Positions 1 through 64,000 of a DNA stretch of 64,000 nt are shown piece after piece. How positions within the stretch are numbered: position 1 is the first letter of the stretch; every line of letters starts with the position of its first letter. The translations under genes were made by a program, and so were the position numbers. The stretch spans positions 1 to 64,000 of the forward strand of contig CACHKE010000002.1 of the NCBI GenBank assembly GCA_902580335.1, given 5' to 3'. Source of the DNA: an uncultured Pelagibacteraceae bacterium. Its GTDB lineage: Bacteria > Pseudomonadota > Alphaproteobacteria > Pelagibacterales > Pelagibacteraceae. The notes beneath the pieces are model-generated. The model was not told where the DNA came from. It worked only from the letters and a program-made list of their open reading frames with translations, and made no database searches.

Positions 1-111
1 TATTTTGAAAATAAGTTGACCCAAAAGAGTATAAATGAAATTGAAATTATTGACTTCACAAGAGAAAAAATTCTTACAAACGATTTTAAAATTATAGATA
101 ACGAAAAATAA
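1..111 (+). CDS. 3' end of an ftsL-position gene (partial)
   Basis: An open frame enters from the left edge and ends at TAA four bases before ftsI. It encodes 36 residues of a C-terminus, rich in Lys/Ile/Asn and without a recognisable motif. In proteobacterial division clusters the gene directly before ftsI is ftsL, which encodes a small single-pass divisome protein with a periplasmic coiled coil. The C-terminal tail here is compatible with that, but the identification rests on position only. The start and membrane segment lie outside the window. Confidence 0.5.
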   Translation, partial: YFENKLTQKSINEIEIIDFTREKILTNDFKIIDNEK

Positions 112-115
112 CAAT

Positions 116-1786
116 ATGAAGTTTATTCTCCAAGAAAACAATGAAGAATTTAAATTTAAAAGCGACAAAAAAAACTTTGATATTAGATTTAATAGAGTTG
201 CATTTATTTTTTTTATTTTTTTTCTTATTTCTGTAATTTATTGTATTCATCTTATTCATCTGGGATCTAGAGATTTAAATTACAATATCTCAGAAAATTA
301 TGGTTCTTTTAATAAAATTCAGAGAGCAAATATTTTAGACCGAAACAATCATTTTTTAGCAAAAACAGTTAATTCTATAGATATTGGAATAAATCCAGTT
401 GAAGCGATAGATAAAAAAAAATTGTTACTTAATTTAAAATATATTTTTCCTGATAAAGATTTTGAATTAATCAATTCTAAACTTTCAAAAGATAAATTTT
501 TTTGGTTTGAAAAAAAAATTTCGGAGGAGAATTATGAGAAAATTATGATGTTGGGTGATAAATCAATAAAACCACATGAAAATCTTATAAGAGTTTATCC
601 CCAAAAAAATTTGTTTAGTCATATAATTGGACAAATAGATGACGATAACTTAGGTATTTCTGGGTTAGAGAAATCATTAGATTTAGATTTAAAAAAAAAC
701 GATAAATCTATCCAACTTACTGTCGATAAAGATATTCAGTTCCTAATAAGAGAAGAGTTAAAAAGGTTTAATAAAATATTTAAAACTAAGGGTAGTGCCT
801 CAATCTTGATGGATATTAATAATGGTGAGATATTATCAATTATTTCGTTACCTGATTTTGACCCAAATCAAAGACAAAATATTACAGATATAAATTATAT
901 TAATAGAGCAACTAAAGGTGTTTATGAATTAGGTTCTGTTTTTAAAACTTTTACCTTGGCAGCAGCTTTAAATGAAAAGATAATAGAGACAAATACTGAA
1001 TTTAAAAATTTAGAAAAAAGTATTATTTGTGGAAAAAATAAAATAAGTGAATATGACAAAAAAATTCCCTCTAACTTAACTGCTGAAGAAATACTTATCC
1101 GTTCAGGCAATATAGGTTCGGTAAGAATCGGCCAAGCTGTTGGGATTGAAAAATATAAAAAATTCTTAAACGATCTAGACTTAATTAAACCAATACAATT
1201 TGACATACAGGAAATTGGTAAACCAATATCCTTTAATTGGGGAAAATGTAAGCTTGCAACTACCTCGTATGGACATGGAATTACCACTACAATTTTACAA
1301 TTAACTAGTGCTTACTCTACTATCGCTAATGGTGGTTTTAAGATTAATCCTACTCTTATAAAAAAAGAAAAATATACCAGAGGAGATAGAATTTTAGATG
1401 AAAATGTTTCAACAAATCTAGTCACAATATTGAGAAAAATTGTAACTACAAAGGAAGGAACCGCAACATTAGCTAATGTAGAGGGTTATGAAGTTGCAGG
1501 AAAAACAGGCACTGCTGAAAAAATCTTAGAAGGTGGATACTCTAGAAAAAAAATTAATACCTTTGCTTCCATATTTCCTGCCTCTAATCCTAAGTATAGC
1601 CTAGTTGTGATGTTGGATGAGCCTAAAACAAATAGTGAATATGTTTATAATTATAGAGATGGATCAGGAATAAAATACAAAGGAACTCCTTTTAATACTG
1701 CAGGTTGGACTTCGGTCGAAGTTGTTGGTCAAATTATAGAAAAGATTGGGCCTATTTTAGCCACAAAATACGCGGAAGTTAATTAA
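116..1786 (+). CDS. ftsI: Peptidoglycan D,D-transpeptidase FtsI (PBP3)
   Basis: FtsI cross-links septal peptidoglycan in the periplasm and works with the glycosyltransferase FtsW, encoded further down this cluster. The 556-aa protein has a short cytoplasmic N-terminus, one membrane segment at about residues 28-50, a dimerisation domain, and a transpeptidase domain. All three active-site motifs are visible: SVFK with the acyl-enzyme Ser at about 274, SGN at about 330, and KTGTAE at about 463. Length is normal for the family. The ATG at 116 follows the upstream stop by four bases, and the stop is two bases from the next gene, so it sits within a long operon. No PASTA domain is present, as is usual for proteobacterial FtsI. 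Confidence 0.95.
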   Translation: MKFILQENNEEFKFKSDKKNFDIRFNRVAFIFFIFFLISVIYCIHLIHLGSRDLNYNISENYGSFNKIQRANILDRNNHFLAKTVNSIDIGINPVEAIDKKKLLLNLKYIFPDKDFELINSKLSKDKFFWFEKKISEENYEKIMMLGDKSIKPHENLIRVYPQKNLFSHIIGQIDDDNLGISGLEKSLDLDLKKNDKSIQLTVDKDIQFLIREELKRFNKIFKTKGSASILMDINNGEILSIISLPDFDPNQRQNITDINYINRATKGVYELGSVFKTFTLAAALNEKIIETNTEFKNLEKSIICGKNKISEYDKKIPSNLTAEEILIRSGNIGSVRIGQAVGIEKYKKFLNDLDLIKPIQFDIQEIGKPISFNWGKCKLATTSYGHGITTTILQLTSAYSTIANGGFKINPTLIKKEKYTRGDRILDENVSTNLVTILRKIVTTKEGTATLANVEGYEVAGKTGTAEKILEGGYSRKKINTFASIFPASNPKYSLVVMLDEPKTNSEYVYNYRDGSGIKYKGTPFNTAGWTSVEVVGQIIEKIGPILATKYAEVN

Positions 1787-1788
1787 TA

Positions 1789-4632
1789 ATGTTATTAGGC
1801 AATTATTTTAGCAATATAGATATTAGTAAAAAAAAAACTTTTTTCTCAGGAATTTCATTCAATACAAAAAATATTAAAAAAGATAATATTTTTTTTGCTA
1901 TAAAAGGGAACCATTTTGATGGGAATAAATTCATTTCTACTGCAATAAAAAAAGGCTCTAAAATTATTATTAGCGAGAAAAGAATTCGAAATTTTCAAAA
2001 GAATATTTTATTCATTCATACTAGAAATATTAGAAAACTTTTAGCAGAAACCGCTTTTAAAATTTATAAGAATAAACCAAATAATTTAATAGCTGTAACT
2101 GGAACAAATGGAAAATCATCTGTTTCAGATTTTTATTTTCAATTATTAAATCTTAATAAAGTAAAAGTAGCCTCAATCGGAACATTAGGAGTAAAATCAA
2201 AAAATTTTAGATCTAATTTGCCAAACACAACCGCAGACCCAATTCGATTAGGTCAAATATTATCTAAATTAAAATTTCAAAAAATTAACAATGTAATTAT
2301 GGAAGCCTCTAGCCATGGCCTAAGTCAGCATAGATTAAATGGTTTAAAGTTTTCATCAGGTATTTTCACAAATTTATCTCAAGATCACCTAGATTATCAT
2401 AAAAATTTTAAAGAATATTTCAGAGCAAAACAGTACCTATTTGAAAATTTGATAGGAAAGAAAGGAAATGTAATAACTGATGAAACATTACCAGAATTTA
2501 AAAGAATAAAAAAAATTGCAATTTCTAGAAAATTAAAATTGCAGGTTTTAAATAATAGTAAAAATCAATTTCAAATTTTATCTCATAGTTATAGAGGTGA
2601 GAAACAAATATTAAAAATAAAATATTATAATTTAATGAGAGAAATACATTTAAATCTTATTGGAAAAATACAATTAAAAAATATTTTAATGGCGATTATT
2701 GCAGCAAAAAATAGTAATATAAGTTTAGTCAAGATTTTAAATGTTTTACCACAACTTAAGCCAATAGACGGAAGACTTGAAAAAATAGGTAAAATCAAAA
2801 ATAAATCTAAAGTAATACTTGATTATGCACATACACCAGATGCACTAAGAATATGTCTTTCAAACCTTAAAGAGCAATTTCCAAATAAAAAGATTGTTGT
2901 ACTTTTCGGTTGTGGTGGAAATAGAGATCAAAATAAAAGATTTAAAATGGGAAAGATTGCATGTGATTATGCTAACGAAATTTATTTAACTGATGATAAT
3001 CCTAGATTCGAAGATCCAAGAAAAATAAGAGATGATATTAAAAAGGGTATGCTAGACGCCTTGATAAAAGAAATTCCTGATAGAAAAAAAGCTATTTCGG
3101 AGGCCATCAAAAATTTAGATACAGGTGACATTTTGTTGGTTGCTGGAAAAGGTCATGAAAAAACACAAGATTTTGGTAAAAAGAAAATTTATTTTTCAGA
3201 TAAAAAAATTATTTTAGATTCTATTAAACTTAAAAATACAAACTTATCAAAAAACTTAAAGATTAATATTATTAAAGAAGTATCTAAAATTAAAAATAAA
3301 ATTTCTTTAATAAAATTAGATAAAGTAAGAATCAACTCCAAAGAAGTAAACAAGAATGATATTTTTTTTGCTATTAAAGGAAAAAAAAATGATGGAAATA
3401 AATTCATTGCAGAGGCATTTAAAAATAAAGCTTCATTAGTTGTATTAAATAAAATTCAAAATAAATTTGATAGCAAACGACAAATAAAAGTAAGAAATAC
3501 ACTAAAATTTATGACTGAAATTTCAAAAATATTTAGAAAAAATATCGACACAAACATAATAGCTATTACAGGAAGTTGTGGAAAAACTACTCTTAAAGAA
3601 TTATTGGGCAATGTGTTAAGAAAGATTTCTAGTGTTAGTATTTCTCCAAAATCATATAACAATAAATTTGGAGTTCCATTAAGTTTGCTCAACCTAAAAC
3701 ATCATGATGAATTTGGAGTTTTAGAGGTTGGTATGGATAAAAAAGGAGAAATAGATAATTTAACAAATATTATAAAACCGAATGTTGGTTTGATAACTAA
3801 TATCAACTATGCACACGCAAAAAATTTCAAAAATATCAAACAAATTGCTTTAGCTAAAGCTGAGATAATTAAAAATATATTACCCAATGGTTTTGTTGTC
3901 TTGAATGCAGACGATAGTTTTTTCAAATTACATAAAAAAATTGCTGAAAATAATAATATTAATGTGATTTCTTTTGGGATTAAAACTAAAAAAGCAAATG
4001 TTAAGTTGTTTAATATTAAAAAAGTTAAAAAAGCATTTAGAATTAAAGTTAAACTTAATGATAAGTTTAAATATTTTATAATTTCAAATAATTTTCAAAG
4101 TAATATTTATAATATTTTAAGCGCTTTAAGTGTAATGAGTATTTACAAAGATGTGCTTAAATTTAATGAAAAAATTTTCTTAGATTTTAGAAGTCCAGCA
4201 GGAAGAGGAGATCATTCTACAATAAAGATAGGTAACAAAAAAATAAACTTAATTGACGAAAGTTATAATTCTAATCCTCTATCTTTAAAATCAGCTTTAA
4301 AAAATTATGATAATATAGATAAAAAAAAATATCGTAAATATCTCTTGCTTGGAGATATGATGGAACTTGGTTCACATTCGAAAAAACTTCACCAATCAAT
4401 AGTTCCTTTAATAAATGAGACAAATATTGATAAAGTATTTGTTATGGGAAAAATGGTAAGAGAAATATTTGATAATATTGTGAAAGTAAAAAGAGGAAGA
4501 ATTTTAAAGAATAAATCAGGAATTTTTGAATTAATTAAGAAAGATTTTAAAAATAATGATTATTTAATGATTAAAGCCTCAAATGCGACAGGTTTCAATA
4601 GTATAGTAAATAACTTGAAGGGTTTAAATTAA
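1789..4632 (+). CDS. murEF: Fused MurE-MurF: UDP-MurNAc-tripeptide synthetase / D-alanyl-D-alanine-adding enzyme
   Basis: One 947-aa frame contains two complete Mur ligases, each close to normal length. The MurE half (about 1-475) has the ATP loop GTNGKSS at 105-111, the EASSHGLSQHR and NLSQDHLDYH motifs, and DNPR at about 403. In MurE families DNPR marks meso-diaminopimelate as the added amino acid. The MurF half (about 490-947) has its own N-terminal substrate domain, the ATP loop GSCGKTT at 595-601, and a DESYNSNP motif; it adds D-Ala-D-Ala to give the pentapeptide precursor. Both steps are cytoplasmic and consecutive. There is no stop, start or frame change between the halves, so this is a true fusion rather than a misread overlap. 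mraY begins at the base after its stop. Confidence 0.95.
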   Translation: MLLGNYFSNIDISKKKTFFSGISFNTKNIKKDNIFFAIKGNHFDGNKFISTAIKKGSKIIISEKRIRNFQKNILFIHTRNIRKLLAETAFKIYKNKPNNLIAVTGTNGKSSVSDFYFQLLNLNKVKVASIGTLGVKSKNFRSNLPNTTADPIRLGQILSKLKFQKINNVIMEASSHGLSQHRLNGLKFSSGIFTNLSQDHLDYHKNFKEYFRAKQYLFENLIGKKGNVITDETLPEFKRIKKIAISRKLKLQVLNNSKNQFQILSHSYRGEKQILKIKYYNLMREIHLNLIGKIQLKNILMAIIAAKNSNISLVKILNVLPQLKPIDGRLEKIGKIKNKSKVILDYAHTPDALRICLSNLKEQFPNKKIVVLFGCGGNRDQNKRFKMGKIACDYANEIYLTDDNPRFEDPRKIRDDIKKGMLDALIKEIPDRKKAISEAIKNLDTGDILLVAGKGHEKTQDFGKKKIYFSDKKIILDSIKLKNTNLSKNLKINIIKEVSKIKNKISLIKLDKVRINSKEVNKNDIFFAIKGKKNDGNKFIAEAFKNKASLVVLNKIQNKFDSKRQIKVRNTLKFMTEISKIFRKNIDTNIIAITGSCGKTTLKELLGNVLRKISSVSISPKSYNNKFGVPLSLLNLKHHDEFGVLEVGMDKKGEIDNLTNIIKPNVGLITNINYAHAKNFKNIKQIALAKAEIIKNILPNGFVVLNADDSFFKLHKKIAENNNINVISFGIKTKKANVKLFNIKKVKKAFRIKVKLNDKFKYFIISNNFQSNIYNILSALSVMSIYKDVLKFNEKIFLDFRSPAGRGDHSTIKIGNKKINLIDESYNSNPLSLKSALKNYDNIDKKKYRKYLLLGDMMELGSHSKKLHQSIVPLINETNIDKVFVMGKMVREIFDNIVKVKRGRILKNKSGIFELIKKDFKNNDYLMIKASNATGFNSIVNNLKGLN

Positions 4633-5718
4633 ATGCTTTATCAATTTTTACTAAATTTTGTTGATACTTTTAGTTTTTTGAATGTATTTAAATATCTAAC
4701 ATTTAGGACTGGTTTATCTTTTTTTACTTCATTAGTTATTGTTTTAATTATTGGAGGAACGTTTATAAATTTTTTTTCAAAACAAAAAATTTTAAATCCT
4801 ATCCGTAATGATGGTCCAGAAGATCATATAGTTAAGAAAATAGGAACTCCGACTATGGGTGGAGTAATTATTTTGTCTGGTTTGTTAATATCAGTACTAT
4901 TCTGGGCTGATTTATCGAATTTAAATGTTTTATTTTGTTTATATATCGCAATTTCTTTTGGTCTACTTGGGGCATTCGATGATTATAAAAAAATAAAGTT
5001 TAGTAACTCTTCAGGTATCTCATCAAAGTTAAAATTAACCCTTCAAATAATATTAGCAATAATTGGTGTGAGTTTTTATGTTTACTTTAACGACTATCAA
5101 GATTTAACAAATTTATACTTTCCTTTTTTTAAAAACCTTATCATTAATCTTGGATGGTTTTTTATACCTTTCTCAATATTTGTGATTATCGGTTCATCAA
5201 ATGCAGTAAATCTTACTGATGGATTAGATGGTTTAGCTACGGTACCAGTAATACTTGTAGCAGCTTGTTTTGCATTTATAAGTTATGTTACAGGTAACAT
5301 TGTATTCTCAAATTATTTACAAATTCCCTACATAGAGGGAACTGGGGAAGTTTCAATTTTTTGTGGAGCAATCATTGGCTCTTGTTTAGGCTTTTTATGG
5401 TTTAACGCGCCTCCAGCAAAAATTTTTATGGGAGATACTGGATCTTTGTCTTTGGGTGGCTCTCTAGGAGCAGTTGGTATAATAACAAAACATGAAATAG
5501 TTTTAGCAATTACTGGAGGTTTATTTGTTCTTGAAGCAGTTTCAGTGATTGTGCAAGTAATATCATTTAAAATTACTGGTAAAAGAGTTTTTAAAATGGC
5601 ACCAATCCATCATCATTTTGAGAAGAAAGGTTGGCCTGAATCAACAGTTGTAATTAGATTTTGGATAATTTCTATTATTTTAGCAATGATAGGACTTGCT
5701 ACATTAAAACTAAGATAA
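4633..5718 (+). CDS. mraY: Phospho-N-acetylmuramoyl-pentapeptide transferase
   Basis: MraY transfers phospho-MurNAc-pentapeptide from UDP to undecaprenyl phosphate, forming lipid I at the inner membrane. The 361-aa protein is polytopic, with about ten hydrophobic segments. Diagnostic motifs are FDDYKK, NLTDGLDGLA, FMGDTGSL and the histidine-rich PIHHHFEKKGW loop. Acidic residues in these motifs form the Mg-dependent active site in the family. The start codon abuts the murEF stop with no spacing, and the stop overlaps the murD start (TAATG), which suggests translational coupling. Confidence 0.97.
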   Translation: MLYQFLLNFVDTFSFLNVFKYLTFRTGLSFFTSLVIVLIIGGTFINFFSKQKILNPIRNDGPEDHIVKKIGTPTMGGVIILSGLLISVLFWADLSNLNVLFCLYIAISFGLLGAFDDYKKIKFSNSSGISSKLKLTLQIILAIIGVSFYVYFNDYQDLTNLYFPFFKNLIINLGWFFIPFSIFVIIGSSNAVNLTDGLDGLATVPVILVAACFAFISYVTGNIVFSNYLQIPYIEGTGEVSIFCGAIIGSCLGFLWFNAPPAKIFMGDTGSLSLGGSLGAVGIITKHEIVLAITGGLFVLEAVSVIVQVISFKITGKRVFKMAPIHHHFEKKGWPESTVVIRFWIISIILAMIGLATLKLR

Positions 5719-7028
5719 TGAGTGATAATTCACAAATCTTCTTTAATAAAAAAATTTTAATTTATGGATTAGGAAAAAGTGGCATTTCATCGTTTAATTT
5801 TTTAAGAAATAAAAATGATGTTTATTTATTTGATGATAACCCAAATCTTAAAATAAATAATTCGATTAAAAAAAAAACTCTCAACTTTAAAAAATTATTA
5901 AAAACTAAATTTGATTTAATTATATTGAGTCCAGGAATTGATATAAAAAAATGTAAACTCAAAAATTTACTTAAAAAAAAAAATAAGAATATCTACACAG
6001 ATCTAGATGTTTTTCACTCATTTTTTAGAAATATCTCTTTTACAATAACTGGTACAAACGGAAAGTCTACCACATGCAAACTTCTGTATGATATCTTAAA
6101 AGACCAAAAAAAAGATGTAAGATTAGTGGGGAACATTGGTACACCAATACTATCTATAAATAAGATTTCAAAAAAAACAATTTTCGTAATTGAGGCTTCA
6201 TCTTATCAATTAGAGTATAGTAAAATTTTTTCATCAAAATTTGCTGCTATCCTTAATATTGCACCTGATCATTTAGAAAGACATGGTAATCTAAATAATT
6301 ATATAGAGGCAAAATTTAAAATTTTTAATAATCCAAAAAGAGGAGCAATAGGATTTGTAAATAAAGATGATCATCTAATTCAAAAAAAAATTGAAAAAAA
6401 AAATCATAAGATCAAATTGGTAAATGTAGATACGAAGTTAAATAATTCTATTTTGAAAAAAATCACAAACAAATATTTTTTATCAAAGTCAAATCAAGCA
6501 AATCTCTCGTTTGTTTTAGAAATGATAAAAAAATTTAATATTAAATCAAATGAATTAATAAATAGTGTAAATAAATTTAAAGGATTAAATTATAGGCAGA
6601 AAATTATCTATAAGAAAAATAAATTAATCATAATTAATGATTCTAAGTCAACAAGTTATTCTTCTTCGAAAGAATTATTAGAAATGTATGAAAATATTCA
6701 TTGGTTAATTGGTGGTATTCCAAAAAAAGATGATAAATTATTGCTACCAAAAAAATATTTTAAAAATATTAAGATTTATGCCTTTGGTAAAAACTTTAAA
6801 AAATTCTCAAAAGACTTAAGGCAAAAAGCAGAGTTTAGAAGGTTTAAAAATTTAAATCTTGCACTGACAGCAATTTTTAAGAATATTCATAAAAAGAAAC
6901 ACTCAATTAATACGATCCTATTTAGTCCCGCTTCTGCATCATTTGATACTTTTAAAAATTTTGAGGAAAGAGGTTTATATTTTAATGAATTAATAAAAAG
7001 ACATTTGGATGAAAGAAAAATTATTTAG
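5718..7028 (+). CDS. murD: UDP-N-acetylmuramoyl-L-alanine--D-glutamate ligase
   Basis: MurD adds D-glutamate to UDP-MurNAc-L-Ala in the cytoplasm. The ORF track starts at 5661, inside mraY. The ATG at 5718 in a TAATG overlap is preferred, because the protein then begins just before the IYGLGKSG substrate-domain loop as in other MurD enzymes (436 aa). Visible motifs are the ATP loop TGTNGKSTT, EASSYQLEYS and NIAPDHLERHG. The 3' end overlaps ftsW by 20 bases. The N-terminal region is very Lys/Asn-rich but has no missing catalytic motif. Confidence 0.95.
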   Translation: MSDNSQIFFNKKILIYGLGKSGISSFNFLRNKNDVYLFDDNPNLKINNSIKKKTLNFKKLLKTKFDLIILSPGIDIKKCKLKNLLKKKNKNIYTDLDVFHSFFRNISFTITGTNGKSTTCKLLYDILKDQKKDVRLVGNIGTPILSINKISKKTIFVIEASSYQLEYSKIFSSKFAAILNIAPDHLERHGNLNNYIEAKFKIFNNPKRGAIGFVNKDDHLIQKKIEKKNHKIKLVNVDTKLNNSILKKITNKYFLSKSNQANLSFVLEMIKKFNIKSNELINSVNKFKGLNYRQKIIYKKNKLIIINDSKSTSYSSSKELLEMYENIHWLIGGIPKKDDKLLLPKKYFKNIKIYAFGKNFKKFSKDLRQKAEFRRFKNLNLALTAIFKNIHKKKHSINTILFSPASASFDTFKNFEERGLYFNELIKRHLDERKII

Positions 7029-8136
7029 CTATATTTCTTTTTATCAATGGTGGAAAAGTATTGATAAACCTATTTTATCATCGATTTTACTTTTATTTTT
7101 GGTGGGTTTATTTTTTTCACTTGTTTCAACTTCTCTAATTGCATCAGATAAATTAGATACGAATACATATTTCTTTTTTTTTAAACATACAGTCTTTGTT
7201 ATTTTTGGCTTCTTTGTGATTTTTTTGCTTTCTTTTATACCTGAAAAAGAAATATATAGAATCTCTGTAATATTTTTCTGCTTATCATTAGTTTTGTTAT
7301 TACTTGTTCCCATAATTGGAGTAGAGATTAAAGGTTCAAAGAGATGGATTGATTTGCTGATATTGCCAAGATTACAACCTATTGAGTTTGTAAAGCCTTT
7401 TTTAATAGTAATAATAAGTATGATAATTTGCTCTCAAAAATATACCAATTTAAATTTGAAGTACCTCTTATCTTTTTTATTAACTATATTGATATCGAGT
7501 CTTTTGATACTTCAACCAGATATTGGTCAAACTTTACTAATTGGTTTTAGTTGGTTAGTTTTGATTTTTATTTCTGGTATTAACATATTTTTTTTGAGCC
7601 TATTTTTTTTTATTTCTTTAGCTGGAATAGTTTTCATCATTATTTACTTTCCACAATTTAAATATATAAAAGATAGATTATTCTCTTTTTTTAATCCTGA
7701 GATGGGTACTCATAACTTTCAATCAGATAAGGCGTTAGAAGCTATAATAAGTGGAGGCTTTTTTGGAAAAGGTATTGGAGAAGGGACATTAAAAAACAGA
7801 GTCCCTGAAGCTCATACTGACTACATTATTTCAGTAATTTCAGAAGAGTTTGGAGTAATTTTCATAATGCTAATTTTATTGACTTACCTAGTATTAATAT
7901 TTTCAGTTCTGAAAAAAGTCTACAAAGAAAATGATAAAACGATCAAATTAATACTAACTGGATCTATTAGTTTAATACTTATGCAAGCAATGATTCACAT
8001 AGGAGTAAATATTAGATTATTCCCAACTACAGGAATGACTTTACCATTTTTAAGTTATGGGGGATCATCGATTATAAGTATATCTATTATATCAGGTATA
8101 ATTTTGAATTTAACGAAAAGAAAAATAATTAAATGA
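7009..8136 (+). CDS. ftsW: Divisome SEDS glycosyltransferase FtsW
   Basis: FtsW is the polytopic SEDS-family enzyme that polymerises glycan strands from lipid II at the septum, in partnership with FtsI. The 375-aa protein has about ten membrane segments. Family motifs seen are GSKRWID in the first half, the loop GEGTLKNRVPEAHTDYI followed by SEEFG, and LPFLSYGGSS near the C-terminus. It is assigned FtsW rather than RodA because it lies between murD and murG; the second SEDS gene in this window sits beside mrdA. The start lies within the murD 3' end, and the stop overlaps murG as ATGA. Confidence 0.95.
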   Translation: MKEKLFSYISFYQWWKSIDKPILSSILLLFLVGLFFSLVSTSLIASDKLDTNTYFFFFKHTVFVIFGFFVIFLLSFIPEKEIYRISVIFFCLSLVLLLLVPIIGVEIKGSKRWIDLLILPRLQPIEFVKPFLIVIISMIICSQKYTNLNLKYLLSFLLTILISSLLILQPDIGQTLLIGFSWLVLIFISGINIFFLSLFFFISLAGIVFIIIYFPQFKYIKDRLFSFFNPEMGTHNFQSDKALEAIISGGFFGKGIGEGTLKNRVPEAHTDYIISVISEEFGVIFIMLILLTYLVLIFSVLKKVYKENDKTIKLILTGSISLILMQAMIHIGVNIRLFPTTGMTLPFLSYGGSSIISISIISGIILNLTKRKIIK

Positions 8137-9197
8137 AAAATATATTAATCTCAACAGGAGGATCAGGTGGACATGTACTGCCAGCAAAAATTTTACGTGA
8201 ACATTTGCAATCAAATTTTAACATTTTTATTTCTACTGATTTAAGAGGGCTAAAATATTTTAATGATAAAAAAAATGATATTATTTTGATAAATACTCCA
8301 AAATTAAATCTCAATATATTTTTTATCTTTAAAATATTCCAAGTAATTTATTTAGTGATTAAAACACTCTTATTATTAAAAAAAAATAAGATTAATATTG
8401 TTTTTTCAACAGGAGGATATATGTCATTGCCTGTCTGTATTGGTGCAAAATTATTAGGAATAAAGATATACTTATTAGAACCCAATATTGTTTTAGGAAG
8501 AGCAAATAGACTCTTTTTGGGTTTTTGTAACAAAATTTTTACTTATACAAAAAACTTAAAAAACTTTCCTGAAAAACTTAAATATAAAATTCAAATAATA
8601 TCCCCACTAGTTAAAAAAAGTTTTTATGAAAAAAGAGAAATTAAAACAGAAGATAATGTATTCCGTCTTTTAGTTGTTGGCGGGAGTCAAGGAGCAAAAA
8701 TTTTTGATAATGTAGTAAAAAATGTAGTCGTAAATTTGTCAAAAAAAAATAAAATTGAGATCATCCAACAAACTCATAAAAGTAATACTGATAATTTAAA
8801 GAATATTTATGATAAGGCTGAAATTGAAAACAACATTTTTGATTTTGAGGAAAATTTAACAGATTTGATTAATCAATCAGACCTATGTATTACTCGTGCT
8901 GGTGCATCCACTTTAGCAGAATTATCAATTATGAATAAACCATTTCTAACAATTCCTCTAGTTTCAGCAAAAGACAATCATCAATTTGAAAATGCAAATT
9001 TTTATCAAAATTTAGGTTGTTGTTGGATTATGAATCAAAAAGACTTTAATGAGGTTAGCTTAGAAAAATTTTTAGATCATATAATTATGAATAAGTCTGA
9101 GTATAATATGAAAAAAAATAACTTAGAAAAACATAATTTCCAAAACTCATGGAATGATATAAACCAAAAAATATTGGAAACTATTAATGAAAATTGA
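8133..9197 (+). CDS. murG: Lipid II synthase: UDP-GlcNAc--undecaprenyl-PP-MurNAc-pentapeptide GlcNAc transferase
   Basis: MurG adds GlcNAc to lipid I on the cytoplasmic face of the membrane to form lipid II. The 354-aa protein has a GT-B fold: the glycine-rich TGGSGGHVLPA loop at residues 7-17, a second glycine loop around GGSQGAKIF, and the UDP-GlcNAc site TRAGASTLAEL. A hydrophobic patch in the N-terminal domain (around residues 55-85) fits the membrane-association surface of the family. The start overlaps the ftsW stop by four bases, and the 3' end overlaps murC by 11 bases. Confidence 0.96.
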   Translation: MKNILISTGGSGGHVLPAKILREHLQSNFNIFISTDLRGLKYFNDKKNDIILINTPKLNLNIFFIFKIFQVIYLVIKTLLLLKKNKINIVFSTGGYMSLPVCIGAKLLGIKIYLLEPNIVLGRANRLFLGFCNKIFTYTKNLKNFPEKLKYKIQIISPLVKKSFYEKREIKTEDNVFRLLVVGGSQGAKIFDNVVKNVVVNLSKKNKIEIIQQTHKSNTDNLKNIYDKAEIENNIFDFEENLTDLINQSDLCITRAGASTLAELSIMNKPFLTIPLVSAKDNHQFENANFYQNLGCCWIMNQKDFNEVSLEKFLDHIIMNKSEYNMKKNNLEKHNFQNSWNDINQKILETINEN

Positions 9198-10581
9198 ATT
9201 AGCTAAAAAAGAAATTATCCATTTTATAGGTATTGGTGGAATAGGTATGAGTGGTCTTGCATTGATTATGAAGGCAAAAGGTTTTCAAATCCAAGGAAGC
9301 GATATTACTAAGAACAAAAATATTGAAAAATTAAAAAAACAGGGTGTCAGAATTTTTATTGGTCAAAAAAAACAAAATATAAAAAACGTTACAATTGTGG
9401 TGACATCTTCTGCAATAAAAAAAAGCAATCCAGAATTACTAGAGGCCAAAAGAAAAAAATTACCAGTGATAAAAAGAGGAAAGATGTTAGCAAATCTTGT
9501 TTCTTTATTGAAAAATATTGTTGTTGTTGGCTCTCATGGTAAAACAACAACTACATCTTTAGTAAGTTCTATTTTTGAAAATACAAAGTTAGATCCTACA
9601 ATAATCAATGGAGGCATAATAAATTCAATAAAGAGTACTGCAAAATTAGGTAAAAGTGACTGGTCTATATTAGAGGCAGATGAGTCAGATGGCAGTTTTA
9701 CTCATATTTCTCCTACATATTCAATTATAACAAACATAGATAGAGAACACATGGATTTTTATAAATCTATGAAGGATTTAAAAAATCATTTTCTACACTT
9801 TGTTAAAAAAGTTCCATCGTTTGGAAAATCTTTTATTTGTATTGATGATAAAATCAACAATGAATTAATAAAAGATATCAAAAATAAAAATTTTTTTACT
9901 TATGGAGTCAAGCCTAACGCTAATTTTCTTATCAAAAATATAATTCAAGATAAACTTTTCTCAAAATTTGATTTATTTATTAATTTACCAAATAAAAAAA
10001 AAAATATCTTAAAAAACTTTCAGATCCCATTATTAGGTGTTCATAATATAAGAAACTCTACAGCTGCAATTGCTGTAGCTCTTACTATAGGAATTCCAGT
10101 GTCTAATATTAAAAAAGGTCTAAAAAATTTTAAAGGTGTCCAGCGAAGATTTAATAAGATATTTACATTTAATGGAGTTGATTTTTATGATGATTACGCA
10201 CATCATCCAACAGAGATAAAATCTGTGTTAGAGGGAGTAAAAAAAGTTTTTGATAAGTTTGAAAGAGTGTGTATTTTTCAACCGCATAGAATATCAAGAT
10301 TAAAAGATTTAAAAAATGAATTTACTCATTGTTTTAGAGATGCAGACACAATTATATTATGTCCGATTTTTACAGCTGGAGAAAAAATAAAATTGGGGTT
10401 TAATTATAATGATTTTGCAAAAGGAATAATAAAAAATTCTAGAGTAAAACTATTTATGATTAGAAATAATATTGAATTAGCTAAATTTCTTAAACAAAAC
10501 ATATATGGAAAAAAAATCGTTATAGGAATGGGTGCTGGATCAATTTCAAATTGGATGAAAAAATTACCTGAATTAATGTAA
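9187..10581 (+). CDS. murC: UDP-N-acetylmuramate--L-alanine ligase
   Basis: MurC attaches L-alanine to UDP-MurNAc, the first peptide-stem step, in the cytoplasm. The 464-aa protein has the N-terminal substrate-binding loop GIGGIGMSGLA, the ATP loop GSHGKTTTTS, ADESDGSF, NIDREHMDFY and the C-terminal DDYAHHPTEI motif, all typical of MurC. It overlaps murG at its 5' end, and its stop forms TAATG with murB. Its position after murG is the usual one in this cluster. Confidence 0.97.
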   Translation: MKIELAKKEIIHFIGIGGIGMSGLALIMKAKGFQIQGSDITKNKNIEKLKKQGVRIFIGQKKQNIKNVTIVVTSSAIKKSNPELLEAKRKKLPVIKRGKMLANLVSLLKNIVVVGSHGKTTTTSLVSSIFENTKLDPTIINGGIINSIKSTAKLGKSDWSILEADESDGSFTHISPTYSIITNIDREHMDFYKSMKDLKNHFLHFVKKVPSFGKSFICIDDKINNELIKDIKNKNFFTYGVKPNANFLIKNIIQDKLFSKFDLFINLPNKKKNILKNFQIPLLGVHNIRNSTAAIAVALTIGIPVSNIKKGLKNFKGVQRRFNKIFTFNGVDFYDDYAHHPTEIKSVLEGVKKVFDKFERVCIFQPHRISRLKDLKNEFTHCFRDADTIILCPIFTAGEKIKLGFNYNDFAKGIIKNSRVKLFMIRNNIELAKFLKQNIYGKKIVIGMGAGSISNWMKKLPELM

Positions 10582-11489
10582 TGCAAATACAACAGCTTAA
10601 GAATTTACTAAAGGATTTTGAAAAAAATATAATTTATGGTCAAGATTTAAAGAAAAAAAATTGGTTTAATATTGGAGGAAAGTCAAAAGTTTTTTATAAG
10701 GCTGAAAATTTAAAGGATTTAATCAAAATTTTGAAGTTGCTCGATAATAAGGAAAAGATATTTGTTATCGGTGCAGGATCTAACACTTTAATTTCTGACA
10801 ATATTTTTGACGGAGTTGTAATAAAGCTCAGTAAAAATTTCAATAGAATATCCTTATTGAGAGAAGATGTGATAATTTCTGGCAGTGGTGTTTTAGACAA
10901 AAGTTTATCTGAGTTTGCCATGGAAAATCATTTGAGCGGGTTTGAATTTTTATCCTGTATCCCTGGGTCAATTGGAGGTGGAATTAAGATGAATGCTGGA
11001 TGTTTTGGCAGAGAATTCAAAGATATTCTTCTTTCAATTCAAGCAATTGACCAAAAAGGGAATTTAATAACAATTCCGTCAAATGAAATAAATTTTGATT
11101 ATAGAAACAACAATTTGCCTGAGGACCTAATTTTTTTAAGCGCTTCTTTTAAAGGGGTAAAAAGTGATTTTAATAAAGTAAATACCGAAGTTAGAAAAAT
11201 GAAATCTTTGAAAGAAAAAAACCAACCAATGAGAATTAAAACTGGTGGGAGCACTTTTAAAAACCCAATAAATCAAACGAATAAAAAAGTTTGGGAGTTG
11301 ATAAGAGAGTCAGTTTCTATTGATACTAAGTTTGGTGATGCACATATCTCAGAAAAACACTCAAATTTTTTTGTGAATAAAGGTAATGCAACGTTTAATG
11401 ATATGAAAAAATTAATTGATTTTGTTTCCAAAAAAGTTTTAGAAAAAACTGGCATTAAATTAGATAAAGAAATTAAGATATTGGAATAA
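10581..11489 (+). CDS. murB: UDP-N-acetylenolpyruvoylglucosamine reductase
   Basis: MurB is an FAD enzyme that reduces UDP-GlcNAc-enolpyruvate to UDP-MurNAc with NADPH. The 302-aa protein shows the FAD-binding segment IGAGSNTLI, the CIPGSIGGGIKMNAG loop, GGSTFKNP, which contains the catalytic Ser of the family, and a C-terminal segment SEKHSNFFVNKG. Its size fits the shorter type lacking the extra loop of the E. coli enzyme. The start overlaps the murC stop (TAATG), and ddl follows after one base. Confidence 0.96.
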   Translation: MQIQQLKNLLKDFEKNIIYGQDLKKKNWFNIGGKSKVFYKAENLKDLIKILKLLDNKEKIFVIGAGSNTLISDNIFDGVVIKLSKNFNRISLLREDVIISGSGVLDKSLSEFAMENHLSGFEFLSCIPGSIGGGIKMNAGCFGREFKDILLSIQAIDQKGNLITIPSNEINFDYRNNNLPEDLIFLSASFKGVKSDFNKVNTEVRKMKSLKEKNQPMRIKTGGSTFKNPINQTNKKVWELIRESVSIDTKFGDAHISEKHSNFFVNKGNATFNDMKKLIDFVSKKVLEKTGIKLDKEIKILE

Positions 11490-11490
11490 T

Positions 11491-12405
11491 TTGAAAAAAA
11501 AAATTTTAATAATTTCTGGTGGTATTTCTAAGGAGAGAATTATCAGCTTAGAGACTGGAAAACAGGTTGCTAAAGAACTGAAGAAGCATAATTATCTGGT
11601 AAGAACATGCGAACCAGATAAAGATTTATTATTAACAATAAAAGACTTCAAACCTAATTGCATCTTTAATGCTCTACATGGTCAGTTTGGTGAAGATGGA
11701 TACATACAAACAATATTAGAAACAATAGGAATACCTTACACACATTCGGGTGTTATTGCCTCTGCTAAGGCAATGGACAAAGAAATTTCAAAAAAAATAT
11801 TCTTAAAAAATAAAATTTTGACACCTAAATATTTTGTTTATAATTTTGATAAAACTAATAAGGAACTTATAAGTTTTGTAAAAAAGAAATTCAATTTTCC
11901 AGTTGTAATTAAACCAATTAATGAGGGCTCTAGTGTTAATGTCTATATATGCACAAAAAATGATCTATTAAAAAACTTAAAATTTTTAAAAGATTACAAA
12001 AAAGTAATGATAGAACAATTTATTCCTGGACGAGAAATTCAATCAGCTATAATTGGAAAGAAGAAACTTGGAGCAATCGAGCTAAAACCAAAGAGAAAAT
12101 TTTATGATTATCAAGCAAAGTATAACTCTAATGCAAAGACCGAACATATTATTCCAGTCGATTTATCAAAAAAAAAATACAAAACTCTTATGAACATAAC
12201 TTTAAAAGCACATAATTTGATGGGATGTAGAGGAGTTACAAGATCAGATTTTAAATATTTTAATGGTAAATTTTATCTTTTAGAAATTAATACACAGCCT
12301 GGAATGACAAAACTATCTTTAGTTCCAGAGATATCAGCGTATATTGGAATTAATTTCATAAATTTAATTAAATTAATTTTAAAAGATGCATCTATTGATA
12401 AGTAA
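11491..12405 (+). CDS. ddl: D-alanine--D-alanine ligase
   Basis: Ddl makes the D-Ala-D-Ala dipeptide that the MurF half of MurEF then adds. The 304-aa ATP-grasp protein has GHGQ/EDG-type substrate residues around ALHGQFGEDGYIQ, VIKPINEGSSV in the ATP-binding domain, and the Mg-binding LEINTQPGMT near the end. The start appears to be TTG one base after the murB stop; there is no ATG nearby that would preserve the N-terminal beta strand KILIISGG. The 3' end overlaps ftsQ by 20 bases. Confidence 0.95.
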   Translation: MKKKILIISGGISKERIISLETGKQVAKELKKHNYLVRTCEPDKDLLLTIKDFKPNCIFNALHGQFGEDGYIQTILETIGIPYTHSGVIASAKAMDKEISKKIFLKNKILTPKYFVYNFDKTNKELISFVKKKFNFPVVIKPINEGSSVNVYICTKNDLLKNLKFLKDYKKVMIEQFIPGREIQSAIIGKKKLGAIELKPKRKFYDYQAKYNSNAKTEHIIPVDLSKKKYKTLMNITLKAHNLMGCRGVTRSDFKYFNGKFYLLEINTQPGMTKLSLVPEISAYIGINFINLIKLILKDASIDK

Positions 12406-13060
12406 AAAAATTACAATTTACTTATTAATGTTTTGTTTTCTTGTATCAATTAACAATATTTCATTAATTAATATCAGTTTTCCAAAAATCGAAAATATAG
12501 AGATAGTTGGTTTAAATATAAATGAGAGAAAAAAAATTGAAAGTATGGTTAATGAAGCAAATTTTAAAAATATTTTTTACGTAGATAAACAATATTTACA
12601 AAAAAAAATTAATTCAATTAAAATCATAGAGCATTTTGAAATATTCAAAAATTATCCTTCAACTCTAAAAATATTTATAAAGGAAGCAAAAATACTTGCA
12701 CAAACGAAAAAAAATAATTCCAATTATTTTATTGGATCAAATGGAAAATTAATTCTGAATGATTATTCAAATTCTAATCTGCCATTTGTGTTTGGTGATT
12801 TAGATGTTAAAGAATTTCTTAAATTTAAGAATGAAGTTGATAAATCAAACTTTGATTTTAAAAAAATAGTAAAACTATATTATTTCAAATCAAAAAGATG
12901 GAATATTGAAACACCAGAAGGATATTTGATAAAATTGTCGAGAAATGATGTCAAAAAAGATCTAAACTTATTTGTTCGTTTATCTAATGAAGATAAATTT
13001 AAGAATGAATTAGTAATTGATTTCCGTCAAAAAGATCAAATAATATTATATGGTAAATAA
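12386..13060 (+). CDS. ftsQ: Division protein FtsQ
   Basis: FtsQ is a single-pass inner-membrane protein that links early and late divisome proteins. The 224-aa sequence has a short cytoplasmic start, one membrane segment at about residues 8-30, a POTRA-like domain beginning at IENIEIVGLNI, and a following beta domain with a YPSTLKIFIKEAKILA stretch typical of FtsQ/DivIB. Its position between ddl and the ftsA-like gene is canonical. It is slightly short for the family. The start at 12386 lies within ddl, and the 3' end overlaps the next gene by 11 bases. Confidence 0.88.
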   Translation: MHLLISKKITIYLLMFCFLVSINNISLINISFPKIENIEIVGLNINERKKIESMVNEANFKNIFYVDKQYLQKKINSIKIIEHFEIFKNYPSTLKIFIKEAKILAQTKKNNSNYFIGSNGKLILNDYSNSNLPFVFGDLDVKEFLKFKNEVDKSNFDFKKIVKLYYFKSKRWNIETPEGYLIKLSRNDVKKDLNLFVRLSNEDKFKNELVIDFRQKDQIILYGK

Positions 13061-13751
13061 TTCAGAAAATAAAATTTTTCTTTTTTTAGGGATTAATAAA
13101 TTTTCGATTGTTGCAATAAATTCCATTAATGAGTTTGTTTATAAAGAAGAAAAATTCATAAGTAATCAAAATAATCAAATCGAGTTAGATTTTTTAGATA
13201 GTTTCCTAAATGAAAATATTTTTAAGATAGAAAAAAAACTCAATGAATTTGTCGAAAATATTTTTTTGATTATTGATCATCAGAATATTTTTTCAATTCG
13301 TTTATCTATCAAAAATAAATTTGATAATATTATTATTAATTCAAATTCTATACATAAATTGATATTAGAAGCAAAAAGTTGCTGCAACAAAACCTTAAAA
13401 GATCTTGATATTCTTCATATGAAGATTGATAAGTTTTATATTGATGGAACTTATTTTGAAACTTTACCAGAAAAAAAAAATTGTAATAATCTTTCTATTG
13501 AAGTCAGTTATTTATGTATACCAAAAAGGATCTCAAAAACTATTGAAGATGCTCTCAGAAAATACCAAGTATCTTTGGATAAAATATTGAGCCTAAATTA
13601 TTTAAATAGTTTTTTAGATGATAAAAACGATAATTTATATGTAATGGCACAAAAAATCTTAGATGGTTTTAATGAAAATGAGGTGCTTGTCACTAATAAA
13701 TACTCAAAAAAAATGGGATTTTTTGAGAGATTCTTCAATTTTTTTAACTAG
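13050..13751 (+). CDS. Strongly reduced FtsA-like protein lacking the ATPase half
   Basis: At the position normally held by ftsA there is a 233-aa protein; FtsA is usually about 400 aa. Residues 120-200 resemble the FtsA 1C (SHS2) domain: ILHMKIDKFYIDG parallels the 'lHviP..y.iDG' segment, followed by an IEVSYLCIPK strand and a helix. The N-terminal 1A-like strands remain (IFLFLGINKFSIVAI), but the DxGTSK phosphate loop expected there is replaced. Subdomains 2A/2B are absent. The last residues, KKMGFFERFFNFFN, form a plausible amphipathic helix like the FtsA membrane-targeting tail. The downstream 63 bases do not encode a missing C-terminus, so this is a deletion rather than a frameshift. The homology is judged by eye and by position. 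Confidence 0.65.
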   Translation: MVNNSENKIFLFLGINKFSIVAINSINEFVYKEEKFISNQNNQIELDFLDSFLNENIFKIEKKLNEFVENIFLIIDHQNIFSIRLSIKNKFDNIIINSNSIHKLILEAKSCCNKTLKDLDILHMKIDKFYIDGTYFETLPEKKNCNNLSIEVSYLCIPKRISKTIEDALRKYQVSLDKILSLNYLNSFLDDKNDNLYVMAQKILDGFNENEVLVTNKYSKKMGFFERFFNFFN

Positions 13752-13814
13752 CTCGTATTTTCTTGTAATATTTGTTGTTTTTAAATTTAAAGATTACCAG
13801 ACTAAAAGTTTTGA

Positions 13815-14735
13815 GTGTCTTTATTAAACCAAAAAACTATCAAAAATTCTGTATCTTTTAGTGGAATAGGTCTTCACTCTGGAAAACCAGCTAAGATTTG
13901 TGTCAAACCTTCAAGTCCAGATAGTGGCATTGTATTTAAAAGAATAGATTTAAAAAACAACAATCTAATTTACCCAAATTTTATGAATGTGACTAATACA
14001 GCTTTGAATACTACTATTAGTAATAGTAATGGAGTGAAAGTTTCAACTATCGAGCATTTAATGGGGGCTTTGTTTGGAATTGGAATCGATAATGCATTGA
14101 TTGAAATTGATAATGAGGAAGTTCCAATTTTAGATGGTTCAGCGAAAGTTTTTATTGAGAAAATATTAACAGCAGGTTTAGAGCTTAGTAATAAACCTAT
14201 TAAAATAATTAAGATTAAAAAAAAAATTGAATTTAAAAACGGTGATAAATTTATTTCAATTGAGCCTTCAAAATTAAGTTTGGACATCGATTTTGAATTA
14301 AAATATCAAAATAAAATAATTGGGAATCAAAGAAATAAGATTAATGTCTACGAGGATGATTTGACAGAAGTTTTTAATTCTAGAACTTTTTGTTTGTATG
14401 AGGATATCGAAGCTATCAAGAAAAAAGGTTTAGCAAAAGGTGGGAGTTTAGAAAATGCTATAGTGGTCAAAAGTGATAATGTGTTAAATCCCGAGGGTTT
14501 AAGAAATTCAAAAGAGTTTGTTAATCACAAAATTCTTGATTGTATTGGCGATTTATATACTACAGGTTATAGGATTATAGCTAGTGTAAATTGCTCTCAA
14601 GGGGGCCATTATCTAACGAATAGTTTGTTAAGGAAAGTATTCGAAAATAAAGATAATTTTTCTATCATCGAAATTCAAGAAAGAACACTACCTCATACGC
14701 TAATCAATAGAAGTTTATTGAGATCGATAGCTTAA
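13815..14735 (+). CDS. lpxC: UDP-3-O-acyl-N-acetylglucosamine deacetylase
   Basis: LpxC is the zinc deacetylase that commits UDP-acyl-GlcNAc to lipid A synthesis. The 306-aa protein begins at GTG (SLLNQKTIKNSVSFSGIGLHSG). Motifs: GIGLHSG near residue 18, the zinc ligand segment TIEHLMGAL, ILDGSAKVF, and the second zinc segment HKILDCIGDLY. A late histidine in the family's active site is visible in SQGGHYLTN. ftsZ is the usual gene before lpxC in alphaproteobacteria, but it is not here. There is a 63-base gap upstream. Confidence 0.96.
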   Translation: MSLLNQKTIKNSVSFSGIGLHSGKPAKICVKPSSPDSGIVFKRIDLKNNNLIYPNFMNVTNTALNTTISNSNGVKVSTIEHLMGALFGIGIDNALIEIDNEEVPILDGSAKVFIEKILTAGLELSNKPIKIIKIKKKIEFKNGDKFISIEPSKLSLDIDFELKYQNKIIGNQRNKINVYEDDLTEVFNSRTFCLYEDIEAIKKKGLAKGGSLENAIVVKSDNVLNPEGLRNSKEFVNHKILDCIGDLYTTGYRIIASVNCSQGGHYLTNSLLRKVFENKDNFSIIEIQERTLPHTLINRSLLRSIA

Positions 14736-14791
14736 CTTAATAATCATCTTTATAGTTTAAATCTAGCTTGTATACTTTATTAATGTGCAAA

Positions 14792-15616
14792 ATGAAGATA
14801 ATTTTATTTTTTATCTCTTTATTATTAATTCTTTCTTGTAGTAATGAAGTAAAAAAAGTGTCCCTTATAAAGGAGACTAATCAAAAAGTAGAAATGATTT
14901 CAGCATACGAAAAAGGTATGAGTTTAATGGAAGTTGGAGACTACTTTGCAGCTAGTAAAAAATTTTTAGAAGCAGAGATTTTATTTCCACAATCTGATTG
15001 GGCACCAAAATCAGTCCTGATGGCGTCATACTCTTATTACATGCAAGATTACTATTCATTAGCAATTCAAAATTTAAAAAGATACTTTCAAACTTATCCC
15101 AAAGATACTAACAAAGCTTATGGTCATTATCTTTTAGCAATGTGTTATTATGAGACTATTGAGGGTGAAAAAAAAGATCTAGCTCCTTTACTTTTATCCA
15201 AAGAAGAACTCAAATTTATAATTGAAAATTTTCCTAATACTGATTATGCTTATGACGCTAGATTTAAAATTGATTTAATAAATGATATTTTAGCTGCTAA
15301 AGAAGTTTATATAGGAAGACATTACATAAAAAAAGAAAAATGGATACCTGCTCTAAATAGATTTAAAAATGTTTTAGAGGAATATGAAACCACAGTCCAT
15401 GTGGAAGAAGCAATACATAGATTAGTTGAAATTTATTACAAATTAGGCATGGAAGAAGAGTCTCTTAAATATGCGTCATTGTTGGGATATAATTATAACT
15501 CTGGTACATGGTATAAGGAAACATATAAAATATTTAATAAAAAATATGAGGTTGAAATCCCAAAAAATAAAAAAGAAAATAGTAAGATTTTGAGTAAAAT
15601 AAAAAGTCTTTTTTAG
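14792..15616 (+). CDS. bamD: Outer-membrane assembly lipoprotein BamD
   Basis: BamD is a TPR lipoprotein of the BAM complex that inserts beta-barrel proteins in the outer membrane. The track's TTG start at 14768 is unlikely. An ATG at 14792 (or 14783) gives a clean lipoprotein signal, MKIILFFISLLLILSC, with the acylated Cys at residue 16. The rest (274 aa) contains BamD-type TPR helices, including AYEKGMSLMEVGDYFAASKKF and LAIQNLKRYFQTYPKD. A TATACT sequence just upstream could be a -10 box. In many alphaproteobacteria recN lies between bamD and ligA; here ligA follows directly after four bases. Confidence 0.9.
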   Translation: MKIILFFISLLLILSCSNEVKKVSLIKETNQKVEMISAYEKGMSLMEVGDYFAASKKFLEAEILFPQSDWAPKSVLMASYSYYMQDYYSLAIQNLKRYFQTYPKDTNKAYGHYLLAMCYYETIEGEKKDLAPLLLSKEELKFIIENFPNTDYAYDARFKIDLINDILAAKEVYIGRHYIKKEKWIPALNRFKNVLEEYETTVHVEEAIHRLVEIYYKLGMEEESLKYASLLGYNYNSGTWYKETYKIFNKKYEVEIPKNKKENSKILSKIKSLF

Positions 15617-15620
15617 AAAA

Positions 15621-17642
15621 ATGATTGATGAAAAAATTAATCAAAAGTACATAAAAAAAATAAAACTATTTCAAAAATATAATAAACATTATTACAACTT
15701 AAACAATCCGCTAGTAGAGGATCATGTATTCGATGAATTGAAGTCAGAAATACTTAATTTAGAGAAGCAACATGATTTTTTATATCACAAAAGTTCCCCT
15801 AAAACCTCAGTAGGTTTCAAACCCTCTAAATCTTTTAAAAAAGTTAAACACAGCGTGCCAATGTTGTCATTAAGCAATGCATTTAACAAAGATGATTTAT
15901 TAAACTTTGAGAAAAAAATTTTAAATTTTTTGAATAAAGAAACAAACTTTTTGATTGAATATAGTGCTGAGCCTAAAATAGATGGAATATCTGCATCATT
16001 AATTTTTAAAAAAGGTAAATTTATAGCTGGTTTGTCTAGAGGTGATGGAAAGGAGGGAGAGGACATTACAGAAAATTTAAAAACAATTAAAGATATACCA
16101 AAATTCATAAATTTAAAAAATTTTCCTGATGAAATTGATATAAGGGGGGAGGTATTTATTAAAAACAGTGATTTTAAAAAATTAAGAGATAAGTTTGCAA
16201 ATCCAAGAAATGCCGCCTCAGGATCCTTAAGGCAAAAAGATCCTAACGAAACAAAAAAAATTCCTTTAAAATTTATTGCTTATACGTTTGGTTATGAAAA
16301 AGGATTAAAAGTAAAAACACAAAGTGAATATTTGGAAGAATTAAAAAAATGGGGCTTTAAAACAAATCCTTTAAATAAAAAAATAAAAACGATAGATGAT
16401 TTGATAAAAAATTATAATGAGATCGAAAAAAGAAGAGGAGAGATAGATTTTGATATCGATGGAATTGTATACAAAATAAATGATTTTAAATTACAAAAAA
16501 GACTAGGTAATGTTGCTAATGCACCAAGATGGGCTATTGCACATAAATTTTCAGCAAATAGTGCAGTTTCAAAAATAGAAAATATTGAAATTCAAATAGG
16601 GAGAACTGGTGCCTTAACTCCCGTTGCAAAAATTAAACCTGTGAATATTGGAGGTGTTGTGGTTTCAAATGCCACCCTTCATAACGAGGAGGAAATAAAT
16701 CGAAAAGATATTAGAATTGGAGACACTGTTTTAATTGAAAGAGCTGGAGATGTTATACCACACGTAATTTCTGTGGATTTTAAATTAAGAGAAAAAAATT
16801 CAAAAAAGTTTATTTTTCCTCAAACCTGCCCATCATGTGGTTCTAAAACTGTTAAAGACTATAATATAACTACTAAAAAAGAGGACGCGGTAAGAAGATG
16901 TTCAAGCGAAGGTTTTGAGTGTGAAAAAATGGCTATCGAAAAGATAAAACATTTCGTTTCAAAAGAAGCATTTAATATTGAGGGTTTTGGAAAAAAGATT
17001 GTGGAAAATTTTTGGAATCTAAAATTAATCAGACTTCCCCAAGATATATTTAAGCTTGATTTTGTTAAGATTGAGAGATTAGATGGATGGGGTAAACAAT
17101 CTGTAGCTAATTTAAAATATTCAATAAATTTAAGGAAAACCATTCCTTTTGACAAATTTATATATTCATTAGGGATTAGGCATATTGGTTTAGAGAATGC
17201 CAAAACAATTTCAAGGAATTTAAAATCTTTGAAAAATTTCATAACATTTTCAAAAAAGAATACTTTTGATAATTTAATTAATATTGATGGAATTGGGGAG
17301 ACTCAAATTAATTCAATAAAAAATTTTTTTAAAAATGATACAAATTTAAATATTCTATATGATCTAGAAAAAATACTTAAGGTTAAAAATACTGAAATAA
17401 AAAGGACTGATGGATTACTAAATAATAAAACATTTATGTTTACAGGCAAATTGTTAAATATGAGTCGCTCTGAGGCAAAATCAATAATTGAGCAAAATTC
17501 AGGTTCAATAGTAAGCAATGTCACTAAAAAACTAGATTATTTAATTGTTGGTGAGAAACCAACAAGCAGAAAAGTTAATACAGCAAAAAATTTGAAAATT
17601 AAAATTTTAGATCAGTCTGCTTGGTTAGAAATGCTTAAATAA
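15621..17642 (+). CDS. ligA: NAD-dependent DNA ligase
   Basis: LigA seals nicks in DNA during replication and repair, using NAD+. The 673-aa protein has the usual domain order: Ia/adenylation domain with the AMP-accepting Lys119 in EPKIDGIS, OB fold, a four-cysteine zinc finger (CPSCGS ... CSSEGFEC), helix-hairpin-helix repeats (IDGIGETQ) and a C-terminal BRCT domain from about residue 595 (FMFTGKLLNMSRSEA). The length is complete. Its last eight bases overlap the convergent pepP gene. The gene is probably co-transcribed with bamD. Confidence 0.97.
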   Translation: MIDEKINQKYIKKIKLFQKYNKHYYNLNNPLVEDHVFDELKSEILNLEKQHDFLYHKSSPKTSVGFKPSKSFKKVKHSVPMLSLSNAFNKDDLLNFEKKILNFLNKETNFLIEYSAEPKIDGISASLIFKKGKFIAGLSRGDGKEGEDITENLKTIKDIPKFINLKNFPDEIDIRGEVFIKNSDFKKLRDKFANPRNAASGSLRQKDPNETKKIPLKFIAYTFGYEKGLKVKTQSEYLEELKKWGFKTNPLNKKIKTIDDLIKNYNEIEKRRGEIDFDIDGIVYKINDFKLQKRLGNVANAPRWAIAHKFSANSAVSKIENIEIQIGRTGALTPVAKIKPVNIGGVVVSNATLHNEEEINRKDIRIGDTVLIERAGDVIPHVISVDFKLREKNSKKFIFPQTCPSCGSKTVKDYNITTKKEDAVRRCSSEGFECEKMAIEKIKHFVSKEAFNIEGFGKKIVENFWNLKLIRLPQDIFKLDFVKIERLDGWGKQSVANLKYSINLRKTIPFDKFIYSLGIRHIGLENAKTISRNLKSLKNFITFSKKNTFDNLINIDGIGETQINSIKNFFKNDTNLNILYDLEKILKVKNTEIKRTDGLLNNKTFMFTGKLLNMSRSEAKSIIEQNSGSIVSNVTKKLDYLIVGEKPTSRKVNTAKNLKIKILDQSAWLEMLK

Positions 17643-19332
17643 ATGTGGCAAGCCATTTTTTTTCATTTTTTTTTAAATAGGGTGATAGTTTTGAATAGAC
17701 TTCAATATGATAATTAAAAAGATAATTTTTTTCTTTATTTGTTAAAAGTCTAAAATTGATTAAATCTTTATCTATAGGTGCCAAAGTTAAGTTTGTAAAA
17801 AATAATTTTTTTTTTGCCTCATTTACATAAACTAAATTTTCAATGCGAATTCCAAATTTATTTTTTTTATAATAACCAGGCTCATTACTTAGAATCATAC
17901 CCTTTTGGATTTTTACTGAATTAAATTTAGAAATAGCTTGAGGACCTTCGTGAACATTAAGAAAAAAACCTACTCCGTGCCCAGTACCATGATTATAATC
18001 AAGTCCTTTTCTTTTAAGAAATTTTCTCGCCTCTATGTCAATTAACTTTCCTGTATTTTTTTTATTAAGATTAGTTTCTGCAACAGCGATATGTCCTTTT
18101 AAAACATTTGTAAAAATATTCTTTATATTATTTTTTTGATTTGAAAAACAAATTGTTCTTGTAACATCTGTTGTTCCAAATTTATATTGCCCACCAGAGT
18201 CGCATAGAAATATTTCATCTTTTTTAAGAAATTTAGTTTTATGTTTTGTAGCTCTATAATGAACAATTGCCCCGTTTTTGCCGCTGCCAGCTATTGTATT
18301 AAAACTTGGAAATAAATAATTTGAACTCATTTTCCTGATTTTTTCCAATTTATTTTGAGCATCCACTTCAGTTATGTCCAATTTTTTTTTATTTTTAATC
18401 CAATAAATAAATTTTGTTAAAGCAATTCCATCAAGAATATGAGTATTAATCATATTTTTAATTTCGGTTTTATTTTTAATTGATTTTAGAAGATAAATTG
18501 GATCTTCTTTCTTAATTATTTTAAATCTTTCTTTTAATAACTTTTCGAAATATAATGAACAAGTTTGTTCATCTATTGAAATGCTTCCTTTTTTCAGTTT
18601 TTTAAAAAAATTATAAAAATTTTTTGGATCAACAATTTGTTTTTTTTTGAGTTTTTTTTCACTAACTAGTTTCAATGATTTAATATTTTCAACAATTAAA
18701 TAAAACTGCTTATCTTTATCTAGAATAAGATTACAATTGGGGATGGGACTATTTGGGTTATCATATCCTCTGATATTCAACAACCACGCAATATTTTCTG
18801 GTGCAGTAATATATAAATAATCAAGCTTATTTTTTTTTAAATAGGAAGAAACTTTTGAAATTTTTTGAATATGATTTTCACCTGCTATTTTTTTATCAAT
18901 AGAATAAAAAGGAAATTTTTTTTTATTTTGAGTTTTAAAAATTTCATCAATAAGATTTTTTTTAATTATAGTTATCCGATTATGTTTTAAAAAAAAATTT
19001 TTGATTTGTTTTGAAGTGAAAAGTTTTGGGTCAATTCCCAAATTTAAGTGTTTAAAAACATTGGTATTAATAATCTTAAAATAATCTTTTATCTTAAATT
19101 CTTTTGCACTTTCAATTTTTGCTTGAATTGTATATCTTCCATCAACAAATAGGTAATTTCTATCTTTTAAAATTATCGCTAAACCTGCAGACCCTGAAAA
19201 GTTTGAAATAAATTTAAGTCTATCTTGATTTGAATACTCAGAGAAGAACTCATCATTTTTTGGCACCACATAACCATCAATGTCATAATGTTTAAAGAGA
19301 CTTCTGAGTTTAACTATTCTTTTTTTAATCAT
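17635..19332 (-). CDS. pepP: Aminopeptidase P family metallopeptidase (M24B)
   Basis: This cytoplasmic enzyme likely removes N-terminal residues preceding proline. The 565-aa protein belongs to the long form, with two creatinase-type N-terminal domains followed by a pita-bread catalytic domain. The five metal ligands of M24 enzymes are visible: Asp in FLCDSGGQY, Asp in TTDVTRT, His in HGTGHGVGF, Glu in NEPGYY and Glu in IRIENLVY. It ends with an M24 C-terminal extension (about 60 residues). The start overlaps the upstream uvrD stop by four bases, so the two minus-strand genes form an operon. Substrate preference cannot be read from the sequence. Confidence 0.9.
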   Translation of the reverse strand: MIKKRIVKLRSLFKHYDIDGYVVPKNDEFFSEYSNQDRLKFISNFSGSAGLAIILKDRNYLFVDGRYTIQAKIESAKEFKIKDYFKIINTNVFKHLNLGIDPKLFTSKQIKNFFLKHNRITIIKKNLIDEIFKTQNKKKFPFYSIDKKIAGENHIQKISKVSSYLKKNKLDYLYITAPENIAWLLNIRGYDNPNSPIPNCNLILDKDKQFYLIVENIKSLKLVSEKKLKKKQIVDPKNFYNFFKKLKKGSISIDEQTCSLYFEKLLKERFKIIKKEDPIYLLKSIKNKTEIKNMINTHILDGIALTKFIYWIKNKKKLDITEVDAQNKLEKIRKMSSNYLFPSFNTIAGSGKNGAIVHYRATKHKTKFLKKDEIFLCDSGGQYKFGTTDVTRTICFSNQKNNIKNIFTNVLKGHIAVAETNLNKKNTGKLIDIEARKFLKRKGLDYNHGTGHGVGFFLNVHEGPQAISKFNSVKIQKGMILSNEPGYYKKNKFGIRIENLVYVNEAKKKLFFTNLTLAPIDKDLINFRLLTNKEKNYLFNYHIEVYSKLSPYLKKNEKKWLATFI

Positions 19333-21365
19333 TTAATTCTCTTTTGATATCGTATCCATCCAGGGCTTCTTTTGGTGTCATCATCTAATTCAAAATCTTG
19401 GTTAAAATCGAAATCCTCAAATGTGTCTTTAATTTCCCCAAAATCAGAATTTTTTTCTAAGTTAATTTCCGGAAGCTCATCTACAAATCTAGATGCTATA
19501 CTATCTATCCAATCTCCTTGATAAAATCTATTCATAGAAAATGAGATGATAGCATTACTTTTGGCTCGAGTAATTCCTACATAAGCCAATCTTCTTTCTT
19601 CTTCCAAACCATTCTGGCCTTTCTCTTCTATAGATTTTTGGTGTGGAAATAAACCTTCCTCCCAACCAGGTAAGAAAACCACATCAAACTCTAATCCTTT
19701 AGCTGCATGCATTGTCATCATGTTTATTTTTTCACCCTCCCAATTTTGATCTATTGAAGTCGCAAGTGATACATGATCTAAAAAACTTTCTAAGTTATCA
19801 AATTCTTTCATAGCACTTAGTAATTCTTTAATATTTTCTAGTCGATTTTCATTTTCAAGATCTTTCTTATTTTTTAACATCGCAGAATATCCAGATTCAT
19901 CTAAAAGATTTTGTAATAATTTTACGTGATTAAACTTTTTTATCTTTAAATCATATCTCCATTTAGAAATTAGATCTAAAAATAAATTCAAACCTATTTT
20001 TGCTTTTGGCTTAATCAAATTTTTCTCTATCATTTTTCTTGCAGAGATTTCTAAATTAATTTTATTTTTTTTTGAGTATTCATGGATCATTTTAATTGTG
20101 CTTTCACCTATAGATCTTTTAGGAATATTTACTATTCTTTCAAAAGCCAAATCGTCTTTTTCTTGATAAATTAATCTAAGGTAGGCTACACAGTCTTTAA
20201 TCTCAGCTCTTTCGTAAAATTTAATACCACCTAAAATTCGATAGGGCATACCAATTCTTAAAAATCTTTCCTCAAATTCTCTTGTCTGATAAATAGCTCT
20301 TACCAATATAGCAATATTATTAAGTGAGTATTTTTTTTTTATATTTTCTATTTCATCTGAAACACCGATTGCCTCATCTTTTCCATTTTTAAAACAATTA
20401 AGTTTTATTAGATCACCTTCTTCCATTGTTGATCTCAATGTTTTTTTAACTCTGTTTTGATTATTTGAAATTAAAGACGATGCAACAGCTAAAATATTTT
20501 TTGAAGATCTATAATTTTGCTCTAATCTTATTACTTCTGTGTTTTTATAAATTTTATCAAATTCTAAAAAATTTTTAATTTCAGCTCCTCGCCAACTATA
20601 AATTGATTGATCATCATCTCCAACACAGCAAATATTCTTATGTTTTTCTGCTAATAAATTAAGCCACTGACTTTGAATGAAGTTTGTGTCTTGATATTCA
20701 TCTACAAGTATATATTTAAAATTTTTTGAGTAAATTTTTCTTATATCATCATTATTCTCAAAAATTTTAACAGAATGTAAAAGAAGATCTCCAAAATCAC
20801 AGGCGTTTAATTCAATAAGTTTTTGTTGATAAATTTTGTAAACTGGTAAGATCGTTTTTTCATAAATATCTTTAGAATTTATCTTTACCTCACTTGGATA
20901 AAACCCTTTATTTTTCCACTTGTCTATTATTGCTATAATGAATCTTGGCGATATTTGTTTGACATCAATATTTTCAGCTTTACATATATTTTTAATTAAT
21001 CTTGTTTGATCATCAGTATCAATAATTGTGAAATTTGAATTTAAACTGACTGCTGATGCATGTTTTCTAAGTAATTTAGCACAAATAGAATGGAAAGTTC
21101 CAAGCCATGATAATCCAACCGCTGAAGAACCTAAAATCTTACATACTCTGTTTTGCATTTCATTTGCAGCTTTATTTGTAAACGTGACAGCTAGAATTTG
21201 ATTAGGAAAGGCTTTTTTATTTTTTATTATATGAGCAATCCTGCTTGTCAAAACCTTGGTTTTTCCTGAACCAGCGCCTGCAACGATTAATAAAGGGCCA
21301 TCTAGACACAATACGGCTTTTTTTTGAGCGTCATTTAGATTTTTAAGATAATCAGAGTTTACCAT
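19329..21365 (-). CDS. uvrD: UvrD/PcrA-type superfamily 1 DNA helicase
   Basis: A 3'-5' DNA helicase of the UvrD/PcrA group, acting in excision repair, mismatch repair or removal of RecA filaments. The 678-aa protein has motif I AGAGSGKTKVL, motif Ia TFTNKAANEM, motif II VDEYQDTN, motif III DDDQSIYSWRGA, motif IV QNYRSS, motif V TMHAAKGLEFD and motif VI GITRAK. All are intact. It is shorter than E. coli UvrD (720 aa), with a variable C-terminus. It is divergent from the AsmA-like gene with only 31 bases between the starts. UvrD and PcrA cannot be separated by motif. Confidence 0.93.
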   Translation of the reverse strand: MVNSDYLKNLNDAQKKAVLCLDGPLLIVAGAGSGKTKVLTSRIAHIIKNKKAFPNQILAVTFTNKAANEMQNRVCKILGSSAVGLSWLGTFHSICAKLLRKHASAVSLNSNFTIIDTDDQTRLIKNICKAENIDVKQISPRFIIAIIDKWKNKGFYPSEVKINSKDIYEKTILPVYKIYQQKLIELNACDFGDLLLHSVKIFENNDDIRKIYSKNFKYILVDEYQDTNFIQSQWLNLLAEKHKNICCVGDDDQSIYSWRGAEIKNFLEFDKIYKNTEVIRLEQNYRSSKNILAVASSLISNNQNRVKKTLRSTMEEGDLIKLNCFKNGKDEAIGVSDEIENIKKKYSLNNIAILVRAIYQTREFEERFLRIGMPYRILGGIKFYERAEIKDCVAYLRLIYQEKDDLAFERIVNIPKRSIGESTIKMIHEYSKKNKINLEISARKMIEKNLIKPKAKIGLNLFLDLISKWRYDLKIKKFNHVKLLQNLLDESGYSAMLKNKKDLENENRLENIKELLSAMKEFDNLESFLDHVSLATSIDQNWEGEKINMMTMHAAKGLEFDVVFLPGWEEGLFPHQKSIEEKGQNGLEEERRLAYVGITRAKSNAIISFSMNRFYQGDWIDSIASRFVDELPEINLEKNSDFGEIKDTFEDFDFNQDFELDDDTKRSPGWIRYQKRIK

Positions 21366-21396
21366 TTAAATAATTTAATTATAAGTTTCATAATTT

Positions 21397-22968
21397 ATGT
21401 CTAATCAAAATTTATTTAAAAAAAAATTTCAAAAATTAGTATTATCAATAAATAGATTAATAGGAAGTTTTTTTGATAAATTCAAAAGCCCAAATAGGCA
21501 CACACCCTTAAAAAAAAAATTTATTTATTTAGATAATAAATTAGAAAATTTTTTCGATACATTTAGAAGTATTAAGAAATACAATCAGGGCAAGAAAAAG
21601 TTTTATTATCTCAACAATAAGATAGCATTATCAGTTGCACTGATAATTATATTGTCATTAAGTTATTTTTTGATCCCAGTATTTTATAACAAAGAAGAAA
21701 TTAAGATTTTGTTAAAAAAACAAATATCAAATAAATATGAATTAGATATTAGTTTTAATGAAAAAATTAAATATGCATTATTTCCGAAGCCATTTTTTTA
21801 CACAAAAAATTTAGACATAAATCATAAAAATAAAGTCTTGGGCAGTTCTGATTATGTAAAGTTCTATATTTCTTTCAATAATTTTTTTACTTATAAAGAA
21901 CCAAACATTAAAGATATAATATTTCAAAATACAGAGTTTGATATAACTTCAAATGATATTGATTTTTTTAAAAAAACTTTAAACAATACAGAAATTAAAG
22001 ATAAAGTTTTCTTTAAAAAAGTTAAAGTTTTTTTTAAAGATAAAAATGAGGAACTGTTATTTTTATCCAAAATGAAAAAATTAACTTTCTTTTTTGATGA
22101 GAAAAAACAGGAGCAAATATTAAGTACTAAGTTTGAAATTTTTAATACTCCATTTAATTTGAATATAAAGAAAAACAATTATGATAAAAAAAAAAATATA
22201 AAATTATCATCAAAAAAAGTTCGTTTAAATATTGAAACTTTGGTAGAGCATAACAATTCAAACATTGAAGGAGTTTTTGATTTGCAATTTATAAACAAAG
22301 AAAATTTATTTAATTACAAAATTGAGGACAAAACATTAGTTTTTTCATCTGAAGATGAAAATTTTGAGGGTGTGCTGAATTTTAAACCATTTTATTTATC
22401 AACAGATTTAAATTTTAATTACATTAGTCAAAAAAAGATTTTTAATAACGAATCATTAATAATTGATTTATTTGATTCTGAATTGTTAAATAACCCAAAT
22501 TTGAATGCAGTCTTTAATATTAGAATTGATAAAATAGATAAATTTGAATATTTGACAGATTTTATTTTAAGAATTCAATTGGATAATGGAAGAATTTTTA
22601 TGAATAATTTTGATGCACAATGGAATGAGTCAGTAATAATAAGATCGAGAGAAATCGAGTTTTTGAGCGACCAAGAAGAAAAAAAATTAGTTGGAGAAAT
22701 TATATTTTCTTTTGATGATGTAGAAAAATTTTTCAGATATTTCCAAATTAAAAGAAATTATAGAAATGTTTTTGAGGAAATTAAATTAGATTTTGTTTAT
22801 GATTTTATTCAAAACAAAATCACATTAAATAATTTAAAAATTGACGATAAATCAATTAAAAAACTTAATACTTTTATAAATCAATATAACCAAAAAAATA
22901 AAAATTTATTTAATAAAGTAACATTAAGAAATTTTGTTAAAGAATTTTTTCTTACTTATGCTGGATAA
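21397..22968 (+). CDS. AsmA-like inner-membrane-anchored protein with N-terminal extension
   Basis: A 523-aa protein with a basic cytoplasmic stretch of about 70 residues, one membrane segment at about 72-95 (ALSVALIIILSLSYFLIPVF), and a long region predicted by pattern to be beta-rich. The segment right after the membrane helix (EEIKILLKKQISNKYELDIS ... LFPKPFFYTKNLDI) matches the start of AsmA-family proteins, which are thought to bridge the periplasm and influence lipid or outer-membrane protein traffic. Typical AsmA proteins have almost no N-terminal extension, so the basic 70-residue tail is unusual. It is divergent from uvrD, and its stop overlaps fumC by 13 bases. The family call is by eye. 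Confidence 0.6.
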   Translation: MSNQNLFKKKFQKLVLSINRLIGSFFDKFKSPNRHTPLKKKFIYLDNKLENFFDTFRSIKKYNQGKKKFYYLNNKIALSVALIIILSLSYFLIPVFYNKEEIKILLKKQISNKYELDISFNEKIKYALFPKPFFYTKNLDINHKNKVLGSSDYVKFYISFNNFFTYKEPNIKDIIFQNTEFDITSNDIDFFKKTLNNTEIKDKVFFKKVKVFFKDKNEELLFLSKMKKLTFFFDEKKQEQILSTKFEIFNTPFNLNIKKNNYDKKKNIKLSSKKVRLNIETLVEHNNSNIEGVFDLQFINKENLFNYKIEDKTLVFSSEDENFEGVLNFKPFYLSTDLNFNYISQKKIFNNESLIIDLFDSELLNNPNLNAVFNIRIDKIDKFEYLTDFILRIQLDNGRIFMNNFDAQWNESVIIRSREIEFLSDQEEKKLVGEIIFSFDDVEKFFRYFQIKRNYRNVFEEIKLDFVYDFIQNKITLNNLKIDDKSIKKLNTFINQYNQKNKNLFNKVTLRNFVKEFFLTYAG

Positions 22969-24344
22969 ATCATCTTTTTTGGATTAACAATCTTGTCGTA
23001 GTCTTTTTCAGTTATTAAACCAGATTTTAGAGCTTCATGTTTTAAAGTAGTTTTATTTTTGAGGGCTTTTTTTGCGATTATAGCCGACTTATCGTATCCA
23101 ATATGTGGAGCAAGTGCAGTAACTAACATTAAAGAGTTATCCAAATAATCTTTGATTTTATTTTTATCAGCTTTCAATCCTTTAATACAATAACGTGAAA
23201 AATTTTTTATGCTATCAGCCAGTAGATTAATAGATTGTAAAATATTATGAGCAATCAAAGGCTTAAATACATTTAACTCAAAATGACCGTGTGAACCGGC
23301 CATTGTAATACCATTATGATTACCAATAACTTTAACACAAACCATTGTGACAGCTTCTGATTGAGTAGGATTAACTTTACCTGGCATTATCGATGAACCT
23401 GGTTCATTTGCAGGTAGGATTAATTCTCCATAGCCTGCCCTAGGCCCAGACCCTAAAAATCTGATATCGTTTGCAATTTTCATTAAACTTACTGCTGTCG
23501 TATTTAGTGTACCTGAGAAGTTTACTATTTCATCATGAGCTGCAAGAGCTGCAAATTTATTTTTTGTTGGTTTAAACGGTAAATTAGTTATACTTTTTAT
23601 TTCTCTTATTATTTTTTGATCAAAATTTTTCTTACTGTTTATACCAGTTCCTACAGCAGTACCACCTTGAGCAAGGAAATAAATTTCATCTAAAGCCTTA
23701 GTTACTCTTTTGATGCAATCTTCAATTTGAGATTGATAACCAGAAAATTCTTGGCCTAAAGAAAGCGGTGTTGCATCTTGTAAATGAGTTCTTCCAACTT
23801 TAATTATGTCCCTAAATTGTGAAATTTTTTTTTTAAGTTCTTTATTTAATAATATCAGAGAAGGCATTAATTTTTTTTTTGTTTCAATCGCAATAGCAAT
23901 ATGCATTGCTGTAGGAAATACATCATTTGTAGACTGAGATTTATTTACATGATCATTTGGGTGAACAGGTTTTTTTGAACCTTTTTTACCACCTAAAATT
24001 TCTATAGCTCTATTAGCTATCACCTCATTAACGTTCATGTTGGTTTGAGTTCCTGATCCAGTTTGCCAAACTTTCAAAGGAAAATGATTATCCAATTTTC
24101 CTGAAATGATCTCGTTGGAGGCAGTAATTATTGCTTTTGAAATTTTTGGAGCAATTTGTTTTTCTTTTTGATGTACTTTTGCAGCAGCTTTTTTAATTAT
24201 TGCAATTGATTTTACTAAAATCGGCCTTACTAAAAAATCACCAATATCAAAATATTTCTTTGATCTTTGAGTTGAGGCTCCCCAGTACTTGTCATTAGGA
24301 ACGTTTATTGAACCAATACTGTCAAATTCTTTTCGAAATTTCAT
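22956..24344 (-). CDS. fumC: Class II fumarate hydratase
   Basis: FumC interconverts fumarate and malate in the TCA cycle. The 462-aa protein carries the fumarase/aspartase signature GSSIMPGKVNPTQ, plus TGSGTQTNMNVNEV and GRTHLQDATPLSLGQEFSG, which are characteristic of class II fumarase rather than aspartase or argininosuccinate lyase. The length matches the E. coli enzyme (467 aa). The enzyme has no iron-sulfur cluster, in contrast with class I enzymes. The gene is convergent with the AsmA-like gene and divergent from the MazG-like gene (53 bases between starts). Confidence 0.96.
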   Translation of the reverse strand: MKFRKEFDSIGSINVPNDKYWGASTQRSKKYFDIGDFLVRPILVKSIAIIKKAAAKVHQKEKQIAPKISKAIITASNEIISGKLDNHFPLKVWQTGSGTQTNMNVNEVIANRAIEILGGKKGSKKPVHPNDHVNKSQSTNDVFPTAMHIAIAIETKKKLMPSLILLNKELKKKISQFRDIIKVGRTHLQDATPLSLGQEFSGYQSQIEDCIKRVTKALDEIYFLAQGGTAVGTGINSKKNFDQKIIREIKSITNLPFKPTKNKFAALAAHDEIVNFSGTLNTTAVSLMKIANDIRFLGSGPRAGYGELILPANEPGSSIMPGKVNPTQSEAVTMVCVKVIGNHNGITMAGSHGHFELNVFKPLIAHNILQSINLLADSIKNFSRYCIKGLKADKNKIKDYLDNSLMLVTALAPHIGYDKSAIIAKKALKNKTTLKHEALKSGLITEKDYDKIVNPKKMIYPA

Positions 24345-24397
24345 TGATAGTTTATTACTATGTATATATTAAAAATCTAATAACTAACAGGAGCAAA

Positions 24398-24769
24398 ATG
24401 ACAAATTTTGAAAAAGTAGGTAGTTTTATGAAAACTTTTGGTCAGGAGGTTAAATCAAAACCTTCATTAAGCACTGATAAGATAAATAATCTCAGATTGA
24501 GTCTTATAAAAGAGGAACTAGAAGAACTAAATGATGCAATGAAAAAAAAAAATTTACTCGAGATAGCAGATGCGTTGACTGATATTTTATATGTAACTTA
24601 TGGTGCTGGCCACGCTTTTGGAATAAATTTGGATAGATGTTTTGATGAGGTTCAAAGGTCTAATATGAGCAAATTGGGTGCAGATAGCAAACCTATTTAC
24701 AATGAAAATGGAAAAGTGATGAAAGGACCAAATTATTTCAAACCTGACTTAAGTAAGTTTATCAAATAA
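24398..24769 (+). CDS. MazG-like all-alpha NTP pyrophosphohydrolase
   Basis: A 123-aa helical protein with the EExxE...ExxD metal-binding pattern of the MazG/HisE/dUTPase-like superfamily: EELEELNDAMKK followed by EIADALTDILYVTYGAG. Such proteins hydrolyse nucleoside triphosphates or related pyrophosphates and are often described as house-cleaning enzymes. The track's start at 24308 lies in fumC; the ATG at 24398 has an AACAGGAG ribosome site seven bases upstream and begins a natural N-terminus, so it is preferred. The C-terminal part (MSKLGADSKPIYNENGKVMKG) resembles phage and bacterial PRA-PH-like proteins. The substrate is unknown. Confidence 0.8.
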   Translation: MTNFEKVGSFMKTFGQEVKSKPSLSTDKINNLRLSLIKEELEELNDAMKKKNLLEIADALTDILYVTYGAGHAFGINLDRCFDEVQRSNMSKLGADSKPIYNENGKVMKGPNYFKPDLSKFIK

Positions 24770-24773
24770 TTTT

Positions 24774-24896
24774 TTAAAAACCCATATTTGACCAATTGTC
24801 TTTGTCATTATATTTTTTTAGCTCTTTTTTTGAAATAGGTCTAAACAAAATCCAAGCCACTAAAATTACCAAAGAAATAAAAATAAATAATTCCAT
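24774..24896 (-). CDS. Small single-pass membrane protein, 40 aa (not in the ORF track)
   Basis: On the minus strand an ATG at 24896 opens a 40-codon frame ending at TAA (24774-24776). Residues 3-18 (LFIFISLVILVAWILF) form a convincing membrane helix, followed by a basic/polar tail with KKELKKY and DNWSNMGF. Such an N-terminal helix plus charged tail is common in small bacterial membrane proteins. It lies downstream of ssrA on the same strand and is convergent with the MazG-like gene, with four bases between the stops. No Shine-Dalgarno sequence is obvious. It could be a chance frame in AT-rich DNA, though the balanced composition and exact fit between neighbours argue for a gene. Confidence 0.5.
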   Translation of the reverse strand: MELFIFISLVILVAWILFRPISKKELKKYNDKDNWSNMGF

Positions 24897-24949
24897 TTGA
24901 TTATAACTAAATTAATAATATTTTAACACACTGCGACTTAAGATCATTT

Positions 24950-25212
24950 TAAGGGGCGTTCTGTTGCCAGGTGCCCCAAGCCCCGTTTACCTAATTAACA
25001 AAGTTAATTAAGCAGCAAGTGCGTAACTTTCGTTAGCAATTATAATTAGCCCTTCACGGAGGAACAATTCCGAACGAAAGAATAGCCTTTAGTCACTCGT
25101 CGAATCTAGTTCACCCCCATAAGTTGTAAATGGTGGAGGTGGTGGGTACTGCCCCCACGTCCGCAATGGTTATTACGAAATTCGTTTATCGTCATAGTTG
25201 GAAATCCAACTT
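24950..25212 (-). ncRNA. ssrA: tmRNA, circularly permuted two-piece form
   Basis: Read on the minus strand, the gene begins with the acceptor piece: a GTTGG/CCAAC hairpin (25197-25210), then a T-arm GTGGG-GGCAGTA-CCCAC, then CACCTCC-A-CCA ending at 25131. A short intervening segment (25119-25130) follows, then the coding piece starting GGGGGTGAACTAGATTCGACG at 25118. GGGGGUG and CACCUCC pair over seven base pairs (one G-U), forming the split acceptor stem. Downstream are the tag reading frame, a stop-codon hairpin (TTAATTAAC/GTTAATTAG), and a GGGGC/GCCCC pseudoknot-like region ending near 24950. The permuted order is the known alphaproteobacterial arrangement. tmRNA frees stalled ribosomes and tags the nascent protein. 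The outer ends are estimates. Confidence 0.92.
25008..25037 (-). other. tmRNA proteolysis-tag reading frame
   Basis: Within the coding piece of ssrA, the frame GCT AAC GAA AGT TAC GCA CTT GCT GCT TAA encodes ANESYALAA. The C-terminal ALAA matches the degron recognised by ClpXP in other bacteria, and the start resembles the E. coli tag ANDENYALAA. The resume codon is inferred to be the first GCT, because tags usually begin with alanine. The stop codon sits in the 5' arm of a hairpin, as in other tmRNAs. Confidence 0.85.
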
Positions 25213-25252
25213 TATTAATATAAAAGGAATTGCAAGAGATTCAATAACATTC

Positions 25253-26200
25253 ATGAAATTAACTATAGAACAACAAGAAGATATCAAAAATCAACAATCA
25301 CAAAGCAATTCAACAAAAAGAGTAACTTCAACTGAATTAGAAAAAATTCTTTATGAGGCGTTGCCCGCTCTTGATCATGGTTTTGTAAGAGTTGTTGATT
25401 ACATGGGAGATGATACTTCAATTGTTCAATCAGCTAGAGTTTCGTATGGCAAAGGGACAAAACAAGTTTCTACAGATGCAGGGTTAATAAAATATTTAAT
25501 GCGTCATTGGCATAGTACGCCATTCGAAATGTGTGAAATAAAATACCATATTAAACTTCCAATTTTTATCGCTCGTCAATGGATTAGACATAGAACTGCA
25601 AATGTTAATGAATATTCTGCAAGGTATTCAATTTTAGATAAAGAATTTTATTTACCAACTCAAGAAAATCTGGCTGCTCAATCAACATCCAATAGACAAG
25701 GCAGAGGTGACGTTTTAGAAGGAGAGCAGGCTAAAGAAGTTTTAGAACTTTTAAAGAATGACGCCGAAAGAACATATTCAAATTATGAAATGATGCTCAA
25801 TGAAAGGTATGACGGATCTACTATAGATGAAAATAAAAAAGGTTTGGCCAGAGAACTTGCAAGAATGAATCTTACATTAAATACTTATACTCAGTGGTAT
25901 TGGAAAACAGATTTATTGAACCTTATGAACTTTTTAAGATTAAGAGCAGACCATCATGCACAATATGAAATTAGAGTTTATGCAGACATAATGTTGGATA
26001 CATTAAAAAAATGGGTTCCAATAACCTATGAGGCTTTCATGGATTACAGAGTTGGTGGAACCGAAGTTTCTGCTAAAGGAAAAATAATTATTCAAAAACT
26101 AATCAAAGGTGAAAACATTTCCATGGAAGACTCTGGTTTATCTAAAAGAGAATGGAATGAACTTATGGAAGCTTTTGATCTTAAAGATAAGCTGATTTAA
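25253..26200 (+). CDS. thyX: FAD-dependent thymidylate synthase ThyX
   Basis: ThyX methylates dUMP to dTMP with methylene-tetrahydrofolate, FAD and NADPH. The track start at 25130 runs through the tmRNA gene, so ATG 25253 ([11 protein letters not shown]) is chosen, giving 315 aa. The signature RHR-x7-S is present as [11 protein letters not shown], followed by ARY. Other conserved parts are [16 protein letters not shown] near the start and [19 protein letters not shown] toward the end. The protein is longer than the compact Thermotoga form (about 220 aa), as in other alphaproteobacteria. Its stop overlaps the convergent mrp gene by 20 bases. Confidence 0.95.
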
Positions 26201-27005
26201 TTTTGTTTGCGAAATTTAGATAAATTTTTGATATCTCATTGTTTGGATTGTCTTCAACAATAGGTTTACCTTTATCACCTGATTTTCCAACTTCAGGATT
26301 GATTGGAATTTCCCCCAAAAATTCTTTATTAAATTCTTCTGCGGTTTTTTTAACCCCGCCTTCCCCAAAAATATTATATCTTTTATTATCGTCTCCCAAA
26401 AAATAACTCATATTATCTACTAAACCTAAAATTTGTACTCTAAGTTTATCAAACATTTTTATTCCTCTTTTTACATCCAATAGAGCAACTTCTTGTGGTG
26501 TTGAAACTATAATTGCACCATCCATCTTAATCTCCTGGGAAAAAGTAAGTTGGGTATCTCCAGTTCCAGGAGGCATATCAACAATTATAAAATCCAAATC
26601 TTTCCAATTAACTTTTTGTGTGAAAGTTCTAATCGCACTTGTAACCATTGGTCCTCGCCAAATCATAGGAGTTTGTTGATCAGTTAAGAAACCTATAGAC
26701 ATACACTGAATATCATACTTGACTATTGGATCTAATTTTTGCCCATCACTTTTAGGTTTTTCATCAATCCCCATCATTTTTGGGATAGATGGACCATAAA
26801 TATCTGCATCTAATAAACCAACTTTACATCCAATAGTTTTTAGAGCCAAAGCTAAGTTTGCAGCAAAAGTGGATTTTCCAACTCCTCCTTTTGCACTTGA
26901 AATCGCAATAGTAAACCTTGTGCCTATAATTGGATTTTTCTCTGGTAATTTTCTACTCATTTTAGCTCTCATTGCGTCACTTAATTCTGGTTTTTCCTTT
27001 GGCAT
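26181..27005 (-). CDS. mrp: Mrp/ApbC-type P-loop ATPase (short, cysteine motif missing)
   Basis: This family (Mrp/ApbC/NBP35) carries iron-sulfur clusters to target proteins. The 274-aa protein has the deviant Walker [12 protein letters not shown], the ADIYGPSIP switch, GTGDTQL, and the NMSYF...IFGEGG region. It lacks the N-terminal DUF59/MIP18 domain common in longer Mrp proteins. The usual CxxC that bridges a cluster between monomers, expected in the NMSYF-IFG segment, is absent ([13 protein letters not shown]). It is divergent from hflK with 51 bases between starts. The family is clear; whether it can still carry a cluster is uncertain. Confidence 0.9.
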
Positions 27006-27056
27006 AATTAGATCTTAACTTGTTTTTCCATATAAAGACATTATATAGATTGCCAT

Positions 27057-28172
27057 ATGTCAGATGATTTTAGACAAAGTGGTGGAAGTCCTTGGGGAAC
27101 ACCTCCAGGGGGAAGCGGTGGCGGAGGTGGCAATGGCTCAGGTCGAGGCCCAACCCCCCCAGATGTAGATAAAATCATTCGAGAGTTTCAAGAAAAAATA
27201 AAGAAATTTTTACCTGGTGGAAGTTCCTCAGGTGGTAAACAAGCAATTTTAGTTTTAATAATTTTAGGATTTGTTTGGTTGGCTAGCGGACTTTATAGAG
27301 TTTTACCTGATGAACAGGGTGTAGTTTTAAGATTTGGTAAGTTTGTAAAAACAACTCAACCAGGATTAAATTATCATATACCTTTTCCAGTGGAATCTGT
27401 GCTTACCCCAAAAGTTACGAAAGTTAATAGAATTGATATTGGCTTTAGATCTGAAAGAGATAGTGGTTTTACATCTCAAGGTGGAGTGGCTGATGTACCC
27501 CAAGAAAGCTTAATGTTAACAGGAGATGAAAATATTGTTAACATCGATTTCTCAGTTTTCTGGGTAATAAAAGATGCAGGAAACTTTTTATTCAAAATTC
27601 AAGATCCGGAAGGAACAGTTAAAGCAGCAGCAGAAACTGCTATGAGAGAAGTAATAGCAAGATCTGATATTCAGCCTATTTTAACTGAAGGTAGATCAGT
27701 CATAGAGACAGACACTCAAGAAATTATTCAAAAGATTTTAGATGAATACACTAGCGGTATTCAGATAACACAAGTTCAAACACAAAAAGCAGACCCACCT
27801 GATCAGGTAATTGATGCTTTTAGAGATGTACAGGCTGCAAGAGCAGATATGGAAAGATCAAAGAATGAAGCTGAAGCTTATGCAAACGATGTAATCCCAA
27901 GAGCACGTGGGGAAGCAGAAAAAATTTTACAAGCTGCAGAAGCGTATAAAAAAGAAGTTGTAGCAAAAGCTGAAGGTGAAGCCAGCAGATTCTTAGCAAT
28001 TTATAATGAATACAAAAATGCAAAATCTGTAACACAAGAGAGAATGTATTTAGAGACAATGGAAAAGGTTTTAGCTGATATTGATAAAGTAATTATAGAA
28101 AAAAATGCAGGTTCTGGTGTAGTGCCATATTTACCATTACCTGAATTACAAAAAAAGAAAGTGACAAACTAA
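27057..28172 (+). CDS. hflK: FtsH protease regulator HflK
   Basis: HflK forms, with HflC, a large membrane complex that surrounds the FtsH protease and limits its access to membrane substrates. The 371-aa protein has a glycine/serine/proline-rich N-terminus (residues 8-40), a membrane helix at about 64-82, an SPFH/band-7 domain (LRFGKFVKTTQPGLNYHIPFP), and a long Ala/Glu-rich helix in the C-terminal half. hflC follows after one base and the DUF2065 gene yjeT after that, the same gene order as in E. coli. The 51-base divergent gap with mrp should carry its promoter. Confidence 0.95.
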   Translation: MSDDFRQSGGSPWGTPPGGSGGGGGNGSGRGPTPPDVDKIIREFQEKIKKFLPGGSSSGGKQAILVLIILGFVWLASGLYRVLPDEQGVVLRFGKFVKTTQPGLNYHIPFPVESVLTPKVTKVNRIDIGFRSERDSGFTSQGGVADVPQESLMLTGDENIVNIDFSVFWVIKDAGNFLFKIQDPEGTVKAAAETAMREVIARSDIQPILTEGRSVIETDTQEIIQKILDEYTSGIQITQVQTQKADPPDQVIDAFRDVQAARADMERSKNEAEAYANDVIPRARGEAEKILQAAEAYKKEVVAKAEGEASRFLAIYNEYKNAKSVTQERMYLETMEKVLADIDKVIIEKNAGSGVVPYLPLPELQKKKVTN

Positions 28173-28173
28173 T

Positions 28174-29043
28174 ATGAACGCTGGAAAAATTACCGCTGGA
28201 ATTATAGTTCTTTTAGCAGCAATCGCATTCTTTTCAATCTTTATAGTTAAAGAAGTTAATCAGGCAATTGTTCTACAATTTGGTGATCCAAAAAGAATAA
28301 TTTTAAAACCAGGATTAAACTTTAAACTACCTTTTATTCAAAACGTTGTATTTTTAGATAAAAGAATTCTTAATTTAGATACACCACCAGAAGAAGTGAT
28401 CGCCTCAGATCAAAAGAGATTGATAGTTGATGCTTTCGCGAGATTCCAAATAGTTGATCCCCTAAAGTTTTATATTTCAGTTGGGAACGAGAGAGTTGCA
28501 AGATCTAGATTAGCAACGATTATTAATTCAAGAATTAGGAACGTTTTAGGACAACAAGAACTTCAAACACTTCTTTCAGAAGACAGAACTAAACAAATGG
28601 CATTAATTCAAGAGGGTGTAAATAATGAGGCTGAAAATTTTGGTATAAAAATAGTCGATGTTAGAATTAAAAGAGCAGATCTTCCCCAAGCAAACAGTGA
28701 CGCGATATTTAGAAGAATGCAAACTGAAAGGGAGAGAGAAGCGAAAGAATTTAGAGCAAGAGGAGCTGAAATGGCAGTAACAATTACATCGACTGCTGAT
28801 AAAGAAGTTACTGTTATTTTAGCTGAGGCTCAAAAAAAATCAGAAATTATGAAAGGTGAAGGAGATGGTAAAAGAAATAATATTTTTGCTGCAGCATTTG
28901 GACAAGACCCAGAATTCTTTGCATTTTATAGAGCAATGCAAGCTTATGAAAAAGCTTTAATAGGTGGAGAAACATCTCTAATTCTATCTCCAGACAGTGA
29001 ATTCTTTAAATTTTTTGGAAATATAAAACAACAATCAGAGTAA
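28174..29043 (+). CDS. hflC: FtsH protease regulator HflC
   Basis: Partner of HflK in the membrane complex that modulates FtsH. The 289-aa protein has an N-terminal membrane helix (residues 5-25, ITAGIIVLLAAIAFFSIFIV), the SPFH domain start VNQAIVLQFGDPKRIILKPGLNFK, and a coiled, charged C-terminal helix (EREREAKEFRARGAE). Its length is normal. The end is three bases upstream of the yjeT reading frame. HflC and HflK share the band-7 fold; assignment to HflC follows from order and the short N-terminus. Confidence 0.95.
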   Translation: MNAGKITAGIIVLLAAIAFFSIFIVKEVNQAIVLQFGDPKRIILKPGLNFKLPFIQNVVFLDKRILNLDTPPEEVIASDQKRLIVDAFARFQIVDPLKFYISVGNERVARSRLATIINSRIRNVLGQQELQTLLSEDRTKQMALIQEGVNNEAENFGIKIVDVRIKRADLPQANSDAIFRRMQTEREREAKEFRARGAEMAVTITSTADKEVTVILAEAQKKSEIMKGEGDGKRNNIFAAAFGQDPEFFAFYRAMQAYEKALIGGETSLILSPDSEFFKFFGNIKQQSE

Positions 29044-29049
29044 AATTTG

Positions 29050-29235
29050 ATGAAAGAATTGATCATTGCATTTGGTCTATTCTTTTTTATTGAGGGAATT
29101 TTATATGCCTTATTTCCATCAAAAATGAAGAATATGTTAAAAAAGCTTGAGTTAATCAAAGATAGTCAATTACGTACTGGTGGATTAATTTTTGCTTTAA
29201 TAGGATTTATAATTATTTATTACGCTAAAAATTAA
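29050..29235 (+). CDS. yjeT: DUF2065 small membrane protein (YjeT-like)
   Basis: A 61-aa protein with two predicted membrane segments: LIIAFGLFFFIEGILYALFPS near the start and LIFALIGFIIIYYA at the end. The FIEG...YALFPSKM segment is characteristic of DUF2065, whose E. coli member YjeT is encoded next to hflC, as here. The track begins at a TTG one codon earlier; ATG 29050 is preferred. The gene sits between hflC and degP with six-base and one-base gaps, so it is part of the operon. Its function is unknown. Confidence 0.85.
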   Translation: MKELIIAFGLFFFIEGILYALFPSKMKNMLKKLELIKDSQLRTGGLIFALIGFIIIYYAKN

Positions 29236-29236
29236 A

Positions 29237-30649
29237 ATGATGAAAATAAAACCAATATTTATCTGTTTATTATTAGTATTTAGTTTTTCATCAACATCAA
29301 ATTCTCAAAATATTCCCAATTCGTTTGCAGATTTAGCTGAAAAATTAATGCCTTCAGTGGTGAATATTTCAACTACCCAGACTGTTGTTGAGAGAAGCAA
29401 TCCCTTCCCGAATTTTCAATTTCCTCCAGGATCACCATTCGGAGATATGTTCAAAGAATTTGGAACTCCTCAAGAAAGGCAATCTTCGGCACTTGGCTCA
29501 GGATTTATTATAGATGAAAAAGGAATACTAGTAACAAATAATCATGTGATTGAAGGAGCAGAAGATATTGTTGTTCAAGTAAATGGTGAAAAAAAATTTA
29601 AAGCAAAAGTTATTGGGGCAGATCCCCTTTCAGATATTGCAGTTTTAAAAATTGAGTCAAAAGAAAAGTTTTTACCTGTAAGATTTGGTGATTCAGATAA
29701 AGCAAGAATAGGTGATTGGGTTATAGCTATTGGAAATCCATTCGGTTTAGGTGGAACAGTTACCTCAGGAATAATTTCTGCAAGAAATCGATCAATCGGT
29801 TTATCTAGATATGAAGATTATATTCAAACAGATGCATCTATAAACTCTGGGAACTCAGGTGGTCCTTTATTCGATATGAATGGTAATGTGATTGGAATTA
29901 ACACGGCTATACTTGGTAGAAGCGGAAATGTAGGAATAGGTTTTTCAATACCATCAAATAGTGCAAAGATTGTAATTGATCAATTAATTGAATTTGGAGA
30001 AACAAAAAGAGGATGGCTAGGAGTAAGAATTCAAGATGTAACCAAAGAAATTGCAGATGTTGAAAAATTAGATGAACCAAGAGGAGCTTTGGTTGCAAGT
30101 GTTGCACCAAATAGTCCATCAGAAAAAGCTGGAGTTAAAAGTGGAGATATTATTCTAGAATTCAATGGAGAAAAAATAAAGCAAATGAAAGAGCTTCCTA
30201 TAATTGTTGCAAGAACTGAAGTTGGAAAAAAAGTAAAAGTTAAAATCTGGAGAAACAAAAAAGAAATTATCAAAACGATTACACTCGGAAGACTGGAGAC
30301 ATCTGAGGATTTTAAAATTTCTGAAAAAAAAGAAGAACTACCAAAAGAAACTTTAATTGAAAACCTTAAAATAAAAGTAAGAAAACTTTCCAGCCAAGAT
30401 ATTAAAACAAGAAATTTACCTAACCAAACAAATGGTTTAGTGATTACAAGTATTGAAAAAAATAGTCCTTTAGCTGGTTCAATAGAGGTGAATAGCATCA
30501 TTCTAGAGGCTCAGAAGAAAAAGATAAGAAATGTTGAGGACTTAAATCAAGCTTTAAAACAAGTTTTAAATAGTAACCAGAAGACTATTTTACTTGTGAT
30601 CTATAATAGTCAAAATCAAAAAAGATATATAGGCGTTAAATTAGATTAG
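29237..30649 (+). CDS. degP: DegP/DegQ (HtrA) family periplasmic serine protease
   Basis: A protease and chaperone for damaged envelope proteins. The 470-aa precursor has a signal peptide ending around NSQN (residues 1-25), then a trypsin-like domain with the triad His in TNNHVIEGA, Asp in DPLSDIAVLK and Ser in NSGNSGGPLFD, then two PDZ domains: one from about residue 265 (RGWLGVRIQDV), the second from about 380. Two ATGs in tandem (29237 and 29240) could be the start. DegP and DegQ cannot be distinguished here. Its association with hflKC suggests a membrane/periplasm protein-quality operon, a common alphaproteobacterial layout. Confidence 0.93.
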   Translation: MMKIKPIFICLLLVFSFSSTSNSQNIPNSFADLAEKLMPSVVNISTTQTVVERSNPFPNFQFPPGSPFGDMFKEFGTPQERQSSALGSGFIIDEKGILVTNNHVIEGAEDIVVQVNGEKKFKAKVIGADPLSDIAVLKIESKEKFLPVRFGDSDKARIGDWVIAIGNPFGLGGTVTSGIISARNRSIGLSRYEDYIQTDASINSGNSGGPLFDMNGNVIGINTAILGRSGNVGIGFSIPSNSAKIVIDQLIEFGETKRGWLGVRIQDVTKEIADVEKLDEPRGALVASVAPNSPSEKAGVKSGDIILEFNGEKIKQMKELPIIVARTEVGKKVKVKIWRNKKEIIKTITLGRLETSEDFKISEKKEELPKETLIENLKIKVRKLSSQDIKTRNLPNQTNGLVITSIEKNSPLAGSIEVNSIILEAQKKKIRNVEDLNQALKQVLNSNQKTILLVIYNSQNQKRYIGVKLD

Positions 30650-30652
30650 TTT

Positions 30653-31561
30653 ATGGATTTAAAATCCAAAATTATTTTAATTTATGGACCAACAGCATCT
30701 GGAAAATCTAAGTTTGCATTAAAGTTAGCAAAAAAATTTTCAGGGCAGATTATAAATGCCGATAGCATGCAAGTTTACAAAGAATTAAAAATTTTAACCG
30801 CGAGACCATTTAAAAAAGATCATCAAAAAATTAAGCATCATTTATATGGATTTCAAAGTGCCAAGAAAAATTTTTCTACAGGGGATTGGCTTAAGTTAGC
30901 TAATCAAAAAATTTTGCTATGCAAAAAAACAAAACAAACCCCAATCTTAGTAGGTGGTACTGGTCTATATTTTAAAGCTTTAACTGATGGATTAGTGAAT
31001 ATTCCAAAAATTCCTTTAAGTTTTAGAAATAAAGTGAGAAATTTACATAAAAAGATTGGTCAAAAAAAGTTTTTTTTAGAGTTGCTAAAAATAGACCCTC
31101 TAATCAAAAATCAAATTAATAATTTAGATACTCAAAGGTCTATAAGAGCATATGAGATTAAGTCTTATACAAAAAAATCTATAACAAGTTGGTTTAAAAA
31201 TACAAAGTCAGATTATGATAAAACAGATTTTTTTAAAATTTGTATTGATTTTCCAAGGAAAGATTTAATCGAGAGAATAAACCAGAGATCTAAAGAGATG
31301 ATTGAGTCAGGCGCTATATTAGAAGTGAAAAAATTTATTAAATTGAGAGTTCCAAAAGAAAAAAGTTTAACCAAAGCTATAGGTATTAACGAGATTAAGG
31401 AATATCTTCAAAAAAAAATTCAAATTGAACAATTAATTGAGAAAATATCAATAAAGACAAGGCAATATGCCAAAAGACAGAGCACCTGGGCCCGAGGAAA
31501 TATGAAAGATTGGAATAAAGTTAATCCAGAAGATTTGGATAAGCTTTTAAAAAAAATTTAG
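30653..31561 (+). CDS. miaA: tRNA dimethylallyltransferase
   Basis: MiaA transfers a dimethylallyl group to N6 of A37 in tRNAs that read codons starting with U. The 302-aa protein has the P-loop GPTASGKSKFA at residues 11-21, INADSMQVYKEL, TGLYFKALTDG, and the C-terminal KTRQYAKRQSTWARG segment that contacts tRNA. Length is typical. It begins three bases after the degP stop (TAG) and is likely the last gene of the hflK operon. The A-rich coding sequence includes several runs of six or more A. Confidence 0.96.
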   Translation: MDLKSKIILIYGPTASGKSKFALKLAKKFSGQIINADSMQVYKELKILTARPFKKDHQKIKHHLYGFQSAKKNFSTGDWLKLANQKILLCKKTKQTPILVGGTGLYFKALTDGLVNIPKIPLSFRNKVRNLHKKIGQKKFFLELLKIDPLIKNQINNLDTQRSIRAYEIKSYTKKSITSWFKNTKSDYDKTDFFKICIDFPRKDLIERINQRSKEMIESGAILEVKKFIKLRVPKEKSLTKAIGINEIKEYLQKKIQIEQLIEKISIKTRQYAKRQSTWARGNMKDWNKVNPEDLDKLLKKI

Positions 31562-31614
31562 ATATTCTGTACTTAGTCTTGACCAATTAGCACAACTTCA
31601 GCTAGATTGCTTGA

Positions 31615-33380
31615 ATGTCTAAATTATATACTGGAGCAGAAATTGTATTCAAATGTCTTGAGGATCAAGAGGTTGAATATATTTTTGGTTATCCAGGTGG
31701 AGCAGTTTTACCAATATACGATGAACTTAAAAATCATTCATCAATTAAACATATACTTGTTAGACATGAGCAAGGAGCAGGCCATGCAGCAGAAGGATAT
31801 GCAAGATCATCAGGTAAGCCTGGAGTAGTTTTGGTAACATCAGGTCCAGGTGCTACCAATGTTGTTACAGCTTTGACTGATGCTTATATGGATTCAGTTC
31901 CTTTAGTTTGTATTTCTGGGCAAGTACCTACACACTTAATAGGCACTGATGCTTTTCAAGAATGTGATACCACTGGAATTACAAGACCTTGCACAAAACA
32001 TAATTGGTTAGTTAAAGATATTAAAGAATTACCAAAAATAATGCATGAGGCTTTTAAGGTTGCAACAACTGGAAGACCTGGACCTGTATTAATTGATATT
32101 CCTAAAGATATCCAATTTGCAAAAGCCAGTTATACAAAATTTAAAAAAGAAAAAAAATTGAATGGAATAGCGCATAATAAGTTTTCTCAAAATGAAATTG
32201 ACCAATTGATTGATTTAATTTCAAAAGCAAAAAAGCCAGTTGTTTACACAGGAGGTGGGGTAATAAATTCGGGCCCTCAGGCCAGTGAAACTTTAAAAGA
32301 ATTTGTAAGACTCATCGGTTTTCCAATCACATCAACCTTGCAAGGCTTAGGTGCATTTCCAGGTGATGATAATCAATTTATTGGAATGTTAGGTATGCAT
32401 GGAACTTATGAAGCTAATAATGCAATGCATGATTGTGATTTGTTAATTAACATTGGTGCAAGATTTGACGATAGAATAACTGGTAAGATTGATGAGTTTT
32501 CACCAAAATCAAAAAAAGTTCATATCGATATTGATCCATCGTCAATCAATAAAATTATTAAAGTAGATCTTGCAATAGTTGGAGATGTTAATGAAGTAAT
32601 AAAGTCAGCTATTAAGAAAATAAATAAAAAACAAAATGGATTAAAAGACTCGAATAAACAAAGAATTTCAAAATGGTGGGAACAAATCCAAAAGTGGAGA
32701 ACGAAAGACTCTTTGGGATTTATCAATAGTGATAAAGAAATTAAGCCTCAGCATGCTGTAAAAAGATTATATGAGCTAACAAAAAATCAAGATACATTTA
32801 TCACAACTGAAGTTGGTCAGCATCAAATGTGGGCTGCTCAGCATTATAAATTTAACAAACCCAATAGATGGATGACATCTGGAGGTCTAGGAACTATGGG
32901 ATATGGACTTCCAGCCGCAGTTGGTGTTCAAATTGCTCATCCAGATAAACTTGTGATCGATATTGCAGGAGAAGCATCTGTATTAATGACAATGCAAGAA
33001 ATGTCTACAGCAGTTCAGTACAATTTGCCTATAAAGATATTCATTTTGAATAATCAGTACATGGGAATGGTTAGACAGTGGCAAGAACTTTTACATGAAA
33101 AAAATTATTCAGAAAGTTATTCTGAGGCTTTACCTGACTTTGTAAAGCTAGCTGAGGCTTATGGATGTAAGGGTATCAAAGCCGATAATCCTGAAGAATT
33201 AGATTTTAAAATTAAAGAGATGATAGATTATAATGGTCCAGTAATATTTGACTGTCACGTAGATCCAAATGAAAATTGTTTTCCAATGATACCATCTGGA
33301 AAACCACATAATCAGATGATTTTAGGTCCTAATGACAAAGAGGAAAATAAGATTACTGGTAAAGGGAAATCATTAGTTTA

Positions 33381-33381
<1 letters not shown>
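31615..33381 (+). CDS. ilvB: Acetolactate synthase, large (catalytic) subunit
   Basis: This TPP enzyme condenses pyruvate (or pyruvate and 2-oxobutyrate) in the first common step of branched-chain amino acid synthesis. The 588-aa protein has the N-terminal TPP domain (FGYPGGAVLPIYD, catalytic Glu in RHEQGAGHAAEGYAR), a central FAD-linked domain and a C-terminal pyrophosphate domain (GGLGTMGYGLPAAVG). The usual GDGSF TPP/Mg motif reads GEASV here, followed at the normal distance by LNNQYMGMVRQWQ. The start ATG 31615 follows a 53-base gap after miaA with no evident leader structure. The stop overlaps ilvH (TAATG). Confidence 0.95.
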
Positions 33382-34971
<1,590 letters not shown>

Positions 34972-34991
34972 TATAAATATAAAAATTGTTT

Positions 34992-35702
34992 ATGGAACAA
35001 ATTCAAAATCTTACTAAAGGAGATTTAAACTTTTTTATAAATCAAAATGTTCAGATTGATATTCCAAATTTTGTTTTAAGTTTAATTTGTGCTGTCATTT
35101 TAAGTTTTTTTGTTCAATTATTTTATATTAAATTTTCATCATCTTTATCTAATCGTAAGGAATTCTCTAAAAATTTCGTCATTTTGGCTGTTACTACTTG
35201 TATTGTAATTATGATAGTAAAAAGTTCTTTAGCATTATCTCTTGGCTTAGTAGGAGCTTTATCTATTGTAAGATTTAGAGCTGCGATCAAGGAGCCAGAG
35301 GAATTAGTATACTTATTTTTAATCATCGCAATAGGTTTAGGATGTGGAGCAAATCAATTAGTTATAACAACAGTAGGTATTGTATTTGCACTAATTTTAA
35401 TCATTTTTTATTCAGGTTATATGAAAAGATCTAAAAAAAATATTGAAGAAACTATAAATCTTGGGATTATCATTGATCAAGATATTACTGATACGCAGAT
35501 TAACAACCTTATCAATGAAATAAAAAAAGTTTCTTCCGAGTTAAAATTTATATCTATGTCAAGAACTGAAAATAATACGACTATAAATTTTGATGTTAAA
35601 CCAAAAAAATTTGAAAAGCTGTCTATGTTGTCAGGTCAAATTAAGAAAAGATTTAAAAATTCAAAGGTTGTATTAGCATATAATGATGACTTATCTATAT
35701 GA
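34992..35702 (+). CDS. DUF4956 membrane protein
   Basis: A 236-aa membrane protein. After a short soluble start there are about four hydrophobic segments: residues 25-45, then a pair around 58-95, and 105-140. The highly conserved-looking part LSLGLVGALSIVRFRAAIKEPEE, followed by LFLIIAIGLGCGA, is the hallmark of DUF4956. The C-terminal 80 residues are cytosolic and ferredoxin-like in pattern. DUF4956 proteins are frequently encoded beside CotH-type kinases and VTC domains, exactly as here, but their function is not established. The start is taken as ATG 34992; the stop overlaps the next gene as ATGA, so the two are translated together. Confidence 0.85.
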   Translation: MEQIQNLTKGDLNFFINQNVQIDIPNFVLSLICAVILSFFVQLFYIKFSSSLSNRKEFSKNFVILAVTTCIVIMIVKSSLALSLGLVGALSIVRFRAAIKEPEELVYLFLIIAIGLGCGANQLVITTVGIVFALILIIFYSGYMKRSKKNIEETINLGIIIDQDITDTQINNLINEIKKVSSELKFISMSRTENNTTINFDVKPKKFEKLSMLSGQIKKRFKNSKVVLAYNDDLSI

Positions 35703-38299
35703 TAATAAAAAAAGAGGAAAGAAGAAAAAAAAATAGTCTTTTTAAATTCACAACGTTTTTATATATTTATTTTTTTACAAGTGTAATTGGAGTATCTATT
35801 CTTGCAATTGCAATTTTTCAATCTCAAGTATTTACTCAAAAAAAAGATAAATTTTTAGATTACTTATCAAATGGGGGTAGGTATGAATATTTATATTTAC
35901 CAGTAATTGTTTTTAAAGCTATAAAAAGTAATTTTTACAACTTGGAAAATGTTGACTTAGAAATTCCATTTGAAAAAACAATAATTTTAGAAAATTTGAG
36001 GAAGGATTCAATATCCAATGGAAGTTTACCTCCGGCAGACAAAATGCCAAGGGTTAAAACTAAAATAATTTATAATGGAGAGGAATTTGACGCAGAAATA
36101 AGACTTAAAGGAGATAGGAAAGCTCATTTTATAGATAAAGATAAGTCGTCTTATAAATTAGAGCTAGATAGAGACCAATTCATTTTTGGTATCAAAAAGT
36201 TTTCAATTCAAAAACCAAGAGTACGAAACTATGTTCATGAATGGATTTTTCATGAAATATCTAAAAATGAGGGCATTATAAAAATTAAATATGATTTTAT
36301 TAATCTTTCAATTAATGGTGATGACAAAGGACTTTACGTTATTGAAGAAGGTTTTGGAAAAGAATTAATTGAGAGAAACAAAAGAAGAAATGGACCAATT
36401 TTTAGCATTGATGAAGATATTTATGGATTTTACGATAAACCTGTATTTGAAATTTATAATAAAAAATATTGGCAGAAACCTGAAAATAATTTAATTGCAA
36501 ATATAGCTTCTCAAAAATTACACGATTTCTTTGATAAAAAAACTTCAGCAAGTGAAGTCTTTGACTTAGATAAATGGGCTGCATACTTTGCAATTATTGA
36601 TTTAACCGCTAATTATCATGGAGCTTTTTTAAAAAGTGTAAAACTTTATTATAATCCCTTAAATGGTTTATTCGAGCCTATACCATTTGATGGTCATAGA
36701 CTTAAACCAAATTATAACAAATATAATTTAAATTATGATAATAGGATTTTAATAGACATTGTCCAAAATTCACCTAATTCAGAGTCTAGTGGTTTCTCAT
36801 GGTTAAAAAAATTTTTTTATGAGAATGGGAAATTTAATCAAAAGTTCTACAATCTTTACGCATCATATCTCAAAAAAATTAGTTCAAAAAAATATATAGA
36901 TAATTTTTTGTCTGAAAACTTAGATGAAATAGAAATGATAAATTCTCATATCTATGCTGATTATTTTTTTTATGATAATAGTAGAAATTATGGAGTAGGA
37001 TTATATTATTTTTTAGTAAGTGATTTTAGACATCATGCCCAAAATATAAGAAATAAATTAAAGTCTAAAGATCAGATACAACTTCTGAAAATAGACGATA
37101 AAAATTATTTATTTAAGCCATATTACAAAAATTATGATCTACTGATTGCTGATAAATTTATTTGTTCTAACGAAAGCGCGGAAATAGAAATCAAAGTATC
37201 TCAAAATATTAAAAACTTTGAGGACACAAATATTTCTTTACATAATTTAGATAAACCAAATTTTAAATGTAATACTCTGGTCTTGGTAGATAGACTTTCT
37301 AATGAAAATAAATTTCTTAAAGTCGACCATCTAAATTCTTATTTTTTTTATGAAAATTTCATTAAAAATTATTCAAAAAATTTGAGAGATTTTTTTGATA
37401 AAGAAGATGACAAATTAGTTTTGAAAAATGATGAGACAAAAATTGACAAAAATGTATATATTCCAGAGGGCTTCAATGTTGTTATAAAGCCAGGTCAAAA
37501 AATAATAATTACAAATAAAGCGTTTATAATTTCAAACTCACCTTGGCAAATTGGAGGTGAGAACAAATTAGTTCTTATTTCTGGAGAACGTGAAAATTTA
37601 GGCGGTGGAATTTTAATAAGCGATACAAAAGAGATATCTTCAATTGAAAATACTGAATTTTCATATTTAAGTGGTTATGATTTAGAAAAAAATTTTGAAT
37701 ATATAATCCTGGGATCAATTAATTTTCATCAGACAAAAGTTAATATTAAAAATGTGTATTTTAGAAATATTTTTTCTGAAGATGCAATAAATATATTTAG
37801 GTCAAAATTTAAAATTATTGATGCAAAATATAAAAACATATTTTCTGATGCAATAGATGTTGATTTTAGTGAGGGAAAAATCATTAAATCAGATTTTGTG
37901 AATATTAATAATGATGCAATAGATTTTTCTGGATCAAAAGTATCTGTTAATCATGTAAATTTTGACAATGTAAATGATAAAATAATAAGTGCTGGGGAAG
38001 ACTCAAAAATAAATGTTGATGAAATTACTGGGACAAATTCTTATGCAGGTATCATTAGCAAAGATGGATCAGAAGTTTATTCTCAAAATATAAAATTTGA
38101 TGGTGTCAAAATTCCATTTGCAGCTTATCAAAAAAAAAAAGAATATGATTTTCCATTTCTTGATGCAAAAAAATATAAGATTAGAAATTTTTCAGCCAAG
38201 TCAATTAAAGATAAAACAGCAAAACTATCCATAGAAGATGAAGTTATTGTAATGAAATCTGAAAAAATTATTTCTTTAATGTATGAAAAAAAAGATTAA
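35699..38299 (+). CDS. CotH-family kinase-like protein with C-terminal beta-helix
   Basis: An 866-aa protein with one N-terminal membrane helix (about residues 18-40), so the bulk is probably outside the cytoplasm. Residues 95-360 resemble CotH, an atypical protein kinase first known from Bacillus spore coats: RLKGDRKAHF, YKLELDRDQFIFGIKKFS, KGLYVIEEGFGKEL, and FEPIPFDGHRLK. The usual P(Y/W)DxD-like site here reads PFDGH. From about residue 620 there are short repeats such as EDAINIFRS, SDAIDVDFS and NDAIDFSGS, the pattern of a right-handed parallel beta-helix. It lies between DUF4956 and VTC genes and overlaps both. Substrate and true activity are unknown. Confidence 0.8.
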   Translation: MIIKKEERRKKNSLFKFTTFLYIYFFTSVIGVSILAIAIFQSQVFTQKKDKFLDYLSNGGRYEYLYLPVIVFKAIKSNFYNLENVDLEIPFEKTIILENLRKDSISNGSLPPADKMPRVKTKIIYNGEEFDAEIRLKGDRKAHFIDKDKSSYKLELDRDQFIFGIKKFSIQKPRVRNYVHEWIFHEISKNEGIIKIKYDFINLSINGDDKGLYVIEEGFGKELIERNKRRNGPIFSIDEDIYGFYDKPVFEIYNKKYWQKPENNLIANIASQKLHDFFDKKTSASEVFDLDKWAAYFAIIDLTANYHGAFLKSVKLYYNPLNGLFEPIPFDGHRLKPNYNKYNLNYDNRILIDIVQNSPNSESSGFSWLKKFFYENGKFNQKFYNLYASYLKKISSKKYIDNFLSENLDEIEMINSHIYADYFFYDNSRNYGVGLYYFLVSDFRHHAQNIRNKLKSKDQIQLLKIDDKNYLFKPYYKNYDLLIADKFICSNESAEIEIKVSQNIKNFEDTNISLHNLDKPNFKCNTLVLVDRLSNENKFLKVDHLNSYFFYENFIKNYSKNLRDFFDKEDDKLVLKNDETKIDKNVYIPEGFNVVIKPGQKIIITNKAFIISNSPWQIGGENKLVLISGERENLGGGILISDTKEISSIENTEFSYLSGYDLEKNFEYIILGSINFHQTKVNIKNVYFRNIFSEDAINIFRSKFKIIDAKYKNIFSDAIDVDFSEGKIIKSDFVNINNDAIDFSGSKVSVNHVNFDNVNDKIISAGEDSKINVDEITGTNSYAGIISKDGSEVYSQNIKFDGVKIPFAAYQKKKEYDFPFLDAKKYKIRNFSAKSIKDKTAKLSIEDEVIVMKSEKIISLMYEKKD

Positions 38300-38957
38300 T
38301 AGATTTGAGAGAAAATGGTTATTTAGAAGTAATAATTATTTAGCTTTAATAAATTCATTAACAAGATCTAAATTTTTTTTTAGAACACAGTTCCCCTTAA
38401 GAAAAGTAAATTCAATATATTTTGATACACAAGATTATGCTTCAATAAGACAAAATTTAGACGGTGTGAGTAATAAAAAAAAGATTAGAATAAGGTGGTA
38501 TGGAAATAAGGACATTATTAAAAAGCCAATAATTGAAATTAAAAGTAAAAAAGGATTTGAGACCAAAAAAGAAAGCTTTAATATAAAAGGATTAGATAAT
38601 TTAAATCTTTTAAGTATTGATAATTTAAAAATAATTAAAGAAATTTTAAACTTACAACTCAAACAAAAAAAAGTGATTTACCCAGTTTTAACAACGCATT
38701 ATGAGAGAGAATATTTTATCTCTTCAAATGGAAAAATTAGAGCAACTATTGATTACAATTTGCAAAGTATTTTCCTCAATAACTTAAGTCAAATCGATAT
38801 TGTTAAAAATTTTAAAAATATATGTATATTAGAATTTAAGTATTCAACGAGCTTAGATGGATATGTTAGAAAAAATTTGAGTGATATCAGTCTCAGGTTG
38901 TCAAAAAATTCAAAGTTTGTTAATTCAGCTTTTGAAAAACCTAAATTCTTTTCATAA
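38283..38957 (+). CDS. VTC-domain (polyphosphate polymerase-type) protein
   Basis: A 224-aa cytosolic-looking protein with the triphosphate-tunnel pattern of the VTC domain, which in yeast Vtc4 polymerises polyphosphate from ATP. Seen: FERKWLF at the start, YFDTQDY, KKIRIRWYG, PIIEIKSKKG, HYEREYFIS, IRATIDYNL and ILEFKYS. These alternating basic and acidic strands line the tunnel in the family. It overlaps the CotH-like gene by 17 bases and is the third gene of the module. Bacterial homologues are usually annotated as polyphosphate polymerase domain proteins, but activity is rarely tested. Enzyme function here is inference. Confidence 0.85.
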   Translation: MKKKINRFERKWLFRSNNYLALINSLTRSKFFFRTQFPLRKVNSIYFDTQDYASIRQNLDGVSNKKKIRIRWYGNKDIIKKPIIEIKSKKGFETKKESFNIKGLDNLNLLSIDNLKIIKEILNLQLKQKKVIYPVLTTHYEREYFISSNGKIRATIDYNLQSIFLNNLSQIDIVKNFKNICILEFKYSTSLDGYVRKNLSDISLRLSKNSKFVNSAFEKPKFFS

Positions 38958-39034
38958 GTGTCAAATTGGGGCTAAAATTAGTTATTTATTTTGCAATCTA
39001 ACCGATAGGTTGTATATTCCATAATAATTTTTTT

Positions 39035-41646
<2,612 letters not shown>

Positions 41647-41651
41647 GAAAG

Positions 41652-42872
41652 ATGGCTGAAAGCAGAGATGATTTTATTATTGCGATTAGATCTGCTTTTT
41701 TAAAAAAAAGCACTAAACAAAAATTTTCTTTATTAACTTTAGTTTTTTTTTCGGTTTTTATAATTGTTTTATCTAATTTTAATTTTAAGGCAATAAGTGT
41801 TACTAAATCGATTATAAAGGAAATTGTTTATCGCTCTTCCTTTATAGTTTCAATTCCAGAAAATTTTATTAAATCTTCTTATTTAAATTTAACTGAATAC
41901 ACTAATTTTTATAAGAAGTTTAAAATAACTAAAGAGGAGTTAGAACAATTAAAATCCGAAAATATTTCAACAAATATAATTAAGAGTGAAAATGATGAAC
42001 TTAAAAGTCTAATTGATGGTTATACCATTACTTCAAATAAGATTTTAGCAAAGGTAATTGTCGATCACGAAAGTCCTTTTTTAAGATCAATTATAATTAA
42101 TAAAGGGAGTAAAGAGAAAATAAAAATAGGAACAAATATTTATGATCGTAGCTATCTTGTAGGAAGAGTGATTGAAGTTAATTATACAAATTCAAGAGTA
42201 TTATTATTGAGTGACTTAAATTCAAATATTCCTGTTTCTATTACACCTGGCAATGTTCAGGCAATTATAGTCGGTAATGGGGATAAAAAAGGTGAAATTA
42301 AATATATCAAAAACGATTTAATAAACAAAATCAATGACAAAGGAATTGCATATACATCAGGAACTGGTTCAATCTTTAAAAGTGGAATTCCTGTAGGCAC
42401 AATTGATTTAAAAGATGAAAATGAAAAAATATTAATTAACTTTTACAGTGATTTTACTCAATTAAAATATGTTTTTGCAGAGATTGACGAACTCATTCCC
42501 ACATCTGTTGAAACTAAAGAAGATGATCAAACAGAGGTCTCTTCAAATACCGAACAAATAAAATTAAATCTAATAAGTGATGAATTGCAAATTTTAGAAG
42601 AAAGTAACACTAAATTTCTAGAGGAAAACAAGGAGTTAAATTCTCTAACTAACGAATTAAATAAACAAATTGAGATATTAAAAGCAGAAAATGATTTTCA
42701 AAAAAATCTTATTCGACAACATAATTTAGATCAAGAAGAGTTAGAATTTTTAAGATTAAATTTAATCTATAGCTCTAAGTGTCAATCGAAAAAACTCTTT
42801 AGCACTGGTTTTAAAGTAGGCACACCAGAATATAAAGAATGCATTATGAGAAAAGGAAAGATAAGTGATTAG
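41652..42872 (+). CDS. mreC: Rod-shape protein MreC with C-terminal coiled coil and cysteine motif
   Basis: MreC is a periplasmic, membrane-anchored protein that activates the RodA/MrdA pair. The 406-aa sequence has a membrane helix (about 25-45), the usual coiled coil (about 75-115), and the beta-domain core (ILAKVIVDHESPFLRSIIINKG, GRVIEVNYTNSRVLLLSD, IKYIKNDL). Unusually, the core is followed by a second predicted coiled coil at about 300-365, rich in Glu/Leu/Asn, and a tail with C377 and C397 flanking GFKVGTPEY. MreC proteins mostly end soon after the core (E. coli: 367 aa) and do not have this cysteine pair. The gene overlaps mreD by eight bases. Confidence 0.92.
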   Translation: MAESRDDFIIAIRSAFLKKSTKQKFSLLTLVFFSVFIIVLSNFNFKAISVTKSIIKEIVYRSSFIVSIPENFIKSSYLNLTEYTNFYKKFKITKEELEQLKSENISTNIIKSENDELKSLIDGYTITSNKILAKVIVDHESPFLRSIIINKGSKEKIKIGTNIYDRSYLVGRVIEVNYTNSRVLLLSDLNSNIPVSITPGNVQAIIVGNGDKKGEIKYIKNDLINKINDKGIAYTSGTGSIFKSGIPVGTIDLKDENEKILINFYSDFTQLKYVFAEIDELIPTSVETKEDDQTEVSSNTEQIKLNLISDELQILEESNTKFLEENKELNSLTNELNKQIEILKAENDFQKNLIRQHNLDQEELEFLRLNLIYSSKCQSKKLFSTGFKVGTPEYKECIMRKGKISD

Positions 42873-43371
42873 ATTTCAAAAGAAAAATTTATTGTACAAG
42901 GTTTATACTTGGTTACCAATTCTTGCTTTATTTATATCCATATTTAATGAATTTGATTTTAATTATCTAAACATTGACTACTTTTCATTTAATTTTCCAT
43001 ATATATTAATTTTTTATTTTGCTCTAAAAGCCTACCAAAAGTTTGATTATTTTTTAGTTTTTTTAGCTGGATTATTTAATGATGCTGTTGTTGGTTTACC
43101 ACTAGGGATTAGTTCTTTGTCATATATTTTAATTTGCATCTTTGCGACTTATCTTCGAAATATAACACTTAGTCCAAATTTAATAAAAGATTGGTTTTAT
43201 TTCCTCTTTATAATCAGTTTAATTAATTCAATTAATTTTTCAGTTCTATTTTTATTTTTCTCTTACGAGCTAGATATTACACTTTTCATTGTGAATAACT
43301 TTTTTACATTTTTATTTTACATAATATTTTCAATCTTTTTTAAGAGGTATTTAAAAAGTTTAGATGATTAA
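42865..43371 (+). CDS. mreD: Rod-shape inner-membrane protein MreD
   Basis: MreD is a small polytopic membrane protein of the elongasome. The 168-aa protein has about five or six hydrophobic segments and the LAGLFNDAVVGLPLGISSLSYIL motif characteristic of MreD. The start is GTG at 42865, overlapping the mreC stop; no ATG is available near it. The stop overlaps mrdA by eight bases. Position between mreC and mrdA supports the call. Confidence 0.92.
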   Translation: MIRFQKKNLLYKVYTWLPILALFISIFNEFDFNYLNIDYFSFNFPYILIFYFALKAYQKFDYFLVFLAGLFNDAVVGLPLGISSLSYILICIFATYLRNITLSPNLIKDWFYFLFIISLINSINFSVLFLFFSYELDITLFIVNNFFTFLFYIIFSIFFKRYLKSLDD

Positions 43372-45238
43372 TATAAGTGATAGTGCAAATAAATTAAATT
43401 CATTAAATCGAAGAATGTTTATTTTGGCAGCTGCTAAGATTATTATTTTAGGTGGGATAGTTAGTAGATTATTTTTTTTACAAGTTAAAGAGAATAAAAA
43501 GTATTTAACACTTTCAGATAAAAATAGAATTCGAGAATGGAAATTACCTCCTATCAGAGGAGAATTTCAAGACTATTTTGGAAACACTATTGCTGGAAAC
43601 TTTGAGGCTTATCAACTTCATATTATACCAGAGGAAGTAGAGGATTTTAGATATGTAATTTTTCGAGTGAAAGAATTATTAGAATTAAGTGAAAAACAGT
43701 TTAAAAAAATTGTAAAGAAAAAGAATGAAATAAAACCATGGGAAACATTAATTGTAGCAGATAATTTAAGTTGGGAAAAATTTTCAAAAATAAATAACCA
43801 CCTGTATGACCTTAATGGGGTTAAACCAGTTATTTCAATATCAAGAGATTATCCATATAAGGAGAATTTTACTCATGTTTTGGGCTATGTTAGTCAAGCA
43901 AATGAAAATGACCTTTTAACAAATGAAAATATAAAAGAAAAATTTGTCCCTGGATTAAAGGTTGGAAAAACAGGTTTAGAAAAATCATTTGAACAGAAAT
44001 TAATTGGATCAAATTCTGTAGAGCGATATGAGGTTAATGCTTATGGTAGAAGGATTAGTCAATTAGCATTTCAAACAGGGGATAAAGGAGAAACAATCAA
44101 GCTTACTATAGATACTAAAATTCAGGAATTAACTAATGAATTACTAAAAGAAAGAGCGGGATCTATATGCGTAATGGATATTTACACAGGTGCAATAATT
44201 GCAATGCATTCTTCTCCATCTTTTGATCCTAACTCTTTTGTATTCGGAATAAGTCAAGATGAATGGCAACTAATAAGGAATAATCCAATGAAACCTTTAG
44301 TTAACAAATCACTATCAGGTAATTACTCACCAGGATCAACCATAAAACCTATTGTTGCCTTATCAGCTTTAGAAAATGAAATTATTAGTCCAGATTTTAC
44401 AGTCCAGTGCAAAGGACATAAAAATCCATTGGAATTGTATGGGCAAACTTATCATTGTTGGAAAAAAGAAGGACATGGATTCGTAAATTTAAGAGAAGCA
44501 ATGAAACAATCATGTGATACATATTTTTATGAAGTTGCAAGGAGGTTAGGTGTAGATAGATTAAGCGTTACTGCAAAAAAATTTGGATTGGGGCAGAAAG
44601 TTTTTAGAAATATATTTGATAATGAAAAGAAGGGATTAATTCCCAATACAGAGTGGAAAAAAAATGCATTAGGAAGAAATTGGGTACTTGGCGAAACAAT
44701 AATTACTGGTATTGGTCAAGGTTTTATTCAAACAACCCCGATACAATTATGTTTGATGACTGCTCAAATAGCTAATGGTGGATATAAAATTTATCCTAAA
44801 ATAGTAGTAAATGATAACAACCTATATGCAGATAAGTTTACGCCATTATTTAAAAAGTCTCGAAATATCAAAATTATTCAAGACGCCATGTTTAGTTCAA
44901 CTAATGAAGTAAGAGGAACTTCTTACAGATCTCGTTTGGATGATCCTAAATATCAATTTGCTGGAAAAACTGGAACTTCGCAGGTGAAGAAAATTACCGA
45001 AAGAGATCGTGAGTTAGATCTTAAAACACTTCAAATTCCCTATGAAGAGAGAGATCATGCTTTATATATAGCTTTTGGGCCATACAAAAATCCAAGATAT
45101 GCAATTAGCATAATTATAGAACATGGTGGTTCTGGTGGAACTATTGCTGCTCCATTAGCAAAAAAATTATTTAAAATGATTATTGATAGACATGAAATTA
45201 GAAAAAATTACGGCAACAAAAAATATTTGGATATCTAA
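43364..45238 (+). CDS. mrdA: Peptidoglycan D,D-transpeptidase MrdA (PBP2)
   Basis: MrdA cross-links lateral-wall peptidoglycan in partnership with RodA. The 624-aa protein has one N-terminal membrane helix (about 18-40), a dimerisation domain (REWKLPPIRGEFQDYFG), and a transpeptidase domain with SPGSTIKP (active Ser), SCD, and KTGTSQVKK. Length is close to E. coli PBP2 (633 aa). mreD, mrdA and rodA all overlap or abut. Two class B PBPs (this and FtsI) are present in the window, each beside its SEDS partner. Confidence 0.96.
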   Translation: MINISDSANKLNSLNRRMFILAAAKIIILGGIVSRLFFLQVKENKKYLTLSDKNRIREWKLPPIRGEFQDYFGNTIAGNFEAYQLHIIPEEVEDFRYVIFRVKELLELSEKQFKKIVKKKNEIKPWETLIVADNLSWEKFSKINNHLYDLNGVKPVISISRDYPYKENFTHVLGYVSQANENDLLTNENIKEKFVPGLKVGKTGLEKSFEQKLIGSNSVERYEVNAYGRRISQLAFQTGDKGETIKLTIDTKIQELTNELLKERAGSICVMDIYTGAIIAMHSSPSFDPNSFVFGISQDEWQLIRNNPMKPLVNKSLSGNYSPGSTIKPIVALSALENEIISPDFTVQCKGHKNPLELYGQTYHCWKKEGHGFVNLREAMKQSCDTYFYEVARRLGVDRLSVTAKKFGLGQKVFRNIFDNEKKGLIPNTEWKKNALGRNWVLGETIITGIGQGFIQTTPIQLCLMTAQIANGGYKIYPKIVVNDNNLYADKFTPLFKKSRNIKIIQDAMFSSTNEVRGTSYRSRLDDPKYQFAGKTGTSQVKKITERDRELDLKTLQIPYEERDHALYIAFGPYKNPRYAISIIIEHGGSGGTIAAPLAKKLFKMIIDRHEIRKNYGNKKYLDI

Positions 45239-46362
45239 TGTACCAATATAGAAGATTTAACAACAAAAATGGTTTTTTCCAAAAATTTGGAAATTTAGAT
45301 TATATACTTTTGTCATGTCTTTTAATCTTAGGATTTATTAGCCTTGCAACGATGTACTCTACCGATGGAGGTGAAGTATTATTTCATACAAAAAGTCACT
45401 TTATCAAATTTATTGTTTTCTTCTTAATGATGATTGTAATTTCGTTTATTAACATAAAATTCTGGTTCTCTCTTGGTTATTTATCTTACGCAGTTATTTT
45501 AGGAATGTTAATTTGGACTATAAATTTTGGAATTACTGCTTCAGGATCTAAAAGATGGATTGATTTATATTTCTTAAATATTCAGCCATCTGAATTAATG
45601 AAAATTTTTATCATTTTATGTTTAGCAAAATATTTTCATAGAATGAAGTCACAACATGTTAACTCTTTTTATAGTATTTGTTTCTCTTTAATAATCATAT
45701 TCGTTCCAATGAGTTTGGTAATTATACAACCAGATTTAGGTACCTCGTTACTTATTGCGATAAGTGGAATAGTTGTTTTGTGGTTTGCTGGACTAAATCA
45801 TAAATATTTTTTTTATTCTTGTTTGCTATCAATCATTTCATTGCCAATTATCATTTCTTTTCTAAAACCTTATCAAAAACTTAGAGTATTAACTTTTCTA
45901 AATCCAGATAGAGATCCCTTAGGAGCTGGTTATCAGATAATCCAATCTAAAATTGCAGTTGGATCAGGGGGTTTTACTGGTAAAGGTTTTCTAAAAGGAA
46001 CACAAAGTTATCTAGAATTTCTTCCAGAGAAACATACAGATTTTATATTTACCCTTTTTTCGGAAGAATTTGGTTTTATAGGGTCAGTTTTGTTACTTTT
46101 AATTTATAGCATTATAATTTACCGAGTTATACGAATAGGTGCTCTATCTAGAAGTTATTTTGCAAAATTATTTTGTTACAGCTTTGGAACATCAATCTTT
46201 ATATATGTTGTAATAAATATGAGCATGGTTTTAGGTCTACTTCCTATTGTAGGTTCACCTTTACCGATAATGTCATATGGTGGTTCATCAATGTTAGCCA
46301 CGATGATAGGATTTGGAATTGTGATGAGTGCCAAAACTCATAGTCAACAATCCATTGCATAA
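45238..46362 (+). CDS. rodA: Elongasome SEDS glycosyltransferase RodA
   Basis: RodA polymerises glycan strands for lateral-wall growth. The 374-aa protein has about ten membrane segments and the SEDS motifs GSKRWIDL, QPSELMKI, FLPEKHTDFIFTLFSEEFGF and PIMSYGGSSML. The LPEKHTDFIF form is typical of RodA and differs from the VPEAHTDYI of the FtsW in region 1. The start overlaps the mrdA stop (TAATG). It is the last gene of the mre operon; the 50-base gap after it contains a palindrome. Confidence 0.96.
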   Translation: MYQYRRFNNKNGFFQKFGNLDYILLSCLLILGFISLATMYSTDGGEVLFHTKSHFIKFIVFFLMMIVISFINIKFWFSLGYLSYAVILGMLIWTINFGITASGSKRWIDLYFLNIQPSELMKIFIILCLAKYFHRMKSQHVNSFYSICFSLIIIFVPMSLVIIQPDLGTSLLIAISGIVVLWFAGLNHKYFFYSCLLSIISLPIIISFLKPYQKLRVLTFLNPDRDPLGAGYQIIQSKIAVGSGGFTGKGFLKGTQSYLEFLPEKHTDFIFTLFSEEFGFIGSVLLLLIYSIIIYRVIRIGALSRSYFAKLFCYSFGTSIFIYVVINMSMVLGLLPIVGSPLPIMSYGGSSMLATMIGFGIVMSAKTHSQQSIA

Positions 46363-46378
46363 GTATAATTTGTCGCTT

Positions 46379-46394
46379 AATCTTAATTAAGATT
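46379..46394. promoter_or_regulatory. 16-bp perfect palindrome upstream of the D-amino-acid dehydrogenase gene
   Basis: AATCTTAATTAAGATT is identical to its reverse complement. It lies in the 50-base gap between rodA and the FAD dehydrogenase gene, 18 bases before the start codon. A TATAGT that could serve as a -10 box lies between it and the ATG. In such compact DNA this spacing makes an operator plausible, but chance palindromes occur in AT-rich sequence. Confidence 0.4.
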
Positions 46395-46412
46395 TCATTA
46401 TATAGTCTTTCG

Positions 46413-47651
46413 ATGAATAAACTTAAAGTAGGTATAGTTGGAGCTGGTATTCAAGGTATTTCTAATGCTTTATTTTTACAGAAAAAAGGTTTTGATGTAA
46501 CGATATTTGATAGAGAAAATCCAGGAAGCCCTGTAGCATCTTACGGAAATGCTGGTCATTTTTCTCCCTATGCTTCATTATCTTTAAATAGAACTGACAT
46601 TTTACTAGATGTTCCTGCAATGTTAATGAGCTCAAAAGGACCCCTTGCTCTTAAATGGAATTATATTCCAAAAATGATCCCTTGGTTTATGAAATTTATA
46701 TTGAACACCACAAAAAATAAAATGATGCATACTGCAAAAAATATGCACCAAATTTTAGACTTAGCCTTACCTGCTTACGATGAGTTATTTGATGAAGTCG
46801 ATATTGAAGGTTTAGTTGAAAACAAAGGTATTTTATATATTTGGAATGATCAAGATTTAAAAAGTAGAGAATTGGAGATTAATGTTAGGAAGGAACTAGG
46901 AGTTCAGCAACAACTTGTGAATAAAAAAGAAATTCACGATCTTGAGCCTAACATAAAACCTTTTTATCATGCTGGTGTTTATTATCCTTACGCGAGACAT
47001 GCAAGGAACCCAAAAAAAATTCTATTAAAATTTTTTGATTTATTTCTTAAAAAGGGTGGGCGATTTAAAAAAACGGACATTAAAAGTATAGACTTTCAAG
47101 ATGAACAACCAATATTAAAAACCGGGTCTGAAAAATTTTTATTTGATAAAGTGGTAGTAGCCTGTGGAGCTTTTTCAAAAAAATTGACTGATAATTTAGA
47201 TGAAAAAATACCTTTAGATACCGAGCGTGGTTATCATGTTCACTTTAAAGATTGTGACCATCTTTTACAAAGGCCAGTTATTTTTTCAAATCGAGGATTT
47301 GGGATTACTCCAATGGAACAAGGATTAAGAGTTGTAGGAACAGTCGAGTTTGGTGGATTGAAAAATCCTTTATCAAAATCTCGTATTAAAAATTTGATTA
47401 ATAACGCTAAGTATATGTTGGGAGATTTACCTGATCATGAAGATGAATGGTTAGGATTTAGACCAACATTACCTGATTTTTTACCTGTCATGGGTCCGTC
47501 AAAAAATCATAAAAATGTATTCTATTGTTTCGGTCATCATCATTTAGGATGGACATTAGGACCAATATCTGGAAAGATTGTCTCTGGAATGATAGCTAAA
47601 GAAAACACCAATTTAAATTTAGCCCCTTATAGCTCAACAAGATTTAATTAG
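46413..47651 (+). CDS. FAD-dependent D-amino-acid dehydrogenase (DadA-like)
   Basis: A 412-aa DAO-superfamily flavoprotein. It starts with the dinucleotide loop VGIVGAGIQGISNALFLQKKGFDVTIFDRE, followed by SYGNAGHFSPYA, typical of DadA-type enzymes. The later VVVACGAFSKKLTD strand and the C-terminal FYCFGHHHLGWTLGP segment fit the same group. DadA enzymes oxidise D-amino acids to 2-oxo acids at the inner membrane with electrons going to the respiratory chain. The exact substrate is not readable, and glycine- or proline-type amine oxidation is possible. A palindrome lies upstream, and an EamA gene follows after four bases. Confidence 0.82.
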   Translation: MNKLKVGIVGAGIQGISNALFLQKKGFDVTIFDRENPGSPVASYGNAGHFSPYASLSLNRTDILLDVPAMLMSSKGPLALKWNYIPKMIPWFMKFILNTTKNKMMHTAKNMHQILDLALPAYDELFDEVDIEGLVENKGILYIWNDQDLKSRELEINVRKELGVQQQLVNKKEIHDLEPNIKPFYHAGVYYPYARHARNPKKILLKFFDLFLKKGGRFKKTDIKSIDFQDEQPILKTGSEKFLFDKVVVACGAFSKKLTDNLDEKIPLDTERGYHVHFKDCDHLLQRPVIFSNRGFGITPMEQGLRVVGTVEFGGLKNPLSKSRIKNLINNAKYMLGDLPDHEDEWLGFRPTLPDFLPVMGPSKNHKNVFYCFGHHHLGWTLGPISGKIVSGMIAKENTNLNLAPYSSTRFN

Positions 47652-47655
47652 TAAA

Positions 47656-48549
47656 ATGCAAAATACCAAAGCATATATCATGCTGGTATGCGCTACTTTA
47701 TTCTGGGCTGGTAATTTTATGGTTGGAAAATATGCCTTCTTGGTTGAGATACCTCCTTTAACTTTAGTGTTTTATCGTTGGCTACTTGTTTGGATTATAT
47801 TGTTACCTTTTACTTTTAAAGAAATAATTAAATATAAAGATACGATTTTAAATAATTTACCTTTATTATTCTTTTTGGGTTTTACAAGTGTTGGTTTGTT
47901 TAATTCTTTTACTTACTTATCTTTAATTCATACTCAAGTCATTAACGCATCTCTTTTTAATACGGCTATTCCAGCTATAATAATTTTACTTTGTTTTTTA
48001 TTTAAAGTTGAACAAACTAATAAGTATCAAATTTTAGGTCTTATCATTTCAGTGTGTGGTATTCTGGCGATTATTACCAGACTAAAGTTAGACATTTTGT
48101 TTTCCCTTAATTTTAATAAAGGCGACTTGATAATGATAGGAGGTGTTGTCACGTGGGGAGTTTATTCAACTCTCTTAAAGAAAAAAAAATTTACTATTCC
48201 GTTATTAACTTTAGTTCATGTTATTTGTACATTTGGTTTGATAACTGTATTGCCTCAATTTTTATATGAGTACTCTAATGGAGAATTAATTAAGTTAGAT
48301 ATAAATATAGTCTACACTTTGATATTCTTGGCTCTTTTTCCAAGCATAGGATCTTACTATTGTTGGGCGGGTGCTGTTTCTATCATTGGTGCAAATAGAG
48401 CAGGTATTTTCTTATCCTTAATTCCGTTGTTTAGCACCATAATGGCAATACTCTTTTATAACGAACAATTTAAATTTTTTCACTTGATTGGTGCAATTTT
48501 AATTATATTAGGTTTATTTTTATCAAATAAGGAAATTAAAAATGCTTAA
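47656..48549 (+). CDS. EamA-family drug/metabolite transporter
   Basis: A 297-aa protein with about ten membrane segments in two EamA repeats (first from residue 8, LVCATLFWAGNFMVGKYA; second from about 150, GGVVTWGVYSTLLKK). The family exports or imports amino acids and small metabolites. It sits between the DadA-like gene and a hydroxyacid dehydrogenase gene, with gaps of four bases and an eight-base overlap, so its substrate may be connected with theirs. The direction of transport is unknown. Confidence 0.87.
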   Translation: MQNTKAYIMLVCATLFWAGNFMVGKYAFLVEIPPLTLVFYRWLLVWIILLPFTFKEIIKYKDTILNNLPLLFFLGFTSVGLFNSFTYLSLIHTQVINASLFNTAIPAIIILLCFLFKVEQTNKYQILGLIISVCGILAIITRLKLDILFSLNFNKGDLIMIGGVVTWGVYSTLLKKKKFTIPLLTLVHVICTFGLITVLPQFLYEYSNGELIKLDINIVYTLIFLALFPSIGSYYCWAGAVSIIGANRAGIFLSLIPLFSTIMAILFYNEQFKFFHLIGAILIILGLFLSNKEIKNA

Positions 48550-49492
48550 AGTTGCTATTCTAGATGATTACCAAAATGTCTCTCAACAATTTGTTGATCT
48601 TGAAAAATTAGCAGGAAAGTATGAAATTAAAATTTTTAGTGAGCCTTTTGAAGATGAAGCAGATGCTCTTGATAAACTAGCTGATTTTGAGGCTTTATTA
48701 ATTATGAGAGAAAGAACTCCAATAACAAAAAATTTAATTGAAAATTTAACTAAATTAAAATTTATAATTACTAGCGGATTAACAAATAAGTCTATTGATC
48801 TTGAGGTTGCAAAAAAAAGAAAAATAATTGTTAGTGGAACGGACAGCAATCAAAATTCAGTTCCTGAGCTTACTTGGGCATTAATTCTTGGATTATCAAG
48901 AAATTTAAAAGAAGAAATTGATAATATGTACCAAGGTTATTGGCAGACTACTATTGGAGTAGAATTAAAAGGAAAAATACTTGGTTTGATAGGTCTAGGA
49001 AAGATTGGATCTCAAGTTGCTAAAATTGGAAAAGCATTTGGTATGCAAGTGATGGCATGGAGCGAAAATCTTAATTTAGATACCTGTAAAGAATTAGACG
49101 TTTTACCCTGTAGCAAAGAAGATTTAATTAAGAACTCAGATTTTTTATCTATTCATGTTCAAGGTGGTGAGAGATACAAAAACTGTATTACAATTAAAGA
49201 GATGGATAAAATGAAAAAAACTGCTTTTTTGATTAACACCTCAAGAGGACCAATAATAAATGAGGATGATTTAATAATTGCATTATCCACAAATGAAATA
49301 GCTGGAGCAGGCTTAGATGTTTATGAGAAGGAACCTTTACCTGAAAATAATAAACTCAGATTTTTACCAAATGTATTATTAACTCCTCATATTGGATATG
49401 TGACCGCTGAAAACTATCAAATTTTTTACAGTCAAATGATTGAGTCACTTGAAGCCTGTGTAAATGGTAAACCAATTCGTGTCATTGAATAA
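48542..49492 (+). CDS. D-2-hydroxyacid dehydrogenase family protein
   Basis: A 316-aa NAD(P)-dependent enzyme related to glycerate and phosphoglycerate dehydrogenases. The nucleotide loop GLIGLGKIGSQVAKIGKAFGM is followed by the catalytic Arg in NTSRGPIINED, Glu in DVYEKEPLP and His in TPHIGY. The family reduces 2-oxo acids to D-2-hydroxyacids or the reverse. Neighbours suggest handling of a 2-oxo acid released by the DadA-like enzyme, but the substrate cannot be assigned. The start overlaps the EamA gene by eight bases; the deacetylase gene starts two bases after its stop. Confidence 0.9.
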   Translation: MLKVAILDDYQNVSQQFVDLEKLAGKYEIKIFSEPFEDEADALDKLADFEALLIMRERTPITKNLIENLTKLKFIITSGLTNKSIDLEVAKKRKIIVSGTDSNQNSVPELTWALILGLSRNLKEEIDNMYQGYWQTTIGVELKGKILGLIGLGKIGSQVAKIGKAFGMQVMAWSENLNLDTCKELDVLPCSKEDLIKNSDFLSIHVQGGERYKNCITIKEMDKMKKTAFLINTSRGPIINEDDLIIALSTNEIAGAGLDVYEKEPLPENNKLRFLPNVLLTPHIGYVTAENYQIFYSQMIESLEACVNGKPIRVIE

Positions 49493-49494
49493 CA

Positions 49495-50388
49495 ATGGAA
49501 TTACCAGTCGTTAACCATAAAGATTATTTTGCAAAAATTGGTGATGACCATAAATTTCCAATAAACAAATTTGGTGATCTTGCAGATTATTTAATAAGCA
49601 ATAAAATTGTAAAAAAATTTCATGAACCCTACCCCTGTTCAGTAGAAACTTTAAAAAGAGCTCATTCAGAGGAATATATTAATCATATTAAAAACAAAAC
49701 TTTGGATGAAATTGGTGTAAAAAAAATAGGGTTTCCATTAGTGGATAGTGTAGTTCAAAGATCTTTTATAGCAACTGGTGGTACAGTGTTAGCTTCTAAG
49801 TTAGCAATCAATTATGGTGTAGCTTGTAATACAGCCGGCGGTAGTCATCATGCAAATTATCAGGGTGGTGCTGGTTATTGTGTTTTTAATGATGTAGCAG
49901 TAGCATCACATTATTTATTAGATAGAGGATTAGCTGGAAAAATCTTGATTGTAGACTTAGATGTTCATCAAGGAAATGGTAATTCAGATATTTTTAAAGA
50001 TAATAGAAATGTTTTTACTTTTAGTATGCACTCTAAATCAAACTATCCTGCAAAGAAATCTATTAGCGACTGCGATGTAGAACTAGAAAATGATTTAGAA
50101 GATAAAGAATATTTAAAGATACTAAAACTTTATCTAAATCAACTAAATCAAGAAAATTTTGATTTTGTATTTTATATTGCAGGTGTTGATATTCATTTTA
50201 ATGATAGACTAGGAAAATTAAAAGTTTCTGATGAAGGTATTAAAAAAAGAGATCAAATTGTTACAGAAAATTTTTTTTCAAAAGGAATTCCCCTTTGCGG
50301 TGTTTTAGGAGGTGGTTACAATAAAGATAATAAAAAACTTGTTGAATTACATTCTTATTTACATCAATCATGTGCTAAATTATTTTAA
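49495..50388 (+). CDS. Histone-deacetylase-like amidohydrolase
   Basis: A 297-aa zinc amidohydrolase of the HDAC/acetoin-utilisation/acetylpolyamine deacetylase superfamily. Catalytic and metal features are visible: GGSHHANYQGGAGYCVFND (paired His), VDLDVHQGNGN (Asp and His ligands), AGVDIHFNDRLG (third ligand Asp) and GGGYN near the end. The protein is short and cytoplasmic. Bacterial members remove acetyl groups from small amines or proteins. It is the last gene of the DadA-EamA-dehydrogenase set; msrB follows after four bases. Confidence 0.88.
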   Translation: MELPVVNHKDYFAKIGDDHKFPINKFGDLADYLISNKIVKKFHEPYPCSVETLKRAHSEEYINHIKNKTLDEIGVKKIGFPLVDSVVQRSFIATGGTVLASKLAINYGVACNTAGGSHHANYQGGAGYCVFNDVAVASHYLLDRGLAGKILIVDLDVHQGNGNSDIFKDNRNVFTFSMHSKSNYPAKKSISDCDVELENDLEDKEYLKILKLYLNQLNQENFDFVFYIAGVDIHFNDRLGKLKVSDEGIKKRDQIVTENFFSKGIPLCGVLGGGYNKDNKKLVELHSYLHQSCAKLF

Positions 50389-50392
50389 TTAT

Positions 50393-50761
50393 ATGAATAA
50401 AAAAAATTCTAATTTAACTGCAGAACAAAAATTAGTTATGTTCGAAGAAGGAACTGAACCACCTGGTTCAAGTGAGTTGAATAATGAAAAAGGTGAGGGA
50501 AGTTATTATTGTGCAAATTGTGAAGTAAAGTTATTTGACTCAAAAACTAAATATGAAAGTGGTTCAGGTTGGCCATCATTTTTTGAGTCATTACCAGACG
50601 TGTTTGAAACAAAAACAGATCATTTGTTAGGTTATGCGCGCACAGAGTATCATTGTAAAAATTGTAAAGCACATCATGGTCATGTTTTTGATGATGGACC
50701 GCAACCAACTGGTAAAAGATATTGTAACAATGGAATTTGTTTGATTTTTAAAAAAGAATAA
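50393..50761 (+). CDS. msrB: Peptide methionine (R)-S-oxide reductase
   Basis: MsrB repairs oxidised methionine (R form). The track starts at 50312 inside the previous gene; ATG 50393 gives the expected 122-aa protein. Seen are FEEGTEPPG, the zinc ligands CANC and CKNC, ESGSGWPSFFE, and the catalytic Cys in RYCNNGICL. Classical enzymes have RYCxNS; here Asn-Gly-Ile-Cys places a second cysteine three residues later. It is convergent with the glutaredoxin gene with two bases between them, so a redox-repair pair lies end to end. Confidence 0.94.
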   Translation: MNKKNSNLTAEQKLVMFEEGTEPPGSSELNNEKGEGSYYCANCEVKLFDSKTKYESGSGWPSFFESLPDVFETKTDHLLGYARTEYHCKNCKAHHGHVFDDGPQPTGKRYCNNGICLIFKKE

Positions 50762-50763
50762 AA

Positions 50764-51018
50764 TTATTTTAATAAATCTTTAAGTTTATTTTCTTTTTCT
50801 AAAGCTCTAACTTCATCATATCCACCTATATGCTGATTATCAAAAAAAATTTGTGGTATTGTTCTTTTTCCATTAGCTTTTTTTATCATTTCATCCATTG
50901 CTCCATTTACCTCTGCTATATTTATTTCTTTAAAGACTGCATTGTTTCTCTTGAGCAATCGTTTTGCAGCATCACAATAATTACAAAAAGGACCAGTATA
51001 AATTGTAATATTTTTCAT
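50764..51018 (-). CDS. grxC: Glutaredoxin (Grx3 type)
   Basis: An 84-aa thiol-disulfide oxidoreductase with the dithiol active site CNYC (GPFCNYCDAAKRLL). Most class I glutaredoxins have CPYC, so the second position is Asn instead of Pro. The glutathione-binding TIPQIFFDNQHIGGYDEV segment is intact. It would reduce disulfides or mixed glutathione disulfides in the cytosol. The upstream gene on the same strand ends three bases away, so the two are likely one transcript. Confidence 0.93.
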   Translation of the reverse strand: MKNITIYTGPFCNYCDAAKRLLKRNNAVFKEINIAEVNGAMDEMIKKANGKRTIPQIFFDNQHIGGYDEVRALEKENKLKDLLK

Positions 51019-51021
51019 AAA

Positions 51022-51318
51022 TTATAAATAATCACTTTTTCTAAATTTACTAGAAATTTGTTTTCTAGAGTATTCAAATTTTTTTCTATGTTTTATACTT
51101 TTTTCATGAACTCTTTTTCTCCATAATCTAAAAGAAGATGGTTTTAGAGATTTACGCATAATTTTAATAACATCAGATTCTTTATAACCCGTTTTTTTTT
51201 TTATTTCCTCAAAGGTGATCCTGTCAGCCCAGGCAGCCCAAATGACCCAATCTGGATCTTCAACTTTTGGCTCTGGATTCTTAACTCTAGTTATAGGCCT
51301 GTGACTATTTTTTTTCAT
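51022..51318 (-). CDS. TIGR03643-family (DUF2805) small protein
   Basis: A 98-aa basic protein with the DPDWVIWAAWADRITFEEIKKKTGY segment and the MRKSLKPSSFRLWRKRV helix, which I recognise from the TIGR03643/DUF2805 group. It looks helix-turn-helix-like (FEEIKKKTGYKESDVIKIMRKS), and the C-terminus is very rich in Lys and Arg, so nucleic-acid binding is conceivable, but the function is unknown. It starts at ATG 51318 with AAAGGATTT just upstream. Its 5' side faces the structured intergenic region, and grxC follows it. Confidence 0.75.
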   Translation of the reverse strand: MKKNSHRPITRVKNPEPKVEDPDWVIWAAWADRITFEEIKKKTGYKESDVIKIMRKSLKPSSFRLWRKRVHEKSIKHRKKFEYSRKQISSKFRKSDYL

Positions 51319-51875
51319 AAATCCTTTATATTTGAAAAAAATTGATAATGCATTTTTTTTGGAATCTGATATATTAATGCTGATAGTCCTTCTTAGCCAT
51401 CTTTAGCTCCCGGTTTTTAAGGACTATCTTCTAAAAACTGAATTTAAGATATCCGATTTAAAAGCATTATCCCAAAATATTTAAAAACATCAGAATTATA
51501 AAAAATAAATCATTTTATTTTATGATTTAAATTTTTGATCATCAGACTGGTGTATTAAGAAAATGTGAATTATCCTCAGTTATTTCTTTTTGGTATTAAA
51601 TAAATTTCCAAATTTATTGAAAATTTAAAAAATTTGAAAAGTTCGATGCACTCATTAATTTGTCAAAGGTAAAGAAAGTTCTTTAAAATTCTTCATGAAA
51701 TATGAATCAACTAAAGTTAGAAAAATGTTTAAAAATGTACGTAATTTGTGTTGTATTATTGCAACATTTTAATTTTTTAAGAAAGAAATCTTTGAATATG
51801 AGAATATTTTCTTAAAAAAATTGTTTTTTAGTGGTAAAAACTGCAAAAATTAACTTTTAAACAAAAAGGGTATAT
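51319..51875. other. 557-base intergenic region
   Basis: The largest gap without a convincing gene. It lies between the minus-strand TIGR03643 gene and the plus-strand outer-membrane protein gene, so it should hold promoters for both. The left part (51344-51471) has nested inverted repeats, described separately. The rest is A/T-rich with a weak GTTG...CAAC hairpin near 51750. Several very short frames can be drawn but none has support. The long 5' region before the outer-membrane gene could be a regulated leader. Confidence 0.7.
51344..51471. ncRNA. Candidate structured RNA or cis-regulatory leader (orientation unresolved)
   Basis: Three inverted repeats are nested in order: GATAATGC (51344-51351) with GCATTATC (51464-51471), AATCTGATAT (51363-51372) with ATATCCGATT (51449-51458, one mismatch), and GATAGTCCTT (51382-51391) with AAGGACTATC (51419-51428). 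Together they form a rod with two internal loops and a 27-base terminal loop that contains the only GC-rich bases around (AGCTCCCGG). On the minus strand the closing helix is followed by AATTTTTTTT, which could terminate transcription just before the TIGR03643 gene. On the plus strand the loop would present CTCCC. The structure is seen by eye; there is no recognised family. A small regulatory RNA, a leader, or a 6S-like RNA are options. Confidence 0.5.
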
Positions 51876-52574
51876 ATGAAAAAATTTTTAATAACAGCCA
51901 TTGTTATGCTGTTCGGTTTTGTCTCTAGTGCACAAGCAGAGATGAAAATCGGTGTTACTGCAAAAGCAGGCGGATTTGAAGTAGATGATGCTTCAGAGAC
52001 GTTTTCTGGTTCCCACTCAAGTGGATCAGCTGTAGGTGATGTGACTGTAAAAGCATCAGCAGAGGGTGATGAAGCAGAAGGTGCATTCATTTATGGTTCA
52101 GTCTTCCTTGAGAAACAAGTAAATGAAAAATTTTCACTTGGAATAGATTACGTACCAATGGCAATGGAGTCTGAAACAACTGAAAACACAGTTAACCATC
52201 AAGCACCAGGTACTGGTAATGATGCACAAGGAACTAACACTGTTCAGGTTGATTTTGAAGATCTAACTACTATCTACGCACTATTACACGCAAATGATAA
52301 CGTTTATCTAAAAGTTGGTTACATGGAAGTTGATGTACAGACAAACGAAAGTTTAGCTACAGGTGGTGCATACGGTAATACTACTTTAGAAGGTTACACT
52401 GTTGGTCTTGGATATGACCATGATATGGATAGCGGTGTTTTTGTAAGATTAGAAGCAACCTACATGGATTTAGAAGGTGCTACACTAACAAACGCAAATG
52501 ACTCAACTAAAAGCGTACATGCTGATGGTATAGTTGGTTATGGTGCTGGAATATCAATAGGAAGAGCGTTTTAA
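51876..52574 (+). CDS. Small outer-membrane beta-barrel protein
   Basis: A 232-aa protein with a clear signal peptide (MKKFLITAIVMLFGFVSSAQAE, cut after AQA) and a mature part of alternating amphipathic strands ending in Phe (ISIGRAF), the usual C-terminal signal of outer-membrane barrels. The size fits an eight-stranded barrel of the opacity/OmpW type. It is acidic and rich in Gly, Thr and Ala, unlike its Lys/Asn-rich neighbours, and codons are more GC-rich. A ribosome site AAAAGGG lies upstream, and a strong terminator lies downstream, so it is probably a highly expressed single gene. Its ligand is unknown. Confidence 0.8.
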   Translation: MKKFLITAIVMLFGFVSSAQAEMKIGVTAKAGGFEVDDASETFSGSHSSGSAVGDVTVKASAEGDEAEGAFIYGSVFLEKQVNEKFSLGIDYVPMAMESETTENTVNHQAPGTGNDAQGTNTVQVDFEDLTTIYALLHANDNVYLKVGYMEVDVQTNESLATGGAYGNTTLEGYTVGLGYDHDMDSGVFVRLEATYMDLEGATLTNANDSTKSVHADGIVGYGAGISIGRAF

Positions 52575-52605
52575 ATAAAGATAAAAAAGTTTAATTAGTT
52601 AATTT

Positions 52606-52637
52606 AAACCCCCTCTTAAAAGAGGGGGTTTTTTTTT
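52606..52637 (+). terminator. Rho-independent terminator after the outer-membrane protein gene
   Basis: AAACCCCCTCTTAAAAGAGGGGGTTTTTTTTT: a stem of about ten base pairs (AACCCCCTCT/AGAGGGGGTT) with a short A/T loop, followed by at least seven T. It is the most GC-rich hairpin in the window and lies 32 bases after the stop codon. Confidence 0.95.
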
Positions 52638-52687
52638 ATTTTGAATTTTATAAAGAATTTTTATTCAAATTAAATTATTATTATCTT

Positions 52688-53446
52688 ATGAATTTAGGCT
52701 TTATAGGAACTGGTAACATTACGTCAGATGTAGTTTCTGGAATTAGCAAATCAAAAATTTCATATAAAAAGATTATTCTTTCACCTAGAAATATAAAAAA
52801 AGCCCAATTTCTAAAAAAGAAATTTAAGAAAATATCTATAGCTAAAAATAATCAAGAAGTAATAAATGCATCAGATTGGATATTTATTGGAGTTCTACCT
52901 AAAGTTGGTGAAAAGATATTATCTAAACTTATCTTTAAACAAAAACAAATTGTAATCAGTTTTATGTCTACAACAAAGCACGCAAAATTAAAAAAATTAA
53001 TTAAAAAAAAATTAATTATTATAAGAGCTATTCCAATGCCTCCAATTAGAGCGGGTAAAGGACCAATAGCAATATTTCCCCCAAATAAAAAAGTTAAGAA
53101 TTTTTTCAACAAAATTGGTACAACACTTGAAATAAAAAATGAGAAATTATCAAAAAATTTTTGGGCTATTTCAGGAACTATGGCTTCATTTTATGAATCA
53201 TTGAATATTTTGTCTAATTGGTTAATTAAAAAAAATGTTAATAAATTAGATGCTCAAAAATACGTAACTTTACTATATTCGGCTTTAGCCGAATTAGCTC
53301 TGACCAACTCACATAAACCGTTAAAAAATTTAGTCAATGAACAAACCCCAGGAGGATTAAATTGGCAAGGCGTGAATGATTTAAGAAGATTAGGTTATTA
53401 CAGATTATTGGAAAAATCTCTTAGAAAAATTTATAAGAGATTATAA
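52688..53446 (+). CDS. Pyrroline-5-carboxylate reductase-like protein
   Basis: A 252-aa protein of the ProC family. It starts with the NADP loop LGFIGTGNITSDVVSGI, contains VISFMSTTKHAKLKKL, the AIPMPPIRAGKGPIAIFPP segment and the C-terminal TPGGLNWQGVNDL helix that in ProC forms the substrate site. It is slightly shorter than E. coli ProC (269 aa) and differs in the proline-site detail (usually MPNTPA; here MPPIRA). It may therefore act on another imino or amino acid. It has its own promoter after the terminator and sits twelve bases before the ABC genes. Confidence 0.78.
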   Translation: MNLGFIGTGNITSDVVSGISKSKISYKKIILSPRNIKKAQFLKKKFKKISIAKNNQEVINASDWIFIGVLPKVGEKILSKLIFKQKQIVISFMSTTKHAKLKKLIKKKLIIIRAIPMPPIRAGKGPIAIFPPNKKVKNFFNKIGTTLEIKNEKLSKNFWAISGTMASFYESLNILSNWLIKKNVNKLDAQKYVTLLYSALAELALTNSHKPLKNLVNEQTPGGLNWQGVNDLRRLGYYRLLEKSLRKIYKRL

Positions 53447-53458
53447 TCTTACTTAGTA

Positions 53459-54244
53459 ATGCAAGATAATATTTTAGAAATAAAAAACTTATCAAAATAT
53501 TTTGGAGGATTGGCTGCTGTTTCTAATTGTTCTTTAAAAGTAAAGGAAGGAACTATAACCGGTATAATAGGACCCAATGGTTCTGGAAAAACAACTTTAT
53601 TTAATTTAATTGCTGGAAATTTAAAATCATCTGGTGGAAGTGTTTTATTTAATAATAAAGATATTACTGATGTTCCGTCTTACAAATTATTTTCAAAAGG
53701 ATTATTAAGAACTTTCCAAATAGCTCATGAATTTACAAATTTATCAGTATTAGAAAATTTGATGATGGTACCAGGCAATCAATCTGGAGAAAAACTGATG
53801 AATGCTTTGCTTAAGCCTGGATTAGTTGCAAAAGAAGAGAGTCGAATAAAAGAAAAAGCAATGGAAGTAGTGGATTTTCTAAATTTAAGTCATTTAAAGA
53901 ATGAATTAGCTGGAAATCTATCTGGAGGACAAAAAAAATTATTAGAATTAGGAAGAACAATGATGGTGGATGCTAAATTGGTTTTATTAGATGAAGTTGG
54001 TGCAGGAGTAAACAGAACTTTATTAAAAGATTTAGGTACAGCTATAGAGAAGTTAAACAAAGAGAAAGGTTATACTTTTTGTATGATTGAGCACGATATG
54101 GATTTTATAGGAAGATTGTGTGATCCAGTAATTGTCATGGCAGAAGGATCTGTTTTATTTGAGGGTTCGGTAGAAGATGCAAAAAAAGATGAAAGAGTAA
54201 TTGAAAGCTACTTAGGCAGAGGTTCAAAAATAAAAGATAATTAA
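53459..54244 (+). CDS. livG: Branched-chain amino acid/amide ABC transporter ATPase LivG
   Basis: One of two ATPases driving a HAAT-type importer in the inner membrane. The 261-aa protein has Walker A GPNGSGKTT, the signature LSGGQKKLLELGR, Walker B LVLLDEVGAGV, and the H-loop IEHDMDF. The TFQIAHEFTNLSVLENLMM segment is typical of LivG. It is coupled to livF after two bases. The canonical Walker B follow-up 'DEPAAG' is DEVGAG here. Confidence 0.93.
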   Translation: MQDNILEIKNLSKYFGGLAAVSNCSLKVKEGTITGIIGPNGSGKTTLFNLIAGNLKSSGGSVLFNNKDITDVPSYKLFSKGLLRTFQIAHEFTNLSVLENLMMVPGNQSGEKLMNALLKPGLVAKEESRIKEKAMEVVDFLNLSHLKNELAGNLSGGQKKLLELGRTMMVDAKLVLLDEVGAGVNRTLLKDLGTAIEKLNKEKGYTFCMIEHDMDFIGRLCDPVIVMAEGSVLFEGSVEDAKKDERVIESYLGRGSKIKDN

Positions 54245-54246
54245 GT

Positions 54247-54954
54247 ATGGCATTTTTTGAAGGAAACAACATGACAGGTGGATATGGCAAGGGTCCAGAT
54301 ATAATTCATTCATGTACTGTTAACGTTGAGAGAGGAGAAATAGTTTCTATTCTTGGTCCTAACGGAGCTGGAAAATCTACAGCAATGAAAGCTATGTTAG
54401 GTTTATTAAATTTAAAATCAGGCTCTGTAATTATTGATGGTAAGGATATCTCAAAACTTTCTCCACAAGATAGAGTTAAAGAGGGAATTTCATTTGTACC
54501 TCAAACAAAGAATGTTTTTGCAGGAATGACAGTTGAGGAAAATTTAGAAATGGGAGCTTTCTTAGTCAATGAAGATTCCAAAAATGTAATAGATGAAATT
54601 TATAATCTTTTTCCAATTTTGACTGAAAAAAGAAAACAATTTGTGGGAGAATTGTCAGGAGGCCAAAGACAACAAGTTGCTTTAGGAAGAGCTCTGATGA
54701 TCAAACCATCTGTACTTATGTTAGATGAACCCACTGCTGGAGTTTCTCCAATAGTGATGGATGAACTTTTTGATCATATTATTAAAGTAAAAAAAACAAA
54801 TGTTGCAATCTTGATGGTTGAGCAGAATGCTAAACAAGCTCTCAATATTTCTGACAGAGGATATGTATTAGTCACTGGTGAAAATCGTTATTCAGGAACA
54901 GGAAAAGAACTACTAAACGATCCAAGAGTAAGAAGTTCTTTTTTAGGTGGTTAA
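54247..54954 (+). CDS. livF: Branched-chain amino acid/amide ABC transporter ATPase LivF
   Basis: The second ATPase of the importer, 235 aa. Walker A is GPNGAGKST, the signature LSGGQRQQVALGRALM, Walker B VLMLDEPTAGVSP, and H-loop-equivalent VEQNAKQAL, all typical of LivF. The QTKNVFAGMTVEENLEMGA segment is characteristic. It is encoded between livG and livH without gaps; the livH start abuts its stop. Confidence 0.94.
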   Translation: MAFFEGNNMTGGYGKGPDIIHSCTVNVERGEIVSILGPNGAGKSTAMKAMLGLLNLKSGSVIIDGKDISKLSPQDRVKEGISFVPQTKNVFAGMTVEENLEMGAFLVNEDSKNVIDEIYNLFPILTEKRKQFVGELSGGQRQQVALGRALMIKPSVLMLDEPTAGVSPIVMDELFDHIIKVKKTNVAILMVEQNAKQALNISDRGYVLVTGENRYSGTGKELLNDPRVRSSFLGG

Positions 54955-55965
54955 ATGGATTTTCTAAACGCGTTAGTTCTTTTATTAAATTATATTTTTG
55001 TTCCTGCTCTTGCCTATGGATCTCAATTAGCTATTGGAGCTATATTTGTAACTTTGATTTATGGAATATTGCGCTTCGCAAATTTTGCAACTGGAGACAT
55101 GATGTCATTTGGTACAATGGTTGCTATACTTTTTACATGGTACTTTCAGTCAATGGGTTTAACACTCGGTTTTTTACCCACCGCACTTTTAGCAATACCT
55201 TTTGCAATTCTGTTTATGGGTTTATATATGCTAATTATTGATAAGTTTGTATTTAAATATTACAGGTTAAACAAAAGTCCGCCTGTTCAATTAGCAATGG
55301 TAAGCATAGGGGTAATGTTTGTTACTCAAGCAGTAGTAAGAATTATAATTGGGCCATCGGATAGAAGATTTTTTGATGGTGAGAAATTTTTGATTAAAGC
55401 CAATGAGTTTAAGGAAATGACAGGTTTAAATGAGGGACTTGCTATTAAGTCAACTCAAGTAATTACAATTGTTGTTACTATAATTCTAGTTTCAACTCTA
55501 TTCTGGTTTTTAAACAAAACTAAAACTGGAAAAAGTATGAGAGCTTATTCTGACAATGAAGATTTAGCATTACTTTCTGGAATAGATCCAAAAAAGATTG
55601 TTATGATAACTTGGATGATTGCTGCAATTTTAGCGACAATAGGTGGAGTTTTATATGGTTTAGATAAAAGTTTTAAACCATTTACTTATTTCAATAATAT
55701 GCTCCCAATTTTTGCTGCCGCTATAGTTGGGGGAATTGGTAATCCTTTTGGAGCTTTCCTAGGAGGTTATGTTATTGCCTTTTCAGAAATACTGTTGACT
55801 TATGCATATAAGAAATTCTTTATGTATGTATTACCAGAAAGCATGGAACCTGATGGTTTAATTCAGTTGCTTTCAACTGATTATAAATTTGCAGTATCTT
55901 TTTCGATATTGGTAATTGTATTGCTTTATCGTCCATCAGGAATATTTAAAGGAAAGATATTGTGA
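54955..55965 (+). CDS. livH: ABC transporter permease LivH
   Basis: Inner-membrane permease of the HAAT importer, 336 aa, about eight hydrophobic segments. It has the LivH-type GAIFVTLIYGILRFANFATGDMMSFG motif and the C-terminal AAAIVGGIGNPFGAFLGGYVIAFSE coupling segment. A soluble loop at about residues 130-160 is longer than in E. coli LivH (308 aa). livM overlaps its stop (GTGA). Confidence 0.93.
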   Translation: MDFLNALVLLLNYIFVPALAYGSQLAIGAIFVTLIYGILRFANFATGDMMSFGTMVAILFTWYFQSMGLTLGFLPTALLAIPFAILFMGLYMLIIDKFVFKYYRLNKSPPVQLAMVSIGVMFVTQAVVRIIIGPSDRRFFDGEKFLIKANEFKEMTGLNEGLAIKSTQVITIVVTIILVSTLFWFLNKTKTGKSMRAYSDNEDLALLSGIDPKKIVMITWMIAAILATIGGVLYGLDKSFKPFTYFNNMLPIFAAAIVGGIGNPFGAFLGGYVIAFSEILLTYAYKKFFMYVLPESMEPDGLIQLLSTDYKFAVSFSILVIVLLYRPSGIFKGKIL

Positions 55966-57332
55966 GAAAAAATTTAAATGTAATTGCAGCTTACAGTATT
56001 ATGATGGGATTAATTATCCTTGTGGGTATATTCCAATCTTGGAATATTGCTTTATCTATCTTTAATCTTTGTTTGATCTCAGCTGTTATGACGATGGGTG
56101 CTAATATTCAATGGGGTTATGCAGGTTTAATTAACTTTGGAATAATGGGCTTTACGGCATTAGGCGGTCTAGCTGCAGTTTTAATTTCTGTAAATCCAGT
56201 TCAAGAGGCTTGGAGTGCAGGGGGCACCAACATTCTTTTGAGTCTATTTCTTATTATTGGAATTATTTTAGCTGTTAGATTTGTTCTTAAAAAATATCAA
56301 AAATCCAAAATTAGAAATTATATAATTGCTGCAATTATCATTTCAGGAATAATCATTATACGACTTGTCTCTGAACCTGGTATTGAAGCAATTGAGGAAG
56401 TAAATCCAGCAAGAACTGGATTTCTAGGTGGGCTAGGGCTTCCAATAATTTTTTCTTGGATTGTGGGTGCTTTCTTTGCAGGGGGATTAGCTTTTGTCAT
56501 TGGTAAGGTAGCATTAGGTTTAAGAGCTGATTATTTAGCAATAGCTACATTACTAATATCAGAAATAGTAATAGCAATTATCAAACATGAAGATTGGCTA
56601 ACTAGAGGTGTTAAAAATGTGATTGGTTTAAAACGTCCTGCTCCATATGAAGTAAACTTACAAGAAACAGAATGGTTTATAAATCTAGTTGAAAAATTTA
56701 ACTCTGGAAAATTAGCTTTAATTTCTGATCTGTCAGAAAGACAAGCAGCTCTTAATCAATTTGTAATTGAAGGATCATCAGTATTTGTGAAACTTTGTTA
56801 TTCAGGTTTGTTTTTAGTCGTGGTGATTATTCTTTTAATCTTAACTCAAAAAGCTCTTTACTCTCCATGGGGAAGAATGATGAGAGCTATTAGAGACAAT
56901 GAAGAAGCTGCCAACGCTATGGGGAAAAATGTAGTTAAACAGCATTTGTTAATTTTTGTTTTAGGATCTGCTATTGTTGGTATTGCAGGAGCTATGCTCG
57001 TAACTCAAGATGGACTATTTACACCAGGAAGCTATAGACCTTTAAGATATACTTTTTTAATTTGGGTAATGGTTATTGTTGGTGGAAGTGGTAACAATTT
57101 TGGAGCAATTCTTGGAGGTTTTGTAGTTTGGTTCTTATGGATTGAGGCAGCACCGATCGGATTGTATCTAGTCAATTTAACAACAGCAGGTTTAGAAGAC
57201 ACACATTTTTTAAAAGTTCATTTAATTGAAAGTGTTCCTTATTTCAGATTTTTAATGATGGGAATAGGTTTATTATTAATTATGAGGTATAGACCAAAGG
57301 GTATACTTCCTGAAAAAATAGAAATAAAATAA
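55962..57332 (+). CDS. livM: ABC transporter permease LivM
   Basis: The partner permease, 456 aa. The start is GTG inside the livH stop. Motifs: NIQWGYAGLINFGIMGFTALGG, ALGLRADYLAIATLLISEIV, WGRMMRAIRDNEEAANAMGKNV, and IVGGSGNNFGAILGGFVVW. It is longer than E. coli LivM (425 aa), mainly through a soluble loop at about 215-260. The small ORF after it and the substrate-binding gene livK (convergent) complete the transporter locus. Confidence 0.92.
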   Translation: MRKNLNVIAAYSIMMGLIILVGIFQSWNIALSIFNLCLISAVMTMGANIQWGYAGLINFGIMGFTALGGLAAVLISVNPVQEAWSAGGTNILLSLFLIIGIILAVRFVLKKYQKSKIRNYIIAAIIISGIIIIRLVSEPGIEAIEEVNPARTGFLGGLGLPIIFSWIVGAFFAGGLAFVIGKVALGLRADYLAIATLLISEIVIAIIKHEDWLTRGVKNVIGLKRPAPYEVNLQETEWFINLVEKFNSGKLALISDLSERQAALNQFVIEGSSVFVKLCYSGLFLVVVIILLILTQKALYSPWGRMMRAIRDNEEAANAMGKNVVKQHLLIFVLGSAIVGIAGAMLVTQDGLFTPGSYRPLRYTFLIWVMVIVGGSGNNFGAILGGFVVWFLWIEAAPIGLYLVNLTTAGLEDTHFLKVHLIESVPYFRFLMMGIGLLLIMRYRPKGILPEKIEIK

Positions 57333-57336
57333 AATT

Positions 57337-57408
57337 ATGAAATATATTATCACAGGTGCTGCAATAGCTTGGGCTTTATATATGGCAGATAAATATTTAT
57401 TTTTTTAA
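57337..57408 (+). CDS. Tiny membrane peptide at the end of the liv operon, 23 aa (not in the ORF track)
   Basis: ATG 57337 opens 23 codons: MKYIITGAAIAWALYMADKYLFF, ending at TAA in front of the terminator. Nearly the whole peptide is a single membrane helix. It starts four bases after the livM stop and ends just before the terminator stem, so it occupies precisely the remaining space in the operon. Peptides of this kind regulate or stabilise some transporters. A chance frame is possible at this size, so confidence is moderate. Confidence 0.45.
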   Translation: MKYIITGAAIAWALYMADKYLFF

Positions 57409-57411
57409 AAA

Positions 57412-57451
57412 AAAACCCCCAACATCAAAGATGTCAGGGGTTTTATTTTTT
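57412..57451. terminator. Bidirectional terminator between livM and livK
   Basis: AAAACCCC-CA-ACATC-AAA-GATGT-CA-GGGGTTTT: an outer stem of eight pairs, a small internal mismatch, an inner ACATC/GATGT stem and an AAA loop. T-rich sequence follows on the plus side, and A-rich sequence precedes it (U-run on the minus side), so it can end both convergent transcripts. Confidence 0.9.
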
Positions 57452-57463
57452 TAAGATAAAAAA

Positions 57464-58645
57464 TTATCTTTGTTTTTTAGTTTTGAATTTTCCGCCTTTA
57501 ACTTCTTGTTCTAAGAAAGAACCTTCAGCCTCTCCGACGCTAGTAAAAGTAACTCCAGTTGCACCTTCGTAGTCAACTTTTTTACCTTTAGCTAATAAAT
57601 CTAAACCTTTTTTAAGCTGACCTGGATAGATTTTTGTTCCAGGACCATTAGCTACATCCATCACATTTTTTGCAATTGAAGCTCTATCAGCTGAGTTACC
57701 TGCTTGCATAGCTAAAACTATTAAAGCGGCAGCATCATAAGATTCTCCTGTGTAAGGACCAGAACTATCTATACCAGCAGCACTTGCTACTTTAGCAAAT
57801 ACTCCAGCTCCTTTTCCAGTTGAACCAGGTAATGAGCCAAAAGATTTATTTAAATCTTTTCCAAATGCATCAACTAAAGATTGACCAATCATACCATCTG
57901 ATAAAATAAATCTATCAAATGCACCAGAGTCTAAAGATGCTTGAATAATACCTTTACCACCTTGGTCTAAGTAACCTATTACCGCTACCGCATCTCCACC
58001 TGCTGAAGCAAGCGTTGCTACTTCAGAAGAGTAGTCTGCTTTACCATCTTCATGTGCAGTTACTGTAGTAACTTTAATACCATGAGCCTCAACAGCTGCT
58101 TTATAAACATCTGCTAAACCTTTTCCATAGTCGTTGTTTGTATAAGTAATCGCTACACTTTTAATTTTTCTGTCTTTGGTAACATCAGCTAAGATTTGGC
58201 CACCTCTTGCATCTGAAGGAGCTGTTCTAAAAAAGTATCCTTTATCATCAAGAGTTGTTAAACCTGGAGATGTTGCTGAAGGTGAAATCATTACAACACC
58301 GTTTGGCACCGCAACATTAGATGCAATCGCACCTGTTACACCTGAACAATCAGCTCCCATAATTGCTGCAACACCTTGTGCAATTACACCTTCGGCTGCT
58401 GCAGTAGCTGCCGCTGAGTCAACACAAGTTGAGTCCGCTCTTACAACTGAAATTTTTTCACCACCAAGTAATGATCCAGAATCTGATGCTTCTTTAAAAG
58501 CAAGTTCAGCAGATGCTGCCATAGCTGGTGTTAGGGATTCAATTGGACCAGTAAATCCTAATATAATTCCCATTTTTACTTCTGCAAAAACATTTGTTGT
58601 GAAAGTAGAAACAAATATAAATGCAGCCACAAATAGTTTTTTCAT
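57464..58645 (-). CDS. livK: HAAT-type ABC transporter substrate-binding protein (LivK-like)
   Basis: A 393-aa periplasmic protein with a signal peptide (MKKLFVAAFIFVSTFTTNVFAE). It belongs to the LivK/HAAT binding protein group: MGIILGFTGPIESLTPAMAASAELAFKEA at the start, DSTCVDSAAATAAAEGVIAQGV, and YTNNDYGKGLADVYKAA in the middle. It would feed the livGFHM importer, which lies convergent. The ribosome site AGAGGAT precedes the ATG. Codons are richer in GC than in the neighbours, as expected for an abundant periplasmic protein. The substrate may be branched-chain amino acids, urea or other amides. Confidence 0.9.
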   Translation of the reverse strand: MKKLFVAAFIFVSTFTTNVFAEVKMGIILGFTGPIESLTPAMAASAELAFKEASDSGSLLGGEKISVVRADSTCVDSAAATAAAEGVIAQGVAAIMGADCSGVTGAIASNVAVPNGVVMISPSATSPGLTTLDDKGYFFRTAPSDARGGQILADVTKDRKIKSVAITYTNNDYGKGLADVYKAAVEAHGIKVTTVTAHEDGKADYSSEVATLASAGGDAVAVIGYLDQGGKGIIQASLDSGAFDRFILSDGMIGQSLVDAFGKDLNKSFGSLPGSTGKGAGVFAKVASAAGIDSSGPYTGESYDAAALIVLAMQAGNSADRASIAKNVMDVANGPGTKIYPGQLKKGLDLLAKGKKVDYEGATGVTFTSVGEAEGSFLEQEVKGGKFKTKKQR

Positions 58646-58659
58646 TATTATCCTCTTTT

Positions 58660-58671
58660 ATTGTTAACAAT
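58660..58671. promoter_or_regulatory. 12-bp palindrome in the livK leader
   Basis: ATTGTTAACAAT, 15 bases before the livK start codon on the minus strand, is a perfect palindrome next to the ribosome site. It could be an operator or a chance event in AT-rich DNA. Confidence 0.25.
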
Positions 58672-58720
58672 TTTTAAAAACCAAATTAAATCTGATTTAT
58701 AAAAAGTTGCAATAAGCAAA

Positions 58721-59578
58721 TTATTTAATTTTGTGTAGAAAAAACACTGAAGTAATTACTATTATCCCACCCAATATGAACAAAATAGTCGACACTTCAC
58801 CAAAAACTAGATAAGTGAGAATAATTCCAAATATTGGAAAAAGAGAATAAAAAGGAAAAATCTTACCAACAGTATAAAATTTATATAGATAAAACATTAG
58901 CAGGTGGGCACATAAAGATACAATCACTGCTTGATAAGATATGAGCATCCATGACTCAAAATTTATTTGTTCAATATTTTTCTGAACATTTCCTTCAATG
59001 AAAACTGAAATAATTATGAGTATTATAAAACCAAAAATACCGGTGCTAGCATTTATCATACTTATTGGTAGTTCTTTAAGTTGCCTAGAATAAACTTGAG
59101 CTAGTCCAAAAAATAAGGCCATAAGACTAGCAAAAAATAAACCTAAATAGTTTTCTGTTAATTTAGGGTCAAAAAAAATTATGACTATTCCAAGAAAAGA
59201 CGTAAAAATCAAAATCCATTTATTTTTACTTATATTTTCATTTAAGAGAAAAGCACTTGCAAGTATTCCAAAAGGTATCGCAAGTTGAGATCCTAAAATT
59301 ATAGGAGCAATTATTGAGGAATGAAATAATGATAGATTCATAAATACATAAACTAAAACACCCATAGATATCGAAAATAAAATCAATGGTTTAAAAAATT
59401 TTTTATTTGGTAATTTAAATTGCCAAAAAGGTATTAGTAACAAAAAGACCAATCCCATTCTTAATGAGGCCATTAAGATGGGTGGAACAGAATTATTAAG
59501 AGCTAACTTAGCTACAGGAAACGCACTCCCATGAGCTATCATTATAAAAATTAAAATGAGTAAGTGTTTAAGTGGCAA
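58721..59578 (-). CDS. EamA-family transporter
   Basis: A 285-aa protein with about ten membrane segments in two EamA repeats (first: LILIFIMIAHGSAFPVAKLAL; second from about residue 145). Similar proteins move amino acids or other metabolites. It is downstream of a TerC/YjbE-type gene, nine bases away, so the two may be co-transcribed. Its substrate is not predictable; it is clearly distinct from the EamA protein in region 6. Confidence 0.87.
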   Translation of the reverse strand: MPLKHLLILIFIMIAHGSAFPVAKLALNNSVPPILMASLRMGLVFLLLIPFWQFKLPNKKFFKPLILFSISMGVLVYVFMNLSLFHSSIIAPIILGSQLAIPFGILASAFLLNENISKNKWILIFTSFLGIVIIFFDPKLTENYLGLFFASLMALFFGLAQVYSRQLKELPISMINASTGIFGFIILIIISVFIEGNVQKNIEQINFESWMLISYQAVIVSLCAHLLMFYLYKFYTVGKIFPFYSLFPIFGIILTYLVFGEVSTILFILGGIIVITSVFFLHKIK

Positions 59579-59587
59579 TTTTTTTGA

Positions 59588-60199
59588 TTAGAAGTATTTT
59601 TTAAAGGTTTCATTAATTGATAAAACACCATAATCATTTAACCCGCCAATAATCAACTGTAAAGCAACAAGCAAAATAAAACCTAAACCAATATAGGCAA
59701 TCCAAAGATGTCTTTGTATATAATTAGCTAGATAGGTAGCTAATGCACCAGTAAGAACAACTGACAAGATAAGTCCAAACATCATGTACCCAAAATTTCC
59801 TTTTGCAGCACCCACAACCCCAATGACGTTATCAAAACTAATAGTTATGTCTGCAAAAAGGACTTTATAAATACTTTTAATAAAAGAGGGCTCTTTTGAT
59901 TTTTTAGTAGGTGATTTGATCTTTTTAATTTCAAATAAATCTTTTCTTAAATCATTAACAATCCAGATTAAAAGAAGACCACCAATTATTTTAACCCAAT
60001 AAAATTGAAAAAGGTAAGTAGCAAAAACAGCAAATAAAACTTTAAAGACAAGTGCGCCGACTACACCCCAAAAAATGATTAATTTTCTATTTTTAGGTAC
60101 AAAATTTGCAGCGATTAAACCAATTATAATTGCATTATCTGCGGCCAAGATAATATCAATAAATATGATCTGTAAGAGTATGAGTGATTCTTCTAACAA
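59588..60199 (-). CDS. TerC/YjbE-family membrane protein
   Basis: A 203-aa protein with about six or seven membrane segments. The conserved IIFIDIILAADNAIIIGLIAA and DITISFDNVIGVVGAAKG segments are the TerC-type acidic motifs (ADNA and FDNV), repeated in the two halves. Members called YjbE are linked with manganese or other metal export, sometimes under yybP-ykoY riboswitch control. No such riboswitch is seen here. A 16-bp palindrome lies 21 bases upstream of the start. Metal specificity is unknown. Confidence 0.88.
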   Translation of the reverse strand: MLEESLILLQIIFIDIILAADNAIIIGLIAANFVPKNRKLIIFWGVVGALVFKVLFAVFATYLFQFYWVKIIGGLLLIWIVNDLRKDLFEIKKIKSPTKKSKEPSFIKSIYKVLFADITISFDNVIGVVGAAKGNFGYMMFGLILSVVLTGALATYLANYIQRHLWIAYIGLGFILLVALQLIIGGLNDYGVLSINETFKKYF

Positions 60200-60219
60200 G
60201 GTAATATCATTTTAAAAAA

Positions 60220-60235
60220 AACAATTATAATTGTT
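60220..60235. promoter_or_regulatory. 16-bp perfect palindrome upstream of the TerC/YjbE gene
   Basis: AACAATTATAATTGTT equals its reverse complement and lies 21 bases upstream of the TerC/YjbE start, in a 62-base gap. This position fits an operator for a dimeric repressor, perhaps a metal sensor. It is AT-only apart from two bases in each half, so chance is possible. Confidence 0.35.
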
Positions 60236-60261
60236 AGTTTCCTGTTGTCTATTAATAGTAA

Positions 60262-60750
60262 TTAATATTTGGATTTTTCACCAGCTATAACTGCTTTTAA
60301 CTGGTCATATTCTTTACAATTACAATCTTTTAAAACCTCAAGTCTTTCAACTGCAAGATTATGTCTATTCGTGGCTACGTATAGTTCACCAAGGTATTCA
60401 TTTATACCAGTATGCTTTGGATCAATTTTTAATCCTTGTAGATAAAATTTTTCCCCATTCTCAAAATCACCAAGCTTTCGAGTTGTAAAACCAAGATAAT
60501 TTAATGTATCAGCTTTATTCGGAAAATTTTTATTAGATTGAACCAATAATTTTTGCGCTTTCAAATAACTTTTTTTTGCTTTTTCTAACTTATCTTTTTT
60601 TTCAAAGTTTTTTGCTGCTTTAATATGTGTAACAGCCATATCATATTTTGTTTTAGTTTTAGAGGAACCACTATCGCTCGATCCTGCAGCATATGAGCTT
60701 GAGACAACTAAAGTAGATATAAATAGTGAAATAAGTAAATTTTTAATCAT
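60262..60750 (-). CDS. Secreted or periplasmic TPR protein
   Basis: A 162-aa protein with a signal peptide (MIKNLLISLFISTLVVSSSYA) and a Ser/Lys-rich linker, then about three TPR-like helix pairs, the clearest being ADTLNYLGFTTRKLGDFENGEKFYLQGLKIDPKHTG. It would act as a binding scaffold in the periplasm. Its start overlaps the pxpA stop (ATGA), so it is translated from the pxpA transcript. No partner can be named. Confidence 0.8.
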   Translation of the reverse strand: MIKNLLISLFISTLVVSSSYAAGSSDSGSSKTKTKYDMAVTHIKAAKNFEKKDKLEKAKKSYLKAQKLLVQSNKNFPNKADTLNYLGFTTRKLGDFENGEKFYLQGLKIDPKHTGINEYLGELYVATNRHNLAVERLEVLKDCNCKEYDQLKAVIAGEKSKY

Positions 60751-61526
60751 ATAAATTTTTTCATTTTATTTAATGTTTCTAGTTTTAGTCCATTATCCAG
60801 TAAATTTTTTCTTATAGATTTAGCTGTTTCTAATGAACTAATATTATCGCCATGTATACATACAGAATCGATTTCACAAGGTATTTGTTTTCCACTGTGA
60901 CAATTAAGTGACTGAGTTTGTACCATCTTTAATACGTGTTTTTTTGCTTTTTCTGGGTCAGTTATTAAAGCATGAGGTTTTTTTCTTGATACAAGATTTC
61001 CATCATCTTCATAATTTCTGTCAGCAAATATTTCACAAGCAATTTTCATATCTAATTTTTTAGCAGCTTGTTCCATTTTAGATCCAGTCGGCACTAAATA
61101 AATTAACTCTGGATTTATTCTTTTAATTACTTTTGCTAAAGTCGTTGCTAAATCAATATCCTCACATGCCATATTATTTAAAGCTCCGTGAGGTTTTATA
61201 TGAGTTACATTTTCACCATGGTTAGACGAAATTGTTTGAAGAATTTCATATTGATCAGTTATTAATTTTTCTAATTCAGAAGAGGATAAATTCATTCGTT
61301 CTCTCCCAAAATTTTCAGGATCATTAAAAGATGGATGTGCTCCAATACTGACACCATTTTTTTTTGATATTTCTACAACTTGATTCATAGTTTCCTCATC
61401 ACCTGCATGATAACCACATGCTATATTTGCTGAATTAACTATTTCAAGTAAGTCAGGATCATGCTTGTTAGAATGATGTTTAGATTTCTCGCCTAAATCA
61501 CAATTTATATTAATTTCAATACTCAT
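60747..61526 (-). CDS. pxpA: 5-oxoprolinase subunit A (LamB/YcsF family)
   Basis: PxpA works with PxpB and PxpC to hydrolyse 5-oxoproline (pyroglutamate) to glutamate with ATP. The 259-aa protein has the YcsF motifs INCDLGEKSKHH, SANIACGYHAGDEETM, GAHPSFNDPENFGR, HIKPHGALNN, and a late CIHGDN. Length is typical. It is divergent from pxpB, with only 21 bases between the starts, so the two promoters must overlap with the coding sequences. The TPR gene follows on the same transcript. Confidence 0.94.
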   Translation of the reverse strand: MSIEININCDLGEKSKHHSNKHDPDLLEIVNSANIACGYHAGDEETMNQVVEISKKNGVSIGAHPSFNDPENFGRERMNLSSSELEKLITDQYEILQTISSNHGENVTHIKPHGALNNMACEDIDLATTLAKVIKRINPELIYLVPTGSKMEQAAKKLDMKIACEIFADRNYEDDGNLVSRKKPHALITDPEKAKKHVLKMVQTQSLNCHSGKQIPCEIDSVCIHGDNISSLETAKSIRKNLLDNGLKLETLNKMKKFI

Positions 61527-61547
61527 TATTCTTCAGTATAACATGGC

Positions 61548-62222
61548 ATGATAAAAAATATATCAAATCTTGGTGACGCAGCTTTATATTGTGATTTTGG
61601 TAAAGATGTAAATAAAGACATTAACACACAAGTAATCAAATACTTTAAAACTATTCAAAAAAAAAATATTTTAGGGGTAAACAATATTATTCCATCTTAC
61701 AATAAATTAATTATTTCTTTTGATCTTAAAAAAATCAATTTTAATAAACTTAAAAAGATAATTGATAATATTGAGATTATCAAAGGTGATAGTATTCAAA
61801 ATAAAAAATTTGAAATTCCTGTTTGTTGTGAGAAAGAATTTTCTCTAGACATAAAAAGATTAGAAGAAAAACTAAAGATGAAAGAGGAAAAAATATATGA
61901 AAGTTTTTTTGAAAAAGAATTTTTTTGCTATATGACAGGTTTTATTGCAGGAATGCCTTTTCTTGGAGATTTAGATGAAAATCTTAGAGCAAAACGTCTT
62001 GATACTCCTAGGGTTAAAGTTCCAAAGGGTTCAATTGGTTTGACTGAGCAATTCGCTAATATCTATACTTTTGAAAGCCCTGGGGGATGGAATATCATTG
62101 GAAATACTCCATTAAATATTTTTGATAACACTAAAGAAAAAGAACCCAATTTAATTAATCCGGGCGATTTAGTTACATTCAAAAGAATTAGTAAAGAAAA
62201 ATATCAAAATTATCATGAATAA
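61548..62222 (+). CDS. pxpB: 5-oxoprolinase subunit B (KipI family)
   Basis: The 224-aa subunit B. It begins with NLGDAALYCDFG and contains the cyclophilin-like C-terminal domain with FIAGMPFLGDLDENLRAKRL, VPKGSIGLTEQFANIYTFESPGGWNIIGNTPLNIFD, which is diagnostic for KipI/PxpB. The final segment (LINPGDLVTFKRIS) is typical. It overlaps pxpC by eight bases, so B and C are made together. Confidence 0.94.
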   Translation: MIKNISNLGDAALYCDFGKDVNKDINTQVIKYFKTIQKKNILGVNNIIPSYNKLIISFDLKKINFNKLKKIIDNIEIIKGDSIQNKKFEIPVCCEKEFSLDIKRLEEKLKMKEEKIYESFFEKEFFCYMTGFIAGMPFLGDLDENLRAKRLDTPRVKVPKGSIGLTEQFANIYTFESPGGWNIIGNTPLNIFDNTKEKEPNLINPGDLVTFKRISKEKYQNYHE

Positions 62223-63159
62223 AAATTATTTTGAAATTATAAGGGCAGGTATTAATTCAACTTTCCAAGATCTTGGAAGGAGCAATCTCTATCATATAGG
62301 AGTCCCATTCAGTGGAGCTATGGATAATAGAAATTATTTATTGGCTAATAAACTTGTTGGAAATGATCATAATGATCCAGTGATAGAATTTGCTTATCAA
62401 GGCCCTCATTTGAAATATCATGGAGATAAAATTAATATTGCTATTACTGGCGATGTCAGTTTCAAAATTAAAAAAGGTGATAATTTAATTGATGGAGAAT
62501 GTTATCAATCATTTATTTTAGAAAATTATGACGAGCTAGATATTTTATCAACTAATAAATCCGTTTATGGATATATAGCAATCAGTGGTACATTTGATTT
62601 ACAATTTCAATGGTCTAGTTGTTCAACTAATACTAAAGCAAAGTTAGGATCCAATAATGGAGAAAAGTTATCTGTTAACCAAAAAATTAATGTTAAAGAA
62701 ATTAATAATAACTTTGTGCTTAGAAAACTAAATTATGTTAATACAAAGATAGAAAATATTAGAGTAATTAAAGGCACAAATTTCAATTATTTTTCTGAGG
62801 AGGGTAAGAAAATTTTTTTTAAAAATGAATTTAAAGTTTCTAAATTATCTGATCGTATGGGAATGAGATTAGAGGGAAAAAAAATAGAAAATATAATTGA
62901 TACTAATATTAGATCTGAGGGCTTAATTAAGGGGGTGATACAAGTGCCGGCTGATGGTAATCCAATAATCATGCTTTCAGATCATGGAACTATAGGGGGA
63001 TATCCTAAAATCGGCGTCGTTATAAGTGCTGATTATGATAAATTAGTTCAATTAACTCCTGGCTCCAGAGTCAAATTTCAGGAGGTCGATTTAAGTAGTG
63101 CAGAAACTCTTTTTAAATTGTATGACTTAGAGACTCAAAATTTAATTTCACAAATTTAA
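62215..63159 (+). CDS. pxpC: 5-oxoprolinase subunit C (KipA family)
   Basis: The 314-aa subunit C of the biotin-independent 5-oxoprolinase. It begins with IIRAGINSTFQDLGRSNLYHIGVPFSGAMD, and has FAYQGPHLKYH, ITGDVSF and the C-terminal IMLSDHGTIGGYPKIGVVISADYDKLVQL segment, all characteristic of KipA/PxpC. The start overlaps pxpB. The stop overlaps the start of the next transporter gene (TAATG). 5-oxoproline arises spontaneously from glutamine or peptides, so this is a salvage function. Confidence 0.94.
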   Translation: MNKNYFEIIRAGINSTFQDLGRSNLYHIGVPFSGAMDNRNYLLANKLVGNDHNDPVIEFAYQGPHLKYHGDKINIAITGDVSFKIKKGDNLIDGECYQSFILENYDELDILSTNKSVYGYIAISGTFDLQFQWSSCSTNTKAKLGSNNGEKLSVNQKINVKEINNNFVLRKLNYVNTKIENIRVIKGTNFNYFSEEGKKIFFKNEFKVSKLSDRMGMRLEGKKIENIIDTNIRSEGLIKGVIQVPADGNPIIMLSDHGTIGGYPKIGVVISADYDKLVQLTPGSRVKFQEVDLSSAETLFKLYDLETQNLISQI

Positions 63160-64000
63160 TGAATATTTTAAAAAGTTTACCCGGTCCATTACTGATATTT
63201 TTTGGTGCTCTTAGTTTAAGCTTTGGTGGACTAATAGTAAAATCTTTTGAGGGAGCAACATTATGGCAGATATTATTTTGGAGATCCTTATTTTTCTCCC
63301 TTACTGTTTTAACTTTTTTGATAATCACTTATAAAAGCAAAGTTTTAAAATCTTTTTATGACTCTGGATTACCAGGTTTTATTGGTGGGTTAATATTATC
63401 TATTGGTTTTTGTGGTTATGTTTTTGCCATGTATAATACTACAGTTGCAAATACTAATTTTATTATATCACTTCAAATTTTATTTTTAGCTATATTTGGT
63501 TTCTTTTTCTTAAAAGAAAAAATTAACTTAATAACGTTGATCTCAATTGTTTTAGCAATGTCTGGCGTACTGTTAATGGTTGGAAATTCCTTATCTCCAG
63601 GAGAATTATCTGGAAATTTAGCAGCTTTCACAATGCCAATTACATTTGCAGTTTTGATAATGATTGTTAGAAAATTTCCATCTGTAGATATGGTCCCAGC
63701 ACAATTTGTTGCAGGTATAAGCTCATGTCTTATCGGTTTATCTCTTTCACCCACAATAATGATTTCACCTCATGATATTTTTTTAGGTTTTTTGGCTGGT
63801 TTTTTTCAAATAGGTTTTGGTTTTATATTTATTACAATTGGCGCAAGAACAACTCCTTCTGCAATGGTCGGAATAATCATGTTATCCGAATCTGTTCTCG
63901 GTCCTATTTGGGCTTTTCTTTTCGTTAACGAAATACCTTCATTGTATGGATTGATAGGAGGAGCAATAATACTATTTGCTGTATTACTACAGTTTTACAC
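63159..64000 (+). CDS. EamA-family transporter (cut by window end; not in the ORF track)
   Basis: An open frame starts at ATG 63159 in a TAATG overlap with pxpC and runs to the window edge (280 codons so far). It encodes a polytopic protein with about ten membrane segments; first repeat FGALSLSFGGLIVKSF, with WRSLFF, and second repeat from about residue 150. The C-terminal FVNEIPSLYGLIGGAIILFAVLL segment shows it is almost complete, so the stop should lie just beyond the edge. Translational coupling with pxpBC suggests transport of a related compound, perhaps 5-oxoproline or an amino acid, but this is inference. Confidence 0.85.
   Translation, partial: MNILKSLPGPLLIFFGALSLSFGGLIVKSFEGATLWQILFWRSLFFSLTVLTFLIITYKSKVLKSFYDSGLPGFIGGLILSIGFCGYVFAMYNTTVANTNFIISLQILFLAIFGFFFLKEKINLITLISIVLAMSGVLLMVGNSLSPGELSGNLAAFTMPITFAVLIMIVRKFPSVDMVPAQFVAGISSCLIGLSLSPTIMISPHDIFLGFLAGFFQIGFGFIFITIGARTTPSAMVGIIMLSESVLGPIWAFLFVNEIPSLYGLIGGAIILFAVLLQFY

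Follow-up and report, generated by a model that had tools for sequence, protein, structure and literature searches.

Trans-encoded antisense sRNAs that cover ribosome-binding sites are short RNAs with their own promoters that pair with unlinked targets over both the Shine–Dalgarno (SD) sequence and the start codon. Some alphaproteobacterial sRNAs carry an anti-SD sequence (CCUCC) in their hairpin loops. The rhtB RNA (Rfam RF01814) was described by Meyer et al. 2009, from Candidatus P. ubique and marine metagenome sequences, as one bulged hairpin close to rhtB, probably acting in cis, with no target named and its role left open between regulation and termination (PMC2704228). SAR11 bacteria have few protein regulators and are thought to lean on post-transcriptional control (PMC13198564); the literature searched yielded no sRNA–target pair for SAR11 and no later work on the rhtB RNA, the microprotein described below, or Pelagibacter sRNAs.

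Here, we analyzed a copy of this RNA in a 64,000-nt stretch of DNA from an uncultured Pelagibacteraceae bacterium (the window). What is new is that the loop of this catalogued RNA is, as read from the sequences, antisense to the translation start of one unlinked microprotein gene; a trans target with joint changes on both sides is thereby proposed, in place of the earlier cis role. Most likely, the element is a ~50-nt trans-acting antisense RNA that represses translation of a basic, histone-like microprotein.

The RNA lies in a 557-nt intergenic stretch (51319–51875), bordered on the left by a minus-strand TIGR03643 gene (51022–51318; 94.2 bits), relatives of which were not found in viral contigs, and on the right by a plus-strand gene for a predicted outer-membrane barrel (51876–52574; weak family match). 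The RF01814 match (51364–51446, plus strand) scores 77.7 bits in cmscan and covers the full model (1–83), above the gathering score of 55 bits. It is the sole Rfam RNA in this region; riboswitch and 6S RNA, named for comparison by the original prediction, give no Rfam match. Elsewhere in the window, a permuted two-piece tmRNA typical of alphaproteobacteria is present at 24950–25248 on the minus strand (RF01849/RF04321). The hairpin, the loop, and the context near TIGR03643, rhtB, and proC are those of the described rhtB RNA (PMC2704228), but the window copy lacks both rhtB and a U-run. Downstream of it, no rhtB is found, with proC and liv genes further on; the outer-membrane barrel gene occupies the usual place of rhtB, ahead of proC, and the non-coding stretch 51429–51875 is unusually long for SAR11.

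The core of the element is a 47-nt hairpin (51382–51428, plus strand; −16.1 kcal/mol) formed by a 10-bp outer stem (51382–51391/51419–51428), a 3+3 internal loop, a 4-bp inner stem (51395–51398/51412–51415), and a 13-nt loop, AUCUUUAGCUCCC (loop proper, 51399–51411). Compensatory changes are seen at three pairs of the stem (6, 9, and 10), where both sides have changed among relatives, and in the inner stem of the g24 copy a C-G pair is replaced by U-A (AGUC/GAUU). A 156-nt region around it folds more stably than its shuffles on the plus strand (z −3.87) and more weakly so on the minus strand (z −2.32). The loop, UUAGCCAUCUUUAGCUCCC, is near-invariant and the most conserved part of the hairpin; the GC-rich terminal loop singled out by the original prediction is real, and it is the key feature of the element. 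The original prediction had also nested this hairpin within two further helices in a 128-nt architecture. All three arms exist in the sequence and the inner hairpin is conserved, but the outer helices are not, and they occur at chance level for AT-rich sequence: 20 outer pairs are counted in the window, and at least 18 arise in 20% of trials with shuffled flanks; the mean is 11.1 among relatives and 10.5 when flanks are shuffled. The left outer arm, GATAATGC (51344–51351), belongs to a conserved upstream block, TAATGC, and there is no homologous right outer arm because the 3′ flank is the start of rhtB, 5–15 nt past the hairpin, in 58 of the 73 genomes that carry the RNA (91 same-genus genomes searched).

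The conserved block upstream, TAATGC (51346–51351, plus strand), resembles a −35 element; it reads TTAATGC or ATAATGC at a near-constant distance upstream of an extended −10 element in most of 72 relatives. The latter, TGATATATT (51367–51375, plus strand), lies 6 nt ahead of the hairpin, and in 72 of the 73 genomes a −10 element of the TGnTA type (TGnTATaTT) precedes the hairpin by 6–8 nt. We infer that the two blocks form a promoter, which, given the position of the −10 element, would start the RNA at about the hairpin base. The plus strand is also indicated by wobble pairs in the stem, which read as G-U three times on the plus strand and never on the minus strand. A minus-strand leader or attenuator for TIGR03643, suggested earlier, fits poorly: its closing helix is not conserved, and the minus-strand ORF that starts in the loop usually reads MAR-stop. 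A leader peptide on that strand was rejected, since the ORF is not conserved. An intrinsic terminator or attenuator is not supported either: in the window no U-run follows the conserved stem, and where a U-run does follow a helix, on the minus strand, that outer helix is unconserved.

The target was found through a sub-threshold second RF01814 match in genome G084, which on inspection was the complementary strand of a translation start, CAGGGAGCTAAAG-ATG-GCT-AAA, where the coding sequence of MAKRRKKAKKKAKKKAKKRRRRR begins. In the window, the stretch TTAGCCATCTTTAGCTCCC (51393–51411, plus strand) is a perfect complement of GGGAGCTAAAG-ATG-GCT-AA, the microprotein start in related genomes, so that the loop is antisense to the region from the SD sequence to codon 3, GGGAGCUAAAG-AUG-GCU-AA, of an unlinked gene. 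When 92 same-genus genomes were searched with GGGAGCTAAAGATGGCTAA, allowing up to 3 mismatches, matches fell mostly in two places, the hairpin and the microprotein start, in nearly every genome, and a reversed control pattern gave almost none. Two places were again found for the 19-mer when the set was widened to more complete genomes, some of these places being inspected individually; in the GTDB genome collection there are at least 120 exact matches, all in Pelagibacterales records among the matches listed. The plus-strand small RNA with a CTCCC loop pairing a ribosome site, as originally envisaged, gains support from this complementarity; the idea of an anti-SD loop holds as regards pairing with a ribosome-binding site but not as a generic device, the match being 18–19 nt of antisense to one start site.

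The window’s own genome, whose assembly is 84.75% complete, contained no target with up to 3 mismatches by pattern, DNA similarity, or neighboring genes. Orthologues of both target-flanking genes were likewise not found in this assembly, so an assembly gap is likely, though unproven. The relatives are mostly single-cell assemblies. The window’s nearest relatives in the tree (G036, G060, G067, G085) have the fully matching form of the target, and the duplex predicted with their start region reaches −36.0 kcal/mol, the best of 867 other start regions giving −25.9. On cofolding, the predicted loop–target duplex opens the hairpin.

The microprotein gene sits between genes for a fadD-like acyl-CoA synthetase and a carD-like protein in all genera checked and is orthologous across genera, a core gene at one syntenic place. 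In the genus with the rhtB RNA it encodes 21–32 amino acids, nearly all K, R, and A, and strongly basic; where its flanks were read, they contain a TTGACA promoter and a strong terminator. Its leader contains a conserved palindrome, CGAATCA-n-TGATTCG, ~20–40 nt upstream of the ATG (L124–L190), which holds two GANTC sites and could thus act as an operator, be methylated by CcrM, or fold into a hairpin. In g14 the protein (L462:8440–8616) has 58 amino acids with PAKK/PAAKK repeats, which to us recall histone H1-like bacterial proteins; by comparison, the gene seems shortened in the genus with the rhtB RNA. No match was found in Pfam or NCBIfam. The microprotein may bind nucleic acid, in the nucleoid or the ribosome. 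A short peptide with its own strong promoter and terminator and an antisense RNA over its start also recalls trans-encoded type I toxin–antitoxin systems, in which case the basic peptide would be toxic and the RNA its antidote. We consider this decidedly unlikely, since the target, unlike those of such systems, is a conserved core gene that codes for a basic peptide and keeps its syntenic position throughout the family, even in members in which the RNA was not found, and since the peptide is not hydrophobic and extends to 58 residues with H1-like repeats in g14.

Evidence for a trans-acting antisense RNA comes from joint change within the genus. Both loci are held by 50 genomes, one unreadable because its target lies at a contig end; in all 49 others, the register UAGCCAUCUUUAGCUCCC : GGGAGCUAAAGAUGGCUA (18–19 nt) is kept with at most 2 mismatches. 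At mRNA position −1, the RNA has C and the mRNA G in 46 genomes, the RNA has U and the mRNA A in three (G037, G071, G079), and none is discordant (Fisher p 5.4e-5, ancestry ignored). In a protein tree of neighboring genes, C/G lineages separate G071 from G037 and G079 (supports 0.81–0.99), which implies about two independent double changes; G309 has the same U/A state on its RNA and mRNA sides. In two genomes the loop CUCCC has become CUCUC, with pairing kept by U-G. A point against the antisense reading is a C at target position +4 in 18 of the 49 genomes, which gives one internal C-C mismatch in the duplex. Extended complementarity to an unlinked mRNA start and co-change of the two sides are thus both apparent from the alignments, the latter in few independent events.

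Two further readings bear on this pattern. The hairpin could descend from the microprotein start, copied in inverted orientation, and retain only inherited similarity, with no present pairing role, as a long and nearly perfect match would be expected of a recent copy. This is scarcely credible, because sequence identity persists across deeply diverged genomes, where the flanks do not, because loop and target change jointly, and because a second, differently built hairpin has its own match in g12 and g19 (see below). Alternatively, since the target start is reproduced exactly on the minus strand (GGGAGCUAAAGAUGGCU), a minus-strand transcript could mimic that start as a decoy that binds its regulator, e.g., the microprotein itself. 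We regard this as highly improbable: the promoter-like elements and the G-U wobbles point to the plus strand, and where hairpin and target start differ, an antisense duplex would still accommodate the change as a U-G pair.

A cis-acting terminator or leader, as suggested by Meyer et al. 2009 (PMC2704228), would end upstream transcription or cover the ribosome site of the next gene, the match with the microprotein being incidental. The nearness of rhtB in most genomes speaks for it, as does a T-run of at least 6 after the hairpin in a minority of the 73 genomes. It nevertheless appears unlikely, since conservation is highest in the loop, which changes together with an unlinked mRNA, 15 of the 73 genomes (the window and 14 others) keep the hairpin without rhtB downstream, the window copy has no T-run, and g12 and g19 carry hairpins with matching loops at an unrelated locus. 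Where rhtB follows, the antisense RNA could also be a terminated or processed rhtB leader; the window copy shows that rhtB is dispensable to the RNA, and, lacking a T-run, leaves the 3′ end of the RNA unexplained there.

Beyond the genus, RF01814 is present in g22 and g24. In genera g12–g17 of family f1, there is no above-threshold match, only sub-threshold ones, several of which, among those inspected in other f1 genera, are the target’s own antisense strand. The microprotein gene was located in other genera by its first codons, independently of the start region. Within the genus that has the RNA, this region either stays the same or changes along with the loop; where RF01814 was not found, it varies: it reads GGGAGAAAAAA in g13, GGAGAGCAAAG in g14, and GGGAGATATA in g16, occurs in at least six versions of GGGAGCTNNNN in g17, and includes GGGAGCTGACA among its variants. 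In g14 G248 (1.2 of 1.28 Mb, 93%), the gene is present and an antisense hairpin was not found, two syntenic places included; the pairing of gene and antisense hairpin is therefore not a universal feature.

In g12 and g19, the microprotein start reads GAGGAACGGAG, and hairpins at another locus, with stems unlike that of the rhtB RNA, carry AGCCAUCUCUGUUCCUC; this second copy is GAGGAACAGAG in the majority of g12 genomes and differs slightly from it elsewhere. The stem is GCUCAAGAG/CUCUUGAGC in g12 and CUUUUCCAGGA/UCCUGGAAAAG in g19; the stems covary, and the hairpins match no Rfam family. They lie at one conserved place, between a recombinase-like gene and a membrane protein gene that we take from its sequence to be of the DUF502 type. 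A hairpin with the loop AGCCAUCUCUGUU was noted at about position 1500 in L416, L419, L431, L433, and L434 (g12) and in L413, L428, and L436 (g19). A contig in a g12 assembly (L438; G396:C29) has a g1-type microprotein gene and is probably foreign. Read on the antisense strand, the g12/g19 loop pairs with the local target over 18–20 nt, U-G included, with predicted duplex energies of −29.5 to −36.2 kcal/mol; the rhtB loop, paired with the same target, attains only −20.0 (targets were read directly except for G376, for which the target of its genus was taken). The hairpin appears to be a functional counterpart of the rhtB RNA, and its pairing and a TAGACA-like upstream block suggest its strand and start. 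On balance, we lean toward the view that Pelagibacteraceae acquired dedicated antisense hairpins at two non-syntenic loci, with unrelated stems and with loops that follow one core microprotein start through its changes between genera, by repeated origin or retargeting.

In the proposed mechanism, the RNA would begin with the base of its hairpin and expose a large loop, which, opening into the inner stem, would pair with the SD sequence, spacer, start codon, and codon 2 of the microprotein mRNA; the duplex would block 30S ribosome binding and lower microprotein synthesis. Since the loop is an antisense copy of a translation start, the RNA probably switches the gene off; we infer a discrete transcript, a duplex in cells, and repression, and the RNA could instead serve as a sponge or stabiliser. 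Like trans-encoded antisense sRNAs, it is short, has a promoter-like element and an unlinked target, and pairs over the SD sequence and start codon; unlike them, it seemingly has one dedicated target matched over 18–20 nt, rather than a short seed and many targets. Like the alphaproteobacterial anti-SD sRNAs, it has CUCCC in a hairpin loop, but its match runs through the spacer, AUG, and codon 2 and is thus target-specific. With trans-encoded type I toxin–antitoxin RNAs it shares antisense over the start of a very short gene.

The analysis assigns a specific, testable target to the orphan Rfam RNA RF01814, brings to light an uncatalogued microprotein gene, and offers a case for following the change of an antisense RNA and its target together across genera. 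Should loops at two loci indeed follow the same microprotein start, a single core gene in a streamlined genome would have an antisense RNA dedicated to it, one that repeatedly originated or was retargeted.
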